Part shown: one piece after another, positions 1 through 64,000 of the stretch
Layout: each line of letters opens with the position of its first letter
Position numbering within the stretch: position 1 is the first letter of the stretch
Source: Pyruvatibacter sp. HU-CL02332
GTDB taxonomy: Bacteria; Pseudomonadota; Alphaproteobacteria; CGMCC-115125
DNA: 64,000 nt
Assembly (NCBI RefSeq): GCF_040362765.1
Contig: NZ_BAABWK010000001.1
Coordinates: forward strand, 1,279,501-1,343,500
Reading direction: 5' to 3'
Made by a program: the position numbers and the translations under genes
Notes under the pieces: generated by a model
What the model saw: only the letters and a program-made list of their open reading frames with translations
Database searches by the model: none
Told to the model about the DNA's origin: nothing

Positions 1-705
1 GGCGGGTTCACCACCAGCGGCCCGTCCCAGAACCTCACCGCCGAACAAAAGGCCGCCCAGGACGAAATGGCCGAGTTCACAGCCGTTGTATTGGCCGACA
101 CCGAAGATGTATGGAACCCGCTGCTACCAGAAGCATTTGGTCAGGAGTATCGGGAACCCAAACTGGTGCTGTTCACCGGTGGCGTTGACTCCGGCTGCGG
201 CTTTGCAAGCTCTGCCGTTGGACCCTTTTACTGTCCGGCTGGCGAACGCATTTATCTGGACCTCGATTTTTTCAGCGAACTGCTCAACCGCTTCAATGTG
301 GAAGGGGACTTTGCCCCGGCCTACGTCATCGCCCATGAGGTCGGACACCACGTGCAGACGGTACTGGGCATCTCCGCTCAGGTGCGAGAAGCAAAAAGCG
401 AGGTCGGCAAGGTCGCCGGTAACAAACTCTCAGTAATGCAGGAGCTGCAGGCAGACTGCTTTGCAGGTGTGTGGGCCAACCGGGCAGATGGCATCAGCCA
501 GATACTTGAACCAGGAGACATTCAGGAAGCCATGAACGCCGCTGAAGCCATTGGCGACGACACACTCCAGCGCCAGGCTGGCCGCAACGTCGTGCCTGAT
601 AGCTTTACCCATGGCACATCGGCCCAACGACAACGCTGGTTCATGAAGGGCTACCAGACTGGTGACCCCCTGCAGTGCGACACCTATTCAGCCCGCACGC
701 TCTAA
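1..705 (+). CDS. YpfJ-type neutral zinc metallopeptidase (5' end cut by window)
   Basis: The reading frame is open from base 1, so the N-terminus lies outside the window. The visible part carries the zinc-protease signature HEVGHH (about bases 334-351) and, downstream, a conserved ELQADCFAG-type segment. In the YpfJ/Zn_peptidase family (PF04228) these hold the catalytic zinc and its third ligand. The N-terminal anchor or signal typical of the family would be in the missing part. Substrate is unknown for this family. The gene faces mdh, and the two share a bidirectional terminator hairpin. Family assignment is secure, exact role is not. Confidence 0.85.
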   Translation, partial: GGFTTSGPSQNLTAEQKAAQDEMAEFTAVVLADTEDVWNPLLPEAFGQEYREPKLVLFTGGVDSGCGFASSAVGPFYCPAGERIYLDLDFFSELLNRFNVEGDFAPAYVIAHEVGHHVQTVLGISAQVREAKSEVGKVAGNKLSVMQELQADCFAGVWANRADGISQILEPGDIQEAMNAAEAIGDDTLQRQAGRNVVPDSFTHGTSAQRQRWFMKGYQTGDPLQCDTYSARTL

Positions 706-731
706 GCAGACCGCCATCAGCCAGACACACA

Positions 732-763
732 AAAGGCGCGGATCCAGAAGGACCCGCGCCTTT
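732..763. terminator. Bidirectional rho-independent terminator
   Basis: A GC-rich inverted repeat (AAAGGCGCGG...CCGCGCCTTT, one internal mismatch) is flanked by A and T runs. It lies between the convergent peptidase and mdh genes and can serve both strands. Confidence 0.75.
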
Positions 764-787
764 CAGTCTATCTGGAAGCAGTCAGAC

Positions 788-2517
<1,730 letters not shown>

Positions 2518-3357
2518 ATGAACCAGACTGTGTATCAGCTGGATGCAGCACAAAAAGTGGAAGCAGCGCCAAAGCGCAGCCGTTTCCGCAAATTGGCTGC
2601 CCCGTTGGCGATCGTTGCCGGCACGCTGAGTTTGGGTGGCTGTGCTGCCCCTGTTATCGGCGCCATTACCGTAAGCCAGCTTTCAACAGCCGCCGGTATC
2701 GCCTCTTCCATCATGTCTGGCCGTGATCTGACAGAACATGTCGTCTCAGCCATTGTTGGTGAAGACTGCCGCTTCCTTGAAGCCATCCTGCGCGGACGCC
2801 CCATCTGCGTGCCTTATGGCTCACCGGAAGCAGATGATTCTTTCCAGGGCATCATCGTTGCCCTGCAGGACAACGACGAAGAGCAGCCTGACTTTGATCG
2901 CTCCGGGGAGTATCAGGTGGCTGGCCTCGACCCAACGGCCATTCAGCTTGGCTTTGCCCCCATCGTCCCGGACTACGATATGGCAACCGCCTCCCTTGAA
3001 GCTGTAGACCGTGACATCCGCGACAGTGACCGTGGCGATATGCGTCGCGTTTCCTTCGGCATGATGTCCGCGACCTATGGCGCAAGCCACTCCATGGACG
3101 ACCTGCTAGCCGCACAGCGCGCCGACGAAGCGCAGCCCTTCCTCAAGGGTGCCGCTATTGAAGGCCCTGATGTGATGACAGCTCCGGCCCCTGCACCACG
3201 CGTCATCATGGCGTCAGCGGCAGCACCAACCGTGATGCCCCAGCCTCTGGCTTCCAAACGCAGCGACGGGCGGACGATCGTGCCGCACCTGCCAGCCCAG
3301 AAAACGCGCATTCAGCAGATCATCGAACGCGCACACATGGCGCCGATCCCTGACTAG
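2518..3357 (+). CDS. Putative lipoprotein of unknown function
   Basis: A 279-residue protein. It has an unusually long charged N-region, then a hydrophobic stretch and a lipobox-like LGGC (Cys42), pointing to lipidation and envelope location. After this comes a conserved-looking segment with HVVSAIVGEDC and a second cysteine in RPICVPYG, then an acidic low-complexity middle and a Pro/Ala/Met-rich tail. I recognise the DC...C segment as recurring in alphaproteobacterial hypothetical lipoproteins but know no function. The ATG at 2518 follows a GGGGG ribosome site. A TTG five codons upstream (2503) is possible. It stands alone, followed by a strong terminator. Confidence 0.7.
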   Translation: MNQTVYQLDAAQKVEAAPKRSRFRKLAAPLAIVAGTLSLGGCAAPVIGAITVSQLSTAAGIASSIMSGRDLTEHVVSAIVGEDCRFLEAILRGRPICVPYGSPEADDSFQGIIVALQDNDEEQPDFDRSGEYQVAGLDPTAIQLGFAPIVPDYDMATASLEAVDRDIRDSDRGDMRRVSFGMMSATYGASHSMDDLLAAQRADEAQPFLKGAAIEGPDVMTAPAPAPRVIMASAAAPTVMPQPLASKRSDGRTIVPHLPAQKTRIQQIIERAHMAPIPD

Positions 3358-3380
3358 GGCAAATCAACCCAAGACACACA

Positions 3381-3412
3381 AAAGGCCGCAACAGATGTTG
3401 CGGCCTTTTTTG
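3381..3412. terminator. Strong bidirectional terminator
   Basis: A near-perfect 13-bp stem (AAAGGCCGCAACA/TGTTGCGGCCTTT) is followed by a T run on the + strand, with an A run on the other side. It separates the lipoprotein gene from the convergent zapE gene. Confidence 0.88.
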
Positions 3413-3432
3413 TTGCGCAGAGACGCCGTGCG

Positions 3433-4560
3433 TCAGACAGCATGCCCGGCGGACATATACGCCTCACTTTGCATCTCAAACAGCCGCGACGCTGTACGCT
3501 CAAATTCAAACGAGCCATCGCCTGCCGGGTAGAGATCATCGGGGATAGCCTGCGCTGAACACACGAGCTTCGTCTTGTTCTCATACAGTGCATCAATCAG
3601 CGTCACGAAACGTTTGGCTTCGTTGCGTGATTCAGGGCCCATCTGCGGGATTTCATCTACCAGCAACGTGTGAAAGCTGCGTGCGATCTTGAGATAGTCT
3701 GCGGCACCCAAAGGCTGGCGGCACAGGTCATCAAAATGAAACCGCGCAATTCCCATGGCGGCACGCGGCACCAGCACCTTGCGGCCTTTGACCTCGACCG
3801 AGCAGGGCGCGGGTTTGACGCCGGTCGTCAGGCGGCTCCACGCATCCTCCATGGCCTGAGACGCCACGCCATTGAGCGGCGCGTGATAGACGGGCGCACC
3901 GGCCAGATGCTTCAGGCGATAGTCGGCTGCCGCAACAAGTTCCATCACGTCCATCTGCTGCCGCAGCAGATCAATGAACGGCACAAACAGCTGCCGGTTG
4001 AGACCATTCTCGTAAAGCGTACCCGGGTCCCGGTTGGACGTCGCAACCACCACAAGCCCGCGCTCGAACAAAGCCGTGAAGAGACGGCCAAGGATCATGG
4101 CGTCCGTGATGTCGGTGACCTGAAACTCGTCAAAGCATAGAAGCGTCGTCTGCTTCATGATGGCATCAACCACCGACGGGATGGGATCTCCGCCCGCGCT
4201 CTTGGAAACCTTGCCCTGCTTCTCGCGCTGTCGCCATTCATGGACGCGCCCATGCACGTCCTGCATGAAGTCGTGAAAGTGAATGCGCTGCTTCTGTTTC
4301 ACCGGAGCATGGGCAAAGAACAAATCCATCAACATGGATTTCCCGCGCCCCACACCACCAAAGATGTAAAGGCCACGTGGCGCCTCAACCGCACCGCCCA
4401 GCCCGAACAGGCCACGCTTCTGACCGGGCTGATAGCCCTTGAGCGCGTCATGCAGCATCTGCAGTTGATCCGCGGCAGCTTCCTGCGCCGGGTCATGCTC
4501 GATCGCGCCTGAGGCGACCAACGCACGATAGGCATCAATGGTGGTTGAAGGTTTAGCCAT
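3433..4560 (-). CDS. zapE: Cell division protein ZapE (AFG1-like P-loop ATPase)
   Basis: The 375-residue protein has the AFG1/ZapE layout: a Walker A loop GGVGRGKS (about 68-75), a Walker B CFDEFQVTD (about 141-149), a sensor-like ATSNRDP, and the C-terminal SRNEAKRFVTLIDALYE segment of the family. In E. coli ZapE associates with the Z-ring and is needed under stress; mitochondrial AFG1 acts in respiratory-complex quality control. The length fits a full protein. It may be the last gene of a same-strand run nat-crotonase-zapE, with a 77-base gap before it. Confidence 0.93.
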   Translation of the reverse strand: MAKPSTTIDAYRALVASGAIEHDPAQEAAADQLQMLHDALKGYQPGQKRGLFGLGGAVEAPRGLYIFGGVGRGKSMLMDLFFAHAPVKQKQRIHFHDFMQDVHGRVHEWRQREKQGKVSKSAGGDPIPSVVDAIMKQTTLLCFDEFQVTDITDAMILGRLFTALFERGLVVVATSNRDPGTLYENGLNRQLFVPFIDLLRQQMDVMELVAAADYRLKHLAGAPVYHAPLNGVASQAMEDAWSRLTTGVKPAPCSVEVKGRKVLVPRAAMGIARFHFDDLCRQPLGAADYLKIARSFHTLLVDEIPQMGPESRNEAKRFVTLIDALYENKTKLVCSAQAIPDDLYPAGDGSFEFERTASRLFEMQSEAYMSAGHAV

Positions 4561-4637
4561 AGGAGGCGATTAGCGGCTTTGAGCGGCAGCGGCAAGTCAC
4601 TGTGTTTGACATTGAGTTTGAAGGTCCAGTGGCAAAG

Positions 4638-5465
4638 CTACTTGTTCGGCCATTTCCAGTCAGCTTTGCGCTTGCCCATCCAGGCGCGCACGGCTTCCTT
4701 GTAGTCAGGTTCAGCCACCATTTCGTCCAGCAGCCTGTCGGCCTCTGCAACCGCCGATCCGACATCACGATGCTGGTCCACGTAGATTTGCCGTTTCGTT
4801 GCAGCCAGCGAGTGCGGCGCGACGCCATCCGCCAGCTTGCGGGCATAGGCCGTGACGTCGGCCATCAGGTCTTCGCGCGCCACAAGCTGGTTGATAAGCC
4901 CCATATCGTAGGCCTCGTCCGTGAGAAACACCCGGCTGGACATCAACAGGTCATTGGCCCGGGCAAGACCGACAATACGCGGCAGCAGCCAGGACAGGCC
5001 GTACTCCGCAGGCATGTTGAAGCGTCCATGCGCTGTGGTCAGCTTGGCACCAGGCACGGCAAACCGGATATCCGCAAAACAGGCAAGCACGAGGCCCACA
5101 CCTGCAGCCGCCCCGTTCATCGCGGCAATCACCGGTTTGGTGAGACCAAAGTGATAGGCAAAGTTCTGATCAAATTCAGGGCGCACACCAAATCCCGGCT
5201 TGGAAATGTCATCCTTTGTACCGGAGTCGTACCCGCCCTTCGATGCATGGCCTTCCAGCGCCTGCATGTCGGCCCCGGCGCAAAAGGCCCGCCCCTCACC
5301 AGTGACGATGATCACCCGCACTGACGCATCAGCTTCCGCCTGCTCCAGCGAGTAGCGGTACTCTGTATGCATTCGTCCGGTCCATGCGTTCATGCGGTCC
5401 GGTCGATAGAGGGTGATTGTCGCGATGCCGTCGGCAACGTCGTAGCGCGTTGATTTGAGTTCCAT
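4638..5465 (-). CDS. Enoyl-CoA hydratase/isomerase family protein
   Basis: A 275-residue crotonase-fold protein. The oxyanion-hole segment is GRAFCAGADMQALEG, and the second one is MNGAAAGVGLVLACFADIRFA. The usual glutamate region is represented by AEYGLSWLLPRIVG. It would act on an acyl-CoA thioester in the cytoplasm; the substrate cannot be read from sequence. The start at 5465 follows TGAGGGC, and upstream in-frame codons give an atypical N-terminus. It starts 4 bases after the stop of the arylamine acetyltransferase gene, so the two are probably co-transcribed. Confidence 0.85.
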   Translation of the reverse strand: MELKSTRYDVADGIATITLYRPDRMNAWTGRMHTEYRYSLEQAEADASVRVIIVTGEGRAFCAGADMQALEGHASKGGYDSGTKDDISKPGFGVRPEFDQNFAYHFGLTKPVIAAMNGAAAGVGLVLACFADIRFAVPGAKLTTAHGRFNMPAEYGLSWLLPRIVGLARANDLLMSSRVFLTDEAYDMGLINQLVAREDLMADVTAYARKLADGVAPHSLAATKRQIYVDQHRDVGSAVAEADRLLDEMVAEPDYKEAVRAWMGKRKADWKWPNK

Positions 5466-5469
5466 GCCC

Positions 5470-6315
5470 TCAGTTTGCACTGAGAGAGCGCCACCCGTCG
5501 AGATGGGGCGCAAGAATGGTCTTTCGCTCATCAGCTGATAAATGCAGATCAAAGTGGTCCGCGAGTGCCATCGCAATCTCGTCGACGGTGTGAAGCTTGG
5601 TAACCTCAGCAACGCCATCGCGCCCGCGGATCGTCAGGTCCGTATTGAACAGCGTGATGCGCCTGTCGGCTTCAGGCCGGGCTGCAATCAGAAACTGCAC
5701 GAATATAGACTGCGGATGCGTGGCTGTGTACCAGTTCGACAGTTCGTAATCTGCCGCCGACTGCGCCTCCAACGAGAATTGATAGACCGGCGCCCATTGG
5801 TCACCCAGCATCACCTGCAACTCATAGGTATCCACCGCACCTTCAACCGACAAAAGCCTGCGCGGTTCGTGTGGCGTCTCCAGCTCCACATCCGTCTTGA
5901 AGGGAATGGGCCCGGTCATGGTGATGCCGCCAAAACCAGCATCCGCCAGATAGGGCCCTTCCGGCAGGGCGATGTGGAGCAACATATGCGTGCGGCCCGT
6001 CGCGACATCGTTTGGTGTCTTCCAGCGCACACGGCCCATGAGGCGGGTCACGTCAAAGCCAAGCGCATCAAGCGCTGACGCCAGAAGCGCGTTTACCTCA
6101 AAGCAATATCCACCACGGCCTTCGTCAACAATCTTGGTCTGCAGCGACGCAATGTCGAGTGTCGGCGGTGACTTGGCCAGCACTGTCAGATTTTCGAAGG
6201 GGACTTTGAGCGCCTGTGCATAGTGGACGGCCTTGAGCACATCCAGCGTCGGCTCGCGGACACCCGTGTACCCGATATGGCCAAGATAGGCATCAAGATC
6301 AAAGTCAGCAGACAT
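5470..6315 (-). CDS. nat: Arylamine N-acetyltransferase
   Basis: Transfers an acetyl group from acetyl-CoA to arylamines, hydrazines or related acceptors. The 281-residue protein shows the complete Cys-His-Asp triad at family positions: Cys71 in RGGYCFE, His110 in GRTHMLL, Asp125 in LADAGFGG. The ATG at 6315 has an AAAGGTG ribosome site; the open frame extends further upstream without one. It runs directly into the crotonase gene. In bacteria the physiological substrate is usually unknown and may be a CoA-linked metabolite rather than a xenobiotic; the crotonase neighbour would suit that, but this is inference. Confidence 0.93.
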   Translation of the reverse strand: MSADFDLDAYLGHIGYTGVREPTLDVLKAVHYAQALKVPFENLTVLAKSPPTLDIASLQTKIVDEGRGGYCFEVNALLASALDALGFDVTRLMGRVRWKTPNDVATGRTHMLLHIALPEGPYLADAGFGGITMTGPIPFKTDVELETPHEPRRLLSVEGAVDTYELQVMLGDQWAPVYQFSLEAQSAADYELSNWYTATHPQSIFVQFLIAARPEADRRITLFNTDLTIRGRDGVAEVTKLHTVDEIAMALADHFDLHLSADERKTILAPHLDGWRSLSAN

Positions 6316-6355
6316 GGTGCACCTTTCAATGATTTCAGTAGGCACAAAGACAAAC

Positions 6356-6377
6356 GGCCCTGTCCGGGGACAGAGCC
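6356..6377 (-). terminator. Probable terminator downstream of mmsA
   Basis: On the minus strand GGCTCTGTCC and GGACAGGGCC form a stem with one mismatch and a short CC loop, followed by a moderately T-rich tract. It lies between the mmsA stop and the nat start. Confidence 0.5.
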
Positions 6378-6415
6378 ATTTGCTCAAAACCTGTATAGCC
6401 AATCAGAGAATGGGC

Positions 6416-7912
<1,497 letters not shown>

Positions 7913-8051
7913 TGCACTGACGAAGGGGGTATGCCCCACGCCTCCCTGACTGTGACCCCGTTACCGGTGAGTTGTTGAAAGTCACTTAGCGCCATCACGC
8001 CCCTGCCTGCAAGCCGGAGCACATCCAACGCACGGCACTCCGCACCAGCTG

Positions 8052-8717
8052 CTAGCGCTGCTTGTACATCCAGGCAAAGAAACCCACGGCTGACGCTGCG
8101 GCAATCAACTGGGCCGCAATGAAGGGTCCCACATCGTCAGGTCTGATACCCGCAAATGTATCAGTAAAGGCACGGGCAATGGTCACCGCGGGATTGGCAA
8201 ACGACGTGGAGGATGTCCACCAGTAGCCAGCGGTGATCACAAGCCCGACCGCGTAGGGAATGGCCTCCGGGCGGGTCTTGAGCAAAGCAAGGATGGAAGC
8301 CAGCAGGGCAAAGGTGGCCAGAAACTCTCCGAGCCATTGGGGTGGTCCTGCCCGCACATGGGTCGACGCCTGAATGATGTCGAGCTCAAACATGGCATGG
8401 GCAAGGCCTGTCCCAACCAGCCCGCCTGCGACCTGCACAACAACGTAGGCCAGCGCCGCCGCCAGCGTGATGTCGCGCTTGAGCCAGAAGGCAAAAGTGA
8501 CCGCCGGGTTGAAATGCGCGCCGGACAAGGGCCCGAAGACCATGATGAGAACCACCAGAATGGCGCCCGTGGCGATCGTGTTGCCCAACAAGGCAACCGC
8601 GTCATTTCCAGATGCCAGCGCGACACCCATGATGCCCGAGCCGACAACCGTACCCACAAGGATGGCGGTGCCCACAGCTTCTGCCGCGAGGCGACGCGTC
8701 AACGTGAAATCAGACAT
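8052..8717 (-). CDS. aqpS: AqpS-like aquaporin/aquaglyceroporin of an arsenic operon
   Basis: A 221-residue major intrinsic protein with six hydrophobic segments and both pore motifs, HFNPAVT (NPA 70-72) and FANPAVTIAR (NPA 175-177, followed by the filter arginine at 182). In Sinorhizobium meliloti AqpS lets arsenite made by ArsC leave the cell down its gradient, replacing an active pump. Here it is the last gene of arsR-arsI-arsC-aqpS, six bases after arsC. No ArsB, Acr3 or ArsA gene is near, so this channel is the only obvious arsenite exit in the cluster. Channel identity is clear; the arsenite role rests on context. Confidence 0.88.
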   Translation of the reverse strand: MSDFTLTRRLAAEAVGTAILVGTVVGSGIMGVALASGNDAVALLGNTIATGAILVVLIMVFGPLSGAHFNPAVTFAFWLKRDITLAAALAYVVVQVAGGLVGTGLAHAMFELDIIQASTHVRAGPPQWLGEFLATFALLASILALLKTRPEAIPYAVGLVITAGYWWTSSTSFANPAVTIARAFTDTFAGIRPDDVGPFIAAQLIAAASAVGFFAWMYKQR

Positions 8718-8723
8718 GGAGCG

Positions 8724-9230
8724 TCAGCCCGCCTCAGACATATCGCGACCGATGTCATCGAGTCGTTTCTGCAAGGTGAGCTTGTCCAAAGAGGCCAGCG
8801 GAAGGCTGACAAAAATCTCAAGACGGCGTTCGATCTGCCCATAGACCTCGGCAAACTTCTGCGCGATCTCAGCTTCACTGCCTGTGGCTGCTGCCGGGTC
8901 CTCAAACCCCCAATGGGCCGTCATAGGCTGCCCCGGCCAAATGGGACAGACCTCACCAGCGGCGTCGTCACACAGGGTGAAAACAAAATCCAGTTTCGGC
9001 GCACCGTCCGCAGCAAACTCGTCCCAATTCTTGGACCGTAGCTCGCCGGTCGGGTAGTTCAGTTTCTGCAGGAGTGCCGTTGCCCCGGGATTGATCACCC
9101 CCTTGGGGTGGCTGCCGGCACTGTAGGCCCTGAACCTCGGTTTTCCCGCACGGTTGAGAATGCTCTCGGCCATGACGCTGCGGGCCGAGTTGCCGGTGCA
9201 CAAGAACAGAACGTTGTAGGTTTCAGTCAT
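8724..9230 (-). CDS. arsC: Arsenate reductase, low-molecular-weight phosphatase type
   Basis: Reduces arsenate to arsenite in the cytoplasm. The 168-residue protein has the LMW-PTP loop CTGNSAR (Cys11 to Arg17) near the N-terminus and further cysteines at about 87 and 95 (TLCDDAAGEVC), as in thioredoxin-coupled ArsC enzymes. The C-terminal 40 residues are a helical extension. The ATG at 9230 is preceded by GGGAAAG; a TTG at 9257 in the same frame is less likely. It sits between arsI and aqpS with short gaps, so it should be induced with them through ArsR. Confidence 0.92.
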   Translation of the reverse strand: MTETYNVLFLCTGNSARSVMAESILNRAGKPRFRAYSAGSHPKGVINPGATALLQKLNYPTGELRSKNWDEFAADGAPKLDFVFTLCDDAAGEVCPIWPGQPMTAHWGFEDPAAATGSEAEIAQKFAEVYGQIERRLEIFVSLPLASLDKLTLQKRLDDIGRDMSEAG

Positions 9231-9264
9231 TCGTCTTTCCCGATGGTCTTTCGACAATCACCCC

Positions 9265-9777
9265 TCAGCAGCAACAGCTACCCTTGTCGGCAATGGGTGC
9301 AGGTATGTAAGTCTCAACAGGAGCTTCATCGCCTGACACTGATGCCTCACTTTTTTCACCTTCAGATGACGTGCTGATGACATCTTGCTCCGTAATCGGA
9401 CCATTCCCGAAGGTGTCGATGATTTCGCTGGTGAGAAATGCCTCCCAGCCCAGCCCCGCCGGATCGGTGACCCAACTCTTCTCAGACTTGGCGAAGCAAC
9501 ACTCCGTCTTGCCTTCTTCGCGCACATCATCAGATGCCGCCTCGAAGCGCTCATAGAGGGAGTGAAGACCGGCTTCGTCTTCCGTCTGGATACCCAGATG
9601 ATCGACGCCATTTGCCGCCGCACCTTCATTGGCAACGAAGTTCACCCGCGGATCATCAAGCATCCATTTGGCGTAACCCGGCCGCTCAACGCTGGGATCG
9701 GCACCAAACATGGCCGCATAGAATGTCTTGGCTTCTTCGATGTCGGGAACGGTCACAGATACATGCAAACGGTTCAT
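9265..9777 (-). CDS. arsI: ArsI/CadI-family dioxygenase (C-As lyase)
   Basis: A 170-residue VOC-fold protein. Metal ligands expected for ArsI are present: His5, His60 and Glu112. The vicinal cysteine pair that holds trivalent organoarsenicals is at Cys93-Cys94 (TECCFAKSEKSW). The chain ends in three cysteines (168-170), as in the cysteine-ended tails of the family. ArsI cleaves the carbon-arsenic bond of methylarsonite, giving arsenite; CadI homologues are metal-induced proteins of uncertain function. The ATG at 9777 has a good AAGGAGAC site. Between arsR and arsC, ArsI would feed arsenite to AqpS. Confidence 0.88.
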   Translation of the reverse strand: MNRLHVSVTVPDIEEAKTFYAAMFGADPSVERPGYAKWMLDDPRVNFVANEGAAANGVDHLGIQTEDEAGLHSLYERFEAASDDVREEGKTECCFAKSEKSWVTDPAGLGWEAFLTSEIIDTFGNGPITEQDVISTSSEGEKSEASVSGDEAPVETYIPAPIADKGSCCC

Positions 9778-9821
9778 CGCGTTGTCTCCTTCAGACGGTC
9801 GGGCAGGTGAATGGGAATTGG

Positions 9822-10169
9822 TCAGGCAGATTCTGTTTCCAGGTTCGACGTACTGACGCAGACGCCACAGCGCCCCTCGCAGCAATCCTCCAGCAGGAAG
9901 TTCGCAATCGCCGCGACCTTTTCAAACTGAACCCGGTAGATGATGGAGCGTCCGTCCTTGCGGCTCACCAGAAGCCCCGCCCGCGCCAGTTCCTTGAGAT
10001 GAAAGGACAGCGTGGCCGGTGCGACCCCCATGCGGGACGCAATCTCGCCCGCAGGAAGACCGCCCTTGGCAGGATCAGGATCATGCGCCTTCACCAGCAA
10101 CCGAAACACGTCCAGACGTGTGTCCTGGGAAAGGGCGGCAAAGACTTCTACTGCGTCAATCGTTTTCAT
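9822..10169 (-). CDS. arsR: ArsR-family arsenic-responsive repressor
   Basis: A 115-residue winged-helix repressor with a helix-turn-helix around residues 40-66 (GEIASRMGVAPATLSFHLKEL). The arsenite site appears to be C-terminal: DCCEGRCGVC (Cys96, 97, 101, 104), resembling the C-terminal Cys-Cys...Cys arrangement of Acidithiobacillus ArsR rather than the CVC in the DNA-binding helix of plasmid R773 ArsR. It is the first gene of the operon and overlaps or abuts its own AT-rich operator, so autoregulation is expected. The ATG at 10169 was chosen over upstream in-frame codons that would fall inside the operator. Confidence 0.93.
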   Translation of the reverse strand: MKTIDAVEVFAALSQDTRLDVFRLLVKAHDPDPAKGGLPAGEIASRMGVAPATLSFHLKELARAGLLVSRKDGRSIIYRVQFEKVAAIANFLLEDCCEGRCGVCVSTSNLETESA

Positions 10170-10202
10170 ATTTCGAATATGGTTGAAATATCGAATATTG
10201 CA
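10168..10202 (-). promoter_or_regulatory. ArsR operator/promoter of the ars operon
   Basis: A strikingly AT-rich patch in GC-rich surroundings carries two imperfect palindromes built on TTCGAA/TCGAAT: ATATTTCGAATAT (about 10168-10180) and AATATCGAATATT (about 10187-10199). These resemble known ArsR sites (ATA...TTCGATAT). The first touches the arsR start codon, so repressor bound there would block transcription start or early elongation. Confidence 0.65.
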
Positions 10203-10243
10203 AGCCAAAAAGTGACCACGCCTGTCCAAAGGCAGAAATTTGG

Positions 10244-10606
10244 TTACTCAGGCTGAAGAATTTCGATGCGGTTGCCGAAGGGGTCAGCGACGAAAAAGCG
10301 GCTGAAGCCTTCAAGGGCATTGTCGTCTTTGACATCGACGCCACCGGCGATCATCCGGTCACGAATGGTGGTGAGATCAGACACCTGAAAGGCAGGGTGA
10401 GCTTTTTTGGCGGGGCGGAACTCGGCTTCGACGCCCAGATGCACGCGGATGTCACCGCTTTCAAACCAGCAGCCACCGCGCTTTGCCAGCTCTGCGGGCT
10501 TGGGAACTTCAGGCAGGCCCAGAAGCTCGTCGTAAAACCGCCGCGCTGCATCTTCCTCGCCCTTTGGCATGGCCAGTTGAACGTGATGCAGCGCGGTGAT
10601 TGTCAT
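10244..10606 (-). CDS. VOC (glyoxalase/bleomycin resistance) family protein
   Basis: A 120-residue single-domain vicinal-oxygen-chelate protein: HHVQLAMPKG at the start (first metal His), RVHLGVE, and FVADPFGNRIEILQ at the end with the usual metal Glu. These folds cover glyoxalases, dioxygenases and resistance proteins, so the reaction cannot be assigned. It begins 18 bases after the sdhB stop on the same strand and may be co-transcribed with sdhCDAB, or simply be an unrelated gene upstream of the ars operon. Confidence 0.8.
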   Translation of the reverse strand: MTITALHHVQLAMPKGEEDAARRFYDELLGLPEVPKPAELAKRGGCWFESGDIRVHLGVEAEFRPAKKAHPAFQVSDLTTIRDRMIAGGVDVKDDNALEGFSRFFVADPFGNRIEILQPE

Positions 10607-10624
10607 GTTGGTTTCTCTCAGCAG

Positions 10625-11407
10625 TTAAACCTGCCGCTCCACCATCATCTTCTTGATTTCCGCAATGGCCTTTGCCGGGGATAGACCCTTCGGGCAGGCC
10701 TTGGCGCAGTTCATGATGGTGTGGCAGCGATAGAGCCGGAACGGATCTTCCAGATTGTCCAGACGCTCACCCTTGGCTTCGTCGCGGCTGTCGGCCAGCC
10801 AGCGATAGGCCTGCAGCAAGGCCGCCGGACCAAGATACCGGTCCTGGTTCCACCAGTAGCTGGGGCACGCCGTCGAGCAACACGCGCACAGGATGCACTC
10901 ATAAAGACCATCCAGCTTGGCGCGGTCTTCGTGGCTCTGCTTCCATTCCTTTTCAGGGGCGGGCGTATCCGTCTTGAGATAGGGCTCAATGGAAGCGTGC
11001 TGCGCATAGAAGTTGGTGAGATCAGGCACCAGATCCTTCACCACCTGCATCTGCGGCAGGGGATAGATCGCCACAGCGCCCTTCACGTCATCAATGGCCT
11101 TGGTGCAGGCCAGCGTGTTGGTGCCGTCAATGTTCATGGCGCAGGACCCGCAGATACCTTCACGGCAGGAGCGCCGGAACGTCAGCGTTGAGTCCATCTC
11201 GTTTTTGATCTTGATGAGCGCGTCAAGCACCATCGGGCCACAGGTGGACATATCCACCTTGTAGGTATCGACCCGTGGGTTCTCGTCGTCATCCGGCGAC
11301 CAGCGATACACCTTGAAGGTTTTGACCTTCTTGGCATCCTTGGGCGCTGCATAGGTCTTACCCTTGCCATTGACCTTCGAATTACGCGGCAGCGTCAGTT
11401 CGACCAT
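10625..11407 (-). CDS. sdhB: Succinate dehydrogenase iron-sulfur subunit
   Basis: Passes electrons from the flavin subunit to ubiquinone in respiratory complex II. The 260-residue protein has the three cysteine clusters in order: a [2Fe-2S] group (CREGICGSC, with a further Cys downstream), a [4Fe-4S] group ([12 protein letters not shown]), and the last set for the [3Fe-4S] centre ([15 protein letters not shown]). Full length for the family. It is the last gene of sdhC-sdhD-sdhA-sdhB. Confidence 0.97.
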
Positions 11408-11428
11408 GGTTCTAAGTCCTCTTTACGC

Positions 11429-13258
11429 TTAATAGACGCGCGCCTTGGGCGCGATATATTCAATGTCGTTGCTCATGGTGAAGCTGTGCACGGGGCGGAA
11501 ATCGATGGACACGTTGCCCTTGTCATCGACCCACGCCAGCGTGTGCTTCATCCACTCGTCATCGTTGCGATCCGGATAGTCTTCGCGGGCATGCCCACCA
11601 CGGCTTTCCAGACGGTTCGCAGCAGACCTCATGGTGACGGCGGCCTGTGAAATCAGATTGTCGAACTCAAGTGTTTCGATCAGGTCCGAGTTCCAGATCA
11701 TCGAACGGTCCGTGACCTTGATGTCCGGCAAGCCCGAATAGATGTCGGCCATCTGCGTCACGCCTTCGTTCAGCGTTTCGCCGGTCCGGAACACTGCACA
11801 ATTCGTCTGCATGTTCTTCTGCATCTTGAGGCGAAGTTCGGCTGTCATGGTGCCGCCATCCGCATAGCGGAAGTGGTCCAGACGATCGAGAGAGGCCTGA
11901 CCTGCATCTGCAGGAAGTTCGCGCTGACGCTCACCCGGGGTGAGAATTTCAGCACAGCGCAGACCAGAAGCGCGACCAAACACAACAAGGTCAATCAGTG
12001 AGTTGGAGCCAAGACGGTTTGCACCGTGTACGGACACACATGCCGCTTCACCAATGGCCATGAGGCCCGGCACCACCGCATCAGGATCGCCATCCTTCGG
12101 CACCACGACTTCACCGTGATAGTTGGTGGGGATACCACCCATATTGTAGTGCACCGTCGGCAGAACCGGGATCGGTTCCTTGGTGACATCAACACCGGCA
12201 AAGATGCGCGCTGATTCAGAAATACCCGGCAGGCGTTCCGCCAGGATTTTCGGATCAAGGTGATCAAGATGCAGGAAGATATGATCTCCCTCATCGCCCA
12301 CACCGCGGCCTTCACGAATTTCCATGCTCATGGACCGGGACACCACGTCGCGGGATGCAAGGTCCTTGGCGGATGGCGCGTAGCGTTCCATGAAACGCTC
12401 GCCTTCGGAGTTGGTGAGATAGCCACCTTCGCCGCGCGAGCCTTCCGTAATCAGACAACCCGATCCGTAGATGCCAGTCGGGTGGAACTGCACGAACTCC
12501 ATATCCTGCAGCGGCAGGCCTGCGCGCAGAACCATCGCATTGCCGTCACCTGTGCAGGTGTGAGCGGAAGTGCAGGAGAAATAGGTCCGGCCATACCCGC
12601 CAGTGGCAAGGATCACCATGTTCGCTTGGAACCGGTGAATGGTGCCGTCATCCATGTTGAGAACCATGACACCGGCGCAACGGCCATCGACCATGATGAG
12701 ATCAAGCACGAAATACTCGATGAAGAATTCAGCGTTGTGACGGACAGCCTGGCCATAGAGCGTATGCAGAATGGCATGGCCCGTACGGTCAGCGGCCGCA
12801 CAGGTACGCTGGGCAATGCCTTCACCGTAATTGGTGGTCATGCCACCAAACGGACGCTGGTAGATCTTGCCTTCTTCAGTACGCGAGAACGGCACACCAA
12901 AGTGCTCAAGCTCATACACAGCTTCAGGCGCATTGCGGCACAGATACTCAATCGCGTCCTGGTCACCCAACCAGTCCGACCCCTTGACGGTGTCGTACAT
13001 GTGCCAGCGCCAGTCATCATCGCCCATGTTGCCAAGGGAGGCTGAGATGCCGCCCTGCGCTGCGACTGTGTGCGAGCGCGTTGGAAACACCTTGGAGATG
13101 CAGGCAGTCCGAAGACCCGCTTCCGCACAGCCAAGGGTGGCACGAAGGCCCGAGCCCCCGGCACCGACGACCACAACGTCAAATGTGTGGTCAGTGATCT
13201 CATAGGCAGGCCCGGCCTTGCCGTTGCCCGCACCGTTTGTTGACCCGTTCGTGCTCAT
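11429..13258 (-). CDS. sdhA: Succinate dehydrogenase flavoprotein subunit
   Basis: Oxidises succinate to fumarate with covalently bound FAD, on the cytoplasmic face of the membrane. The 609-residue protein shows the FAD-binding GAGGSGLRA loop, the SHTVAAQGG segment containing the flavin-linking histidine, [15 protein letters not shown], and the [11 protein letters not shown] active-site region. Full length for the family (about 600). Downstream sdhB follows after 21 bases, upstream sdhD ends 28 bases before. Confidence 0.98.
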
Positions 13259-13286
13259 ACAGATTTCCTTTTTCGAGCCTTGGCCC

Positions 13287-13670
13287 TTACGCGCCCAAAG
13301 CCAGTTTCAGAACCGAGAAACCGGCAACGGCAGCGACAACAATCGCGAAAAATGTGCTGGCCAGAAGTGCCAGAACTTTGCGGACCTCAGTGTGCACGTA
13401 GTCTTCAATGACCACCTGCATTCCAAGACGCATATGATAGGTGCCCGTGAAGATCAGCAGCAGGAAGCCAACTGCAATCAGCGGGTTGCCCATGAAGGAC
13501 TTAAAGCTTTCATGGTCGGCGCCAAGCTGGGAAATGATGGCTGCAACCAGCGCAATGCCAAGCGGCACCATGGCAATGGCCGTCACGCGCTGCGCGATGA
13601 AGTGGCCGGTGCCCTCTTTGGCAGACCCAAGACCGCGAACTTTGGCGCGGGGTGTACGAAGATCGCTCAT
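13287..13670 (-). CDS. sdhD: Succinate dehydrogenase membrane anchor subunit
   Basis: A 127-residue protein with three hydrophobic helices. The helix segment [18 protein letters not shown] is typical of SdhD and holds the quinone/heme-side residues. It anchors SdhAB and helps form the ubiquinone site. The ATG at 13670 overlaps the sdhC stop as TAATG, so translation is probably coupled. In-frame codons further upstream lie inside sdhC. Confidence 0.93.
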
Positions 13671-14086
13671 TACATCGCTCCCATCATGCGGAAGGTGGCA
13701 AACCAGATCACCAGCGTGAGGGACACAGACAGGATCAGTGTGCCCCAAGCCATCAGATCAACCATGCCAAGGGCAAAACCGCGTCCCGTGTCCCAGATGA
13801 AGTGACGAAGGCCGCCCAGCATGTGGTGGATCAGCGCCCAGGTGTACCCAAAGAGCACAAGGCGTCCGATGGTGCTGTCTGCCAGCGCCATGAAGCTGGC
13901 ATAGGCATCAGGGCCGATAGCGGCTGCTGCCAGCCACCAAGCCAGCAGGACGGTGCCAAAAAACAATGCCACGCCGGTCATCCGGTGCACGATGGACATC
14001 ACCATCGACATCAGCGGCGTATAAATCTGCAGATGCGGCGACATCGGCCGCTCTCTCAGCGCCGGCTCCACCTGTGTGTCTGCCAT
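13670..14086 (-). CDS. sdhC: Succinate dehydrogenase cytochrome b556 subunit
   Basis: A 138-residue membrane subunit with three transmembrane helices. MSPHLQIY and SIVHRMTGVAL are the family signature near the quinone site, and HHMLGGLRHFIWD contains the heme b histidine. First gene of the complex II operon; the 287 bases before it hold the promoter region shared with the divergent secreted-protein gene. Confidence 0.95.
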   Translation of the reverse strand: MADTQVEPALRERPMSPHLQIYTPLMSMVMSIVHRMTGVALFFGTVLLAWWLAAAAIGPDAYASFMALADSTIGRLVLFGYTWALIHHMLGGLRHFIWDTGRGFALGMVDLMAWGTLILSVSLTLVIWFATFRMMGAM

Positions 14087-14373
14087 TTGCGAATGCCTCT
14101 CAAAAACCTTGGAAACCTGAGGGAAAACCCCTTTGGAGGGTTACTTATCGCGGCACCGCGCGTGTGGCAAACCGTGCAGCGGGGATTTGGCGATCAAAAT
14201 CCCAGTCTGAAAAGAGATCTATCCCACCCACACCACTGGACCAGCCCACATGAGCCCTATGCGGCGAGACGCCGCGACACTCGTTTGACGTTGCGGCAAG
14301 GCCATCATTTTTCCGACATGAAGCGTCACCACACTGGCTTCTCGGAGTACTTCACAGGAAATGGTCAAATCAG

Positions 14374-14841
14374 ATGGTCTTCAAATCCGGCAAAATATCC
14401 TTGTTCGCTCTGGGTTTTGTTCTCGCGGGCTCAAGCGCCGCCAGCGCCCAGGAGCCTGCCCGAAACATTACCGTCGACCCTTCTCTCACCACCCTCTCCG
14501 TGCCTCATCTACAGGCCTGCCAGCAGGGGTTTGAGGCGATATTCGGGATACCGGACGGCATGGATCCAGACGAGAGCCTGATCATCCGGGGGGCCCGGCA
14601 GAGCTATTTCCAGGATCAGCGCTTTGGTGATCAGTTCAAGAGCACCCTCGAAATTGCCATGCCCTATGAACGCGTTCTGCCTCCCGGCCCACCGGACGGC
14701 GCAGTGATTCCCGGACGGATCACCTGCAGTTTTGTGGAACGTGAGGACAACTCCTTTGCGACAACGCCTGATGTTGTGGCCATCGAGGAAGAAGGGGTCA
14801 CCCGGACCCTCAGCAACCAGGAACGCCGCCTTTTTCAGTAA
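14374..14841 (+). CDS. Secreted protein of unknown function
   Basis: A 155-residue protein with a clear signal peptide (hydrophobic core LFALGFVLAGSSAAS, likely cut after ASA around residue 25). The mature part has two cysteines (LQACQQG and RITCSF) that could form one periplasmic disulfide. No family recognised. It is divergent from sdhC and is followed by a gap of nearly 200 bases to the next gene, so it is probably a single-gene unit. Confidence 0.65.
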   Translation: MVFKSGKISLFALGFVLAGSSAASAQEPARNITVDPSLTTLSVPHLQACQQGFEAIFGIPDGMDPDESLIIRGARQSYFQDQRFGDQFKSTLEIAMPYERVLPPGPPDGAVIPGRITCSFVEREDNSFATTPDVVAIEEEGVTRTLSNQERRLFQ

Positions 14842-15034
14842 GTTGGCGCAGCAGAGCTGCCAAATCCTGTCCGCAATGCCATTTGCGAAAACCGCGCGAC
14901 AGCCCAAGCGACGCAGCGACTGACTGACACTTGTGTAAGTACGCAAATCGCGTTGCATCCCGCACCGATTGTACCGACGCGCCCACATGCTGACCTTGAC
15001 CTCACATTTTATGAAGTGCGGGGACAAACGAAGC

Positions 15035-15484
15035 ATGACCATTCAACCACTCGACACCGCCGCGCTGTCCAAAGAACTCCACCGCGTCGCCACCACAGTT
15101 CTTGGCCAGCCATTCACCAAGCTGGTCGGCGCCCGGATGTCGGCCATCGGTGAAGGACATCTTGAGCTCTATGTGGACAACCGCGAAGAGCTGAGTCAGC
15201 AAAACGGGTTCATCCACGGTGGCGTCATCGGCTACCTCGCGGATAACGCAAGCGCAGCCGTCGCCGGCACCATGCGGCCCGAAGGCGCGCTGGGGGCCGT
15301 CACCGCTGAATACAAGATCAACATCCTGCGCCCTTCAGTCGGCGAGCGCGCCATCGTGCGCGCCAATGTCATCCGCCGCGGCAAAACGCAGGCGGTCACC
15401 GAAGCCAAAGTGTCATGCATCAACGACGGTGAAGAAAAACTCGTCGCCGTTGCGCTCGCCACCATCAGCTACATGTACCCGTGA
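15035..15484 (+). CDS. PaaI-family hotdog thioesterase
   Basis: A 149-residue hotdog protein with the family core FIHGGVIGYLADNAS, where the His-Gly-Gly turn and following acidic residue are the catalytic region of PaaI/YbgC-type acyl-CoA thioesterases. It would hydrolyse an acyl-CoA or aryl-CoA thioester. The ATG at 15035 gives the usual family length; the frame extends upstream through less likely starts. A crotonase gene follows 12 bases later, so the pair probably forms an operon acting on related CoA esters. Confidence 0.85.
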   Translation: MTIQPLDTAALSKELHRVATTVLGQPFTKLVGARMSAIGEGHLELYVDNREELSQQNGFIHGGVIGYLADNASAAVAGTMRPEGALGAVTAEYKINILRPSVGERAIVRANVIRRGKTQAVTEAKVSCINDGEEKLVAVALATISYMYP

Positions 15485-15496
15485 AGGAAGCAGACC

Positions 15497-16222
15497 ATGA
15501 CACACAGCCCCCGCATAACCAGCGACACGACGGACGGCGTTACCTCCATCACCATGGACGACGGCAAGGTCAATGTCATGTCCCCCGCCATGCTTGGCGA
15601 TCTGCACACCGCTTTCAGGAAAGCAGAAGCCGACAAGGAAACAAAGGTCATCCTGCTGACCAGCACAGCGAAAGTGTTTTCCGCGGGCTTTGACATGGGG
15701 GTGTTTGCCGCAGGCGCCGACGCCTCATTGGAAATGCTTGTGCTCGGTGCCGAGCTGGCAGAGCGGATTCTCAAATGTTCAAAGCCCGTGGTCACCGCAT
15801 GCAGTGGCCACGCCTATCCCATGGGTGCCTTCTTGATGATGTGCGCGGATGTGAGACTAGGTGCCGACAGCGACTACCGCATCGGCATGAATGAAGTTGC
15901 CATCGGCCTGACACTGCCAGCCTTCGCGATCGAGATCGCCCGCCAACGCCTGACCCCCGCCTACTTCAACAGATGTCTCATGACCGGCGAAATGCTGGGG
16001 CCATCAGAAGCAGCCCTTGCCGGTTTCATTGACAAGGTCGTGCCCGCCGACACGCTAGAGGCCCAGGCCCGCTATACGGCCCACAGCCTGGCGCAAATTG
16101 ATCTCAAGGCACACGCAGGCAGCAAGAAGAAAGCGCGCGACACAGCCGTCAAAGCACTGCGATGCGCGATAGAAAGCGAACTGACACCGGACAATCTTGC
16201 AGCCTCGCTGGGCGCCGCCTAG
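15497..16222 (+). CDS. Crotonase/enoyl-CoA hydratase family protein
   Basis: A 241-residue crotonase-fold protein. The first oxyanion segment is VFSAGFDMGVF, the second is CSGHAYPMGAFLMMCADVRLG. The family's catalytic glutamate region reads GMNEVAIGLTLPAFA, keeping one glutamate. The C-terminus is lysine-rich and short. Likely an acyl-CoA hydratase or isomerase partnered with the upstream thioesterase. Its stop overlaps the stop of the convergent mch gene by four bases (CTAG). Confidence 0.85.
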   Translation: MTHSPRITSDTTDGVTSITMDDGKVNVMSPAMLGDLHTAFRKAEADKETKVILLTSTAKVFSAGFDMGVFAAGADASLEMLVLGAELAERILKCSKPVVTACSGHAYPMGAFLMMCADVRLGADSDYRIGMNEVAIGLTLPAFAIEIARQRLTPAYFNRCLMTGEMLGPSEAALAGFIDKVVPADTLEAQARYTAHSLAQIDLKAHAGSKKKARDTAVKALRCAIESELTPDNLAASLGAA

Positions 16223-17262
16223 CGCGGCATCGCCACCCACATATCAAGATCCAGAATAACACCGTCCGCATGGTCCGGCTGCGGGAAGTCGGCACACGGA
16301 AGATCCTTTGTCGCGATCATGCGCAGGCGCAAAAGGCCCGCATCATCGCGCCCTGCGATCTCTGCCTTGGCCAGCACTTCGCTCCAGGCAAAGACGGTAT
16401 CGCCTGAGAAGAGCGGTGCCACATGCCGCCCGCCATTGAGCGCCACTACCTTGACAGCATTGGCCAGTCCGTTGAACGACAGCGACCGCGCCAGACTAAT
16501 GACATGGCCGCCATAGATCAGTCGCTTGCCAAATCGACCTTTGCTTTCCGCAAACTGATTGAAGTGCACACGAGCCGTGTTCTGGTACAGCCGCGTCGCA
16601 AGCTGATGCTCTGCTTCTTCAACCGTCATGCCGTCCATGTGGTCGATCTTCTCGCCGACCTCATAGTCACCCCAGCGATGCGCCTCACCACTCAGGCCGA
16701 AATCAAAGTTCAGGAAGTCAGGCACTGACCGCGACGCGATGCTCTCCGGTGCCACATGGTCCGCCAGTGCTGGCGGCGGCGCGGCAGCAATCACTGATGC
16801 TTCATCGCGCTTGCGCACCATCACCCAGCGCGCATAGGACAGGACTTCCTGATTGTTCTGATTGAGCCCCCGCGTCCGGACATAGACGACACCTGTCTTG
16901 CCGTTGGAGTTCTCCTTGATGCCAATCACTTCAGAGACAGCGCGCAGCGTATCGCCCGCATAGACGGGAACACCAAAGCGCCCGTCGGCATACCCCAGAT
17001 TGGCTACAGCATTGAGTGAGATGTCCGGCACGGTCTTGCCAAAGACGATATGGAATACCAGCCAGTCATCCAGCGGCGCCTGATGCAGCCCACATGATTG
17101 CGCGAAGATTTCTGAGGATTGAAGCGCAAAGCGCGTACCGTACAGTGCCGTGTACAGCGCAACATCACCCGCCGTCACCGTGCGTGGCGTTGCATGGTCA
17201 AGAACCTGCCCGGCAGAAAAGTCTTCAAGATAATTGCCGCCACTGGATTTGGACACGCTCAT
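16219..17262 (-). CDS. mch: Mesaconyl-CoA hydratase (MaoC family)
   Basis: The 347-residue protein matches the double-hotdog mesaconyl-CoA hydratase I know from Rhodobacter: NYLEDFSAGQ near the start, HATPRTVTAGDVALYTALYG, the FHIVFGKTVPDISLNAVANLGYADGRF-type block, and LATRLYQNTARVHFNQ and IYGGHVISLARSLSFNGLAN in the second half. It interconverts mesaconyl-CoA and beta-methylmalyl-CoA, a step of the ethylmalonyl-CoA pathway for acetyl-CoA assimilation. It overlaps the upstream CoA-ester lyase gene by ATGA, which supports a shared pathway. No crotonyl-CoA carboxylase/reductase is in this window. Confidence 0.9.
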   Translation of the reverse strand: MSVSKSSGGNYLEDFSAGQVLDHATPRTVTAGDVALYTALYGTRFALQSSEIFAQSCGLHQAPLDDWLVFHIVFGKTVPDISLNAVANLGYADGRFGVPVYAGDTLRAVSEVIGIKENSNGKTGVVYVRTRGLNQNNQEVLSYARWVMVRKRDEASVIAAAPPPALADHVAPESIASRSVPDFLNFDFGLSGEAHRWGDYEVGEKIDHMDGMTVEEAEHQLATRLYQNTARVHFNQFAESKGRFGKRLIYGGHVISLARSLSFNGLANAVKVVALNGGRHVAPLFSGDTVFAWSEVLAKAEIAGRDDAGLLRLRMIATKDLPCADFPQPDHADGVILDLDMWVAMPR

Positions 17263-18128
17263 TTCGCCGCCTCCTTGGCCGCAATGGCATCTGCCACGGC
17301 CACCAGCCGCCGTGATTCTTCTGCATGCAGCAGTTCAACCATCTTGCCCCCGACCGTGATGACACCCTTGCCCCGCGCGTCCGGCGCGTCAAACGCTGCA
17401 ATGATGTCCCTTGCCTCCGCCACAGCGTCAGCCGATGGCGCAAACACGTCATTGCAGGGCGCAATCTGCGAGGGGTGGATCAATGTCTTGCCGTCAAAGC
17501 CAAAGTCGCGGCCCTGCACGCACTCTTCTGCGAAGCCGGTTTCATTCTTGATGTCATTGTAGACGCCATCAATCGCGATGCAGGCCGCATCGCGCGCTGC
17601 CAGCAATGACATCTGCAACGCCGTAAGCAACGGCGCACGCCCCGGCACCCGAGCGGCCTTCAGTTCTTTCACAAGATCGTTGGTGCCCATCACCAGAACG
17701 CACAGCAAGGGGTGCTGCGCAATCGCCTGCGCCGCAAACATCGCAGCCGGTGTTTCCATCATCGCCCAGATCGGTTCGTTCGTCAGAAGCCCAGCCGCTG
17801 CATCAATGTCACCGGGTCCGTTGACCTTGGGCACCAGAACACCGTCGGCCCCAATCCCGTTGACGGCGCGCAGGTCATCTGCACCCCACGGCGTATCCAA
17901 TCCGTTGACGCGCACAACAACCTCGCGTGCGCCATAGCCACCGGCCTTTACCGCCGCCACCACCTGCTCGCGGGCAAGTTCCTTTGCATCCGGCGACACC
18001 GCATCCTCAAGATCAAGGATCAGAGCATCCGCATCCAGCGTCCGCGCCTTTTCAAGCGCCCGAGCATTGGCACCGGGCATATACAAAACAGACCGACGGG
18101 GACGCCCGGCATCAAACTGAGGTAGCAT
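17259..18128 (-). CDS. CitE-like CoA-ester lyase / (3S)-malyl-CoA thioesterase-type protein
   Basis: A 289-residue TIM-barrel protein of the HpcH/HpaI-CitE family: RRSVLYMPGANARALEKA, the metal-binding LDLEDAV, VVRVNG, WAMMETPAAM, VMGTNDLVKE and GFDGKTLIHPSQI. The overall pattern resembles Rhodobacter Mcl2, a malyl-CoA thioesterase paralogue of the malyl-CoA/beta-methylmalyl-CoA lyase Mcl1, more than Mcl1 itself. Thus it either cleaves beta-methylmalyl-CoA or hydrolyses malyl-CoA. Four-base overlap with mch and co-orientation place it in the same pathway. Confidence 0.85.
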   Translation of the reverse strand: MLPQFDAGRPRRSVLYMPGANARALEKARTLDADALILDLEDAVSPDAKELAREQVVAAVKAGGYGAREVVVRVNGLDTPWGADDLRAVNGIGADGVLVPKVNGPGDIDAAAGLLTNEPIWAMMETPAAMFAAQAIAQHPLLCVLVMGTNDLVKELKAARVPGRAPLLTALQMSLLAARDAACIAIDGVYNDIKNETGFAEECVQGRDFGFDGKTLIHPSQIAPCNDVFAPSADAVAEARDIIAAFDAPDARGKGVITVGGKMVELLHAEESRRLVAVADAIAAKEAAK

Positions 18129-18246
18129 GGTTGTTCCATCTCATGGGGGAGAGTGCTGCGATATCGGCCCGCACCTTATGTCTCAACAGACCATCAAGCC
18201 AACACCCACCGGCTTAGAACAAACAGGATGACCAAGACAGGCCCAT

Positions 18247-19068
18247 ATGACGATCCTTGCCATTTCATCTCAGGTCGTTGCCGGGCATGTCGGCAATTCA
18301 GCAGCGCAGTTCGTGCTGGAGACGCTAGGTCACGAGGTTTGGGCCATACCCACCGTCCTGCTGTCGCATCATCCCGGCCACGGCACACCGGCTGGCCGCA
18401 GCACGCCGGCAACAGAGATCGAAGCACTCCTGGAAAATTTGTGGGCTGGCGGCTGGATGGATCAGGTCACCGCCGTCATGACCGGATATTTCACCAGCCA
18501 CGACCAGATTGACGCTGCGGCAAAGACCATCTCGCGTCTCAAACATGCGACGCCCGATCTGCCCGTGTTGATTGATCCCATACTTGGCGACAATGGCACG
18601 GTGTATGTCCACGAGAGCGTCCCGCCAGCCTTGCGCGATACGCTCATGCCCCTGGCCACCATTGCCACGCCCAACCTGTTCGAGCTGACCACCCTCACAG
18701 GCCTGCCCTGGCCCATGGATGACAAAGCCGGGATCGATGACGCAGCGCTCAGCCTGAAAACCGCAGAGGTGCTTGTCACGTCTGCCCCAGGCACATCACC
18801 TGAAACGATCGCGACCCTTGTCTATGCGCAGGACGAAGACATGACGTTCGAGACACAGCGCGCACCGTCACCTCCCAACGGGATTGGAGACGTCATGGCT
18901 GCAGCCTATCTGGCCATACGGCTTCGCGGAGCAGACCCCACACCAGCGGCTACAGCCGCATCACAAATTGTCAGCGAGTTGATCGAGACAGCAAGCCGTC
19001 AAGGTCTTGCGGAGTTGCCACTGGTAGGCGCGGGTCACGTCATCAGGAAGATTGCAGATAGCCTTTAG
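18247..19068 (+). CDS. pdxY: Pyridoxal kinase
   Basis: A 273-residue ribokinase-fold enzyme that phosphorylates pyridoxal with ATP in vitamin B6 salvage. It opens with AISSQVVAGHVGNSAA, the PdxY/PdxK signature, has DPILGDNGTVYV for magnesium/ATP contacts, TPNLFELTTLTG, and near the end PNGIGDVMAAAYLA. In that last motif the usual GTGD is GIGD; the catalytic Asp is kept. It is divergent from the CoA-ester lyase gene. Its stop overlaps the stop of the convergent amt-kinase gene by four bases. Confidence 0.92.
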   Translation: MTILAISSQVVAGHVGNSAAQFVLETLGHEVWAIPTVLLSHHPGHGTPAGRSTPATEIEALLENLWAGGWMDQVTAVMTGYFTSHDQIDAAAKTISRLKHATPDLPVLIDPILGDNGTVYVHESVPPALRDTLMPLATIATPNLFELTTLTGLPWPMDDKAGIDDAALSLKTAEVLVTSAPGTSPETIATLVYAQDEDMTFETQRAPSPPNGIGDVMAAAYLAIRLRGADPTPAATAASQIVSELIETASRQGLAELPLVGAGHVIRKIADSL

Positions 19069-21212
19069 GCAGCCGCTGTCTTGTTGACAACGATACGCTC
19101 AAGCGGGAAGCGGATCGTAATCGCCGTACCTCTGCCCGGTTCGCTATCCACCACCAGCGTCGCCTGATGACTGCGCGCCAGGGCTGCGGTCAACGGAAGA
19201 CCAAGGCCTGTGCCGTCAGCCTTGAAAACCGTTGCATCGGCCTGCAGCTGAGCGAAGGGCTCAAACGCCTTGGCAATGTCAGAGCGCGCGATACCTACCC
19301 CGGTATCGGCAACCTCAATGGCGATGCGTCCATCAGCTTCAAGACGCGCCCGCAGTGCAATGTCACCACCCTCTGGCGTGAACTTCACAGCGTTGGACAC
19401 GAGGTTAATCAACATTTGTTTCAGGGCACGCTCATCAGCCACGAGTGCTGGCAGGTCGGGTTCAATTTCAACAGCAAGGTTCAGCTGACCACTTTGCGCT
19501 CGCGTACGGATCATGCGCTCGCACGCCGTCATGACGTCGCGCACATTCAGCTCATCCTCGGCCAGGTCGTAGCTGTCTGCTTCAATCTTTGACAGATCAA
19601 GAATGTCATTGATGATCGACAGGAGGTGAGAGCCGGAGTCGTGAATGTCAGAGACATATTCCTTGTACTGCTCGTTGCCCAGCGGACCGAACAGCTCACC
19701 ATTGATGATCTCAGAAAAACCGATGATGGCATTGAGCGGCGTGCGAAGTTCGTGGCTCATATTTGCCAGAAATTGTGACTTGGCGGCATTGGCAATCTCC
19801 GCCTGATCGCGCGCTGTCCGCAGCTGGGCCGAGGTCTGTTCGCGCGCCGTCATCTCCCCGTGAACACGGTCCAGAACCTGATTGTACTGAGCAGCGATCT
19901 GCCCAGCTTCTGTGTAGGGCTCCACCGGCACACGCATGGAAAAGTCGCCCGTCTGCTTCTGGGTATCCATCGCATGTATCAAGTCATGAATGGCTGTGGA
20001 CGCCCCATGTTCAGACGCATTGAGACCCATATGTTCAGCTTCGGCGGTGACACGCAGCGGCATGAACCAATTGATAAGAGATAGCACCGCATAGCCGACG
20101 CCAAACGCGTAGATACCCGCGACGGTAACCCCAAGCGCCTGAACACCAAACTGCTCAAGACGTGTATAGCCTGTACCCCACAGCGACGCGTCACCAACCA
20201 GCGCCACCGCAAGTGTGCCCCAGATGCCCGCAGCCAGGTGAACCGGCACCGCCCCAACCGCATCATCAATGCGATAGCGCTGCAACAATGCCTTACATCC
20301 AAGAGCGACAACCGCCCCTATGCCGCCAATAAGGATCGATGCTCCAATCGTTGCCACATGAGCGGAAGCTGTGATCGCGACAAGTCCGGCAAGGACACCG
20401 TTCAAAGAGTCGACTGCGTTTGGCGCCCCGCGACTGTTCCAGGTCAATGCCATCGCAGTCACACCACCTGCCGCCGCTGCAATGAGCGTGTGCACCATGA
20501 TGTGAGGGACGGACACGTCCATCGCGAGTGTCGACCCGCCATTAAAACCGAACCAGCCGACCCACAGGAGAAACATGCCGAATACGGCAACAGGCGTGTT
20601 GTGAGACTCCGTGGCTGAGTTGCTTTCATCAAACTGGCCAAGACGAGGACCAATGATGATCACCGCGGCCAGAGCCACCCAGCCACCGATGCTGTGCACA
20701 ACCGTCGAACCGGCAAAGTCGATAAAGCCAAGTTCCTGCAGCCACCCCATCTGGGTATCAATGCCAAAGCCACCCCAGGCCCAATGCCCGAAAACTGGAT
20801 AAATGCACGCACTCAGAATGACAGCAGTCATCAGGTAACCGCGAAAACTCATGCGTTCTGCAACCGCGCCGGACACGATGGTCGTCGCCGTGCCACAGAA
20901 GGCCAGCTGAAAGAAGAAGAACGCCATCAACCAGGCGCTACCCGTGCCATCAAACGGACCGGTATCAAAGAAGAAGAACGATGTACCGAACACACCACCG
21001 GCGGTGGCACCAAACATGATGCCGAAGCCCACGGCCCAGAAGGCGAGGCTGGCAACGCAGAAATCAGCTACGTTTTTGACCGCAACATTGATGGAATTTT
21101 TGGCCCGGACAAGCCCCGTTTCGAGGCACGTAAATCCGGCTTGCATCAGCAGCACCAGGACGGTGCACACCAGCAGCCAGATTGTATTGTCCGTAATAGC
21201 GGGATCGCCCAT
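19065..21212 (-). CDS. Ammonium transporter (Amt) fused to a histidine kinase
   Basis: A 715-residue fusion. Residues 1-385 are a complete Amt/MEP/Rh channel with about eleven hydrophobic helices, the AERMSF segment and both pore histidines (His173 in VVHSIGG, His325 in PVHLAAG). Residues about 390-455 form a HAMP-like linker (TGDFSMRVPVEP, then GQIAAQYNQVLDRV) leading into a coiled coil. Residues 480-705 are a standard kinase: H-box SHELRTP (His487), N-box LINLVSNAVKF, G1 DTGVG, G2 GTGLGL. No receiver domain or response regulator is adjacent, and no glnK. Such fusions (Ks-Amt5 of Kuenenia) act as ammonium sensors. Residues needed for transport look intact, so transport, sensing or both are possible. 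Confidence 0.92.
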   Translation of the reverse strand: MGDPAITDNTIWLLVCTVLVLLMQAGFTCLETGLVRAKNSINVAVKNVADFCVASLAFWAVGFGIMFGATAGGVFGTSFFFFDTGPFDGTGSAWLMAFFFFQLAFCGTATTIVSGAVAERMSFRGYLMTAVILSACIYPVFGHWAWGGFGIDTQMGWLQELGFIDFAGSTVVHSIGGWVALAAVIIIGPRLGQFDESNSATESHNTPVAVFGMFLLWVGWFGFNGGSTLAMDVSVPHIMVHTLIAAAAGGVTAMALTWNSRGAPNAVDSLNGVLAGLVAITASAHVATIGASILIGGIGAVVALGCKALLQRYRIDDAVGAVPVHLAAGIWGTLAVALVGDASLWGTGYTRLEQFGVQALGVTVAGIYAFGVGYAVLSLINWFMPLRVTAEAEHMGLNASEHGASTAIHDLIHAMDTQKQTGDFSMRVPVEPYTEAGQIAAQYNQVLDRVHGEMTAREQTSAQLRTARDQAEIANAAKSQFLANMSHELRTPLNAIIGFSEIINGELFGPLGNEQYKEYVSDIHDSGSHLLSIINDILDLSKIEADSYDLAEDELNVRDVMTACERMIRTRAQSGQLNLAVEIEPDLPALVADERALKQMLINLVSNAVKFTPEGGDIALRARLEADGRIAIEVADTGVGIARSDIAKAFEPFAQLQADATVFKADGTGLGLPLTAALARSHQATLVVDSEPGRGTAITIRFPLERIVVNKTAAA

Positions 21213-21365
21213 ACCAAACTCATCGAGACGCAGGTTGAAACAAATACCTGCAGGCGAGTTTGGTGGAAGAAGGTTAAGATTGACGGAACGTCAGTAGCAA
21301 AAGTGTGACGGGTCCGGCCTATTTCCTTCGTCCGAACCCGTCATATGTTAACGATGCCTTACCGA

Positions 21366-22274
21366 TCACTGCCCTTCGAGGGGCACAAAAGACCCTATTT
21401 CGGCTGAGGAGTTCTCCATGATCTTCTTGGCCACAGGAGCTTCCCGCGGCAGTCGACCCAGCGCCAACTCAGGCGGCACAGTGTCGGGAATCTCAGGGCT
21501 GGGTTGTGGCGGGCTGTAGTAGCCAAGCGCATAGGACCCCATCGTGTAGCCAAGCAGTTCCTGAAGCTCAGGGGCCAAAGTCCTGGCAACGTCCGGCGGG
21601 CAGGAGAGGTACTGGTTCTCTTCTGTTCTGAGCCAGCCCAGACAGTAAGTAATGTTCATTCCCACCCGGGGGGCCTGCGACTTGTTTTCACCACCACTGT
21701 GAATGACCGAGCCCGTATACAGCAGCACCGAGCCACGTGGCATGACAGCCTGACAGACCTCGTGAGGCTCAGCCTGGCGCTTCTCGTCCCATTTGTGACT
21801 GCCCGGCACGACCTGCGTCGCACCGTTCTCTTCGGTAAAATCCGTCAGGGCCCAGATGGTGTTGAATTGCGGTTCAATGTCCGGCAGGTAGCCGCCCCAG
21901 GCGAGCCTGTCGCGGTGAAGCGGCTGCTTGCCCTGCCCCGGCAACAGCCGGATGAGCTGCGTCAGGTGCAACTGGATCCGATCGCAATAGGGCAGCAGGA
22001 AACGGTTGGCGGCTTCCAGAACCGTTGCATCCATCACCGCCTCACGACATGCCGGAGAGCGGGATACCAGCGCGCCCGTCCGCGTCGTGTTGTGACCGGT
22101 GAATGCGTCATTGCCCTTGGCAGACGCATCCATCAGCGGCTGCGTCTCCGCATCAATACGCGCAAACAACGCATCATCCATAGCGCCCGTCAGAATCATC
22201 GCACCATCGCGGTCCATGATCTTGGCAATTTCTTCCTGCGACGCAGTCGCCAGCAGGCTCGTCAGTTGAGGCAT
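21366..22274 (-). CDS. Phytanoyl-CoA dioxygenase (PhyH) family protein
   Basis: A 302-residue Fe(II)/2-oxoglutarate oxygenase. The facial triad is visible as HRD (in PLHRDRLAWGG) and a distal His in VIHSGGENKS, with the arginine for 2-oxoglutarate shortly after (APRVGMNI). PhyH-family enzymes hydroxylate varied small molecules; the substrate is unknown here. The ATG at 22274 has a GGGAG site. It starts 13 bases after the tetR-like gene on the same strand, so its expression is probably controlled by that regulator and its ligand. Confidence 0.85.
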   Translation of the reverse strand: MPQLTSLLATASQEEIAKIMDRDGAMILTGAMDDALFARIDAETQPLMDASAKGNDAFTGHNTTRTGALVSRSPACREAVMDATVLEAANRFLLPYCDRIQLHLTQLIRLLPGQGKQPLHRDRLAWGGYLPDIEPQFNTIWALTDFTEENGATQVVPGSHKWDEKRQAEPHEVCQAVMPRGSVLLYTGSVIHSGGENKSQAPRVGMNITYCLGWLRTEENQYLSCPPDVARTLAPELQELLGYTMGSYALGYYSPPQPSPEIPDTVPPELALGRLPREAPVAKKIMENSSAEIGSFVPLEGQ

Positions 22275-22287
22275 GGGTAACTCCCTG

Positions 22288-22884
22288 TCAGTTCGCATTG
22301 TCTGGATTGTCTGGGGTGTCTGGGGTGTGCGCCGCCATCAGCGGTAAAATCAGAGCGGAGATCGTCTTGCGCATGCGCGTCATGTCCCAGGCGTCCGGCT
22401 CCATCGCCACACGCACAGCAATGCCATCAACGCCCGCAATCATGGCATCAGCAACAGTCTGCGGATCGGTCGCGCCACCGGCTTCAAGCTCAAGACGCAG
22501 CGAGTGGGCAAGCGCCTCATACCCGGCGCGGTGCCGCTCCCGAAACGCCGGATCACTGACCCCGCGTCCCCAGAATTGCAGGAAGACGCGCCACTCCCGC
22601 GCCGTCTCATCATTATGGGGCAGATAGGTCATGGCCCGGTCCACCGGGTCCATGCCGCGCGTCTGCTCAAGACGCTCCGCATTGCGCAGCCCGACCTGAT
22701 CAAAGGCCGCCAGAAGCACGTCGTCCTTGTTGTTGAGGTAGTGGACCACAGCCCCGGTGGTGAGCTTGGCCTCGCGGGCGACATCGATCAGTCGGACGCT
22801 GTCGAGCCCGTGGGTATCAATGGCGACGACGGCCGCTTCGGCAAGCTGGGAACGGCGCTGATCATGGTCCACCTTTTTTGGCAT
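22288..22884 (-). CDS. TetR-family transcriptional regulator
   Basis: A 198-residue repressor with an N-terminal helix-turn-helix (DVAREAKLTTGAVVHYLNNKDDVLLAAFD, about 30-58) and a BetI-like ligand domain (REWRVFLQFWGRG). It leads an operon with the PhyH dioxygenase. There is no ribosome site before the ATG at 22884. Instead a near-consensus promoter ends right at this codon, so the mRNA is probably leaderless. An in-frame ATG at 22890 would lie upstream of the predicted transcription start. The tail ends in Asp-Asn-Pro-rich repeats. Confidence 0.85.
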   Translation of the reverse strand: MPKKVDHDQRRSQLAEAAVVAIDTHGLDSVRLIDVAREAKLTTGAVVHYLNNKDDVLLAAFDQVGLRNAERLEQTRGMDPVDRAMTYLPHNDETAREWRVFLQFWGRGVSDPAFRERHRAGYEALAHSLRLELEAGGATDPQTVADAMIAGVDGIAVRVAMEPDAWDMTRMRKTISALILPLMAAHTPDTPDNPDNAN

Positions 22885-22919
22885 AATCATGATTATATAA
22901 AAAGCGTGCCGCCTGGCAA
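22883..22919 (-). promoter_or_regulatory. Near-consensus promoter with palindromic operator over the tetR start
   Basis: On the minus strand TTGCCA (22914-22919), a 16-base spacer and a perfect TATAAT (22892-22897) predict transcription starting at about 22885-22884, the A of the start codon. A perfect 14-base palindrome ATAATCATGATTAT (22883-22896) covers the -10 and the start, an ideal place for autorepression. Confidence 0.72.
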
Positions 22920-22992
22920 GCCTCAAAACGCCAGTGGGCCGATCCTGATGCTCAGAACCGGCCCACCTGATGTCGTCGACGGCTGGTGCCGC

Positions 22993-24015
22993 TTAAGCAG
23001 CTTTCGCCAGATACTTCGTATTCAGCAGCTCAGCGATCTGCACTGCATTGAGTGCTGCGCCCTTGCGTAGATTGTCAGAGACGACCCACAGCGCCAGGCC
23101 ATTGTCCACGGTCGGATCCGTGCGGATGCGGCTCACAAAGGTCGCAAAGTCACCCACGCACTCGACCGGAGTCACATAGCCACCGTCTTCACGCTTATCC
23201 ACGACCAGCACACCCGGTGCCTCACGCAGAATGTTACGCGCTTCCTTGTCGGAGATCGGCTTGGCGAACTCGATATGCACCGCTTCGCCATGACCCACAA
23301 ACACCGGCACGCGCACGGATGTGGCCGTGAGCTTGATCTTGGGATCAAGGATCTTCTTGGTCTCAACCGTCATCTTCCACTCTTCAGTGGTGTAGCCGTC
23401 CTCCATGAAGTCGCCCCCATGGGGGATCACGTTGAACGCGATCTGCTTGGGGTAGATCGACTTTTCAATCGGATCATTCACAAACACCGCACGGGTCTGG
23501 TTGAACAGCTCATCCATCGCGTCCTTGCCCGTGCCCGACACGGACTGATAGGTCGACACGACCACGCGCTCGATCTGAGCCGCGTCATGCAGCGGCTTCA
23601 GCGCCACCACCAACTGCGCCGTTGAGCAATTGGGGTTCGCGATGATGTTCTTCTTGGTGTAGCCCGCAATCGCGTCCGCATTCACTTCCGGCACGATCAG
23701 CGGAACATCCGGGTCGGTCCGCCAGGTGGATGAATTGTCGATGACAACCGCACCCTGCTTGGCAATCTTGGGAGACCACTCTTTCGAGACACCGCCGCCT
23801 GCAGACATCATCACGATGTCCGTGTCGGAAAAATCAAAATTCTCCAGCGCCTGACACTTCAGTGTCCTGTCGCCATAGGACACTTCCTTGCCCTGGCTGC
23901 GGCGCGAGGCTATGGCCACGACTTCCGTCGCTGGAAACTGACGCTCTTCGAGAATATTGAGCATCTCATGCCCCACATTCCCCGTGGCGCCCACAACTGC
24001 AACTTTCAAACCCAT
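22993..24015 (-). CDS. asd: Aspartate-semialdehyde dehydrogenase
   Basis: Reduces aspartyl phosphate to aspartate semialdehyde with NADPH, feeding lysine/diaminopimelate, threonine and methionine synthesis. The 340-residue protein has the nucleotide loop VVGATGNVG, the catalytic Cys in NPNCSTAQ, and the active-site His in VGHGEAVH. Length is normal. It is a single-gene unit here, with AAGGAAC before the ATG. dapF, a later enzyme of the same pathway, lies about 17 kb away. Confidence 0.97.
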   Translation of the reverse strand: MGLKVAVVGATGNVGHEMLNILEERQFPATEVVAIASRRSQGKEVSYGDRTLKCQALENFDFSDTDIVMMSAGGGVSKEWSPKIAKQGAVVIDNSSTWRTDPDVPLIVPEVNADAIAGYTKKNIIANPNCSTAQLVVALKPLHDAAQIERVVVSTYQSVSGTGKDAMDELFNQTRAVFVNDPIEKSIYPKQIAFNVIPHGGDFMEDGYTTEEWKMTVETKKILDPKIKLTATSVRVPVFVGHGEAVHIEFAKPISDKEARNILREAPGVLVVDKREDGGYVTPVECVGDFATFVSRIRTDPTVDNGLALWVVSDNLRKGAALNAVQIAELLNTKYLAKAA

Positions 24016-24352
24016 CGGTCCTGTTCCTTAACGTCTCTGCCTCTTCCGCGCCCGCCTGCAAAACAGGCAAAGCCCCAACTCGTCTGCTCTTGCCTCAAGA
24101 GCCGGCAGAAGAGAGAACAAGCGGCGCAAGGGGCAGGATCAGACGGTGGTGGCCGTCTTTTTGGTGGTCGGAGTGGTGGTGGTGGCCGGCGAACACGCGT
24201 AATCGCCCGCAAGACACATGTCCCGCGCGGTCAAAAACTCAGGGTTCGTCAAATACCTGGCCATCAAGGTCCAAATTCCATCAATTTCCGGCGCTTATAT
24301 CTCACTGCACACCCTTCCAGTCAATGAATGGCGCGCATGGCTGCTGCCACGC
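24016..24352. other. Intergenic stretch upstream of asd
   Basis: About 340 bases without a gene. It holds a strongly strand-biased G/T-rich run (24147-24195, many GGTGG units) on the + strand. The asd promoter should lie here. Nothing else recognised. Confidence 0.4.
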
Positions 24353-25066
24353 CTAAAAGGCGGAGGCGCCGCCAAATTTCAGCTTCCGCACTGTCCGTTC
24401 CAGCCCTTCATCAAACACAGCCTCAATGCTCTTTTGAATCTGATCCTGCTCGACATCCGTGTAACCGGCGGGATTCTCCTTGAATTCGACAGGCAGCGGC
24501 ATGCAGGGGCCATCCCATGAGTTAAAGCCCCACTCCCACGCCAGCCGATCACCTGTGTCCGCATCCAGTATCCGGACAACAGTCTGCTGGTAGGCACAGT
24601 TCTGCCCGAGGCCGAAGGCGACTTTGCGGTAAACGCCGTATCCAGGCGTCACATAGGGGTAATTGTCGTAGCCGGACGGATGGATGACAGCCACGGCATC
24701 AAACCCCTGCTCCTTGGCTGCCGCCAGCAGGGCAGACGGCGATCCAGCAAAACGGTCCTTATCAAGACCGTCCGCGTCGATGATGCCAACCCGTCCCGGC
24801 ATGGGACCCGCATCGAGATACTTCACAAGCGTCGCTTCCGCAAAGCCGGGAACATCCCAGTCCGATACGTCAACCTTCTGGCGCTTGTTTTCAAAAATGA
24901 GTGTCCCGACAAAATCATGTTGCCGCATGTTTGACAGGGCAGACGTGACACCCAGCCGCTGGATACCCGCAACATCCTCAGCATCCATCGTCCGGTCCAG
25001 CGTCGCACAGCCCGCAACCAACATAGCCAGACCTGCGGCAATTGCCGTCTTCACATGATCGATCAA
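24353..25066 (-). CDS. Putative lipoprotein of unknown function
   Basis: About 237 residues with a short lipoprotein signal (hydrophobic AIAAGLAMLVAGC, lipid Cys at about residue 20 from this start). The mature part includes GYDNYPYVTPGYGVYRK, a Gly/Tyr-rich patch, and paired cysteines (QNCAYQ, DGPCMP). No family recognised. The start is uncertain: the TTG at 25066 lies 8 bases after GGGAG and gives a compact signal peptide; other non-ATG codons up to 25081 are in frame. Confidence 0.6.
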   Translation of the reverse strand: MIDHVKTAIAAGLAMLVAGCATLDRTMDAEDVAGIQRLGVTSALSNMRQHDFVGTLIFENKRQKVDVSDWDVPGFAEATLVKYLDAGPMPGRVGIIDADGLDKDRFAGSPSALLAAAKEQGFDAVAVIHPSGYDNYPYVTPGYGVYRKVAFGLGQNCAYQQTVVRILDADTGDRLAWEWGFNSWDGPCMPLPVEFKENPAGYTDVEQDQIQKSIEAVFDEGLERTVRKLKFGGASAF

Positions 25067-25210
25067 TTCACTCACTCCCAAACACTCAGTCAGCCCAAAT
25101 CACTCAACCTGATAATCGCATCATCATACCCAAACACCAAAGCTCACCAACATATGATACGCTGGCCCTGCGCGGGGGTGGATAAGGTTGTGGTCCAAGG
25201 AGATGACCTC

Positions 25211-25471
25211 ATGACACCAACGAAAATCAGTGCTCTGGCCCTCATCTGTACGCTGGGCCTGGCGCTATCGGCCTGTGCCGGTGATCGCTCCGAGCAGATT
25301 GCGGCACAAAACGAAATCGACCATCAAAACTGCCTCGTGCTTGGCTTCGAGGAAGGCACGGAAGCCTATGGCAACTGCCGCCTGAAACTGCGCGAAATCC
25401 GCGCCGCTGAGAGCCAGCGTGATAGCGGCGGCAATTTCGGTGTCGGCATCGGTATTGGCATCGGACTTTAG
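25211..25471 (+). CDS. Small lipoprotein, first of a tandem paralogous pair
   Basis: An 86-residue lipoprotein: signal LALICTLGLALSAC with lipid Cys22. The mature part carries a short conserved block, NCLVLGFEEGTEAYGNCRLKL, and ends in alternating Gly-Ile/Val residues. The block has two cysteines spaced for a loop. It has an AAGGAGA ribosome site. Ten bases after its stop comes a paralogue with the same block. Function unknown; the block recurs in many small proteobacterial lipoproteins in my memory. Confidence 0.75.
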   Translation: MTPTKISALALICTLGLALSACAGDRSEQIAAQNEIDHQNCLVLGFEEGTEAYGNCRLKLREIRAAESQRDSGGNFGVGIGIGIGL

Positions 25472-25480
25472 GAGGGGATC

Positions 25481-25777
25481 ATGAACCCAATCCGGCTCAT
25501 CCCCATTCTCGCTCTGGTGCTTGGTCTGTCCGCCTGCGCCACCGCTGAAGACCGGGCCGCGCGCGCCCAAGCCCAGCTTGCCGCCGACAAGGCGGAATGC
25601 CAGAGCCTCGGCTTCAAACCTGAGACCGAAGCCTTCAGCAACTGCTTGCTCAAGCTGCGCGAAATCCGCGCTGAGGAAGCTGCTGCCATCGAGCAGCGCC
25701 GCGCCAACAACCGCGCCATCTGGGGCCCTGACTGGCCGTGGTACTACAACCGCGGCTACCGCAACCGCCACTGGTAA
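25481..25777 (+). CDS. Small lipoprotein, second of a tandem paralogous pair
   Basis: A 98-residue lipoprotein with signal LALVLGLSAC (lipid Cys19). It shares the block ECQSLGFKPETEAFSNCLLKL followed by REIRAEE with the preceding gene, so the two arose by duplication. Its own C-terminus is different: aromatic and arginine-rich (WGPDWPWYYNRGYRNRHW), unlike the Gly/Ile tail of its partner. AGGAGGG ribosome site. Followed by a paired palindrome that probably ends transcription. Confidence 0.75.
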   Translation: MNPIRLIPILALVLGLSACATAEDRAARAQAQLAADKAECQSLGFKPETEAFSNCLLKLREIRAEEAAAIEQRRANNRAIWGPDWPWYYNRGYRNRHW

Positions 25778-25805
25778 GAGAGCTCACACCAACCAATCCC
25801 GCTTT

Positions 25806-25868
25806 CCCTCCGGCTTGACCGGAGGGCCCGTCTGAACCCGCCCATGGATCCTCCGGTCAAGCCGGAGG
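25806..25868. repeat. Two inverted copies of a CTTGA-centred palindrome
   Basis: CCTCCGGCTTGACCGGAGG (within 25806-25826) and its exact reverse complement (25850-25868) lie 23 bases apart. Each copy forms its own hairpin and the two can also pair with each other. Located between the convergent lipoprotein and leuB genes, so it may act as a bidirectional terminator. Related copies occur at 27647, 30099, 45206 and 45320. Confidence 0.8.
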
Positions 25869-25892
25869 AAGAGCGGATAGGTGGTTGCCCCC

Positions 25893-26996
25893 CTAGGTGT
25901 TGGCCATCTCTTCAACAACCGCACGGCCCATCTGCGACGTAGACACCTTGGTCATGCCGTCCTGCATGATGTCACCGGTGCGCAGACCCTTGTCCAGCAC
26001 GGACGTAATCGCGCCTTCCAGCTTGTCGGCCACCTCACCCATGTTGAACGAATAGCGAAGGCACATGGCCAGGCTCGACAGCATGGCGATGGGGTTGGCA
26101 ATGCCGTTGCCCGCAATGTCAGGCGCTGAACCGTGCACCGGCTCATAGAGCGACTTGCGCTTGCCATTTGCGTCCGCCGCACCAAGCGACGCTGACGGCA
26201 ACATGCCCAGCGAGCCCGTCAGCATGGCAGCCACGTCTGACAGCATGTCGCCGAACAGATTATCCGTGACGATCACGTCAAACTGCTTGGGCGCGCGCAC
26301 CAGCTGCATGCCGCCCGCATCCGCCAGCATGTGGGTGAGTTCCACATCCTGATAGTCGCGCTTGTGAACCTCGGTCACGACTTCATTCCACAGCACGCCG
26401 GACTTCATGACGTTGCGCTTTTCCATGGAGCAGACGCGATTGCCGCGCGTGCGCGCAATGTCAAACGCCGCTGCTGCGATGCGCTCAATCTCATATGTGT
26501 CATAGACCTGCGTATCGATTCCGCGCCGCTGGCCGTTTTCAAGCTCGATGATTTCCTTGGGCTCACCGAAATAGACGCCACCGGTCAGCTCACGAACAAT
26601 GAGAATGTCGAGCCCTTCAACCAGCTCCTTCTTGAGCGAGGATGCTTCCGCCAGCGCACCAAAGCAGATGGCCGGGCGCAGATTGGCAAACAGTTCCATG
26701 TCCTTGCGCAGGCGCAAAAGACCGGCTTCCGGCCGCACGTCGTACGGCACGTCATCCCACTTGGGCCCGCCCACAGCACCAAACAGTACCGCATCCGCCG
26801 CCATGGCCCGCGCCATGTCGTCTTCGGAGATCGATAGCCCGTGGGCGTCATAGGCAGCACCGCCCACAAGGCCTTCTTCCACCTCAAAGGAGGTCAGGCC
26901 CTCGCCATTCATCCACTCAATGGCGCGGCGCACCTCCCCCATGACTTCAGGGCCAATGCCGTCGCCGGGCAGAAGGAGGATTTTCTGGGTCGCCAT
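25893..26996 (-). CDS. leuB: 3-isopropylmalate dehydrogenase
   Basis: Oxidatively decarboxylates 3-isopropylmalate with NAD in leucine synthesis. The 367-residue protein shows [11 protein letters not shown], the substrate arginine region [33 protein letters not shown] for metal binding, and [18 protein letters not shown] near the C-terminus. The ATG at 26996 follows GGAGAC. It is about 3 kb from leuD-leuC, separated by terB, a DUF4188 gene and rsgA, so the leucine genes are not one operon here. Confidence 0.97.
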
Positions 26997-27690
26997 GGAA
27001 CTATGTCTCCGCACTAGAAATGTCGTGTGTCGTTGGCCGGGTTCCTAGCAGGGACCCACAGGCAAGGCCAGCCCCAGAAATGCCGAGCCGGGCCGCCTCA
27101 CGGCCCGTATGGCCGCAAGGGGAAAGATGGGATGGCAGGAGCACCGCCCAAAGGCAGCATGTCCGTGTCTGAGGCATTCAACGCACACAAGCGCGTCCGG
27201 CTACCTGATGGCAGCGCTCCTGCGCGGATGGTCTTCGGCGCCGACCGTCTCCACCGGTGAGCCCGGGTGTTACCCGGTGACCCGCCCGATGCTGCTTTTG
27301 TACCGGTCTATCCCTCGTATGAGACGCGAGAACCGCCGGGGCCTGCGAGGACGCGCAGGCCAGCAGAGTCGTCACCGCCATATCGCCAAAGTCCGTTACC
27401 CTTCAGCACGCCCGATGACATCCCGCCCTTGTCCCTGTTGGGCAGTCATCACCACGCTCCATGGCATCCGCCCTCCCACCCAGCACCCGGACGGTCCGGA
27501 CTGCCCAAAAGCAGGAGGCATGCGTGAAGTATGAGGCCCCGCAAGAGACCGGGGATAAGTTTTTGAATTTTTCTGAAGTTTTTTCGCCATCCCCCCGTTT
27601 AACCCGGGGGATCCATCCAGCGCCGGTATGTCGACACAGAGCTGGATTGTCCGGTCAAGCCGGACAATGGCGGGTCAGATAGGCAGCAAC
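26997..27690. other. Long stretch with no convincing gene, upstream of leuB
   Basis: Nearly 700 bases. Open frames exist on both strands (for example + 27109-27534) but are Arg/Pro/Ser-rich, lack ribosome sites and show no family likeness. There are several GC hairpins (CCGGGTGTTACCCGG around 27268, CCCCCGTTTAACCCGGGGG around 27593) and an AT-rich patch (27560-27588). It should contain the leuB promoter and could hold an unrecognised RNA or a decayed gene. Confidence 0.35.
27647..27667. repeat. CTTGA-centred palindrome
   Basis: TTGTCCGGTCAAGCCGGACAA, a 21-base imperfect palindrome of the same family as the pair at 25806-25868, 23 bases beyond the 3' end of the terB-like gene, where it may act as its terminator. 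Confidence 0.65.
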
Positions 27691-28077
27691 CTAAAGCGCG
27701 CCTTTTTCCAGCCCAAGCGCCATCGCAATCCGATCCAGTGCGTGTTCTTCCTGCGGCGAGATCGCCTGATCCGCAATCACAGCTACCCTCGCTGCATGCT
27801 TCACAGCCCGTCTTTCCACGTCGTGGTCCTTGATGGATGCAATCGATACCAGTACATCCAGCGCCGTCGCTTCATAATCGTCGGGGAAGGCCTTTACTAG
27901 TTCTGCCATCTCAGCCGTAAGCGCGGCCTGCTCAAATCGTTTGAACGCCTCGTCGGCCGCCAGCTCGCTCATCAAACGGCCTTCTTCCACCGGCGCAAAC
28001 TGGCCATCTGAGTAGGCGACCATCAGATAGGCACCGCAGATGGCGTGCAGGGCTGTCTTTGGGTTTGTCTCACTCAT
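27691..28077 (-). CDS. TerB-like domain protein
   Basis: A 128-residue all-helical protein of the TerB/DjlA-N class: AYLMVAYSDGQFAPVEEGRL at the start and HAARVAVIADQAISPQEEHALDRIAMALGL at the end, with acidic residues on the loops that bind divalent metal in TerB. The family name comes from tellurite resistance operons, but solitary copies like this have no proven role in that. It overlaps the upstream DUF4188 gene by ATGA. Confidence 0.8.
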   Translation of the reverse strand: MSETNPKTALHAICGAYLMVAYSDGQFAPVEEGRLMSELAADEAFKRFEQAALTAEMAELVKAFPDDYEATALDVLVSIASIKDHDVERRAVKHAARVAVIADQAISPQEEHALDRIAMALGLEKGAL

Positions 28078-28544
28078 GCACTCATGCGTCCCCGCGCCTT
28101 GTTGTAGGCCCCGTCGGCCTTGATGTGATCGCCTGCAGCACCGAGGCCAAAGCGCGGCATGTTGCCGTAGACGGCTTCAAAGGCATTGGGCTGAACCACA
28201 TAGGTTTCATGCCAGATGCCGACAGACCCGTCTTCACCAATCGCCCGGTTGAACTCCCGCCACGCCTCCGTATGCGTCGCCACCTTGGTGGCATAGTGCT
28301 CCAGATGTTCAAAACTCTTCCAGTACTGGATCGTTGCAAAGCCGCGGCGATACCTGATCGGTTCCACATGCAGCATGCCAAGCTCGGGATCAGCCCCAAG
28401 CTCGTTGAGCATGCGCGGCATGGCCTTGGCCACGGGCAGCCATTTGTGCACAGCCCACAGCTTGTTGATCCGCATACCGATGATAAAGACCGCGAACGGT
28501 TCATCCATCTTCGCCGCAAAGCGTCCGGGAATGACTGTGGTCAT
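28074..28544 (-). CDS. DUF4188 family protein
   Basis: A 156-residue protein with the DUF4188 pattern: GRFAAKMDEPFAVFIIGMRINKLWAVHKW at the start, then a dimeric alpha/beta-barrel-like part (GFATIQYWKSFEHLEHYA) and GIWHETYVV. Similar proteins are annotated as monooxygenases or phenylacetaldoxime dehydratases without firm evidence. The ATG at 28544 has a GGGAGAG site; longer in-frame starts do not. Translationally coupled to the terB-like gene. Confidence 0.78.
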   Translation of the reverse strand: MTTVIPGRFAAKMDEPFAVFIIGMRINKLWAVHKWLPVAKAMPRMLNELGADPELGMLHVEPIRYRRGFATIQYWKSFEHLEHYATKVATHTEAWREFNRAIGEDGSVGIWHETYVVQPNAFEAVYGNMPRFGLGAAGDHIKADGAYNKARGRMSA

Positions 28545-28915
28545 GGTGCTACTCTCCCTCACCGTCCGATCACGCATCATGGCGCGTCCAGACAAGCCGA
28601 ACAATGACCGTAGATAAATCACCCAACCGCTTTCATTGATCCCGGTCATGTACAGGCGCCTCCAAAACCCGTACCGTTGCACCCACATCGACCGGACACC
28701 GACACAGGAGATTTTTGTGACTGCCATTGTGCGCCAGCCCGCTGGTGGACCAACAGGATAAGACAGCACCCAACGCGTGCTTTCCGGTCAGGCATACATG
28801 CTGACCGCCCTGTCACCGGCCCTTTTTGGAACCCCGCCCCCGGACCTCTTCGGTGGTGGACCTGTGTTCGCCCTGCGCCCGGCAGTCCGGAGCTGCAGAA
28901 GCTGGTAGACCAACA
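28545..28915. other. Divergent intergenic region
   Basis: About 370 bases between the DUF4188 gene and rsgA. Both neighbouring frames stay open into this region from non-ATG starts, but without ribosome sites or family likeness. Promoters for both directions should lie here. No RNA gene recognised. Confidence 0.35.
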
Positions 28916-30016
28916 ATGACAACGCGAATTTCAACCCCAATTTCCAACCTGGCCGATCTCGGCTGGACCAATTTCTTTCTTTCTCAACTCGATGCCGATG
29001 ATCTGGCAACCCTGGCGCCTGCCCGCGTCATGTCCGTGCACCGCACCAAGATGGACGTCGTGGGATGTGGCCCGGACCTTGTGCCGTTTGAAAAAACCAT
29101 CATGCCCTTCAGCGAACCCGAGGACCCCGACGACGGGTCGCCGGGGCGCACCGCCACCGTTGGCGACTGGGTGCTGCTTGATCCCGAAACCGGACAGGCG
29201 CAACGGCTGCTGGACAGAACAAGCGTGTTCAAGCGCAAGGTGGCCGGCCATGAGCGTAAAGAGCAGCTCATCGCGGCCAATGTGGACACCCTCTTTGTGG
29301 TCACATCCTGCAATCAGGATTTCAATGTGGCGCGGCTGGAGCGATATCTGGCGCTCTCACAGGATGCGGGCGTAACGCCGGTCATCATCCTCACCAAGGC
29401 GGACCTCACCGACGACCCGCACGACTATGAACAGCAGGCCATGGGACTGATGCCGGGCATCGTGGTCGAAACCCTGGATGCCCGCGACCCCGACCAGATC
29501 GCCAGCCTGCTGCCCTGGTGCACAACAGGTCAGACGGTGGCCTTTGTCGGGTCATCGGGTGTCGGCAAATCGACCCTGATCAACACCCTGACCGGTCAGG
29601 ACGCGATTGAGACCGCAGGCATTCGCGAGGATGACGCCAAGGGACGCCACACCACCACCAGTCGACAGTTTCATCGCCTGGCGTCCGGCGCGTGGCTGCT
29701 GGATACTCCGGGCATGCGCGAGTTGCAGCTCACCGATGTGCAGGACGGCATCGACGCGGTGTTTGCAGATGTGGTGGCACTGGCGCAGGCCTGTCGCTTC
29801 AGTGACTGCCAGCACGAAACCGAACCCGGCTGCGCGGTCACGGCAGCCATCGACGCAGGCACCCTCGACCCCAAGCGCCTGCAGCGCTGGCGCAAGCTGG
29901 CCCTGGAAGACCAGCACAACACGCAAACAATTGCCGAACGCCGCTCCCGCGAAAAATCATTCAAGAAAATGGTCAAACGCACCGTGGCGCAGAAGAAGCG
30001 ACAGCGCGACGACTGA
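28916..30016 (+). CDS. rsgA: Ribosome small subunit-dependent GTPase A
   Basis: A late 30S subunit assembly GTPase. The 366-residue protein has an N-terminal OB-like part and a circularly permuted G domain: G4 (TKAD) comes before G1 (GSSGVGKS) and G3 (DTPG). After this comes a zinc knuckle, CRFSDCQHETEPGC, and a basic C-terminal tail (KKMVKRTVAQKKRQR). Start at the ATG 28916; the ribosome site is weak and the frame extends upstream. Followed by a good terminator. Confidence 0.94.
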   Translation: MTTRISTPISNLADLGWTNFFLSQLDADDLATLAPARVMSVHRTKMDVVGCGPDLVPFEKTIMPFSEPEDPDDGSPGRTATVGDWVLLDPETGQAQRLLDRTSVFKRKVAGHERKEQLIAANVDTLFVVTSCNQDFNVARLERYLALSQDAGVTPVIILTKADLTDDPHDYEQQAMGLMPGIVVETLDARDPDQIASLLPWCTTGQTVAFVGSSGVGKSTLINTLTGQDAIETAGIREDDAKGRHTTTSRQFHRLASGAWLLDTPGMRELQLTDVQDGIDAVFADVVALAQACRFSDCQHETEPGCAVTAAIDAGTLDPKRLQRWRKLALEDQHNTQTIAERRSREKSFKKMVKRTVAQKKRQRDD

Positions 30017-30026
30017 TGTACCAGCA

Positions 30027-30066
30027 ACAAAAAAGGCGGCACTCATCTTGAGCGCCGCCTTTTTGG
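30027..30066 (+). terminator. Rho-independent terminator of rsgA
   Basis: A-run, then GGCGGC-A-CTCA-TCT-TGAG-C-GCCGCC, then TTTTT. It begins about 10 bases after the rsgA stop and could also serve the convergent leuD side. Confidence 0.88.
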
Positions 30067-30098
30067 CAGAGTTACAATCACGTCCCCACACCGCTGTT

Positions 30099-30117
30099 CC
30101 TCCGGCTTGACCGGAGG
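30099..30117. repeat. CTTGA-centred palindrome
   Basis: CCTCCGGCTTGACCGGAGG, identical in core to the copy at 25806. It sits between convergent rsgA and leuD, behind the rsgA terminator. Its flank (GGGAAAGCGGGAA) also matches, in reverse complement, the flank of the 25806 copy. Confidence 0.8.
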
Positions 30118-30140
30118 GAAAGCGGGAATGGGAGCAGGCG

Positions 30141-30746
30141 CTAGACCCAGCTACGCGCTGCCTTGTCCTTGCCTTCAAAGCCGTCAATGGCATCGGCCTG
30201 CTGCATGGTCAGGCCGATGGCATCAAGGCCGTTCAGCATGCAGTGCTTGCGGAACGCATCGATCTCGAATTTGATCGTGCCGCCGTCCGGGCCTTTGATT
30301 TCCTGGGCTTCCAGATCAATGGATACAACGGCGTTGGAGCCGCGCTCCGCGTCATCCATCAGCTTGTCCACATCCGCCTTGGGCAGGACGATGGGCAGAA
30401 TGCCGTTCTGGAAACAGTTGTTGTAGAAAATGTCCGCGAACGACGTGGAGATGATGCAGCGAATGCCAAAATCCATCAGCGCCCACGGCGCATGCTCGCG
30501 CGACGAGCCGCAGCCAAAGTTGTCGCCCGCCACCAGAATCTTGGCATCCCGATAGGCCGGCTGGTTGAGCACGAAGTCTTCAACTTCAGAGCCATCATCC
30601 TTGTAGCGCATCTCGTCAAACAGATTGACCCCAAGCCCCGTCCGCTTGATCGTCTTGAGGAACTGCTTGGGAATGATCATGTCCGTATCAACATTCGTGA
30701 TCGGCATCGGCGCCGCAACGCCTGAGAGTTTGTTGAATTTATCCAT
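30141..30746 (-). CDS. leuD: 3-isopropylmalate dehydratase small subunit
   Basis: Forms the swivelling domain of isopropylmalate isomerase with LeuC. The 201-residue protein has [15 protein letters not shown] near the start and the active-site loop [15 protein letters not shown]. It begins 12 bases after the leuC stop, so the two subunits are made from one mRNA. Full length for the bacterial LeuD1 type. Confidence 0.97.
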
Positions 30747-30758
30747 TGCCCAGATCCC

Positions 30759-32165
30759 TTACTTTACGTCGCGAACATCAACGAAGTGCCCGGCGATAGC
30801 TGCTGCAGCGGCCATCGCTGGCGATACCAGATGTGTGCGTCCACCGCGGCCCTGACGGCCTTCGAAGTTACGGTTGGACGTTGACGCGGAGCGTTCGCCC
30901 GGGGCCAGCTTGTCCGCATTCATGGCGAGGCACATGGAGCAGCCCGGCTCGCGCCAGTCAAAGCCTGCTTCGATCAGTACCTTGTCGATGCCTTCAGCTT
31001 CCGCCTGCTCTTTCACAAGGCCCGAGCCCGGCACAACCAGCGTGCGAATGCCGTCCTTGACCTTCTTGCCCTTGGCGACTTCCGCCACAGCGCGCAGATC
31101 TTCGATGCGGCCATTGGTGCACGAGCCGATGAACACCGTGTCGATGGCGACGTCGGTCATCTTGGTGTTGGGCTTGAGCCCCATATAGTCCAGCGCGCGC
31201 TCAACGGAGCGGGCCTTGTCCGCGTCTTCAATCTTGGCGGGGTCCGGTGTCGTGCCGGTGATCGCCACCACGTCCTGCGGGCTCGTGCCCCAGGTGACGA
31301 TCGGCGACAGATTGTTGACGTCCAGCGTCAGCTCGCGATCGAACTTGGCGCCGTCATCAGATGGCAGCGAGCGCCAGTAGGCTTCCGCCGCCTCCCATGC
31401 GTCACCCTTCGGCGCACGCGGGCGGCCCTTGAAATATTCAATGGTCTTTTCGTCCGGCGCGATAAGGCCGGCGCGGGCGCCGCCTTCAATCGTCATATTG
31501 CAGACGGTCATGCGGCCTTCCATGGAGAGCGCGCGGATCGCAGGACCCGCAAACTCGATCACATAGCCCGTGCCGCCCGCCGTACCAATCTCACCGATGA
31601 TCGCCAGGATGATGTCCTTGGCGGTGAGATGTTCCGGCAGCGTGCCTTCCACATTGACGCGGAAGTTCTTCGCTTTCTTCTGGATCAGCGTCTGCGTGGC
31701 GAGCACATGCTCAACCTCGGACGTGCCGATGCCATGCGCCAGCGCGCCGAAAGCGCCATGCGTGGATGTATGGCTGTCGCCGCACACAATGGTCGTGCCC
31801 GGCAGCGTAAAGCCCTGCTCCGGCCCAACGATGTGCACGATGCCCTGGCGGATATCGTCCGTCGCCAGATACTCGACACCAAACTCCTTGCAGTTGGCTT
31901 CGAGGGTCTCGACCTGAATGCGGCTTTCTTCATCCGCAATGCCCTTGGAACGGTCGGACGTTGGAATGTTGTGGTCCGCCACAGCCAGTGTCTTTTCAGG
32001 ACGGCGCACTTTGCGGTCCGTCATGCGCAGACCTTCAAAGGCCTGCGGGCTGGTCACTTCGTGAACAAGATGCCGGTCAATATAAAGCAGGCCCGTACCG
32101 TCTTCGCGGGTTTCAACAATGTGATCATCCCAGATCTTGTCGTACATCGTGCGCGGGCCGGACAT
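30759..32165 (-). CDS. leuC: 3-isopropylmalate dehydratase large subunit
   Basis: Isomerises 2- to 3-isopropylmalate in leucine synthesis with a [4Fe-4S] cluster. The 468-residue protein has [16 protein letters not shown] and the three cluster cysteines: one in FIGSCTNGR and two in GCSMCLAMN. The ATG at 32165 has an AAGGAAGC site; an upstream extension in the frame is not family-like. Position after rplS is common in alphaproteobacteria. Confidence 0.97.
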
Positions 32166-32219
32166 CAGCTTGCTTCCTTCTTGTTCAAATATCGAAATAT
32201 GCCTGCGTCGCTCAGGCAA

Positions 32220-32251
32220 CCGCATGGAACAGGGCACACCTGTCCATGCGG
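32220..32251. other. Strong hairpin between rplS and leuC
   Basis: CCGCATGG-A-ACAGG-GCACA-CCTGT-CCATGCGG folds into a 13-bp stem with one bulge. There is no clear T run after it on either strand. It could be a factor-independent pause, a processing site for the trmD-rplS transcript, or part of the leuC leader. Confidence 0.5.
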
Positions 32252-32312
32252 ATCGGTCATATAGGCATCAAAGGCGGCAACAGGAACCCTGCTGCCAATA
32301 GGGAAGAAGCCC

Positions 32313-32708
32313 TTACGCTTTCTTCTTTTTGCCCTTGGGACCGTTCTTGTGGTCCACGCGTTCTGCGATACGTGCAGATTTACCGCGACGCCCGCGCAGA
32401 TAGTAAAGCTTGGCGCGACGGACCTTACCGGTGCGGACCAGCTCGATTGAGTCGATCAGCGGGGAGTAGATTGGGAACACACGCTCCACACCTTCATTGT
32501 ACGAAATCTTCCGTACCGTGAAGTTCTGGTTCAGGCCATCGCCTGAGCGTGCAATGCACACACCTTCATAGGCCTGGATACGCTCACGTGAGCCTTCCAC
32601 AACCTTTACGTTGACGCGCACGGTGTCGCCGGGACGAAAGTCAGGAACTTTCTTGGTTTCGCCCAGTTTCGCAGCCTGTTCGGCGTTGATTGTCTCAATG
32701 ATATTCAT
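32313..32708 (-). CDS. rplS: 50S ribosomal protein L19
   Basis: Sits at the interface with the 30S subunit. The 131-residue protein has [24 protein letters not shown] and [18 protein letters not shown], the L19 signatures, and a lysine-rich tail ending in KKKKA. Last gene of ffh/rpsP-rimM-trmD-rplS. Confidence 0.98.
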
Positions 32709-32761
32709 GGGATGAACCCTCGTTTTCTATTCGTCAGTCAATTATCAGGTCGGGCGCGCGC

Positions 32762-33505
32762 TTACCTTAACGGCGCTCCCGCATCTTTCGTCGCATAGGC
32801 CGCCCACAAGTCAGGCCGCCGTTCCTTCGTAATGCGCTCGGCTTCATGCAGCCGCCACTCACGCACTTTTTCATGGTGGCCGGAGGTCAGAACCGCCGGT
32901 ATCTCCATGCCGTCAAACTCCTGGGGCCGCGTGTAGTGCGGGTACTCCAGAAGTCCGTTCTCAAAACTCTCATCGTCGCCCGAGGCTTCCGCCCCCATGA
33001 CGCCCGGCAGCAACCGGACGCAGGCATCAATCATGGTCAGGGCAGCAGCTTCACCGCCTGACAGAACAAAATCCCCAAGGCTCACTTCCAGCCCCGGCCG
33101 CGTGGCAAACACCCGTTCGTCCACACCCTCAAACCGTCCGCACACAAACCGTGCGCCCGGCCCCGCCGCTATCTCGCGGACAAGACCCTGGGTCAGCGGC
33201 ACGCCGCGCGGCGTCAGATACACCAACGGCCGCTGAGGCTCATTGGGTTGATCGGCAGACGCATCAATGGCTGCCGCCATCACATCCGCCCGCATCACCA
33301 TGCCCGGACCACCGCCCGCCGGCGTGTCGTCCACCGTGCGGTGCCTGTCGGCGGCATGGTCACGGATGTTCCGCGTCTCAAGCGCCCACTTGCCCTCTTC
33401 CAGCGCCCGGCCCGCAAGGCTCAGCCCCAAAGGCCCCGGAAACATGTCCGGGTACAGCGTCAAAACGGTGGCGGTCCAGACCGAAGAAAGCGGAGCATCA
33501 GTCAT
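32762..33505 (-). CDS. trmD: tRNA (guanine37-N1)-methyltransferase
   Basis: Methylates G37 of tRNAs with SAM to prevent frameshifting. The 247-residue protein has the trefoil-knot motifs: [53 protein letters not shown] and LPGVMG. The ATG at 33505 overlaps the end of rimM by 8 bases and its GGGGAG site lies within rimM, so translation is coupled. The frame is open upstream inside rimM but lacks family likeness. Confidence 0.97.
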
Positions 33506-34070
33506 CTGACATCTCCCCTTCTTCTGGTTCCGCATCTTCGAGGAGACCGACCGGCGGCACACACACGATCCGGCGCGCGGCGATATCAACTTCCGGACAT
33601 ACCGCGCGCGTGAACGGCACCAGCACAGTTTTACCCGCGCCTTCCGCATCACTGCGCAGCACATCAAGCAGATCGCCCGCGCCAAAATCGTGAACGGCAG
33701 TCACCCGTCCAATCTCCTCGTTGTGCTCACTCACCAAAATGCAGTCCACAAGGTCTGCGTGGAAGTAAGCCTCGTCACCGTCATCGTCTGCACCGGCTTC
33801 ACCCAGTGCCTCGCGAGACACATAGAGCCGCGTGCCCTTGAGTGCCTCTGCCTGATCGCGGTCCGTAACCCCATCAAGCTTTGCGGCCATGCCGCCTTTC
33901 ACCGGTTTGGTGACTTTCAGGGTGAACACCCGTCCGTCTTCCGTATGCACCGGCCCGTAGTCACCAATGGCTGCCGGGTCCTGCGTAAACGTCTTGAGCC
34001 GGACGTCGCCCCGCACCCCATGGGCACCGGACACCGCACCTAACAAGACATCGTCAGAGCCATCAGCCAT
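33498..34070 (-). CDS. rimM: 16S rRNA processing protein RimM
   Basis: Assembly factor for the 30S head that binds S19. The 190-residue protein has [20 protein letters not shown], the GLTDR-like [18 protein letters not shown], and a PRC-barrel half with [13 protein letters not shown] and [13 protein letters not shown]. The ATG at 34070 gives the usual length; a TTG one codon upstream is possible. It starts 12 bases after rpsP. Confidence 0.95.
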
Positions 34071-34082
34071 CAAGCAGCCGTC

Positions 34083-34523
34083 CTAGGACGCAGCTTCTTC
34101 GGTTGCTGCTTCTTCAGCCGGAGCTTCTTCAGCAGGTGCCTCTTCGGCAGGCGCTTCAGCCGCAGCCTTTGCAGCTTCAGCCGCGTCTTCTTCAGCAATA
34201 CGCTTGGCTTCGATGCGCTCCTGCGCCTTCTTGCCTGGCAACGCCTTCTGCGGGTTGTTGCGTGCTTCACGCTTGCCGATGCCTTCGATCTCCAGCAGAC
34301 GCGATACGCGGTCTGTCGGCAGGGCACCCTGGCCAAGCCAGTACTTGGCACGATCCACATCGAGCTTCAGACGCGCTTCGTCGTCCTTGGCCAGCAGCGG
34401 GTTCAGTGTGCCGATCTTTTCAACAAAGCGGCCATCGCGCGGGCTGCGGACATCCGCAACAACGATGCGATAAAACGGACGCTTCTTGGCGCCACCACGG
34501 GCAAGCCGAATCTTCAATCCCAT
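34083..34523 (-). CDS. rpsP: 30S ribosomal protein S16 with long Ala/Glu tail
   Basis: The first 80 residues are a normal S16 ([24 protein letters not shown], then [10 protein letters not shown]). The rest, to residue 146, is a charged helix ending in an imperfect repeat of A-P-A-E-E units. S16 is usually 80-100 residues; extended acidic-alanine tails occur in alphaproteobacteria. AAGGAGAC ribosome site. Lies 128 bases after ffh in the same direction. Confidence 0.95.
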
Positions 34524-34651
34524 AACAATAGTCTCCTTAGGTTGTCTCTTTGACCGGCGCGTTGTCCGCGTCCGGCAATCTCAATTAATCCGTAGTCGTC
34601 GTATTTCCGGGCTGCTCTTTTTGGTTGTTCTTTGCCCGGCACTCAAAAACT

Positions 34652-36217
34652 CTATTTCTTCTTTGGTCCGCCAAGGCCGGGGAGTGTTGGAGCACCTCCC
34701 AGACCGGGCATCCCGCCAGATCCACCGCCCAGTCCCGGGGGCAAGCCGCCGCCCAATCCGGGCATGCCACCGCCCATGGGACCACCAAGGCCACCGGGAG
34801 GCGTCACGCCGGGAGGCAGGCCGCCGCCTCCCCCCGAACCTAGAGCGCCCATCATGGCTGCGAGGCCTTTCTTGCCGCCCTTCTTGCCCATCATCTTGAA
34901 GACATCGGCCATTTGCCGGTGCATCTTCAACACGCGGTTCACTTCCTGAACCTGGGTGCCCGAGCCTTTGGCCACGCGCTTCTTGCGGCTGGCGTTCAAT
35001 ACTTTGGGGTTACGGCGCTCGGCTTTCGTCATCGACGAAATGATCGCCCCCTGCCGCTTGAGGACATTGTCGTCCATGCCTGCGGCATCCATCTGCTTCT
35101 TGGCCTTGCCCATGCCCGGCATCATCGCCATCACACCAGACATGCCGCCGAGCTTCGCCATCTGCTTGAGCTGCTCTGCCAGATCATCCAGGTCGAACTG
35201 ACCCTTCTTCATCTTGGCGGCCATCTTCTCGGCTTTTTCAGCGTCGAGGGTTTCCGCGGCCTTCTCCACGAGCGACACAACATCGCCCATGCCCAGAATG
35301 CGTCCGGCGATCCGCTCGGCGCGGAACACTTCCATCTCGTCCAGCTTTTCGCCGGTGCCCAGAAGCTTGATCGGCTTGCCGGTGACAGCGCGCATGGAAA
35401 GCGCCGCACCACCGCGCCCGTCACCATCCGCACGGGTCAGCACAATGCCGGTGAGGCCGACGCGCTTGTTGAACAGGTCAGCGGTATTGACCGCGTCCTG
35501 ACCGGTCAGGCTGTCAGCCACCAGCAGAATTTCGTGGGGGTTGGCTGCCGACTTGATCTCGGCCATTTCAGCCATCAGCGCTTCATCAACGGACAGACGG
35601 CCCGCCGTATCCAGCATCACCACGTCGTAGCCGCCAAGACGGCCCGCTTCCATGGCGCGCTTTGAAATCGCCACCGGGTCCTGCCCGGCCACGATCGGCA
35701 GCGTATCAATGTCCGCCTGCTCACCCAGCACCTTGAGCTGTTCCTGAGCCGCGGGACGGCGCACGTCGAGCGACGCCATCAGCACTTTTCGTTTGGCCTT
35801 GTCGCGCAGGCGAATGGCCACTTTGGCGGTCGATGTGGTCTTACCGGAGCCCTGAAGCCCCACCATCATCACCGGCACTGGCGCCACGGCCGCAAGGTCG
35901 ATGCCCGCCATATCGTCCGGCGAGCCTTCTTCGGCTCCGGACGCAGGCTCATCACCGGCCAACATCGAAATCATCTCGTCATGGACGATCTTGATGACCT
36001 GCTGGCCCGGCGTCACCGAGCGCAGAACTTCCTGGCCGACCGCGCGTTCCGTCACCTTCTTGATGAAGTCGCGCGCCACCGGCAGCGCCACGTCCGCTTC
36101 AAGCAGCGCCCGGCGCACCTCACGCATCGCCTCGGAGACATCTTTCTCCGACAGCGCCCCGCGCTTGGTCAGGCCCTCAAATATGGAGCCCAGACGATCC
36201 TGAAGGTTCTCAAACAT
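34652..36217 (-). CDS. ffh: Signal recognition particle protein Ffh
   Basis: The SRP GTPase that binds signal sequences and 4.5S RNA for delivery to FtsY. The 521-residue protein has an N domain, a G domain (GLQGSGKTTSTAK, DVRRPAAQEQL, DTAGRL, TRADGDGRGGAAL) and a methionine-rich M domain with the RNA-binding SGTQVQEVNRVLK segment. The last 65 residues are an unusual Gly/Pro/Leu/Met-rich tail ending in KKK. Its receptor ftsY is in the same window, 7 kb away on the other strand. Confidence 0.97.
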   Translation of the reverse strand: MFENLQDRLGSIFEGLTKRGALSEKDVSEAMREVRRALLEADVALPVARDFIKKVTERAVGQEVLRSVTPGQQVIKIVHDEMISMLAGDEPASGAEEGSPDDMAGIDLAAVAPVPVMMVGLQGSGKTTSTAKVAIRLRDKAKRKVLMASLDVRRPAAQEQLKVLGEQADIDTLPIVAGQDPVAISKRAMEAGRLGGYDVVMLDTAGRLSVDEALMAEMAEIKSAANPHEILLVADSLTGQDAVNTADLFNKRVGLTGIVLTRADGDGRGGAALSMRAVTGKPIKLLGTGEKLDEMEVFRAERIAGRILGMGDVVSLVEKAAETLDAEKAEKMAAKMKKGQFDLDDLAEQLKQMAKLGGMSGVMAMMPGMGKAKKQMDAAGMDDNVLKRQGAIISSMTKAERRNPKVLNASRKKRVAKGSGTQVQEVNRVLKMHRQMADVFKMMGKKGGKKGLAAMMGALGSGGGGGLPPGVTPPGGLGGPMGGGMPGLGGGLPPGLGGGSGGMPGLGGAPTLPGLGGPKKK

Positions 36218-36285
36218 TTATGCGCAAAATCCGCAGTTTTAAGCCGTTTTTGCCGAAAACACCGCCCCACATCCATCAGCCAAAC

Positions 36286-36322
36286 GAAAAACGCACCCGT
36301 GGGCGCAACGCGCTGACGGGTG
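36286..36322 (-). terminator. Probable terminator for the HerA-like gene
   Basis: On the minus strand CACCCGT and ACGGGTG pair around a GC-rich inner part, followed by CGTTTTTCG. A second hairpin (GCGGGC/GCCCGC, 36330-36347) precedes it. Together they would stop transcription from the HerA-like gene before ffh. Confidence 0.5.
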
Positions 36323-36441
36323 GCGACGTGCGGGCGCGTAAGCCCGCTGGCCGAAGGAGACAGGAGATGTCTCGGAAATGAGCCGGTGTTTTAGGAGGAA
36401 AGGGGGGTGGGGGTCAAGGTGGCCTTAGTCGGTTCGGCTCA

Positions 36442-38583
36442 CTAATTCGTGGACTTTGAGAATGTGGCACTTGAGCTTAATGCCTTAGAAGCTGCCTCTT
36501 TTGTTGGTTCATAGTCCTTCCGGAGCAAGATAGGACGCTCGACTTTCAATGCCTTGCCGAATGCTAAGAATTCACGAGGTCTGAGGTTCGGGATCAGTCG
36601 AACGTGGCGCTTACTGTAAACGCTTTCCAAGAATGCGAGACTGGTTTGATCAATTAGCGAGTGGGTAAAAAACGTATTGCATTGAGAGAGTATCGTTTTG
36701 CTGACTAAAGCGGTTCGCTGACTGATCAACATTAATCCGACTTGGTATTTTCGGCCTTGCAATGCAATTTGGCCAATTCTGCTGACTACGTTTTGCTCTT
36801 CGCGCCCTAGGCCGGAACCAAATACTTCCGGGACAATTGTATGCGCCTCTTCAAGCACAACAAGCGTACGCGACGAGCCCCTGTTGGTTCGCGCCCACGC
36901 CATAATTGCAGAAAGATACAATTCAGTGATCCTCAAGGATGCCTTTGTGTTCGCAATTTCATTGAGTTCCAGTATCGCCAATTGCTCATTTGGAGAGGTT
37001 AGAAAGGATTCGATTTCGCTGGTGACATCAGTCCGCACACCTTCGACGAACGTCTGCAATATCTTTTTTTCTTTTCCACCACCATAATCTCCAGTCTCAG
37101 CATCGAATATCTTCTTCTCAAAGTCCGCCACCTTTGCGGCGGGAACTGACGGAAAGGTCGGACTGAACGCGGTTAGCCGGTGGCGATACTCTCCGGTTAA
37201 ATCAACGCAAAACACTTTTGTATCCCGAGCTAGGACTTCGCCAATCAGGTCCAGTGCAAGCTCCGTTTTGCCGGTGCCTGTGATTCCAAGAACCGCAGAG
37301 TGGTAGTCTACCAAATCCGCCGCGTTCGCAGACACATGAATATCTGTGGACGGCACCCGAGCGACTCTGAACTCATCTGCAGAGAGCACCTGTGGCATCA
37401 ACTTGGCGTTGGCGGCTGCAAACAACGGAGAATTCATTTTTGGAAGCCAGGCAAACTTAGTGAAGCCGGTGTCCTCAGTATAAATGCCGACTTGAGTTGC
37501 ACTAGCGATATGGGTGCCTCTCGGATTCTGGTCAAAACTCTCCTCTGAAGTTTCTGCGTCGGTAATCTGATAAAACACCTGGCGGCCTTGCACATTCGCA
37601 AAAATCAGGTGCCCTTCCTCCAGTTCAGATGACGCTGACACCTCAAACCGGATGGATTCAATCATTGATCCCTCGACAACAAATCCAACCAACCTTGCAT
37701 CCTTCATGCCGCTGAGATCTGACAGAAAATCGGATGTTTTCTCGTCGTCATGTGTGGCGCAAACATGACCCTCCTGGATAGGGAGCGGATCATCACCAGG
37801 TCGCGCAACCACCAAACCGGTGCCAACAACATTTGCACCTTGGAGTTGTTCAAAGAGGGCGATTACAAACCTCTGCGATCCATTTGGTAGAGCTGCGGTG
37901 TACAGGCGATTTGGGACCCAACTAGCTCCTGATTTCATCCGGACACGTACGATGTTGGGGTCATCAATCCGATCGATCAAACCAACTGAGGTCAAATCCT
38001 GATTTTGGCTGACCGCGTCAAACCACCAAGCCAGCACCGATGCGGCCCGCTCAATGGGCCTCGCAACAACAAGCGCAATCCAAATGAACGATAGTACCAC
38101 TGGTTGGATAACGTCATTTTGGTATGCCGCTGCAATACTGACCAGGGCTGGAATTGAAAACAGGGGTACGGGATTGCCAACGACGCTGACCAATTTAAAC
38201 GCAGCACTTGCGGTTGTTGATCCGGGCAAATGTTCATTTGTGAAAAGTGCCACGAGCGATGCAATAACAACTAACATCGCAAAGAAAACACCCGTCCAGC
38301 GCGCAAAATCTATGCTGGCATTGGCGCTAGCAACATCACTCAAATCCATCATTGCGAGCGCAAGTATGGTTGCTATTGCACTTACAAGCGCGTCCCTCGG
38401 GGGCAAGAACCACGGCGCGGAGATAAGTGTTAGAAACCAGGCCGAAGCAGCGGACAGCAACCAAACTGATTTGAGGTCTCCAAGCGGTCTCCAAGAACCT
38501 GACACCGCTACGTAGCAAATATAGGCTATACAAAGGTTCACTATCAGAACCAAAGCCCTCTGCATCAAATCAGGTTTTTGCAC
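36442..38583 (-). CDS. Membrane-anchored HerA/DUF87-type ATPase
   Basis: A 713-residue protein. Residues 1-180 hold four to five hydrophobic helices. Residues about 200-400 include a HAS-barrel-like segment (EEGHLIFANVQGRQVFYQI). The rest is a HerA-type motor: Walker A GITGTGKT (433-440), Walker B TLVVLEEAH (573-581), and LMLISQRT with the arginine-finger Arg623, then ILSQCNTFFTHSL. HerA proteins are hexameric DNA translocases of repair and phage-defence systems, but membrane-anchored forms are poorly known. Base composition is clearly AT-richer than the neighbours (23/60 and 28/60 G+C in two lines, 36901 and 37021), suggesting transfer. No NurA or nuclease gene is adjacent. Confidence 0.82.
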   Translation of the reverse strand: MQKPDLMQRALVLIVNLCIAYICYVAVSGSWRPLGDLKSVWLLSAASAWFLTLISAPWFLPPRDALVSAIATILALAMMDLSDVASANASIDFARWTGVFFAMLVVIASLVALFTNEHLPGSTTASAAFKLVSVVGNPVPLFSIPALVSIAAAYQNDVIQPVVLSFIWIALVVARPIERAASVLAWWFDAVSQNQDLTSVGLIDRIDDPNIVRVRMKSGASWVPNRLYTAALPNGSQRFVIALFEQLQGANVVGTGLVVARPGDDPLPIQEGHVCATHDDEKTSDFLSDLSGMKDARLVGFVVEGSMIESIRFEVSASSELEEGHLIFANVQGRQVFYQITDAETSEESFDQNPRGTHIASATQVGIYTEDTGFTKFAWLPKMNSPLFAAANAKLMPQVLSADEFRVARVPSTDIHVSANAADLVDYHSAVLGITGTGKTELALDLIGEVLARDTKVFCVDLTGEYRHRLTAFSPTFPSVPAAKVADFEKKIFDAETGDYGGGKEKKILQTFVEGVRTDVTSEIESFLTSPNEQLAILELNEIANTKASLRITELYLSAIMAWARTNRGSSRTLVVLEEAHTIVPEVFGSGLGREEQNVVSRIGQIALQGRKYQVGLMLISQRTALVSKTILSQCNTFFTHSLIDQTSLAFLESVYSKRHVRLIPNLRPREFLAFGKALKVERPILLRKDYEPTKEAASKALSSSATFSKSTN

Positions 38584-38701
38584 AAGTTAGACCTCGCAAG
38601 CTGAGACGGAGCGTTCAACTTAATGCAACCCTATTCAGCATTGAGCCAATTGTCTAAGTGCAATTTCCTTGGTGTTACTTAAGGAGTGCACCTTCAGCCC
38701 G

Positions 38702-38800
38702 TCACCGCACCTCTTCGACAAAGTAAAACTCCTTGTCGAAGAAGCTGTAGAGCACGTTGGCGGGGACCTGATAGGTCCCGGCCACATAGTCGCCCTGGCT
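38702..38800 (-). pseudogene. Duplicated 3' end of the PIG-L deacetylase gene
   Basis: 99 bases match 40496-40594 with two mismatches (38757 and 38778), starting exactly at the stop codon. It encodes the last 32 residues of the PIG-L protein (SQGDYVAGTYQ...VEEVR) with two substitutions, and no upstream part of that gene. Together with 40496-40594 it forms direct repeats flanking two unrelated genes. Confidence 0.9.
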
Positions 38801-38828
38801 GGTGCGGGGGTCCTCACGAGCGTCCAGA

Positions 38829-39959
38829 TTACATCACCAGCCCCTCAGCCCACTCAACCGCTGCCGCCTGCTCCGCCTCATTGAGCCCGGCCTCAGCCCG
38901 CGCCAGATCCTGCGCCACGTCTTCCCCCGCCGCCTGCGCCAGCGTCAGCATCCCATAAGCGTATTGGATGTCGGAGAGAGGCGGATCGGTAGCCAGCATC
39001 ACCATTTTAATGTCGTCATACTCCGGCGGCATCCCATCGAGCAGGTGCCGTCCATAGAGCGCCAGCGTGGGTCCATGCCCGTCCCAGACGAGACTCCCAA
39101 GCGTCCTGAAAACATCGCGCATGAAATCTACGCGATCCTCAATCGATTGGGGTTGGTACGGGCCGAACTTTCCTTCGGCAAGAGCACGCGACGCCCAGAG
39201 ATATCGCCCTTCCGGCAACGCCCGCGCCGCTGTCAGCATCTCGTCAGCGACCACATGCCGGGGCGCCGGGGCATCAAGCCCAATATCGTGCGCCAGAGCG
39301 AGGGCGCGCCGGGCACACCGGCGCTCGAACACGGCCCAGGGACCGGCATCAACGTCCAGGTCAAAGTAGCCTCTGACACTCACCTCAAGGGTCGGCCACC
39401 GGGGCCGATCATGACGGCCAAGGGCATGCCCGCAGGTGAGCTGCCACATGGCATACGCCGCCCGGTGTCCCAACGACATGTCCATATACTCGCGACTAAG
39501 TCCGATACTGTCGCTGAACACGCGCACCCGGTAGCCACGCACGTCATAATAAAAACTCGCCAGACGCCCGGGCGCATTTGACTGCCCACCGCCATAGACA
39601 CCCGCGTTCAAACGCAGTGAACCCGCCATATCGGTCAGATGCGCTGAATAAGCCTCCTCGGTCGGCCACAGATAATCCAATTCCTGCCGCCATCTGATCG
39701 GACAGGGACTGTCACCCGCCTGTGACACGATGCGCGCGAAGACATCCGCCCCTTCAGCAACACCGGCGTAAGCCGCGTCCTGTGCCAACAGACCCGCGTC
39801 ATCACACGCCCCGGCATCAACGGCATGCTGAACAGCCGCCTGCCAGTCGACCGGCCGAGGCTGGATCGCTGCCGCATACAGCATCAGCACGCCCGTCCCC
39901 GCGATAACGGCCAAGACGAACGCGGCAGCGGTCAGACCTGCCAATCGAAAAATACGCAC
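38829..39959 (-). CDS. Unknown protein with one N-terminal membrane helix
   Basis: From the GTG at 39959 (preceded by GGGGA at good distance) the protein has 376 residues. It has a single hydrophobic helix at about 5-30 (AAAFVLAVIAGTGVLMLYAAA) and a large, probably periplasmic domain. That domain has scattered cysteines (GACDDAG, DSPCPIRW, LTCGHAL, ERRCARR) and a C-terminal helical part (LAQDLARAEAGLNEAEQAAAVEWAEG). No family recognised. High GC like the host genes. It lies inside the 99-bp direct repeats and is divergent from the gene at 40051. Confidence 0.6.
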   Translation of the reverse strand: MRIFRLAGLTAAAFVLAVIAGTGVLMLYAAAIQPRPVDWQAAVQHAVDAGACDDAGLLAQDAAYAGVAEGADVFARIVSQAGDSPCPIRWRQELDYLWPTEEAYSAHLTDMAGSLRLNAGVYGGGQSNAPGRLASFYYDVRGYRVRVFSDSIGLSREYMDMSLGHRAAYAMWQLTCGHALGRHDRPRWPTLEVSVRGYFDLDVDAGPWAVFERRCARRALALAHDIGLDAPAPRHVVADEMLTAARALPEGRYLWASRALAEGKFGPYQPQSIEDRVDFMRDVFRTLGSLVWDGHGPTLALYGRHLLDGMPPEYDDIKMVMLATDPPLSDIQYAYGMLTLAQAAGEDVAQDLARAEAGLNEAEQAAAVEWAEGLVM

Positions 39960-40050
39960 CAACTTATCCCCGGTGGTTTCTGCGGCCCGATACTTGTTCG
40001 CGCTCTGCGTGTTGTGGGTAGAGCTTAAATGTGGACATAAGGATTTGCCA

Positions 40051-40485
40051 ATGCGCAGAAGCGAGACCATTGCCCCGGAATGCGCCCGTATACGGGATAT
40101 CATCGTTACCGACCGGCGCGAACTCACGCCCCTGCTGAGACAGCGCTCAATGCTCAGGCCAACAGTTGACCGGCTGGAGAACGAACTTGACGACATCCAG
40201 CGAACAATCCGGACCGTCCAGAACGTCCGGCTGCCCTACACCGTTTCGCGCACCTGGCTTGGCATTGCCGTAGAATTGATTACCGAGGGCACGCGTGATC
40301 GGGTTCTTGATCGCCTGGCGGCGAGAAAAAACGCCAAGGAATCAGAGTTGCGGGGCCCCAAGTCAAACCTGAGTAGGGTCGAGGCCCGGATCGCCAGCTT
40401 GCAGGCAAACCTCCAGCAGCAGACAGCGCGGTTCCGCGGATTGAGGTGCGATCCCGGCGCCCTGGGTATGTGGACCGTAGGCTAG
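40051..40485 (+). CDS. Small coiled-coil protein of unknown function
   Basis: A 144-residue basic, soluble protein. It is mostly helical, with two coiled-coil-like stretches: RPTVDRLENELDDIQRTIRTVQ and, near the end, SNLSRVEARIASLQANLQQQ. These are separated by a short hydrophobic part. The ATG at 40051 has an AAGGA site. No family recognised. It ends 10 bases before the stop codon of the convergent PIG-L gene, inside the interval bounded by the 99-bp repeats. Whether it is a real gene depends on conservation elsewhere. Confidence 0.5.
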   Translation: MRRSETIAPECARIRDIIVTDRRELTPLLRQRSMLRPTVDRLENELDDIQRTIRTVQNVRLPYTVSRTWLGIAVELITEGTRDRVLDRLAARKNAKESELRGPKSNLSRVEARIASLQANLQQQTARFRGLRCDPGALGMWTVG

Positions 40486-40495
40486 AGGCCGGCCC

Positions 40496-40594
40496 TCACC
40501 GCACCTCTTCGACAAAGTAAAACTCCTTGTCGAAGAAGCTGTAGAGCACGCTGGCGGGGACCTGATAGGTCGCGGCCACATAGTCGCCCTGGCT
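40496..40594. repeat. 99-bp direct repeat, intact copy within the PIG-L gene
   Basis: The 3' end of the PIG-L gene from the stop codon inward, repeated at 38702-38800 (offset 1794, 97 of 99 identical). Similarity fades in the next 13 bases. Confidence 0.92.
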
Positions 40595-41326
40595 TTCGTG
40601 GATGTCCCAGCCGCGCAGTTTGGCGTCGGCATTGCTGGGCATGGCGTGGGTCGGGTCCGGCTGGTTCTCCGCCACAAAGTCCCCGCGCTCACCGCCCAGG
40701 CGCTGCATGACGCCGCGCGGCATCAGCGTGTAGGCGATGTGTTTGGGCCCCTGATAGACGTGAATGCCGTCGAACTGGCGCACGGCATGTTGGGCCGCCA
40801 GACCAATGCGCATGTGGTCACGATGGCCCGTCGCGCCGGATTCCGGCCAGAACGTGACCACCAAGTCCGGCTCAAAGCGATGAAACGCCTTGGTGATTTC
40901 TGCCGCCAGCGACAGGAACGGCACGTCGCGTTCCAGCGCCCCGTCCGGCATCGGCCACACTTCGTGGGCATCAATGCCCAGCGCATAGCTGTTCTTGAGG
41001 GCCTCCGCCATCCGGATGATGCCCAGGTGCTGCTGGTGCACGATCTTGGGCATTTGCGTGCCCGCTTCTCCGCGCGTGGCGGTGATCATGCCCAGGTCGG
41101 CCCCTTCGGCCTTGGCCGCCACCAGCAGACCGGCCACCAGCTGCTCATCGTCGGGATGCGCAAAAATCGCCATCACCCGCTTGGCGCCCAGCTCCTGCGT
41201 CAGCGACGACACATGTTGGACGCCCGGCTCCTCGAACAGGGAATCCAGCCAGATCACGCCCACCATGCTGGCCAGCAGCGCAATTCCGCCGATAACCGCG
41301 CCAACGCGCCCCAGAAGCTTGAGCAT
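40496..41326 (-). CDS. PIG-L family deacetylase with N-terminal membrane anchor
   Basis: A 276-residue zinc hydrolase of the LmbE/PIG-L family, whose members remove acetyl groups from GlcNAc-containing substrates. The metal motif AHPDDE is at 56-61 and the second part, ATGHRDH, at about 165-171, so catalysis should be intact. A hydrophobic helix at 7-28 anchors it, placing the catalytic domain probably outside the cytoplasm. Its last 33 codons, including the stop, are duplicated at 38702. It is divergent from dapF. Substrate unknown. Confidence 0.88.
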   Translation of the reverse strand: MLKLLGRVGAVIGGIALLASMVGVIWLDSLFEEPGVQHVSSLTQELGAKRVMAIFAHPDDEQLVAGLLVAAKAEGADLGMITATRGEAGTQMPKIVHQQHLGIIRMAEALKNSYALGIDAHEVWPMPDGALERDVPFLSLAAEITKAFHRFEPDLVVTFWPESGATGHRDHMRIGLAAQHAVRQFDGIHVYQGPKHIAYTLMPRGVMQRLGGERGDFVAENQPDPTHAMPSNADAKLRGWDIHESQGDYVAATYQVPASVLYSFFDKEFYFVEEVR

Positions 41327-41412
41327 GCAACCTCTCCCGATTTCACGGGTCTGCTATTCGGACCCTGCCGTGTTTCTGGCATTTCACCGCCAAAAGCGCC
41401 ATATAGGCGCCC

Positions 41413-42264
41413 ATGAACGTGCAGTTTCACAAGATGAACGGCCTCGGCAACGAGATCGTGGTGATCGACGCCCGCGACGGGGGCTTTGCCCTCGACGCCG
41501 ATGCTGCACGCCTGATCGGCAATCCCTCAACCGGCCCCGGCTGTGACCAGATCATGGTCATTGAACCGGGAAGGAAGGGTGCCGACGTCTGGACGTCCAT
41601 CTGGAACAATTCCGGTGAGGAAGTGGAAGCCTGCGGCAATGGCGCCCGCTGTGTTGCCGCCTATCTGTTCAAGCAGAGCGGCGCGACCCAGCTCTCCATG
41701 GGCACCCTAGGCGGAACCATCGTCGCGACAGATGCCGGCGACGGCAACATCACCATCGACATGGGGACGCCGCGCTTTGACTGGCAGGACATTCCCCTGT
41801 CCGAAGAAATCCGCGACACCCGCGCCATCGAATTGCAGATCGGCCCCATCGATGACCCGATCCTCCATTCGCCCTCCGTCGCCAATGTGGGCAACCCGCA
41901 CGCCATCTTCTGGGTGAAGGACGCAGACGCCTATGATCTGGAAAAGATCGGGCCGATGCTCGAGAACCATCCGATCTTTCCTGAGCGTGCCAACATCTCG
42001 CTGGCACAGGTGATCGACGACAAGACGATCCGCACCCGCGTCTGGGAACGCGGCGCCGGGGCAACCCGCGCCTGTGGCACGGCTGCCTGCGCCATCGGCG
42101 TCAGCGCCGCACGCACCGGCCGCACGGGCCGCGATGTCATGGTGCATCTGCCCGGCGGCCCCCTGCGCATCCAGTGGCGCGAGGCCGACGACCACATCCT
42201 GATGACCGGCCCCGCCGAGTTTGAATTTTCGGGCGACATCAATCTGTCCGGGAGCGGGTCATGA
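41413..42264 (+). CDS. dapF: Diaminopimelate epimerase
   Basis: Converts LL- to meso-diaminopimelate for peptidoglycan and lysine. The 283-residue protein has both catalytic cysteines: ACGNGARCVA in the N-terminal half and RACGTAACA in the C-terminal half. Start HKMNGLGNEIVVID is typical. First gene of dapF-mtaB-ftsY-yciB; its stop overlaps the mtaB start as ATGA. Confidence 0.97.
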   Translation: MNVQFHKMNGLGNEIVVIDARDGGFALDADAARLIGNPSTGPGCDQIMVIEPGRKGADVWTSIWNNSGEEVEACGNGARCVAAYLFKQSGATQLSMGTLGGTIVATDAGDGNITIDMGTPRFDWQDIPLSEEIRDTRAIELQIGPIDDPILHSPSVANVGNPHAIFWVKDADAYDLEKIGPMLENHPIFPERANISLAQVIDDKTIRTRVWERGAGATRACGTAACAIGVSAARTGRTGRDVMVHLPGGPLRIQWREADDHILMTGPAEFEFSGDINLSGSGS

Positions 42265-43523
42265 GCGCGCCAGAAATTGTCACCTTCGGCTGCCGCCTCA
42301 ACGCCTATGAGAGCGAGGTCATGCGCGACCACGCCCGCGCCGGCGGCATCGACAACGCCATCATCTTCAACACCTGCGCTGTCACCGGCGAAGCCGTGCG
42401 TCAGGCCCGTCAGGCCATCCGCAAGGCACGGCGCGATCATCCGGATGCGGAAATTATCGTTACCGGATGCGCGGCCCAGATCGAGCCGGACACATTCGCC
42501 AACATGCCCGAAGTGTCGCGCATCGTCGGCAACGCGGAAAAGACAAAGGCTGAAACCTTCCTCAAGGGCTCCAACGCCCCGCGTGTCGCCGTGGCGGACA
42601 TCATGGAGGTGCGCGAAACCGCAGGGCATCTCATCGCAGGCTTTGAAGCCCGCGCCCGCGCCTTTGTGGAAGTGCAAAACGGCTGTGACCACCGCTGCAC
42701 CTTCTGCGTCATCCCCTATGGACGCGGCAACTCGCGCTCGGTCGCTGCTGGCGAAGTCGTCACCCAGATCCGTCAGCTGGTTGAAAACGGCACCCAGGAA
42801 ATTGTCCTTACCGGCGTTGACCTGACCTCATGGGGTGGTGACCTGCCCGGCACGCCGCCGCTGGGCAATCTCGTGCAGCGCATCCTGAAGCTGGTGCCTG
42901 AGCTGCCACGCCTGCGCCTGTCGTCCATTGATTCAATCGAGGCAGACCCGGACCTGATGCGCGCCATAGCGGACGAAGAACGCCTGATGCCGCATCTGCA
43001 CCTGTCCCTGCAGCACGGCCACGACATGATCCTCAAGCGCATGAAGCGCCGCCACTCGCGCGCTGATGCCATTGCCTTTTGTAACGAAGCCCGCCGCCTG
43101 CGCCCGGAGATCGCGTTCGGTGCCGACATCATGGCCGGTTTCCCGACCGAAACAGACGAGATGCATACCGCCAATCTGTCGCTGATTGACGCATGCGGCC
43201 TCACCCATGTGCATGTCTTCCCCTACTCACCGCGCCCCATGACCCCCGCCGCCAAGATGCCGCCGGTGGATGGCCCGACCATCAAGGCCCGTGCCGCAGA
43301 GTTGCGGGCCCGGGGCACACAGGCCCTTGCCGCAAGCCTCGACACCCATGTCGGGCACAGTGTCCGCCTCCTCGCCGAACGGGAAACCGAGGGGCATACG
43401 GATGATTTTGCCTCCATCCGCCTCACCCATGCGGTGACGCCGGGCAGCATCATCGAAGCGCAGGTGACCGGCCGGGACGGCACAACCCTTATCGCAACAC
43501 CAAAAGTGTCCGCCGCCGCATGA
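42261..43523 (+). CDS. mtaB: tRNA t6A37 methylthiotransferase MtaB
   Basis: Adds a methylthio group to t6A37 of tRNAs reading ANN codons. The 420-residue protein has the three N-terminal cluster cysteines (TFGCRLNAYES, NTCAVTG, TGCAAQIEP), the radical-SAM CDHRCTFC for the second cluster, and a C-terminal TRAM-like domain. Overlaps both neighbours by 4 bases (ATGA), so translation is coupled along the operon. Confidence 0.95.
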   Translation: MSAPEIVTFGCRLNAYESEVMRDHARAGGIDNAIIFNTCAVTGEAVRQARQAIRKARRDHPDAEIIVTGCAAQIEPDTFANMPEVSRIVGNAEKTKAETFLKGSNAPRVAVADIMEVRETAGHLIAGFEARARAFVEVQNGCDHRCTFCVIPYGRGNSRSVAAGEVVTQIRQLVENGTQEIVLTGVDLTSWGGDLPGTPPLGNLVQRILKLVPELPRLRLSSIDSIEADPDLMRAIADEERLMPHLHLSLQHGHDMILKRMKRRHSRADAIAFCNEARRLRPEIAFGADIMAGFPTETDEMHTANLSLIDACGLTHVHVFPYSPRPMTPAAKMPPVDGPTIKARAAELRARGTQALAASLDTHVGHSVRLLAERETEGHTDDFASIRLTHAVTPGSIIEAQVTGRDGTTLIATPKVSAAA

Positions 43524-44554
43524 CCAACACCCCCCGCATTATCGACCTTGGCGCCAACGCGCCTGCACAACCAGACGAGCCCGAAAAGAAAGGCCTCTTC
43601 AAACGCCTGCGCGAAGGGTTGAGCCGCTCAACGTCGAGCATGACCACTGGCATTGCGTCCGTGTTCACCAAGCGCAAACTCGACGGCACCACCATTGAAG
43701 AGCTCGAAGACCTGTTGATCCAGGCCGACCTCGGCGTCGAGACCGCCACCGCCATCACGGATGCCGTGAGCGATGGTCGCTACGACAAGGAAGTGGATGA
43801 GGCGGAAGTCCGCAACATCGTCGCCAGTGAAGTGGCCAAGGTACTTGAGCCGGTAGAGGCTCCGCTGCTGCTGGACGGCACCCACAAACCGCACATCATT
43901 CTGGTCGTCGGCGTCAACGGCGCGGGCAAGACGACGACAATCGGCAAACTAGCCAAGAAGATGTCCGCCGCCGGAAAGTCTGTGGTGCTCGGCGCAGGCG
44001 ATACCTTCCGCGCGGCTGCCATCGACCAGCTGAAGATCTGGGGGGACCGCATTGGCGCCCCCGTCGTTGCCCACGCTGTCGGCGCGGATTCAGCGGGTCT
44101 TGCCTTCGACACCATCACCAAGGCTGAAGAAGTGGGCGCCGACATCGCCATGATCGATACCGCCGGTCGGCTTCAGAACAAGACCGAGCTGATGTCCGAG
44201 CTGGAAAAGGTCGTGCGCGTCATCAAGAAGCGCGATGAAACAGCTCCCCATTCGGTTTTGCTGGTGCTCGATGCCACCACCGGCCAGAACGCCATCAACC
44301 AGGTTGAAGTCTTCACCAAGGCTGTTGGTGTCACCGGGCTGGTCATGACCAAGCTCGACGGTACCGCCCGTGGCGGCATTCTCGTTGCTATCGCCAAAAA
44401 GTCTGGCCTGCCCGTTCACGCAATTGGGGTTGGCGAAGGCGAAGATGATCTGCAACCCTTCATCGCCCGCAACTTTGCCCAGGCCATTGCCGGTCTAGAT
44501 GATAGTCAGGCACAGCCAGACGCTGACACAGCCACATCCGAAAGCACCTCATGA
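43520..44554 (+). CDS. ftsY: Signal recognition particle receptor FtsY
   Basis: The membrane-associated SRP receptor GTPase that pairs with Ffh. The 344-residue protein has a short charged N-terminal part, an NG domain with GVNGAGKTTTIGKLA, DTFRAAAIDQL, DTAGRLQNK and TKLDGTARGG, and lacks the long acidic A domain of E. coli FtsY. The C-terminus is acidic and Ser/Thr-rich. Coupled by ATGA to mtaB and yciB. Confidence 0.97.
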   Translation: MTNTPRIIDLGANAPAQPDEPEKKGLFKRLREGLSRSTSSMTTGIASVFTKRKLDGTTIEELEDLLIQADLGVETATAITDAVSDGRYDKEVDEAEVRNIVASEVAKVLEPVEAPLLLDGTHKPHIILVVGVNGAGKTTTIGKLAKKMSAAGKSVVLGAGDTFRAAAIDQLKIWGDRIGAPVVAHAVGADSAGLAFDTITKAEEVGADIAMIDTAGRLQNKTELMSELEKVVRVIKKRDETAPHSVLLVLDATTGQNAINQVEVFTKAVGVTGLVMTKLDGTARGGILVAIAKKSGLPVHAIGVGEGEDDLQPFIARNFAQAIAGLDDSQAQPDADTATSESTS

Positions 44555-45174
44555 GCGACGCCGCCGTCAAAAAAGAACCCCTCAGCCCGACCGTCCGCCT
44601 GCTGATCGAGATCGGGCCGCTGGCGGTGTTCTTCATCGCCAACTGGCGGTTTGATATTTTTACGGCCACCGGCGCTTTCATGGTTGCCATTACGGCATCC
44701 CTTGCCGCGTCATGGATACTGGCCCGCCACATCGCCACCATGCCGCTAGTGACCGGTGTCTTCGTCCTCGTGTTTGGTGCCCTGACGCTCTATCTGAACG
44801 ATGATCTGTTCATCAAGGTGAAGCCAACGCTGGTGAACGGGCTGTTCGCCGCAATCCTGTTCAGCGGTCTTTTCTTTGGCAAATCGCTGCTGAAGATCGT
44901 GTTCGACGGCACGTTCCGCCTGACCCCGGAAGGCTGGCGCAAGCTCACCTGGCGCTGGGCCTTCTTCTTCGTGTTCCTGGCCATCCTCAACGAGATCGTC
45001 TGGCGCAACTTCTCAACCGACTTCTGGGTCAGCTTCAAGGTCTTCGGCAACATGCCCATCACCATGGTGTTCGCCGTTGCCCAAGTCGGCCTGCTGCAGA
45101 AATACGCCCTGCCGGAACCCAAAACGGAAGCCGAACTCGAAGCCGAAGCCGAGCGCCAGAACGAAACGCTGTAG
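44551..45174 (+). CDS. yciB: Inner membrane septation-type protein YciB/IspA
   Basis: A 207-residue integral membrane protein with five to six helices. Family marks are IEIGPLAVFFIAN near the start, KPTLVNGLFA in the middle, and LNEIVWRNFSTDFWVSFKVFG towards the end. In E. coli YciB affects envelope synthesis and the membrane; the septation name comes from Shigella IspA. Last gene of the dapF operon. It ends with a charged Glu-rich tail. The paired palindromes after it may end transcription. Confidence 0.92.
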   Translation: MSDAAVKKEPLSPTVRLLIEIGPLAVFFIANWRFDIFTATGAFMVAITASLAASWILARHIATMPLVTGVFVLVFGALTLYLNDDLFIKVKPTLVNGLFAAILFSGLFFGKSLLKIVFDGTFRLTPEGWRKLTWRWAFFFVFLAILNEIVWRNFSTDFWVSFKVFGNMPITMVFAVAQVGLLQKYALPEPKTEAELEAEAERQNETL

Positions 45175-45205
45175 GCCACCACTTTCAACAAACACCCCCC
45201 CGCGC

Positions 45206-45339
45206 CCCCGGACTTGATCCGGGGCCTACTCGCCTTGGCCACAGCCAACACATCACATGTTGGGTGAGGCGCGTGCCGTCAGACCTTATCAACGCCAATA
45301 CTCAACGCGCTGAGAGTGGCCCCAGGATCAAGTCCGGGG
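45206..45339. repeat. Second pair of inverted CTTGA-type palindromes
   Basis: CCCCGGACTTGATCCGGGG (45206-45224) and, 95 bases on, the inverted relative CCCCAGGATCAAGTCCGGGG (45320-45339). The arrangement copies the pair at 25806-25868: two opposite copies between convergent genes, here yciB and the DUF2332 gene. Confidence 0.75.
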
Positions 45340-45360
45340 ATACGGACGGCGCTGCATTAC

Positions 45361-46494
45361 CTAGTTAAAATTCTGCACCAGTTCCGGACTGTCCAGACGC
45401 CGCCCCTTGTCCCAGCCCAGCCAGCCGATCTGCGTGCCGTGGGGATGGGAGTCCGCCAGGACGCGCGCATCGCATGTGCCATCGCCGCGCCACAGGGCCA
45501 ACGCCACCTGCATGGGCTTGTTGTTGGTTTCGGGCTCAAGCCGCAACCATGCCACGGGCGTCTCCGGCGTCGCAGCCTCACCCGCCTTCACAATGGCCGC
45601 ATAGGCCCGGTCCTGAACATCCTTGGGCATGTACTGCCACATGACCGAATGCAGGACGCATCTTACCTGCCCCGGCACGGCCGGACTTCCCAGCACGTCT
45701 TCAAGCCACGCATCGGCTGACGCATCTTCCACGACCGGCCTGACGTCCTGCGCAATGGCAATCGCCGCATCCAGCCGCGCGAGACGCTCCGGCATATCCG
45801 TCCAGATATAGGACCGCACCTTGAGGGCATTGTCCGGGTTGAGAATGTCAATCGGCGTGGCATCACATGCGCGCCGTGCGGCAATCGTCAAAGGCGCGTC
45901 CACCGGCGGCGTTAATGGAAGTGTCCAATCCGGCGTCATGCGGCAGTCGGACGTATCATCCCCCCATGTTGCCGACCCGAATGTGTAGTGAAACCGGTCA
46001 AGCCCCTGCAACAGCCCTGCGCTCGCGCCCAGTTCAAATGTCGCCACCGGCATCTGCACCAGCCGGGCAAGTTCCAGCAGCCCCGGCACAAGCGAGCCGG
46101 ACCGCGCCACTTCGTTGGTCTGGGGTGGCTGGGTGACATAGTCAGTGGTGAAGGCTGTGTGCGCGGCAAACGCCTCGAGGAGGTGTTTCCAGACGCCATC
46201 CGCCACACCATCACCACCACAGGAGGGGTAGTGCCGGGCAAGCACTGGCACATCTCCACTCAGCGCAAGCGCATGCGCACAACCCAGGAACCTTAGGGGC
46301 AGAACATCTGCTGCCACATAGGCCGCTGTGGACCCGTCCCACCACGGCATGTATGTCGCGACGATATCGTCTCCTGCTTCAAACGCATCCGCTGCCTGTT
46401 CAAGCAGGGCAGCTGAAAAAGGCGATCCAAGCAAATGGCAAAACTCTGCCTGTTTGCGAAAACCAACTGCGAAAGCCTCAAGACGGTCACTCAT
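45361..46494 (-). CDS. DUF2332 family protein
   Basis: A 377-residue protein of the DUF2332 family: QAEFCHLLGSPFSAALLEQAAD at the start, ELGASAGLLQGLDRF in the middle (a glycine-rich motif that looks like a SAM-binding ELGAGxG loop) and VLHSVMWQYMP towards the end. The motif suggests a methyltransferase-like fold, but no activity is known to me. ATG at 46494 with a GGAGCG site. It is 97 bases downstream of the NUDIX gene on the same strand. Confidence 0.82.
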   Translation of the reverse strand: MSDRLEAFAVGFRKQAEFCHLLGSPFSAALLEQAADAFEAGDDIVATYMPWWDGSTAAYVAADVLPLRFLGCAHALALSGDVPVLARHYPSCGGDGVADGVWKHLLEAFAAHTAFTTDYVTQPPQTNEVARSGSLVPGLLELARLVQMPVATFELGASAGLLQGLDRFHYTFGSATWGDDTSDCRMTPDWTLPLTPPVDAPLTIAARRACDATPIDILNPDNALKVRSYIWTDMPERLARLDAAIAIAQDVRPVVEDASADAWLEDVLGSPAVPGQVRCVLHSVMWQYMPKDVQDRAYAAIVKAGEAATPETPVAWLRLEPETNNKPMQVALALWRGDGTCDARVLADSHPHGTQIGWLGWDKGRRLDSPELVQNFN

Positions 46495-46591
46495 GCGACG
46501 CTCCGTTATGAACCCCACCAATCGAGGGCGGGCGAACGGTGCGGGCTAACCATGCGCCAAGGGAAGCCCATTGACGCAAGGCTGATATCCG

Positions 46592-47260
46592 TCAGTCAGG
46601 CTTGCCACCGGCATCAACAGGATTGGTGAAAGGGGCAAAAACCGGCGTTTGCGCAACTTCCTGAAACTGCGTCAGCGCCCAGCGCACACTTGGAAAAGCC
46701 AGGTCATCCCAGGGAATGTCTTCCTTGCGGAACAACGCCACTTCCAGACTTTCCTCACCTACATCAATGTCAGGAGATAGCAGGGTTGCCTTGTACATCA
46801 GCTGCACCTGAGAGATATGCGCCAGGGAATAGACCGCCAGCAGAGCATCAATGCGAATGTCCGCACACGCTTCTTCAAACGCTTCGCGCCGGGCGCCGGC
46901 TTCCGTTGTTTCCCCGTTCTCCAGATAGCCCGCCGGCAGCGTCCAGAACCCTTTACGCGGCTCAATGGCACGACGGCACATCAGATACCGCACCTCGCCA
47001 TCTTCCGCCCCCCCTTCTGGATCACGCCAGGTCACGACAGACCCCACAACAATCTTGGGGTTTGTGTAGTGAATGTAGCCACAGTCGTTGCACACATGCC
47101 GCGCATGGGTATCCCCATCGGGAACCCGCAACGTGAATGCGTGTTTGTCATCTATCGAGCGCGGCAGCAAAGCCGCATTACGTTCCGCATCCGACACAAC
47201 AGGCTGCGCGGGATCAGGTGTCTTGGTTGATTTGGTCACGATGGAATTGGCACTCCGCAT
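46592..47260 (-). CDS. NUDIX hydrolase with short zinc-ribbon-like segment
   Basis: A 222-residue protein. A half zinc ribbon HVCNDCGYIHYTNPKIV precedes the NUDIX domain, as in many ADP-ribose or ADP-sugar type NUDIX proteins. The NUDIX box reads GYLENGETTEAGARREAFEEACADI, with the usual Gly near its end replaced by Cys; the metal-binding glutamates are present. It should hydrolyse a nucleoside diphosphate linked to another group. The start at 47260 lacks a strong ribosome site. Confidence 0.85.
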   Translation of the reverse strand: MRSANSIVTKSTKTPDPAQPVVSDAERNAALLPRSIDDKHAFTLRVPDGDTHARHVCNDCGYIHYTNPKIVVGSVVTWRDPEGGAEDGEVRYLMCRRAIEPRKGFWTLPAGYLENGETTEAGARREAFEEACADIRIDALLAVYSLAHISQVQLMYKATLLSPDIDVGEESLEVALFRKEDIPWDDLAFPSVRWALTQFQEVAQTPVFAPFTNPVDAGGKPD

Positions 47261-47655
47261 GCGGATTGTTGCAGGCCGTCGCAGCTACGCAATGCAGCCG
47301 GGCTTAAACGGTAAAATTAGATCATGTTGCTGATTGAGCCAGCGCAAAACTGCATGCAATTCGGCATCGAATTACGCCCATGCTCTTGCGTCCCATTCTG
47401 AATGGTGCACTGTTAGCGTGTTGGAAAACTTTGTGCGGTCTAACGCACCAACTTGTTCTGCGCTCAACGTCATTGAAATTACGCGACGCAAATTGGACGC
47501 AAAGACAAAATACGTATGTACCCGGACGACATTTGAAATACCCGCGCCACGCCGCCTCGATCCCCGATCGCAAGCCTCATTGCAGGTGAGCAGTCCGAGG
47601 CGGACATATTCCCAAGGCGCGGACTCGGCAACAGAAGACAAAGGAAGCAAGCACC
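47261..47655. other. Divergent intergenic region before the MarR-histone-tail gene
   Basis: Nearly 400 bases, less GC-rich than its flanks, with no gene I can support. Promoters for the NUDIX gene and for the MarR-like gene should lie here; an AAGGAAG ribosome site closes it at 47640-47648. Confidence 0.4.
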
Positions 47656-48303
47656 ATGGCCAAGAAGCTAGACCTCGAACAATCCCCCGGACATCTGCTC
47701 CGCCGCGCGACGCAGTTTGCGCAGGACCTCTTCACCAAGGAAGTTGGCGCTGGCGGTCTGACCGCGCGTCAGTTTGCCGTGCTCGTCACTGTTGAACGCG
47801 ACGAAGGCCTGAGCCAGACGGATCTTGTAAAGCAGACAGGTATCGACCGTTCGACGCTGGCAGACATGATCAGCCGGATGATTTCCCGCGGACTTCTGCA
47901 GCGCAAGCGCACCAAGACGGACCGTCGCGCGAACTCCGTGAACCTCACAGCAGCCGGTCGCCGGGCCCTGAACGCCACCATGCCTCAGGCCGTGCGTGCT
48001 GAAAAAATGGTGATGGATGCCCTGAGCCCCAAGCAGCGTGAAAACCTGTTTGAAATTCTCGGCGTCATCGCCAATCTCGGCAACGATGCCATGGAAGCCG
48101 TCAGCGCCGCCACAGGCCGCAAACCTGCCGCCAAGAAAAAGACAGCAGCCAAAAAGAAAACCGCTGCGAAGAAGAAAGCAGCGCCCAAGCGCAAGGCAGC
48201 CGCCAAGAAAACAACGGCCAAAAAGAAAACCGCCGCAAAGAAGAAGGCTGCGCCCAAGCGCAAGACAGCTGCCAAGAAGAAGACAGCAGCCAAACGCCGC
48301 TAG
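47656..48303 (+). CDS. MarR-family regulator fused to a histone H1-like lysine-rich tail
   Basis: A 215-residue protein. Residues 1-145 are a MarR-type winged helix: ARQFAVLVTVERDEGLSQTDLVKQTGIDRSTLADMISRMISRGLLQR, then RRANSVNLTAAGRRAL. The remaining 60 residues consist almost only of Lys, Ala, Arg, Pro and Thr in repeated AAKKK/APKRK units, as in bacterial histone H1-like proteins. The tail should bind DNA without sequence specificity. A MarR domain combined with it suggests either tight, wide DNA binding or a nucleoid-organising role. Preceded by a good ribosome site. Confidence 0.88.
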   Translation: MAKKLDLEQSPGHLLRRATQFAQDLFTKEVGAGGLTARQFAVLVTVERDEGLSQTDLVKQTGIDRSTLADMISRMISRGLLQRKRTKTDRRANSVNLTAAGRRALNATMPQAVRAEKMVMDALSPKQRENLFEILGVIANLGNDAMEAVSAATGRKPAAKKKTAAKKKTAAKKKAAPKRKAAAKKTTAKKKTAAKKKAAPKRKTAAKKKTAAKRR

Positions 48304-48328
48304 TCATCTGATCTCGCCTCAGCGGGAC

Positions 48329-48688
48329 CTAAATTTGAATATCAAGATTGGTGCCGGGGCGCGTAGTGCGTGTCCCGGCATTTTGCTGGGCGTCCCTCAA
48401 GGGAGCTTCGCGGGTAAAATCACGGGCCAAATCTCGGGCCTGCGTATCTTCCGCATCACGCCGCTCGTCCGCACGCGTCTCGTTTTTCCGGGCATCCACA
48501 GTGCGCGTTTCAAAGCGTGCCTGTTCGGCCTTGCGGGCTTCTGCTGAGATTTCCACCTGAACCGCATTGCTGCTGCCCCGCGCCGCCAGTTTTTCCACCG
48601 GCGGAGGCGTATAGGCGCGCGCATTTTTGGGCGCAGCATAAGTCTGCGCCTGTGCGGCAATCAGCGATGAGGTAATGGGCAAAGCCAT
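48329..48688 (-). CDS. Small unknown protein, disordered and charged
   Basis: A 119-residue protein, rich in Ala, Arg, Glu and Thr, with a short hydrophobic start (ALPITSSLIAAQAQTYA) and a mid segment VQVEISAEARKAEQARFETR. Mostly helical or disordered. No family recognised. Start uncertain: ATG at 48688, or TTG at 48700 that lies close to GAGGA. It is convergent with the MarR-like gene. Coding status is likely but not secure. Confidence 0.5.
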   Translation of the reverse strand: MALPITSSLIAAQAQTYAAPKNARAYTPPPVEKLAARGSSNAVQVEISAEARKAEQARFETRTVDARKNETRADERRDAEDTQARDLARDFTREAPLRDAQQNAGTRTTRPGTNLDIQI

Positions 48689-48760
48689 AAAAGCGCGCAA
48701 ATCCTCGAAAGAAGGAAAAAACGGTCCTACCGGTTTAGGCCGTCCAGGGTTGCCGCAAAG

Positions 48761-49345
48761 TTAATCTGAAAGCTCAGATACGGGGGTTTTGGCGGTTTCC
48801 AGCTCTGGGAGGATCACGTTTTCGATATCCTCAGGCGCAATCGGCCCTACATATTTGAAGCGGATGATCCCATTGCCATCGACAATGAAAGTCTCCGGCA
48901 CCCCATAGACACCCCAATCAATGGCCGTGCGCCCGGTTCTGTCCGCCCCCACCGCCTGAAACGGGTTGCCCAGCGTGCCCAGGAACCGCCGGGCATTCTG
49001 CGGCGCATCCTTGTAGTTCAGCCCCACAAGCCGCACGTCATCGCGTTCGGCAAGCTGCATCAATACCGGATGCTCGACCCGGCACGGGCCGCACCACGAC
49101 GCCCAGACATTCACAATGGTCGGTGCGCCGGTCTTGAGATCATCGGAAGCAAGGCCGGGCATGTTCTGCAGGCCGTCCACCGGCGGCATCACAAAGTCGG
49201 GAACCGGCTTGTCCTTGAGTGCCGTAGGGATCTCGCTAGGGTCCCCCCAGAACAGCGCCAGATAGAGCAACGCCGCAAGGGCTGCAAAAACCGCAACGGG
49301 CACAAGCGCCCCAAAGCGACGCCCTGTAGGCGCATCCTCGCTCAT
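48761..49345 (-). CDS. ccmG: Cytochrome c maturation thiol:disulfide oxidoreductase CcmG/DsbE
   Basis: Keeps apocytochrome c cysteines reduced for heme attachment, in the periplasm. The 194-residue protein has an N-terminal membrane anchor (about 14-32) and a thioredoxin fold with WCGPC (Cys85, Cys88) followed by RVEHP, and the cis-proline region YGVPETF. Overlaps the ccmD stop as ATGA. Last of the ccmABCDG run. Confidence 0.95.
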   Translation of the reverse strand: MSEDAPTGRRFGALVPVAVFAALAALLYLALFWGDPSEIPTALKDKPVPDFVMPPVDGLQNMPGLASDDLKTGAPTIVNVWASWCGPCRVEHPVLMQLAERDDVRLVGLNYKDAPQNARRFLGTLGNPFQAVGADRTGRTAIDWGVYGVPETFIVDGNGIIRFKYVGPIAPEDIENVILPELETAKTPVSELSD

Positions 49346-49509
49346 GACCCGCGCCCGTCTGCCTGCGCCTCAAGCATGGCAACGCGTGCCTTCACCGCAC
49401 GGTGCGCCTTCGCGCTCCACACAATCAGGCCAACAACCACAAGTGCCGTCACCCCGTAAGCAGGCCACACAAAGCTTGCATATCCACCCATGGCGAGAAA
49501 CTCAGCCAT
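49342..49509 (-). CDS. ccmD: Heme exporter protein CcmD
   Basis: A 55-residue membrane protein read on the minus strand: MAEFLAMGGYASFVWPAYG, then one hydrophobic helix (ALVVVGLIVW) and a basic C-terminus. The GGYA-FVWPAYG motif is diagnostic for CcmD, which helps release holo-CcmE from the CcmABC complex. Its ATG overlaps the ccmC stop (TAATG) and its stop overlaps the ccmG start (ATGA). Confidence 0.95.
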   Translation of the reverse strand: MAEFLAMGGYASFVWPAYGVTALVVVGLIVWSAKAHRAVKARVAMLEAQADGRGS

Positions 49510-50249
49510 TACATGCCTCCCGCCTGCGCCTGCTGCATTTCAAGCGCTGCCGCCCGGCGCTGCATGATTTCCGTCCGCGTGCGCACCAAGGTGAGCACTA
49601 GGAACAGCATCGTAAACCCAACCGCCATCACCAGCAGCGGAGTGAGGATGGAAGAATGAATGGCCGGCCCGTCCAGCCGCGCCACAGAGGCCGGCTGATG
49701 CAGCGTGTTCCACCAATCAACGGAAAACCGGATGACCGGCAGGTTCACCGCACCGGCAAGACAAAAGACCGACGTTGCCCGCGCCGCGCGGCCAAAGTCC
49801 TCGATCACTTCCCACAGGGCGATGTAGCCCAGATAGATGAAAAACAGCACCAGCACGGAGGTCAGCCGCGCGTCCCACACCCAGTAGGCGCCCCACATGG
49901 GTTTGCCCCACAAGGAGCCCGTGACCAGCGCCAGAAAGGTGAAGGCAGCCCCCAGCGGCGCCATCGCCTTGGCAGACGCAAAAGCCAGCGGATGCCGCCA
50001 GATCAGGCCAACAGCACAGGCCAGCGCCATCGACGCATAGCCAGCGGACGCCAGCCACGCAGAGGGCACATGCACATACATCATGCGCACGGTCTCACCC
50101 TGCTGATAGTCCGGGGGCGACGCAATCAGCGCCAGATACAGCCCTACACTCAGCGTCAGCGCCGTGGCAGCAATGGCCCACGGCAAAACCGCGCCGGAAA
50201 GCGCCATGAAGCGCGCCGGATTTGCAAACCGCTGTATGGATTTAGCCAT
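49509..50249 (-). CDS. ccmC: Heme exporter protein CcmC
   Basis: A 246-residue protein with six membrane helices that presents heme to CcmE. The WWD-type domain WGKPMWGAYWVWDARLTS is present, with the two flanking heme-ligand histidines in YVHVPSAW and TLHQPAS. The ATG at 50249 was chosen for the family-like start; a GTG seven codons upstream is possible. An 84-base gap separates it from ccmB. Confidence 0.95.
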   Translation of the reverse strand: MAKSIQRFANPARFMALSGAVLPWAIAATALTLSVGLYLALIASPPDYQQGETVRMMYVHVPSAWLASAGYASMALACAVGLIWRHPLAFASAKAMAPLGAAFTFLALVTGSLWGKPMWGAYWVWDARLTSVLVLFFIYLGYIALWEVIEDFGRAARATSVFCLAGAVNLPVIRFSVDWWNTLHQPASVARLDGPAIHSSILTPLLVMAVGFTMLFLVLTLVRTRTEIMQRRAAALEMQQAQAGGM

Positions 50250-50333
50250 ATGATTTTTTATCCCCGCCACGCATCAGCAGCAAGAAAAGCTCCCTGCGGC
50301 GAAATAGCGTTTTCGTGAGGGTCTGGCGATGTT

Positions 50334-50987
50334 TCATGACACGGAAATCCGCAATGCCGCTGCCGCCGCAAAAGGGGCCAGCGCCAGGGAGGCCAGCGAA
50401 AAAGCCCCCAGAAACAGCATGGGCGTTCCCATAAGATCGCCGGTGCCCGCCGCCGCGCCGAAAATAAGCGCCGGCACATAAAGCGGCAGCACAATCAAGG
50501 ACAGCACAAGTCCGCCCCGGCGCACGCCCACCGTCAGAGCCGCGCCAAGGGCGCCTATGAAGCTCAGCGACGGGGTCCCCACCAGCAGGCTCACAATGAG
50601 GGGGAGCAGAATGTCGGTATCCAGATTGACCAGAAACGCCACCGCCGGCATCGCGATGATCAGCGGTACCGTGTTGGTGATCCAGTGCGCCAGACACTTG
50701 GCGAGCACCTGCGCCTCCACCGGCAAGGGCGACATCAAGAACAGATCCAGCGACCCGTCTTCAAAGTCCGCCTGAAACAGCCGGTCCAGCGACAGCAGCG
50801 TTGCCAGCAGTACCGCCACCCACAACACACCTGGGCCGATGCGCGACAGCAGGTCCAGATCAGCGCCCACCCCAAACGGCACCATGGTCACCACAATGAT
50901 GAAGAAGCCAAGACCCACAAACGGCCCGCCGCCCAGACGGCCCGCCAGCTTGATGTCCCGCGCCACAAGCGCCCAGAACGCGCTCAT
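50334..50987 (-). CDS. ccmB: Heme exporter protein CcmB
   Basis: A 217-residue, six-helix ABC-type permease, partner of CcmA. Conserved parts: ARDIKLAGRLGGG at the start, FQADFEDGSLDLFLMSPLP (the FEDGSL motif diagnostic for CcmB), and LPLYVPALIFG. It overlaps ccmA as ATGA. Confidence 0.95.
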   Translation of the reverse strand: MSAFWALVARDIKLAGRLGGGPFVGLGFFIIVVTMVPFGVGADLDLLSRIGPGVLWVAVLLATLLSLDRLFQADFEDGSLDLFLMSPLPVEAQVLAKCLAHWITNTVPLIIAMPAVAFLVNLDTDILLPLIVSLLVGTPSLSFIGALGAALTVGVRRGGLVLSLIVLPLYVPALIFGAAAGTGDLMGTPMLFLGAFSLASLALAPFAAAAALRISVS

Positions 50988-51586
50988 GACACATCTTCCC
51001 GGGAGCCGAGCCTCAATTCAGCAGCGTCAATCCCAAGGCCCCGATGGGTCGCGGCCAGCACAACACCGCCCAGAGACAAATGCTCCTTGAGCAGCTCGTC
51101 CAGCAACACACGACCGGCATCGTCCAGTGCACTGTCTGGCTCATCCATCAACCAGATCGGCCGCACACTGTCCTGGCCCAGAAAACACGAGAACCGCGCC
51201 AGCGTCAGACGCCGCCGCTGCCCCGCAGAAAGAACCCCCGCTGTCAGGTCAGGAATATGCCCGAGACCAAACCGCTCAAGGGCTGCGTGCAAATCACCGG
51301 TGCCGCCAAAAAGCGCGACCCAGAACCGCAAATTCTCCATCACGCTCATCTGCGGCTTCAGCGCATCCAGATGCCCCAGATACAGCATCTCGTCGTCATG
51401 ACTGATCTCACCGTCTTCTTCCTCAAGAAGCCCGGCCAGAATGCGCAACAGGCTCGACTTGCCGGTGCCGTTGGGGCCCGTGATCACCAGCGCCTCACCG
51501 CGCCCAAGCGAAAACGACACGTCTTCAAACAGAAGACGCGTTCCGCGCTGGCAGGCCAGATTCGTTACGTCGAGAAGAGCAGTCAC
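50984..51586 (-). CDS. ccmA: Heme exporter ATP-binding protein CcmA
   Basis: A 200-residue ABC ATPase that powers release of holo-CcmE. Walker A GPNGTGKSSL (about 38-47), signature LSAGQRRRL, Walker B PIWLMDEPDSALD. First gene of ccmA-ccmB-ccmC-ccmD-ccmG. Nine bases separate its start from the crotonase stop upstream, so that gene may share the transcript. Confidence 0.95.
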   Translation of the reverse strand: MTALLDVTNLACQRGTRLLFEDVSFSLGRGEALVITGPNGTGKSSLLRILAGLLEEEDGEISHDDEMLYLGHLDALKPQMSVMENLRFWVALFGGTGDLHAALERFGLGHIPDLTAGVLSAGQRRRLTLARFSCFLGQDSVRPIWLMDEPDSALDDAGRVLLDELLKEHLSLGGVVLAATHRGLGIDAAELRLGSREDVS

Positions 51587-51595
51587 ACGCAGCCT

Positions 51596-52438
51596 TTAGA
51601 TGTCGTCAAAATTGCCGCCACGTCCCTTGCCCGCCGCAAAGCGCGCGGCGCCTTCACGGGTGGCACCGGAGGCCAGCGTCACCCGGCCAAGACGGAACTC
51701 GTTGGCCATGGCCTGATCGTAGGGCATGTCCCACTGCATGTATGCGGACATTCTGTCGCCGCGCATACAGCCCTGGGGGAATTTTGCCAGCTGCTGCGCA
51801 ATCTTGATGGCTTCTGCCCGCGCCTCGCCTTCCGGCACCACGCGGTTGGCCAATCCAAGCTGCAGGGCTTCGCGCGCATCCACCGGGCGGCCCGTCAAAA
51901 TCAGATCCATGGCCCGGCCATGACCAATGATGCGCGGCAGGCGCACCGTGCCGCCGTCAATCAGCGGCACACCCCAGCGCCTGCAGAAAACACCAAAGAT
52001 CGCGCTCTCGCTTGCCACCCGCATGTCCGCCCAGCATGCGAGCTCCAGCCCACCGGCCACCGCATGGCCTTCCACCGCAGCAATCACAGGTTTTGACAGC
52101 AGCATGCGCGACGGTCCCATGGGGCCATCGTCTGCCAACGGATCGGCAACGATGCCCGTCTTGGGAAAAACGCCCTGATTGGAGCGGGATGTGTCGTCAC
52201 CGGCGACGGCCTTGAGATCAGCGCCCGCACAGAACGTGCCCCGCGCGCCCGTGAATACCGCCACGCTGGCAGTCTCATCATGTTCAAATGCCAGAAATGC
52301 CTCCGCCAGCGCATCCGCTGTTGGCCGGTCCACAGCATTGCGTGCCTGCGGTCGGTCGATGGTGATGATTGTGACGGGTCCGTCTTTTTCAACGATGACG
52401 GGCTGGGTTGCAGCGTCCGCAGGTGCAGATTCGGTCAT
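51596..52438 (-). CDS. Enoyl-CoA hydratase/crotonase family protein
   Basis: A 280-residue crotonase-fold protein. The first oxyanion segment is GTFCAGADLKAVAGD, the second is VEGHAVAGGLELACWADMRVA. The C-terminal region FCRRWGVPLIDGGTVRLPRIIGHGRAMDLILTGRPV keeps one Glu/Asp fewer than classical hydratases, so isomerase or other activity is possible. Divergent from acnA; directly upstream of ccmA. Confidence 0.85.
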   Translation of the reverse strand: MTESAPADAATQPVIVEKDGPVTIITIDRPQARNAVDRPTADALAEAFLAFEHDETASVAVFTGARGTFCAGADLKAVAGDDTSRSNQGVFPKTGIVADPLADDGPMGPSRMLLSKPVIAAVEGHAVAGGLELACWADMRVASESAIFGVFCRRWGVPLIDGGTVRLPRIIGHGRAMDLILTGRPVDAREALQLGLANRVVPEGEARAEAIKIAQQLAKFPQGCMRGDRMSAYMQWDMPYDQAMANEFRLGRVTLASGATREGAARFAAGKGRGGNFDDI

Positions 52439-52709
52439 TTAGTGTGTTTCTCCCGTGCTTTAGCGCACTCAAACGGCCTAGTTGCTCTAGGCGCGCAAAC
52501 GTCTTCGGAGTATAAAGCGCCCGCACACTCCCGCACGCCAAGAATGCGCGAATAGCTTTGCGCCGCCTGAGGGTCACAACCCCGGTGCCAGAAAAAATAA
52601 AACCGCGCGCGGATCACAGTCTTTTTCGCCCCGGCATGTGCCCCCAACAGTGCATATGCCCGGCGCTCAAGGACCCTGTCCTAACGTTGCCTGATGAGGA
52701 GGATCTCTC

Positions 52710-55481
<2,772 letters not shown>

Positions 55482-55503
55482 GACACCACCAACACCCACA
55501 AGA

Positions 55504-55537
55504 AAGCCCGGAAGCCGCTACGGTTTCCGGGCTTTTT
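55504..55537 (+). terminator. Rho-independent terminator of acnA
   Basis: AAGCCCGGAA and TTCCGGGCTT form a perfect 10-bp stem, followed by TTTTTT. It starts 23 bases after the acnA stop. Confidence 0.93.
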
Positions 55538-55686
55538 TGTACCTGGTCGCCAGAGCGGCCTCCCGCGGGTTATCGACGGTTCATCTCGATCACGCGCCCC
55601 CTCACACTCTCTTGAGTGGATCATGAGCGGCCAAAACCCTAGTTTGAGTGTCAGGGAGCCTCACCCTTCAACGCGAAGAGACCGCA

Positions 55687-56451
55687 ATGACCGCCCTGCC
55701 ACTAATTACTTCACGCGCATCCATGCGCCTTGCTGCACCAGCCCTGCTGGCCGCTGCCATGCTGATGCCGGCCTCAGCTCAGGCGCGGCCCGCCGTGGTT
55801 GAGCTTTTCACAAGTCAGGGTTGCTCCTCCTGCCCGCCCGCTGACGCACTGATCAACGAAGTTGCCCCCCGCGACGACGTCATCGCGCTGACCTACAACA
55901 TTACCTATTGGGACTATCTGGGCTGGCGCGACACGCTGGGCCGCGAAGAACACACTGCGCGTCAGGAAGCCTATGCGCAGCACTTCATGGACCGGAAGTA
56001 CACGCCGCAACTGGTGATCGACGGCGAAACCCATATGCCCGGCAGCCGCCAGCAGGCGTCACGCAAGGCCATCAATGACCAGGTAGACAGCGTCAAAGGG
56101 CCTGAGATCCTTGTCACGGCGCCAACAGACACCGGCCTTGCCATCACAGCCGATGCGACGACCAGCACACAGACGGCAGCCGTATGGCTTGTGCAGTATG
56201 ATGTGGCCCACGAAGTCATGATTACCCGCGGCGAAAACGCGGGCGAGACCATCACCTACTCAAACGTGGTGCGCGATATCATCCGCCTCGACAATTGGGA
56301 CATGTCCAAACCGCTAAGCATTGATCTGGCCAAGGACATGCTGATGCAAGGCAACCACGATGGATGCGCCATCATCGTCCAGCAGGCCGGTGACTACGGC
56401 GTCGGCAAGGTTCTCACCGCCGCTCGCATCGACATGGCCCTGATGAACTAA
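55687..56451 (+). CDS. Secreted DUF1223 thioredoxin-like protein
   Basis: A 254-residue protein with a signal peptide (likely cut after AQA, residue 33) and a thioredoxin-like fold starting RPAVVELFTSQGCSSCPPAD, with the CxxC at Cys46 and Cys49. Further family motifs: ITYWDYLGWRD, YTPQLVIDG. It should work in the periplasm on thiols or disulfides; its substrates are unknown. Alone on the + strand between acnA and the ABC operon. Confidence 0.88.
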   Translation: MTALPLITSRASMRLAAPALLAAAMLMPASAQARPAVVELFTSQGCSSCPPADALINEVAPRDDVIALTYNITYWDYLGWRDTLGREEHTARQEAYAQHFMDRKYTPQLVIDGETHMPGSRQQASRKAINDQVDSVKGPEILVTAPTDTGLAITADATTSTQTAAVWLVQYDVAHEVMITRGENAGETITYSNVVRDIIRLDNWDMSKPLSIDLAKDMLMQGNHDGCAIIVQQAGDYGVGKVLTAARIDMALMN

Positions 56452-56475
56452 AAGGCTGCCGGCCGCCTTGAGTGC

Positions 56476-57606
56476 CTAGTTGGCGCCGGGGCCTTCACCG
56501 CCTGTCACAGCTTCCAGATCAATCGCTGCTTCGCTGTCTGGCTTGGGTTCGGTCAACGTTTCAAACGCGCGCGTCAGGTCTGCCCCGCGCACCGTTGACA
56601 CCACAAAGGCATAGGGCGCAAAGCCTGCGGCAAGCCGGGCTGCTTCCTGCACCACGGCGTCGTCAGCACCGTCCACCGCGCGGGCATCAAGCACAACGTA
56701 GTAGCTCTTGTCCTGCTTCTCCGCCTGCACTGTGACCTGCAGACCATCCTTGGTGTTGTAGACCGACGACACCGGCGCTTCGAGGATGACATCCTCCTGC
56801 GGCACGACATCCGTGAACTGAAGTCCAACCAGACCATTGCCGACACCGGTAATCGCATAATCCGTCACCGGCTGGAGATCATCCGCCAGGCCATCGATTT
56901 CATACGCAGGCTTGCTGGCACCATCCCAGTCCTTGAGTGACACCGCATAGGACGTGCCATCCTCAGGCAGCACATCCACGCGCGTCACGCGCCCAGCGGC
57001 CAGATCAATGACGCCTGTATCGAGCCACGCCACAGGCTGCTGTTCAAGGTTGAAGGACCCCCGGGCCACATAGGCCTGGTCATCTCCAACGCGCCGCACA
57101 TAAATCGTGCCCGTTGCATCAATGTCCGCCGACCCTTCTAGCTTGCCCACAATAAGAGCCGCCAGTTCTTCGCCGGCAGCGCCATAAACAGACACTCGTA
57201 CGCCGGTTCCCTTGTCAGCAGGGTCCGTGAGGTTGATGTGCTTGTGCCAGTCAGCCAGCGCCGTGCGCTCTTCAACAAGCTCGAGACCTGCCAGACCCAC
57301 AACGGTGCGCTTTACAAGGTCCGCGCGCGCCGGGTGGTTTTCCTTTTCCACAAGACGCCAGGTGTCCCCGGCCTCGTCATCGCGCACAACGGTCACAGCC
57401 GTCAGACGGCTGACGACTTCAACTCGTGCTGCGTCATTCACCTTCTCGGTGAGATCAGGAAACATCGGCCGCGTCTCAAAGTCGGAGGTCAGCGCCCGCC
57501 GCTGCATGGAAACCGCAAAGATCGCCAGCGCCACGAGCAGCACCGTCACCACACCAAGCATGGTCAGCGTGCGCGCCTGTCCGCCGCGCAAAAGCACATC
57601 CCTCAT
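56476..57606 (-). CDS. DUF4340 protein, auxiliary part of a Gld-like ABC transporter
   Basis: A 376-residue protein with one N-terminal membrane helix (about 14-34) and a large periplasmic domain of repeated beta-rich DUF4340 modules (TWRLVEKENHPARADLV..., VTRVDVLPEDGTSYAVSLKDWDG). This family almost always sits next to GldG-type proteins. Its start overlaps the stop of the preceding GldG-like gene as ATGA. Last gene of the four-gene operon. Confidence 0.88.
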   Translation of the reverse strand: MRDVLLRGGQARTLTMLGVVTVLLVALAIFAVSMQRRALTSDFETRPMFPDLTEKVNDAARVEVVSRLTAVTVVRDDEAGDTWRLVEKENHPARADLVKRTVVGLAGLELVEERTALADWHKHINLTDPADKGTGVRVSVYGAAGEELAALIVGKLEGSADIDATGTIYVRRVGDDQAYVARGSFNLEQQPVAWLDTGVIDLAAGRVTRVDVLPEDGTSYAVSLKDWDGASKPAYEIDGLADDLQPVTDYAITGVGNGLVGLQFTDVVPQEDVILEAPVSSVYNTKDGLQVTVQAEKQDKSYYVVLDARAVDGADDAVVQEAARLAAGFAPYAFVVSTVRGADLTRAFETLTEPKPDSEAAIDLEAVTGGEGPGAN

Positions 57607-59591
57607 GACGCAGCTCCTATGTTTGTATCAGCACTCATGACAGAGCGACCCGCCGCCTGCGCCCGCGTTGCGCGTTGACGCCGCCGCGTCCAGCTCAACA
57701 CCAGCCAAACCGCCCCAACGAGCAGCGGCACCAGTGCCATATTGAGGAACGCAATCCGCGCACCCAGCGCATCAACGTCACGGCGCAAATCGCCCTGCAC
57801 GTCGCGCAGCGCCCGGCGACCTTCCGCCAGCTCACGCTGCAGCGACGCCATTTCAGCTTCCTGTGCATCGGTCAGCAGCGCAGCAGCACCCGCCCCTTCG
57901 GGCAGCTCGGCGCGCAGGGCTGCAAGCCGTGCTTCTGTTTCATCAATGCGGGTCTGAAGCCGTGTTTCTTCAGCCAGGAACTTTTCTTCCGCGTCGCGGC
58001 GAATGTCTTCCACCACCGTGAACGGCCGGTCAGCCGGTTCGCGGGCACGCAATGAAATCAAGTCGTTGGACCCCATGAGGTTCTCAACCGCATTGACCAC
58101 GAAAGATGCATTGTCCGCTGTCGGCACCGCGATGCGGTCGCCCAGGAAGTTTTGAACCTGCACCCAGAACCGGTCATCAAAGATGTCGCTGTCCGCAAAG
58201 ATCACAATGTTGGCGTCATCAATGCTTTCAACCAGATGCTTGGATGATTTGAGTGCTGTGGGCACATCTTCCTCGTCGTCCGCCAGAGGGCGTCCGTCGG
58301 GAAAGGCTGTCTTCACAGGACCGGAGATCCGTGCCGCAACGGTGAAGCGTTCACCCGCGGGCTCAAAAGCCCGTAGCAGATCGTCCGGCGACGGGGCTGA
58401 CTTGACCCGCTCAAGATCAAGGATCATCGCTTCGGGTGACGACTGCACGATCGGCGTAAACACCGTGGTCGCGTCCGCGGTCGGTTCAAGAATGCCCGCA
58501 GACCCCGTATGCAGCGCATCAAGCGGTGCCGTGATCGGGTCGTCGCTGGCAAAATCTTCCGGCAGCAGCCGCTGCCACAGAACATAGTCCGTCAACTGAC
58601 GGCGCTGCCGTGCACCAGCGGCAACGCGCTGGGCGCGCAGCTTGTCCGCCAGCACTTCATTGGGGTTCATTTCAACGCCCCAGCTTTTCATCAGCTCGGG
58701 CATGTTGGAGGCTTCCGTATAGCCCTGCACCGGCTTGCCGGCGGGGCCTGCGGTGAGGCTCACTTCGGAGTGCGGATCCAAAAACGCAATCACCCGGCCG
58801 CCACGCATGACGAACTGGTCAATGGCGTACAGCGTCTGCGGGTCCATCGGTTTGGGATGCACCAGCGCCAGCACTTTGATCTCATTGGCAATGCGATCAA
58901 AATCCTGCTCGAGGAAATCCACCGTGAAGGAGTTCTTCAGCTCCTGATAGATCATGAAGGGTTCAGAGCGCCCCTCCATGGCCAGCAGCAGCCCGCCCGC
59001 GCCCGTATCAAGCGGCAGGTTGGACACAACACCCAGCAACGGCTTTTCAGGATTGGCCAGCGAGAAGATCAACCGCGCCAGGTCATATTCCAGATAGGTC
59101 GCCCGCTCCGGCGACAGGAAGCCGATAACTTCGCGGCCATCCACCGTATTGGTGCCGACGACACCCAAAAACACCTTGTCGCCTGTGCGCAGGGGTACGC
59201 CGGTAAGCCCCGCATCCGTCGCCTGATCTTCTTCGATCGAGAACGACTGCGGATTGATTTCTTCCACACGCACATTGCCATTGGAGGCTGCGGAAATTTC
59301 CTGCAGCAGATCACGCACCCGCTGAGCATGAGCCCGCAGCGCCGGGATCTCCGTCACAACGTCTTCGGAATAATAGAACCGCAGCGTGATCGGTTCGCGC
59401 AGGCCGTTGACCATGTTGCGCGTGCCGTCTGCCAGGGTGAACAGACTACGGTCCGTCAGATCCAGCCGCGCATTCTGAAATCCCACGGTCGAGAAGGTGT
59501 TGAGCGCCACAAACGCAATCGTGCTCAGCACCAGAATACTGGTCGCAAACACGGCGCGGCTGAAAACGGGTCTGACTTTTTTCTGGATCAT
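57603..59591 (-). CDS. GldG-family ABC transporter auxiliary protein
   Basis: A 662-residue protein with an N-terminal helix (about 12-32), a large periplasmic domain of the ABC_transp_aux (GldG/IFT52-like) family, and a C-terminal helix (about 620-640). Family marks: LDLTDRSLFTLADGT, LRFYYSEDVV, VRVEEINPQS, GRVIAFLDPHSEVSL and IVIFADSDIFDD. Before the last helix there is a predicted coiled coil (ETRLQTRIDETEARLAALRAEL and QEAEMASLQRELAEGRRALRD). Named after Flavobacterium gliding genes, but this branch is widespread in non-gliding bacteria. Confidence 0.9.
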   Translation of the reverse strand: MIQKKVRPVFSRAVFATSILVLSTIAFVALNTFSTVGFQNARLDLTDRSLFTLADGTRNMVNGLREPITLRFYYSEDVVTEIPALRAHAQRVRDLLQEISAASNGNVRVEEINPQSFSIEEDQATDAGLTGVPLRTGDKVFLGVVGTNTVDGREVIGFLSPERATYLEYDLARLIFSLANPEKPLLGVVSNLPLDTGAGGLLLAMEGRSEPFMIYQELKNSFTVDFLEQDFDRIANEIKVLALVHPKPMDPQTLYAIDQFVMRGGRVIAFLDPHSEVSLTAGPAGKPVQGYTEASNMPELMKSWGVEMNPNEVLADKLRAQRVAAGARQRRQLTDYVLWQRLLPEDFASDDPITAPLDALHTGSAGILEPTADATTVFTPIVQSSPEAMILDLERVKSAPSPDDLLRAFEPAGERFTVAARISGPVKTAFPDGRPLADDEEDVPTALKSSKHLVESIDDANIVIFADSDIFDDRFWVQVQNFLGDRIAVPTADNASFVVNAVENLMGSNDLISLRAREPADRPFTVVEDIRRDAEEKFLAEETRLQTRIDETEARLAALRAELPEGAGAAALLTDAQEAEMASLQRELAEGRRALRDVQGDLRRDVDALGARIAFLNMALVPLLVGAVWLVLSWTRRRQRATRAQAAGRSVMSADTNIGAAS

Positions 59592-59596
59592 GGCCG

Positions 59597-60331
59597 TTAC
59601 CCCGCCCGCTTCAGGTCAATGACAATGCCCGTCGCCACCAGCCACACGGCAATGAGGGATGCGAAATAGACAAGGTCACGAAGGTCAATCACGCCATCCA
59701 TGATGGCATCGAAGTGGGTGACAAAGCTGAACGACGCAATGGTGTTGAGCACCGCCTGCGGCACCCAGCCTGCAAAGAAGTCCAGCACCAGCGGCAGACC
59801 CGACAGCGTGAACAGGAAGCACACGACCACCGACAGCACGAAGGCAATCACCTGATTGGTCGTCACCGCTGACATGCACGAGCCAATAGCAAGATAGCCG
59901 CCAGCCATCAGCAGGCTGCCAATGTAACTGGCAAAGATCACTCCGTTGTCCGGCTCACCCAGATAGTTGACCGTGATCCAGATCGGGAAGGTCAGAAACA
60001 GCGCAATGGCTGCAAACGCCCACGCGGCAAGATACTTGCCGACAACACTGGCCCAGAAAGGCGCGGGCAATGTCAGCAGCAATTCCATGGTGCCGGACTT
60101 GCGCTCCTCCGCCCACATCCGCATGGAGATGGCGGGGATCAGGAAGAGATAAAGCCAAGGGTGAAACCCGAAGAAACCGCGCAGCGACGCTTCGCCGGCT
60201 TCGTACCACTGGCCCAGATAAAATGTGAAAGCCCCGATCGCCAGCAGGAAGATGACGATAAAGACGTAAGCCAGCGGCGTCGCAAAGAACGACCCCAGCT
60301 CGCGTTTGAAGATCGCGTACATCTGCCTCAT
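59597..60331 (-). CDS. ABC-2 type permease (GldF-like)
   Basis: A 244-residue protein with six membrane helices: FKRELGSFFATPLAYVFIVIFLL at the start, then MRMWAEERKSGTMELLLTLP, the coupling region typical of ABC-2 permeases of this type. It pairs with the ATPase whose 3' end overlaps its start by ATGA. Exports an unknown substrate or acts mechanically on the envelope. Confidence 0.92.
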   Translation of the reverse strand: MRQMYAIFKRELGSFFATPLAYVFIVIFLLAIGAFTFYLGQWYEAGEASLRGFFGFHPWLYLFLIPAISMRMWAEERKSGTMELLLTLPAPFWASVVGKYLAAWAFAAIALFLTFPIWITVNYLGEPDNGVIFASYIGSLLMAGGYLAIGSCMSAVTTNQVIAFVLSVVVCFLFTLSGLPLVLDFFAGWVPQAVLNTIASFSFVTHFDAIMDGVIDLRDLVYFASLIAVWLVATGIVIDLKRAG

Positions 60332-61365
60332 GCGCTGATCTCCCCGCGGTCAACCGTGTCAGGCTTGTGGCCGTCAGGTGCATCTGAATGCGTCAGCATA
60401 CGGAAGACTTCATCAAGCCGGCCTTTTTCAGCGTAAAGCGCCTTCACTTGCCAGCCCTTGTCCTGTGCCATCACGGCAACCTGTTCCGCCAGCGGCGCGC
60501 TTGTGTCGTCCGTGCGCGGCGCCGCAAATACCGTGAAGGTGTTTGACGGCCCATCGCCTTCCACACGTTCGACACTTGAAGTGCCGGGCAGGCCGCGCAG
60601 CGCGGCTTCCGCAACACCTGCTTCATCCTGCGTCGAGAATTGCGCGGTCATCGTCACCGCATCCTGCCAGCGCGAGCGGCCCATCAGCTGGGCTGGTGTG
60701 CCGTCCGCAACGATGCGGCCGCGATCAATAATCAACGCGCGGTCACACACAGCTTCAACTTCTTCAAGAATATGCGTCGAGATGATGATCGCCTTGTCCT
60801 GCGCCATCTCCTGGATCAGCAACCGCACCTGATGTTTCTGGTTCGGGTCGAGACCATCTGTCGGCTCATCCATGATCAGCACGTCAGGGTCATGCAAGAT
60901 CGCCTGCGCCAGACCGACACGGCGCTTGAAGCCTTTGGAGAGTGTTTCAATCGGCTGGTCCAGAACCGGCGCCAGCGTCGTGCGCTCAACAGCAAGGCCA
61001 ACCGCATTGGCCGCCTCTGCACCGCGCAGCCCGCGGATCTCGGCAATGAACCGCAAGAAGTCGATGGGCGTCATTTCGCCATAAGCCGGCGCGCCCTCGG
61101 GCAGATAGCCCATCAGTCGCTGGGCGGACATGGGATCGGTTTCCACATCATGACCGCACACCCGCACGTCACCCGCCGTCATGGCGAGGAAGCCGGTGAT
61201 CATTTTCATGCTGGTGGACTTGCCCGCGCCATTAGGGCCAAGGAATCCAAGCACCTGCCCCTTGGGGACATCGAAGCTCACATTGTCGACCGCCACAAAC
61301 GGCCCAAACCGCTTGGTCAGGCCGCTGATCTCGATCATCGGAGCTGAAGAATCCGAACCGCTCAT
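60328..61365 (-). CDS. ABC transporter ATP-binding protein (GldA-like)
   Basis: A 345-residue ABC ATPase: Walker A GPNGAGKS (about 47-54), signature LSKGFKRRVGLA, Walker B VLIMDEPTDGLDPNQ, then a C-terminal extension of about 100 residues typical of GldA/NatA-like ATPases (with TAQFSTQDEAGVAEAALRGLPG). The ATG at 61365 has a GGGAGAG site. First gene of a four-gene operon with permease, GldG-like and DUF4340 proteins. Confidence 0.93.
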   Translation of the reverse strand: MSGSDSSAPMIEISGLTKRFGPFVAVDNVSFDVPKGQVLGFLGPNGAGKSTSMKMITGFLAMTAGDVRVCGHDVETDPMSAQRLMGYLPEGAPAYGEMTPIDFLRFIAEIRGLRGAEAANAVGLAVERTTLAPVLDQPIETLSKGFKRRVGLAQAILHDPDVLIMDEPTDGLDPNQKHQVRLLIQEMAQDKAIIISTHILEEVEAVCDRALIIDRGRIVADGTPAQLMGRSRWQDAVTMTAQFSTQDEAGVAEAALRGLPGTSSVERVEGDGPSNTFTVFAAPRTDDTSAPLAEQVAVMAQDKGWQVKALYAEKGRLDEVFRMLTHSDAPDGHKPDTVDRGEISA

Positions 61366-62040
61366 AGTCTCTCCCGGATGCGCGCGGATACAATTGCCCG
61401 CGCGGCCATTTTGGTTCCTTCGTGCATAGAAATCTGCGCGACAAGGCGCAAGTGACTTTTCGGAAAGAATTATGCCCAAAGCGTGACGCGCAGCCCGGAC
61501 ATACAAGGTATGGGGCATATACAAGGTATGGGGCACCCTGTCTTGGACAGGTGGAGAATAGAGCGGGGAGAGAAAAGGCGGGCCGGGCGAAACGCACCTT
61601 CGTGTGAGAAGGGCCTTCACGCACCATCCACGAGGCTCGCAAGCCTAGGGGGATGGGGACGGGATGGTGGGAAGACGATAAGGTCCGCCTCCACCCGGCA
61701 CCGCAAAAGGGGCCCCCGCAAGGGCCCATACGTTGGATACGCGGGTCATGCGGGGGGTCGCTGCAGCGGGCCTTGAACGGCTGCCCCGACGGGGGCTGGG
61801 GGGCTTGGGGGGTGCCGGAGAAACCGTTAACCCAAGGCCGCCTTGCGACAAAATGAATATGGGGACGGTTTGGGGCGCACCAACGGCTGAATTGGGGCCA
61901 TTTTGTGAATTCGGATCACAGGATCGAGAGCCTGAAAAACCCATGACCCGCGCCAAAAATGGTTAACGCCGCAGCTCCTCCAAGGGCTGATGCCCCCGCA
62001 CGGACCAAGCCCCTTGCACCGGCGCTCCATGAGGGAAACA
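61366..62040. other. Long divergent intergenic region
   Basis: About 675 bases between the ABC operon and the DUF2794 gene. The ATPase frame stays open for 85 codons upstream but loses family likeness there. It holds a tandem 18-base repeat (61501-61536) and a G-rich stretch on the + strand (61780-61815). No gene recognised. Confidence 0.4.
61501..61536. repeat. Tandem 18-bp repeat upstream of the ABC operon
   Basis: Two adjacent copies of ATACAAGGTATGGGGCA(T/C), identical except the last base. They lie 136-171 bases before the ATPase start codon, in the likely promoter region, with repeat units on the same face of the helix about every 1.7 turns. A regulator site is possible. Confidence 0.75.
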
Positions 62041-62439
62041 ATGGCTGTAATGAGCGAACCAACACACCTCACTGTTGTGTCCACACAGCAGCCCCAGTCA
62101 GCGCACAAGTCAGCCCGCCGGCATAACGCACCCAAATCCGTTTTCTGGGACCGTCGGGAGCTGGACGCCATCCTCAATATTTATGGCAGACGCGTCGCCG
62201 CCGGTGACTGGCGCGACTACGCCATGAGCGGCCTCAAGGATTGTGCGGTGTTCAGCGTCTATCGCCGCGCCAGCGAAATGCCGCTCTACCGCATCGAGAA
62301 ACGTCCAAAACTGCGCAACAAACAGGGTGCCTACTCGGTCATCTCAGCCTCTGGCATGATCCTCAAGCGCGGCCATGAGCTCAAACAGGTCTTGAAGGTC
62401 CTCGAACCCAAGCAGTTATCGCTGGTCACAGACATCTAG
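62041..62439 (+). CDS. DUF2794 family protein
   Basis: A 132-residue protein. FWDRRELDAILNIYGRRVAAGDWRDYAM, VFSVYRRASEMPLYRIEKRPKL and GAYSVISASGMILKRGHELKQVLKVL are the DUF2794 signature, a small family confined as far as I know to alphaproteobacteria and well conserved there. Function unknown. The ATG at 62041 follows GAGGGA. Convergent with the antiporter gene, three bases apart. Confidence 0.92.
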   Translation: MAVMSEPTHLTVVSTQQPQSAHKSARRHNAPKSVFWDRRELDAILNIYGRRVAAGDWRDYAMSGLKDCAVFSVYRRASEMPLYRIEKRPKLRNKQGAYSVISASGMILKRGHELKQVLKVLEPKQLSLVTDI

Positions 62440-62442
62440 CAG

Positions 62443-63684
62443 CTAGCGTTTTCGAGGATTCAGCAGCACGCCCAGCGCAATTGGCGCGATCAGCGTCGTC
62501 GCAATCGCCATCAGCACCAGAGCCGACGGCATCGCCGCAACCACCCGGTCTGTGGCGCCTATGGCAAACAGCCCGTGCTCCACCGCAATGGATATCACCA
62601 CAAGTTCCACCGCACCGCGCGAACTCATGCCCATGCCGATGGCAGCCGCTTCGCGCGCACGAAACCCACGTAATCGCGCAGGCACGCCTGCGCCCACCAG
62701 CTTGCCGGCAATCGCCACACCGATGAGCGCTGCCAGAAAGACCGGCGTCTGAACCACTGCTGTGAGGTCTACCGCCAGCCCGATGGACGCAAAGAACACC
62801 GGCCCCAGAAACCCTGCCGTGATACCGCCGGTAAGAATTTTCATTTCTGCATAGGCCCGCGGTCCGACACGGTCCGGCTCGAAGAACAGGCCGGCCATGA
62901 ACACGCCAATGATCCAGTGCATGCCCAGCACTTCCGCCAGCACCCCATAGCCCAGCGCCACACCCATGAGGATGGCAAACTCAGCAGACGCGATCTGCAG
63001 CACATGCAGCTGCCGCGAAATCCGCGGATAGACATGCGCACCCAGCAGCCCCGTGACCACAAAGAACGCCGCCGCCTTGAGCAGCATCACGGCGAACTCA
63101 ACAACACCAGGCACCTCACCCGTTGCAATCAACGCGGTGATGACCGCCAGCAGCACCAGGCCGATGACATCATCAAAGATTGCCGCCGCCACCATGGTCT
63201 GCCCCAGCTGGGTCGACAGCAGCCCCATTTCAGCGAGCACCCGAACCGTGGTGGGAATGGCCGTGATGGCCAGTGCTACGCCCACAAAGGCTGCCTGCAC
63301 CGCCCGCATGTCCGTGTCCGGCAAAAAGGTCCAGGCCAGCCACGTCCCCGCGACCAGCGGCACAACGGCACCACCTGCCGCCACCAGAAACGATGTCGTG
63401 CTGTGCGCTGCAATTTGCGTGGGCTTCATGTCGATGCCCGCCGACAGAAGCAGGAAGAAGATCCCCGCTTCCGCCACAAGATGAATCAGCTCTGAGTCAA
63501 GATGCACATAGGTTGCAAGGCCCGTGGGCCCGCCATTCAGCGACACGGCTGCCGCCAGCGCCAGACCGATCAACAGCCCCGCCAGCAATTCTCCCACAGC
63601 CGCCGGTTGCCCCACCCGTTCGGCACCTTCACCAAACAGACGGGCCAGCACGAAGACCACAAACAGCCCGGCGAGCGCTTCCAT
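62443..63684 (-). CDS. CPA2-type cation:proton antiporter
   Basis: A 413-residue membrane protein with about twelve helices: GELLAGLLIGLAL, EAGIFFLLLSAGIDM, the ion-site region AAIFDDVIGLVLLAV (paired acidic DD), and GMGMSSRGAVELVVISIAVEHGLF in the second half. These are marks of Kef/NapA-type exchangers of K+ or Na+ for H+. It lacks the C-terminal TrkA-N regulatory domain of KefB/C. Specificity cannot be read. Confidence 0.92.
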   Translation of the reverse strand: MEALAGLFVVFVLARLFGEGAERVGQPAAVGELLAGLLIGLALAAAVSLNGGPTGLATYVHLDSELIHLVAEAGIFFLLLSAGIDMKPTQIAAHSTTSFLVAAGGAVVPLVAGTWLAWTFLPDTDMRAVQAAFVGVALAITAIPTTVRVLAEMGLLSTQLGQTMVAAAIFDDVIGLVLLAVITALIATGEVPGVVEFAVMLLKAAAFFVVTGLLGAHVYPRISRQLHVLQIASAEFAILMGVALGYGVLAEVLGMHWIIGVFMAGLFFEPDRVGPRAYAEMKILTGGITAGFLGPVFFASIGLAVDLTAVVQTPVFLAALIGVAIAGKLVGAGVPARLRGFRAREAAAIGMGMSSRGAVELVVISIAVEHGLFAIGATDRVVAAMPSALVLMAIATTLIAPIALGVLLNPRKR

Positions 63685-63700
63685 ACCTCAAGCTGATACG

Positions 63701-63733
63701 AAAAACCCCCGGACGCTGGCAAGCGCCCGGGGG
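63701..63733 (-). terminator. Terminator of the BI-1 gene
   Basis: On the minus strand CCCCCGGGCGCT-TGCC-AGCGTCCGGGGG is followed by TTTTT. It lies 42 bases after the Bax-inhibitor stop codon and separates it from the antiporter gene. Confidence 0.9.
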
Positions 63734-63774
63734 TGTGTTTCTTCAATCAGCGCGGTCTGCGCTGTGAGCCGAAG

Positions 63775-64000
63775 CTACTCGCGGTTACCGAACAGCTGCA
63801 GCAGCATGATGAAGAGGTTGATGAAGTCGAGATAGAGACGCAGGGCACCCATGATGGACTTGCGTCCGGATACCGTGCCGTCATCGTTGACGTCATACAT
63901 CTCTTTGATCTGCTGTGTGTCGTAGGCGGTAAGGCCGGCAAACACGAGCACGCCAATGACTGAAATCGCGAACTGCAGGGCAGATGAGCCCACAAAGATG
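63775..64000 (-). CDS. Bax inhibitor-1/YccA family protein (5' end cut by window)
   Basis: The last 75 residues of an integral membrane protein. Family marks: FVGSSALQFAISVIGVLVFAGLTAYDTQQIKEMY, then LRLYLDFINLFIMLLQLFG, the conserved C-terminal helices of BI-1/TMBIM proteins, with the aspartate pair region of the pH-sensitive calcium leak. The coding frame continues past base 64000; the start is not in the window. A tandem terminator follows. Confidence 0.92.
   Translation of the reverse strand, partial: IFVGSSALQFAISVIGVLVFAGLTAYDTQQIKEMYDVNDDGTVSGRKSIMGALRLYLDFINLFIMLLQLFGNRE

Follow-up and report, generated by a model that had tools for sequence, protein, structure and literature searches.

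The window analysed here is a 64,000-nucleotide stretch of a contig from Pyruvatibacter sp. HU-CL02332. On its minus strand, at 36442-38583, it carries a gene for a HerA-type ATPase of 713 aa, here called TM-HerA. The open reading frame begins with GTG, has no internal stops and is preceded by GAGG 8 nt 5' of the start; a promoter scan gave no site 5' of the gene, the sole match falling within it. Three genes make up the interval from ffh to dapF, namely TM-HerA, a gene for a 455-aa protein without assigned function, and PIG-L. A sequence-only reading of this DNA had placed an AT-richer HerA gene between ffh and dapF. The position is right, but the strand is minus and the interval holds three genes rather than one. 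The accompanying remark that ffh lies beside dapF in relatives is inexact, since PIG-L and one or two variable genes separate them in congeners.

Domain organization and predicted structure

TM-HerA consists of a membrane domain, a beta-rich region and a motor. The N-terminal membrane domain (residues 1-195; 37999-38583, minus strand), delimited by hydropathy and the structure model, is predicted to contain ~6 TM helices. Hydropathy marks five segments in the window protein and four to six in every relative. The AlphaFold model, built on an 11-row family alignment without the plasmid proteins, has helices at residues 6-28, 40-54, 61-77, 89-118, 123-135, 138-153, 159-173 and 176-192, followed by a beta-rich part (199-375) and a RecA-type motor (404-688), with a mean pLDDT of 80; the N-terminal domain modelled alone reaches 88. 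Counting the hydrophobic helices of the model and weighing positive-inside charges suggests ~6 membrane passes with both the N and C ends cytoplasmic. The second and third TM helices are linked by a conserved loop, SAPWFLPPRDA (residues 55-65; 38389-38421, minus strand), in which P57 is invariant and P62 nearly so in both main clades of the family, A and B. Foldseek gave the membrane domain no significant match among solved structures, with every E above 0.2.

The HAS-barrel-like beta region (residues 196-403; 37375-37998, minus strand) is placed by the model strands at 199-375 and by Foldseek alignments to HerA. An N-terminal HAS barrel, as in HerA/DUF87 proteins, is thus indicated by structural evidence rather than by a sequence-profile score. 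The HerA/DUF87 RecA-type motor (residues 404-690; 36514-37374, minus strand) is defined by Pfam and Foldseek. It carries Walker A GITGTGKT (433-440, G433-T440; 37264-37287), Walker B VLEEAH (576-581; 36841-36858) and the QR of an SQR finger (Q622-R623; 36715-36720), all on the minus strand and conserved in relatives. DUF87 scores 40 bits, over the Pfam cut-off of 23.2, which answers the profile search that the sequence-only reading had proposed, and the PADLOC HerA models match the motor. The best PDB matches are HerA-NurA (E 1.9e-18) and SIR2/HerA (E 4.4e-18), with DUF4297-HerA also found, and the alignments to HerA span ~580 columns. The single chain with a hydrophobic N-terminal block, a HAS-like segment and a HerA motor bearing Walker A, an EEAH Walker B and an SQR finger, as first described from the letters, is borne out by hydropathy, AlphaFold, Foldseek and conservation. 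The AlphaFold model and hydropathy likewise support a membrane-tethered HerA ATPase encoded in a single gene. Both membrane insertion and DNA translocation are predicted from sequence and model, and TM-HerA presumably assembles as a hexamer.

Insertion site and foreign origin

The gene differs in composition from its surroundings, as had been noticed at the outset. Its G+C is 0.497 against 0.60-0.65 in the neighbours and its GC3 0.504 against 0.68-0.83; in a comparison with the window ORFs only, this GC3 is the lowest of 52, ~3.5 sd under the mean of 0.70 (sd 0.057). None of the three same-genus genomes examined has a full-length relative; two carry soluble HerA only, one of which (G002) is 81% complete. 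The second HerA of the window's genome (L041:4934-6616) is of the soluble type common to congeners and belongs to another family. Horizontal acquisition of the TM-HerA gene, in line with the transfer proposed earlier, is supported by its composition, its absence from the congeners and its scattered occurrence. Vertical inheritance is ruled out by the absence of the gene from the three congeners and its presence in only six of 385 alphaproteobacterial genomes, the window's own counted.

Comparison with the congener G003 delimits the insertion. Homology stops at 36418, 24 bp beyond the TM-HerA stop codon, and restarts at 40493. TM-HerA is the lone ORF of a 2.28-kb segment (36419-38695) absent from the ffh/PIG-L interval of G003. 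Upstream of the gene, the 3' end of PIG-L is repeated in truncated form (38699-38813, minus strand; 38696-38800 in the G003 comparison), with 92% identity to the corresponding end of the intact PIG-L gene (40493-40607, minus strand). This duplication is a junction scar, consistent with arrival of the gene through recombination, the donor DNA coming from a close relative in which the gene was already present. The 455-aa gene (38829-40196, minus strand) matches no Pfam family and has homologues in the same interval of G001 (45% identity) and G003 (30%). It is fast-evolving and genus-specific, yet its position between ffh and PIG-L is fixed in congeners. In G001 the interval also holds a DUF2804 gene, and the differing contents of the two congeners indicate that the spot is variable within the genus.

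Family and genomic neighbourhoods

Full-length relatives of TM-HerA occur in two MAGs (54% and 53% identity) and on plasmids of Bradyrhizobium, Aminobacter and Arcobacter. Besides the alphaproteobacterial genomes counted above, the family was found in three of 398 genomes of the phylum (again including the window's own) and in four of 369 genomes of a second class. One IMG/VR contig, a prophage, carries a relative and is the sole viral-contig match; tblastn against the INPHARED phage genomes gave no match, and viral contigs scanned with P0003 gave no relative. About 13 ORFs are intact (660-765 aa), spread over two proteobacterial classes and Campylobacterota with the motor residues conserved, and the Bradyrhizobium plasmid copies are frameshifted. 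TM-HerA proteins form a single clade separate from soluble HerA, with support of 100/100 for the full length and for the motor alone. Within it, clade A includes the window protein (41-54% identity), clade B is more remote (~24-27%) and the protein of L045 stands on a separate long branch. A 13-row alignment was too diverse to yield patterns; in the 11-row alignment W41, P57, W168, P176 and G201 are invariant, which indicates that the membrane domain is homologous in branches A and B.

Most clade A copies are lone AT-rich insertions amid housekeeping genes, and in five neighbourhoods (L001, L002, L036, L038 and the window) TM-HerA has the lowest GC3. PADLOC finds no known defence gene adjoining the window copy or most chromosomal copies of this clade. 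Two settings in clade A are of another kind. In L035, TM-HerA follows the terminase, portal and DNA methyltransferase genes of a P2-like prophage. In P2-like phages the stretch from gpA to the portal gene, gpQ, is a hotspot of defence genes (PMC9122126), and this copy sits at its gpQ side. On the Bradyrhizobium plasmids, an Abi_C gene and a restriction endonuclease occur close to the TM-HerA copies. As an informal control, PADLOC on ten clade A neighbours returned just a CcrM-type methyltransferase and one marginal regulator match, so the library does not match at random. The CcrM-like methyltransferase with a RAMA domain (L037:7575-8708), which in G370 precedes the clade A copy by 72 bp, was set aside as a housekeeping enzyme.

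Defence genes adjoin several copies of clade B and that of the L045 branch. In Arcobacter (L026), TM-HerA lies within a type I R-M operon, together with a SLATT_6 effector and a CBASS cyclase, and in L045 it is flanked by a type I specificity gene and PDC-S42. In L044 it stands between type I R-M genes and Drt8, whose start is 20 bp past the TM-HerA stop, and in L025 it is followed directly by Drt8 and then by a retron RT. The L051 copy has IetA-IetS 50 bp upstream and, downstream, a type III methyltransferase; in L053 the gene after TM-HerA is restriction-like by a weak match, and no known defence genes are near the copies in L039 and L052. A retron type VII-A1 RT-DUF3800 (L025:13168-15012) and a PDC-S06 candidate (L044:1009-3627) add to the density of these defence islands. 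The comparison of neighbours suggested by the sequence-only reading has thus yielded defence genes near clade B copies and a hotspot position for the prophage copy, and none of the NurA, SIR2 or DUF4297 partners at the loci inspected.

Drt8 has a distribution of its own. It is present in only five of 372 alphaproteobacterial genomes, among them that of the window (L059:8519-10096, minus strand; G000:C1:626551-628089; E 8.2e-94), where it is solitary, has a GC3 of 0.48 and lies in housekeeping surroundings distant from TM-HerA. In two genomes a short gene (~239 aa) with a similar start directly follows Drt8 (L060:7963-8682 and L061:5678-6388) and may be a Drt8 partner. A fixed partnership of TM-HerA with Drt8 is not general, Drt8 being elsewhere solitary or beside another short gene.

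Possible function and comparison with known systems

The TM-HerA family probably represents a branch of anti-phage defence proteins that has gone unrecognised. In our best explanation of the locus, to which we give a probability of about 0.55, TM-HerA is a single-gene defence against phages (or mobile DNA) that spreads horizontally, in the form of a membrane-tethered hexameric HerA dsDNA translocase. Relatives are co-located with defence genes; the window copy adjoins none. The earlier suggestion of a defence device finds support in this association only, which is strong for the clade B relatives and the prophage copy and is not drawn from the window's own neighbours. A defence role of the window protein would be carried over from relatives at 24-45% identity. 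Neither a constant partner gene nor a nuclease domain was found.

DNA entering the DUF4297-HerA complex at the base of the motor passes through the ring to a nuclease docked on the HAS domain (PMC11291478). By analogy, a TM-HerA hexamer would be tethered to the inner membrane via its own six-helix domain, with the HAS ring joined to that domain. As the HAS-like region directly follows the membrane domain, the exit side of the ring would face the membrane, which would take the place of the nuclease. The ring may then grip incoming or cut DNA close to the membrane and pump it towards the membrane face, so that DNA entry would be stalled, DNA extruded, or DNA held for restriction enzymes or nucleases encoded elsewhere. 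Most simply, TM-HerA would be a tethered dsDNA pump that acts on DNA as it comes in or once it has been cut; the same anatomy could pump, block or open the membrane. A precedent for defence at this site is SNIPE, a membrane-bound protein that recognises phage DNA during injection (PMC13190303). It is tempting, if speculative, to go further and propose a nuclease-free single-protein immune device whose anchored ring stalls or reverse-pumps incoming dsDNA by ATP at the phage entry site; we consider this stricter version rather unlikely. If true, it would be a defence strategy unlike DNA cutting or cell killing.

The same architecture could serve to kill the infected cell. In such an abortive-infection effector, the HerA ring would sense phage DNA or ends and its ATPase would gate a helix pore that depolarises the cell. 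The ~6 helices per chain joined straight to the HAS ring, the CBASS operon with a 2TM effector adjoining one relative and the Abi_C neighbours in Bradyrhizobium all point this way. However, the whole family retains the residues of Walker A, Walker B and the finger, as expected of a working translocase, and the membrane domain has no channel-like match (every E above 0.2), which leaves a pore effector a doubtful candidate. Comparable odds, well short of even, attach to an accessory motor of restriction-modification or reverse-transcriptase systems with its partner in trans. Three relatives lie in or adjoin type I R-M genes, Drt8 directly follows two, and the window's genome encodes Drt8 at a distant site; but the partners vary by locus, clade A copies have none, and four other genomes in the class sample carry Drt8 but no TM-HerA.

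Two further readings dispense with defence. A selfish or neutral cargo gene, of no conserved host benefit and decaying after transfer, would explain solitary copies amid housekeeping genes and the frameshifts in Bradyrhizobium. It is improbable given the ~13 intact ORFs with conserved motor residues across such distant bacteria and the repeated placement of TM-HerA adjoining defence systems. Least probable, and very unlikely, is a pump for DNA donation or a conjugation-like process, which had been an early suggestion. Its model is TdtA of Thermus, a hexameric HerA/FtsK-type ATPase that associates with the membrane and is encoded on a mobile island (PMC5365140), and some TM-HerA relatives are indeed plasmid-borne. 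Yet NurA, integrase, relaxase and mating-pair genes are absent beside the window copy and the solitary relatives, conjugation genes are absent from the interval, and the clade B neighbours are defence genes. A type IV coupling protein (TrwB/TraD) is not indicated either, as TrwB_AAD_bind scores 19.7 bits against a Pfam cut-off of 20.5.

To our knowledge, the anti-phage HerA systems characterised so far are soluble, with a motor that delivers DNA to an enzyme docked in the complex. A monophyletic branch of single-gene HerA proteins, with a membrane domain in place of the docked enzyme and with defence neighbours, raises the possibility that membrane DNA pumping may itself be the immune activity. 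No prior description of a membrane-anchored HerA defence group was found in the literature searched, which took in few subscription papers or preprints. TM-HerA is a one-gene system and directly testable, with the conserved loop and motor residues as ready mutant targets.

Among known systems, the closest in motor and setting are SIR2-HerA, DUF4297-HerA and related anti-phage HerA proteins (NF042943, NF042944, PADLOC). They have the HAS and RecA-type motor fold and motifs in common with TM-HerA, are likewise mobile and defence-associated, and stand among its best solved-structure matches. TM-HerA differs in having its own membrane domain and in the absence of a SIR2, DUF4297 or nuclease partner gene beside the window copy and at the relatives' loci inspected; against the NCBIfam anti-phage HerA equivalogs it scores 70.4 bits (cut-off 800) and 54.6 bits (cut-off 850). 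The HerA-NurA end-resection complex, the top Foldseek match (9x1m), has the same HerA motor, whereas TM-HerA is membrane-anchored, has no adjoining NurA and is encoded by a foreign gene of sporadic occurrence, not by a conserved repair gene. TdtA, a hexameric ATPase of the FtsK-HerA superfamily encoded on ICETh1, resembles TM-HerA in its membrane association and mobile setting, but its operon contains NurA, a type IIG restriction enzyme and an integrase, none of which is found at the TM-HerA locus. FtsK/SpoIIIE proteins also combine N-terminal membrane helices with a ring-shaped DNA motor, the ring being predicted in TM-HerA, whose motor is of the HerA/DUF87 type with a HAS-like region; no FtsK family of Pfam, for motor or gamma domain, matches it up to E 0.1. 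SNIPE, a membrane-localised defence protein, is a nuclease without a HerA motor and is proposed as a functional precedent for TM-HerA, not a homologue (PMC13190303).
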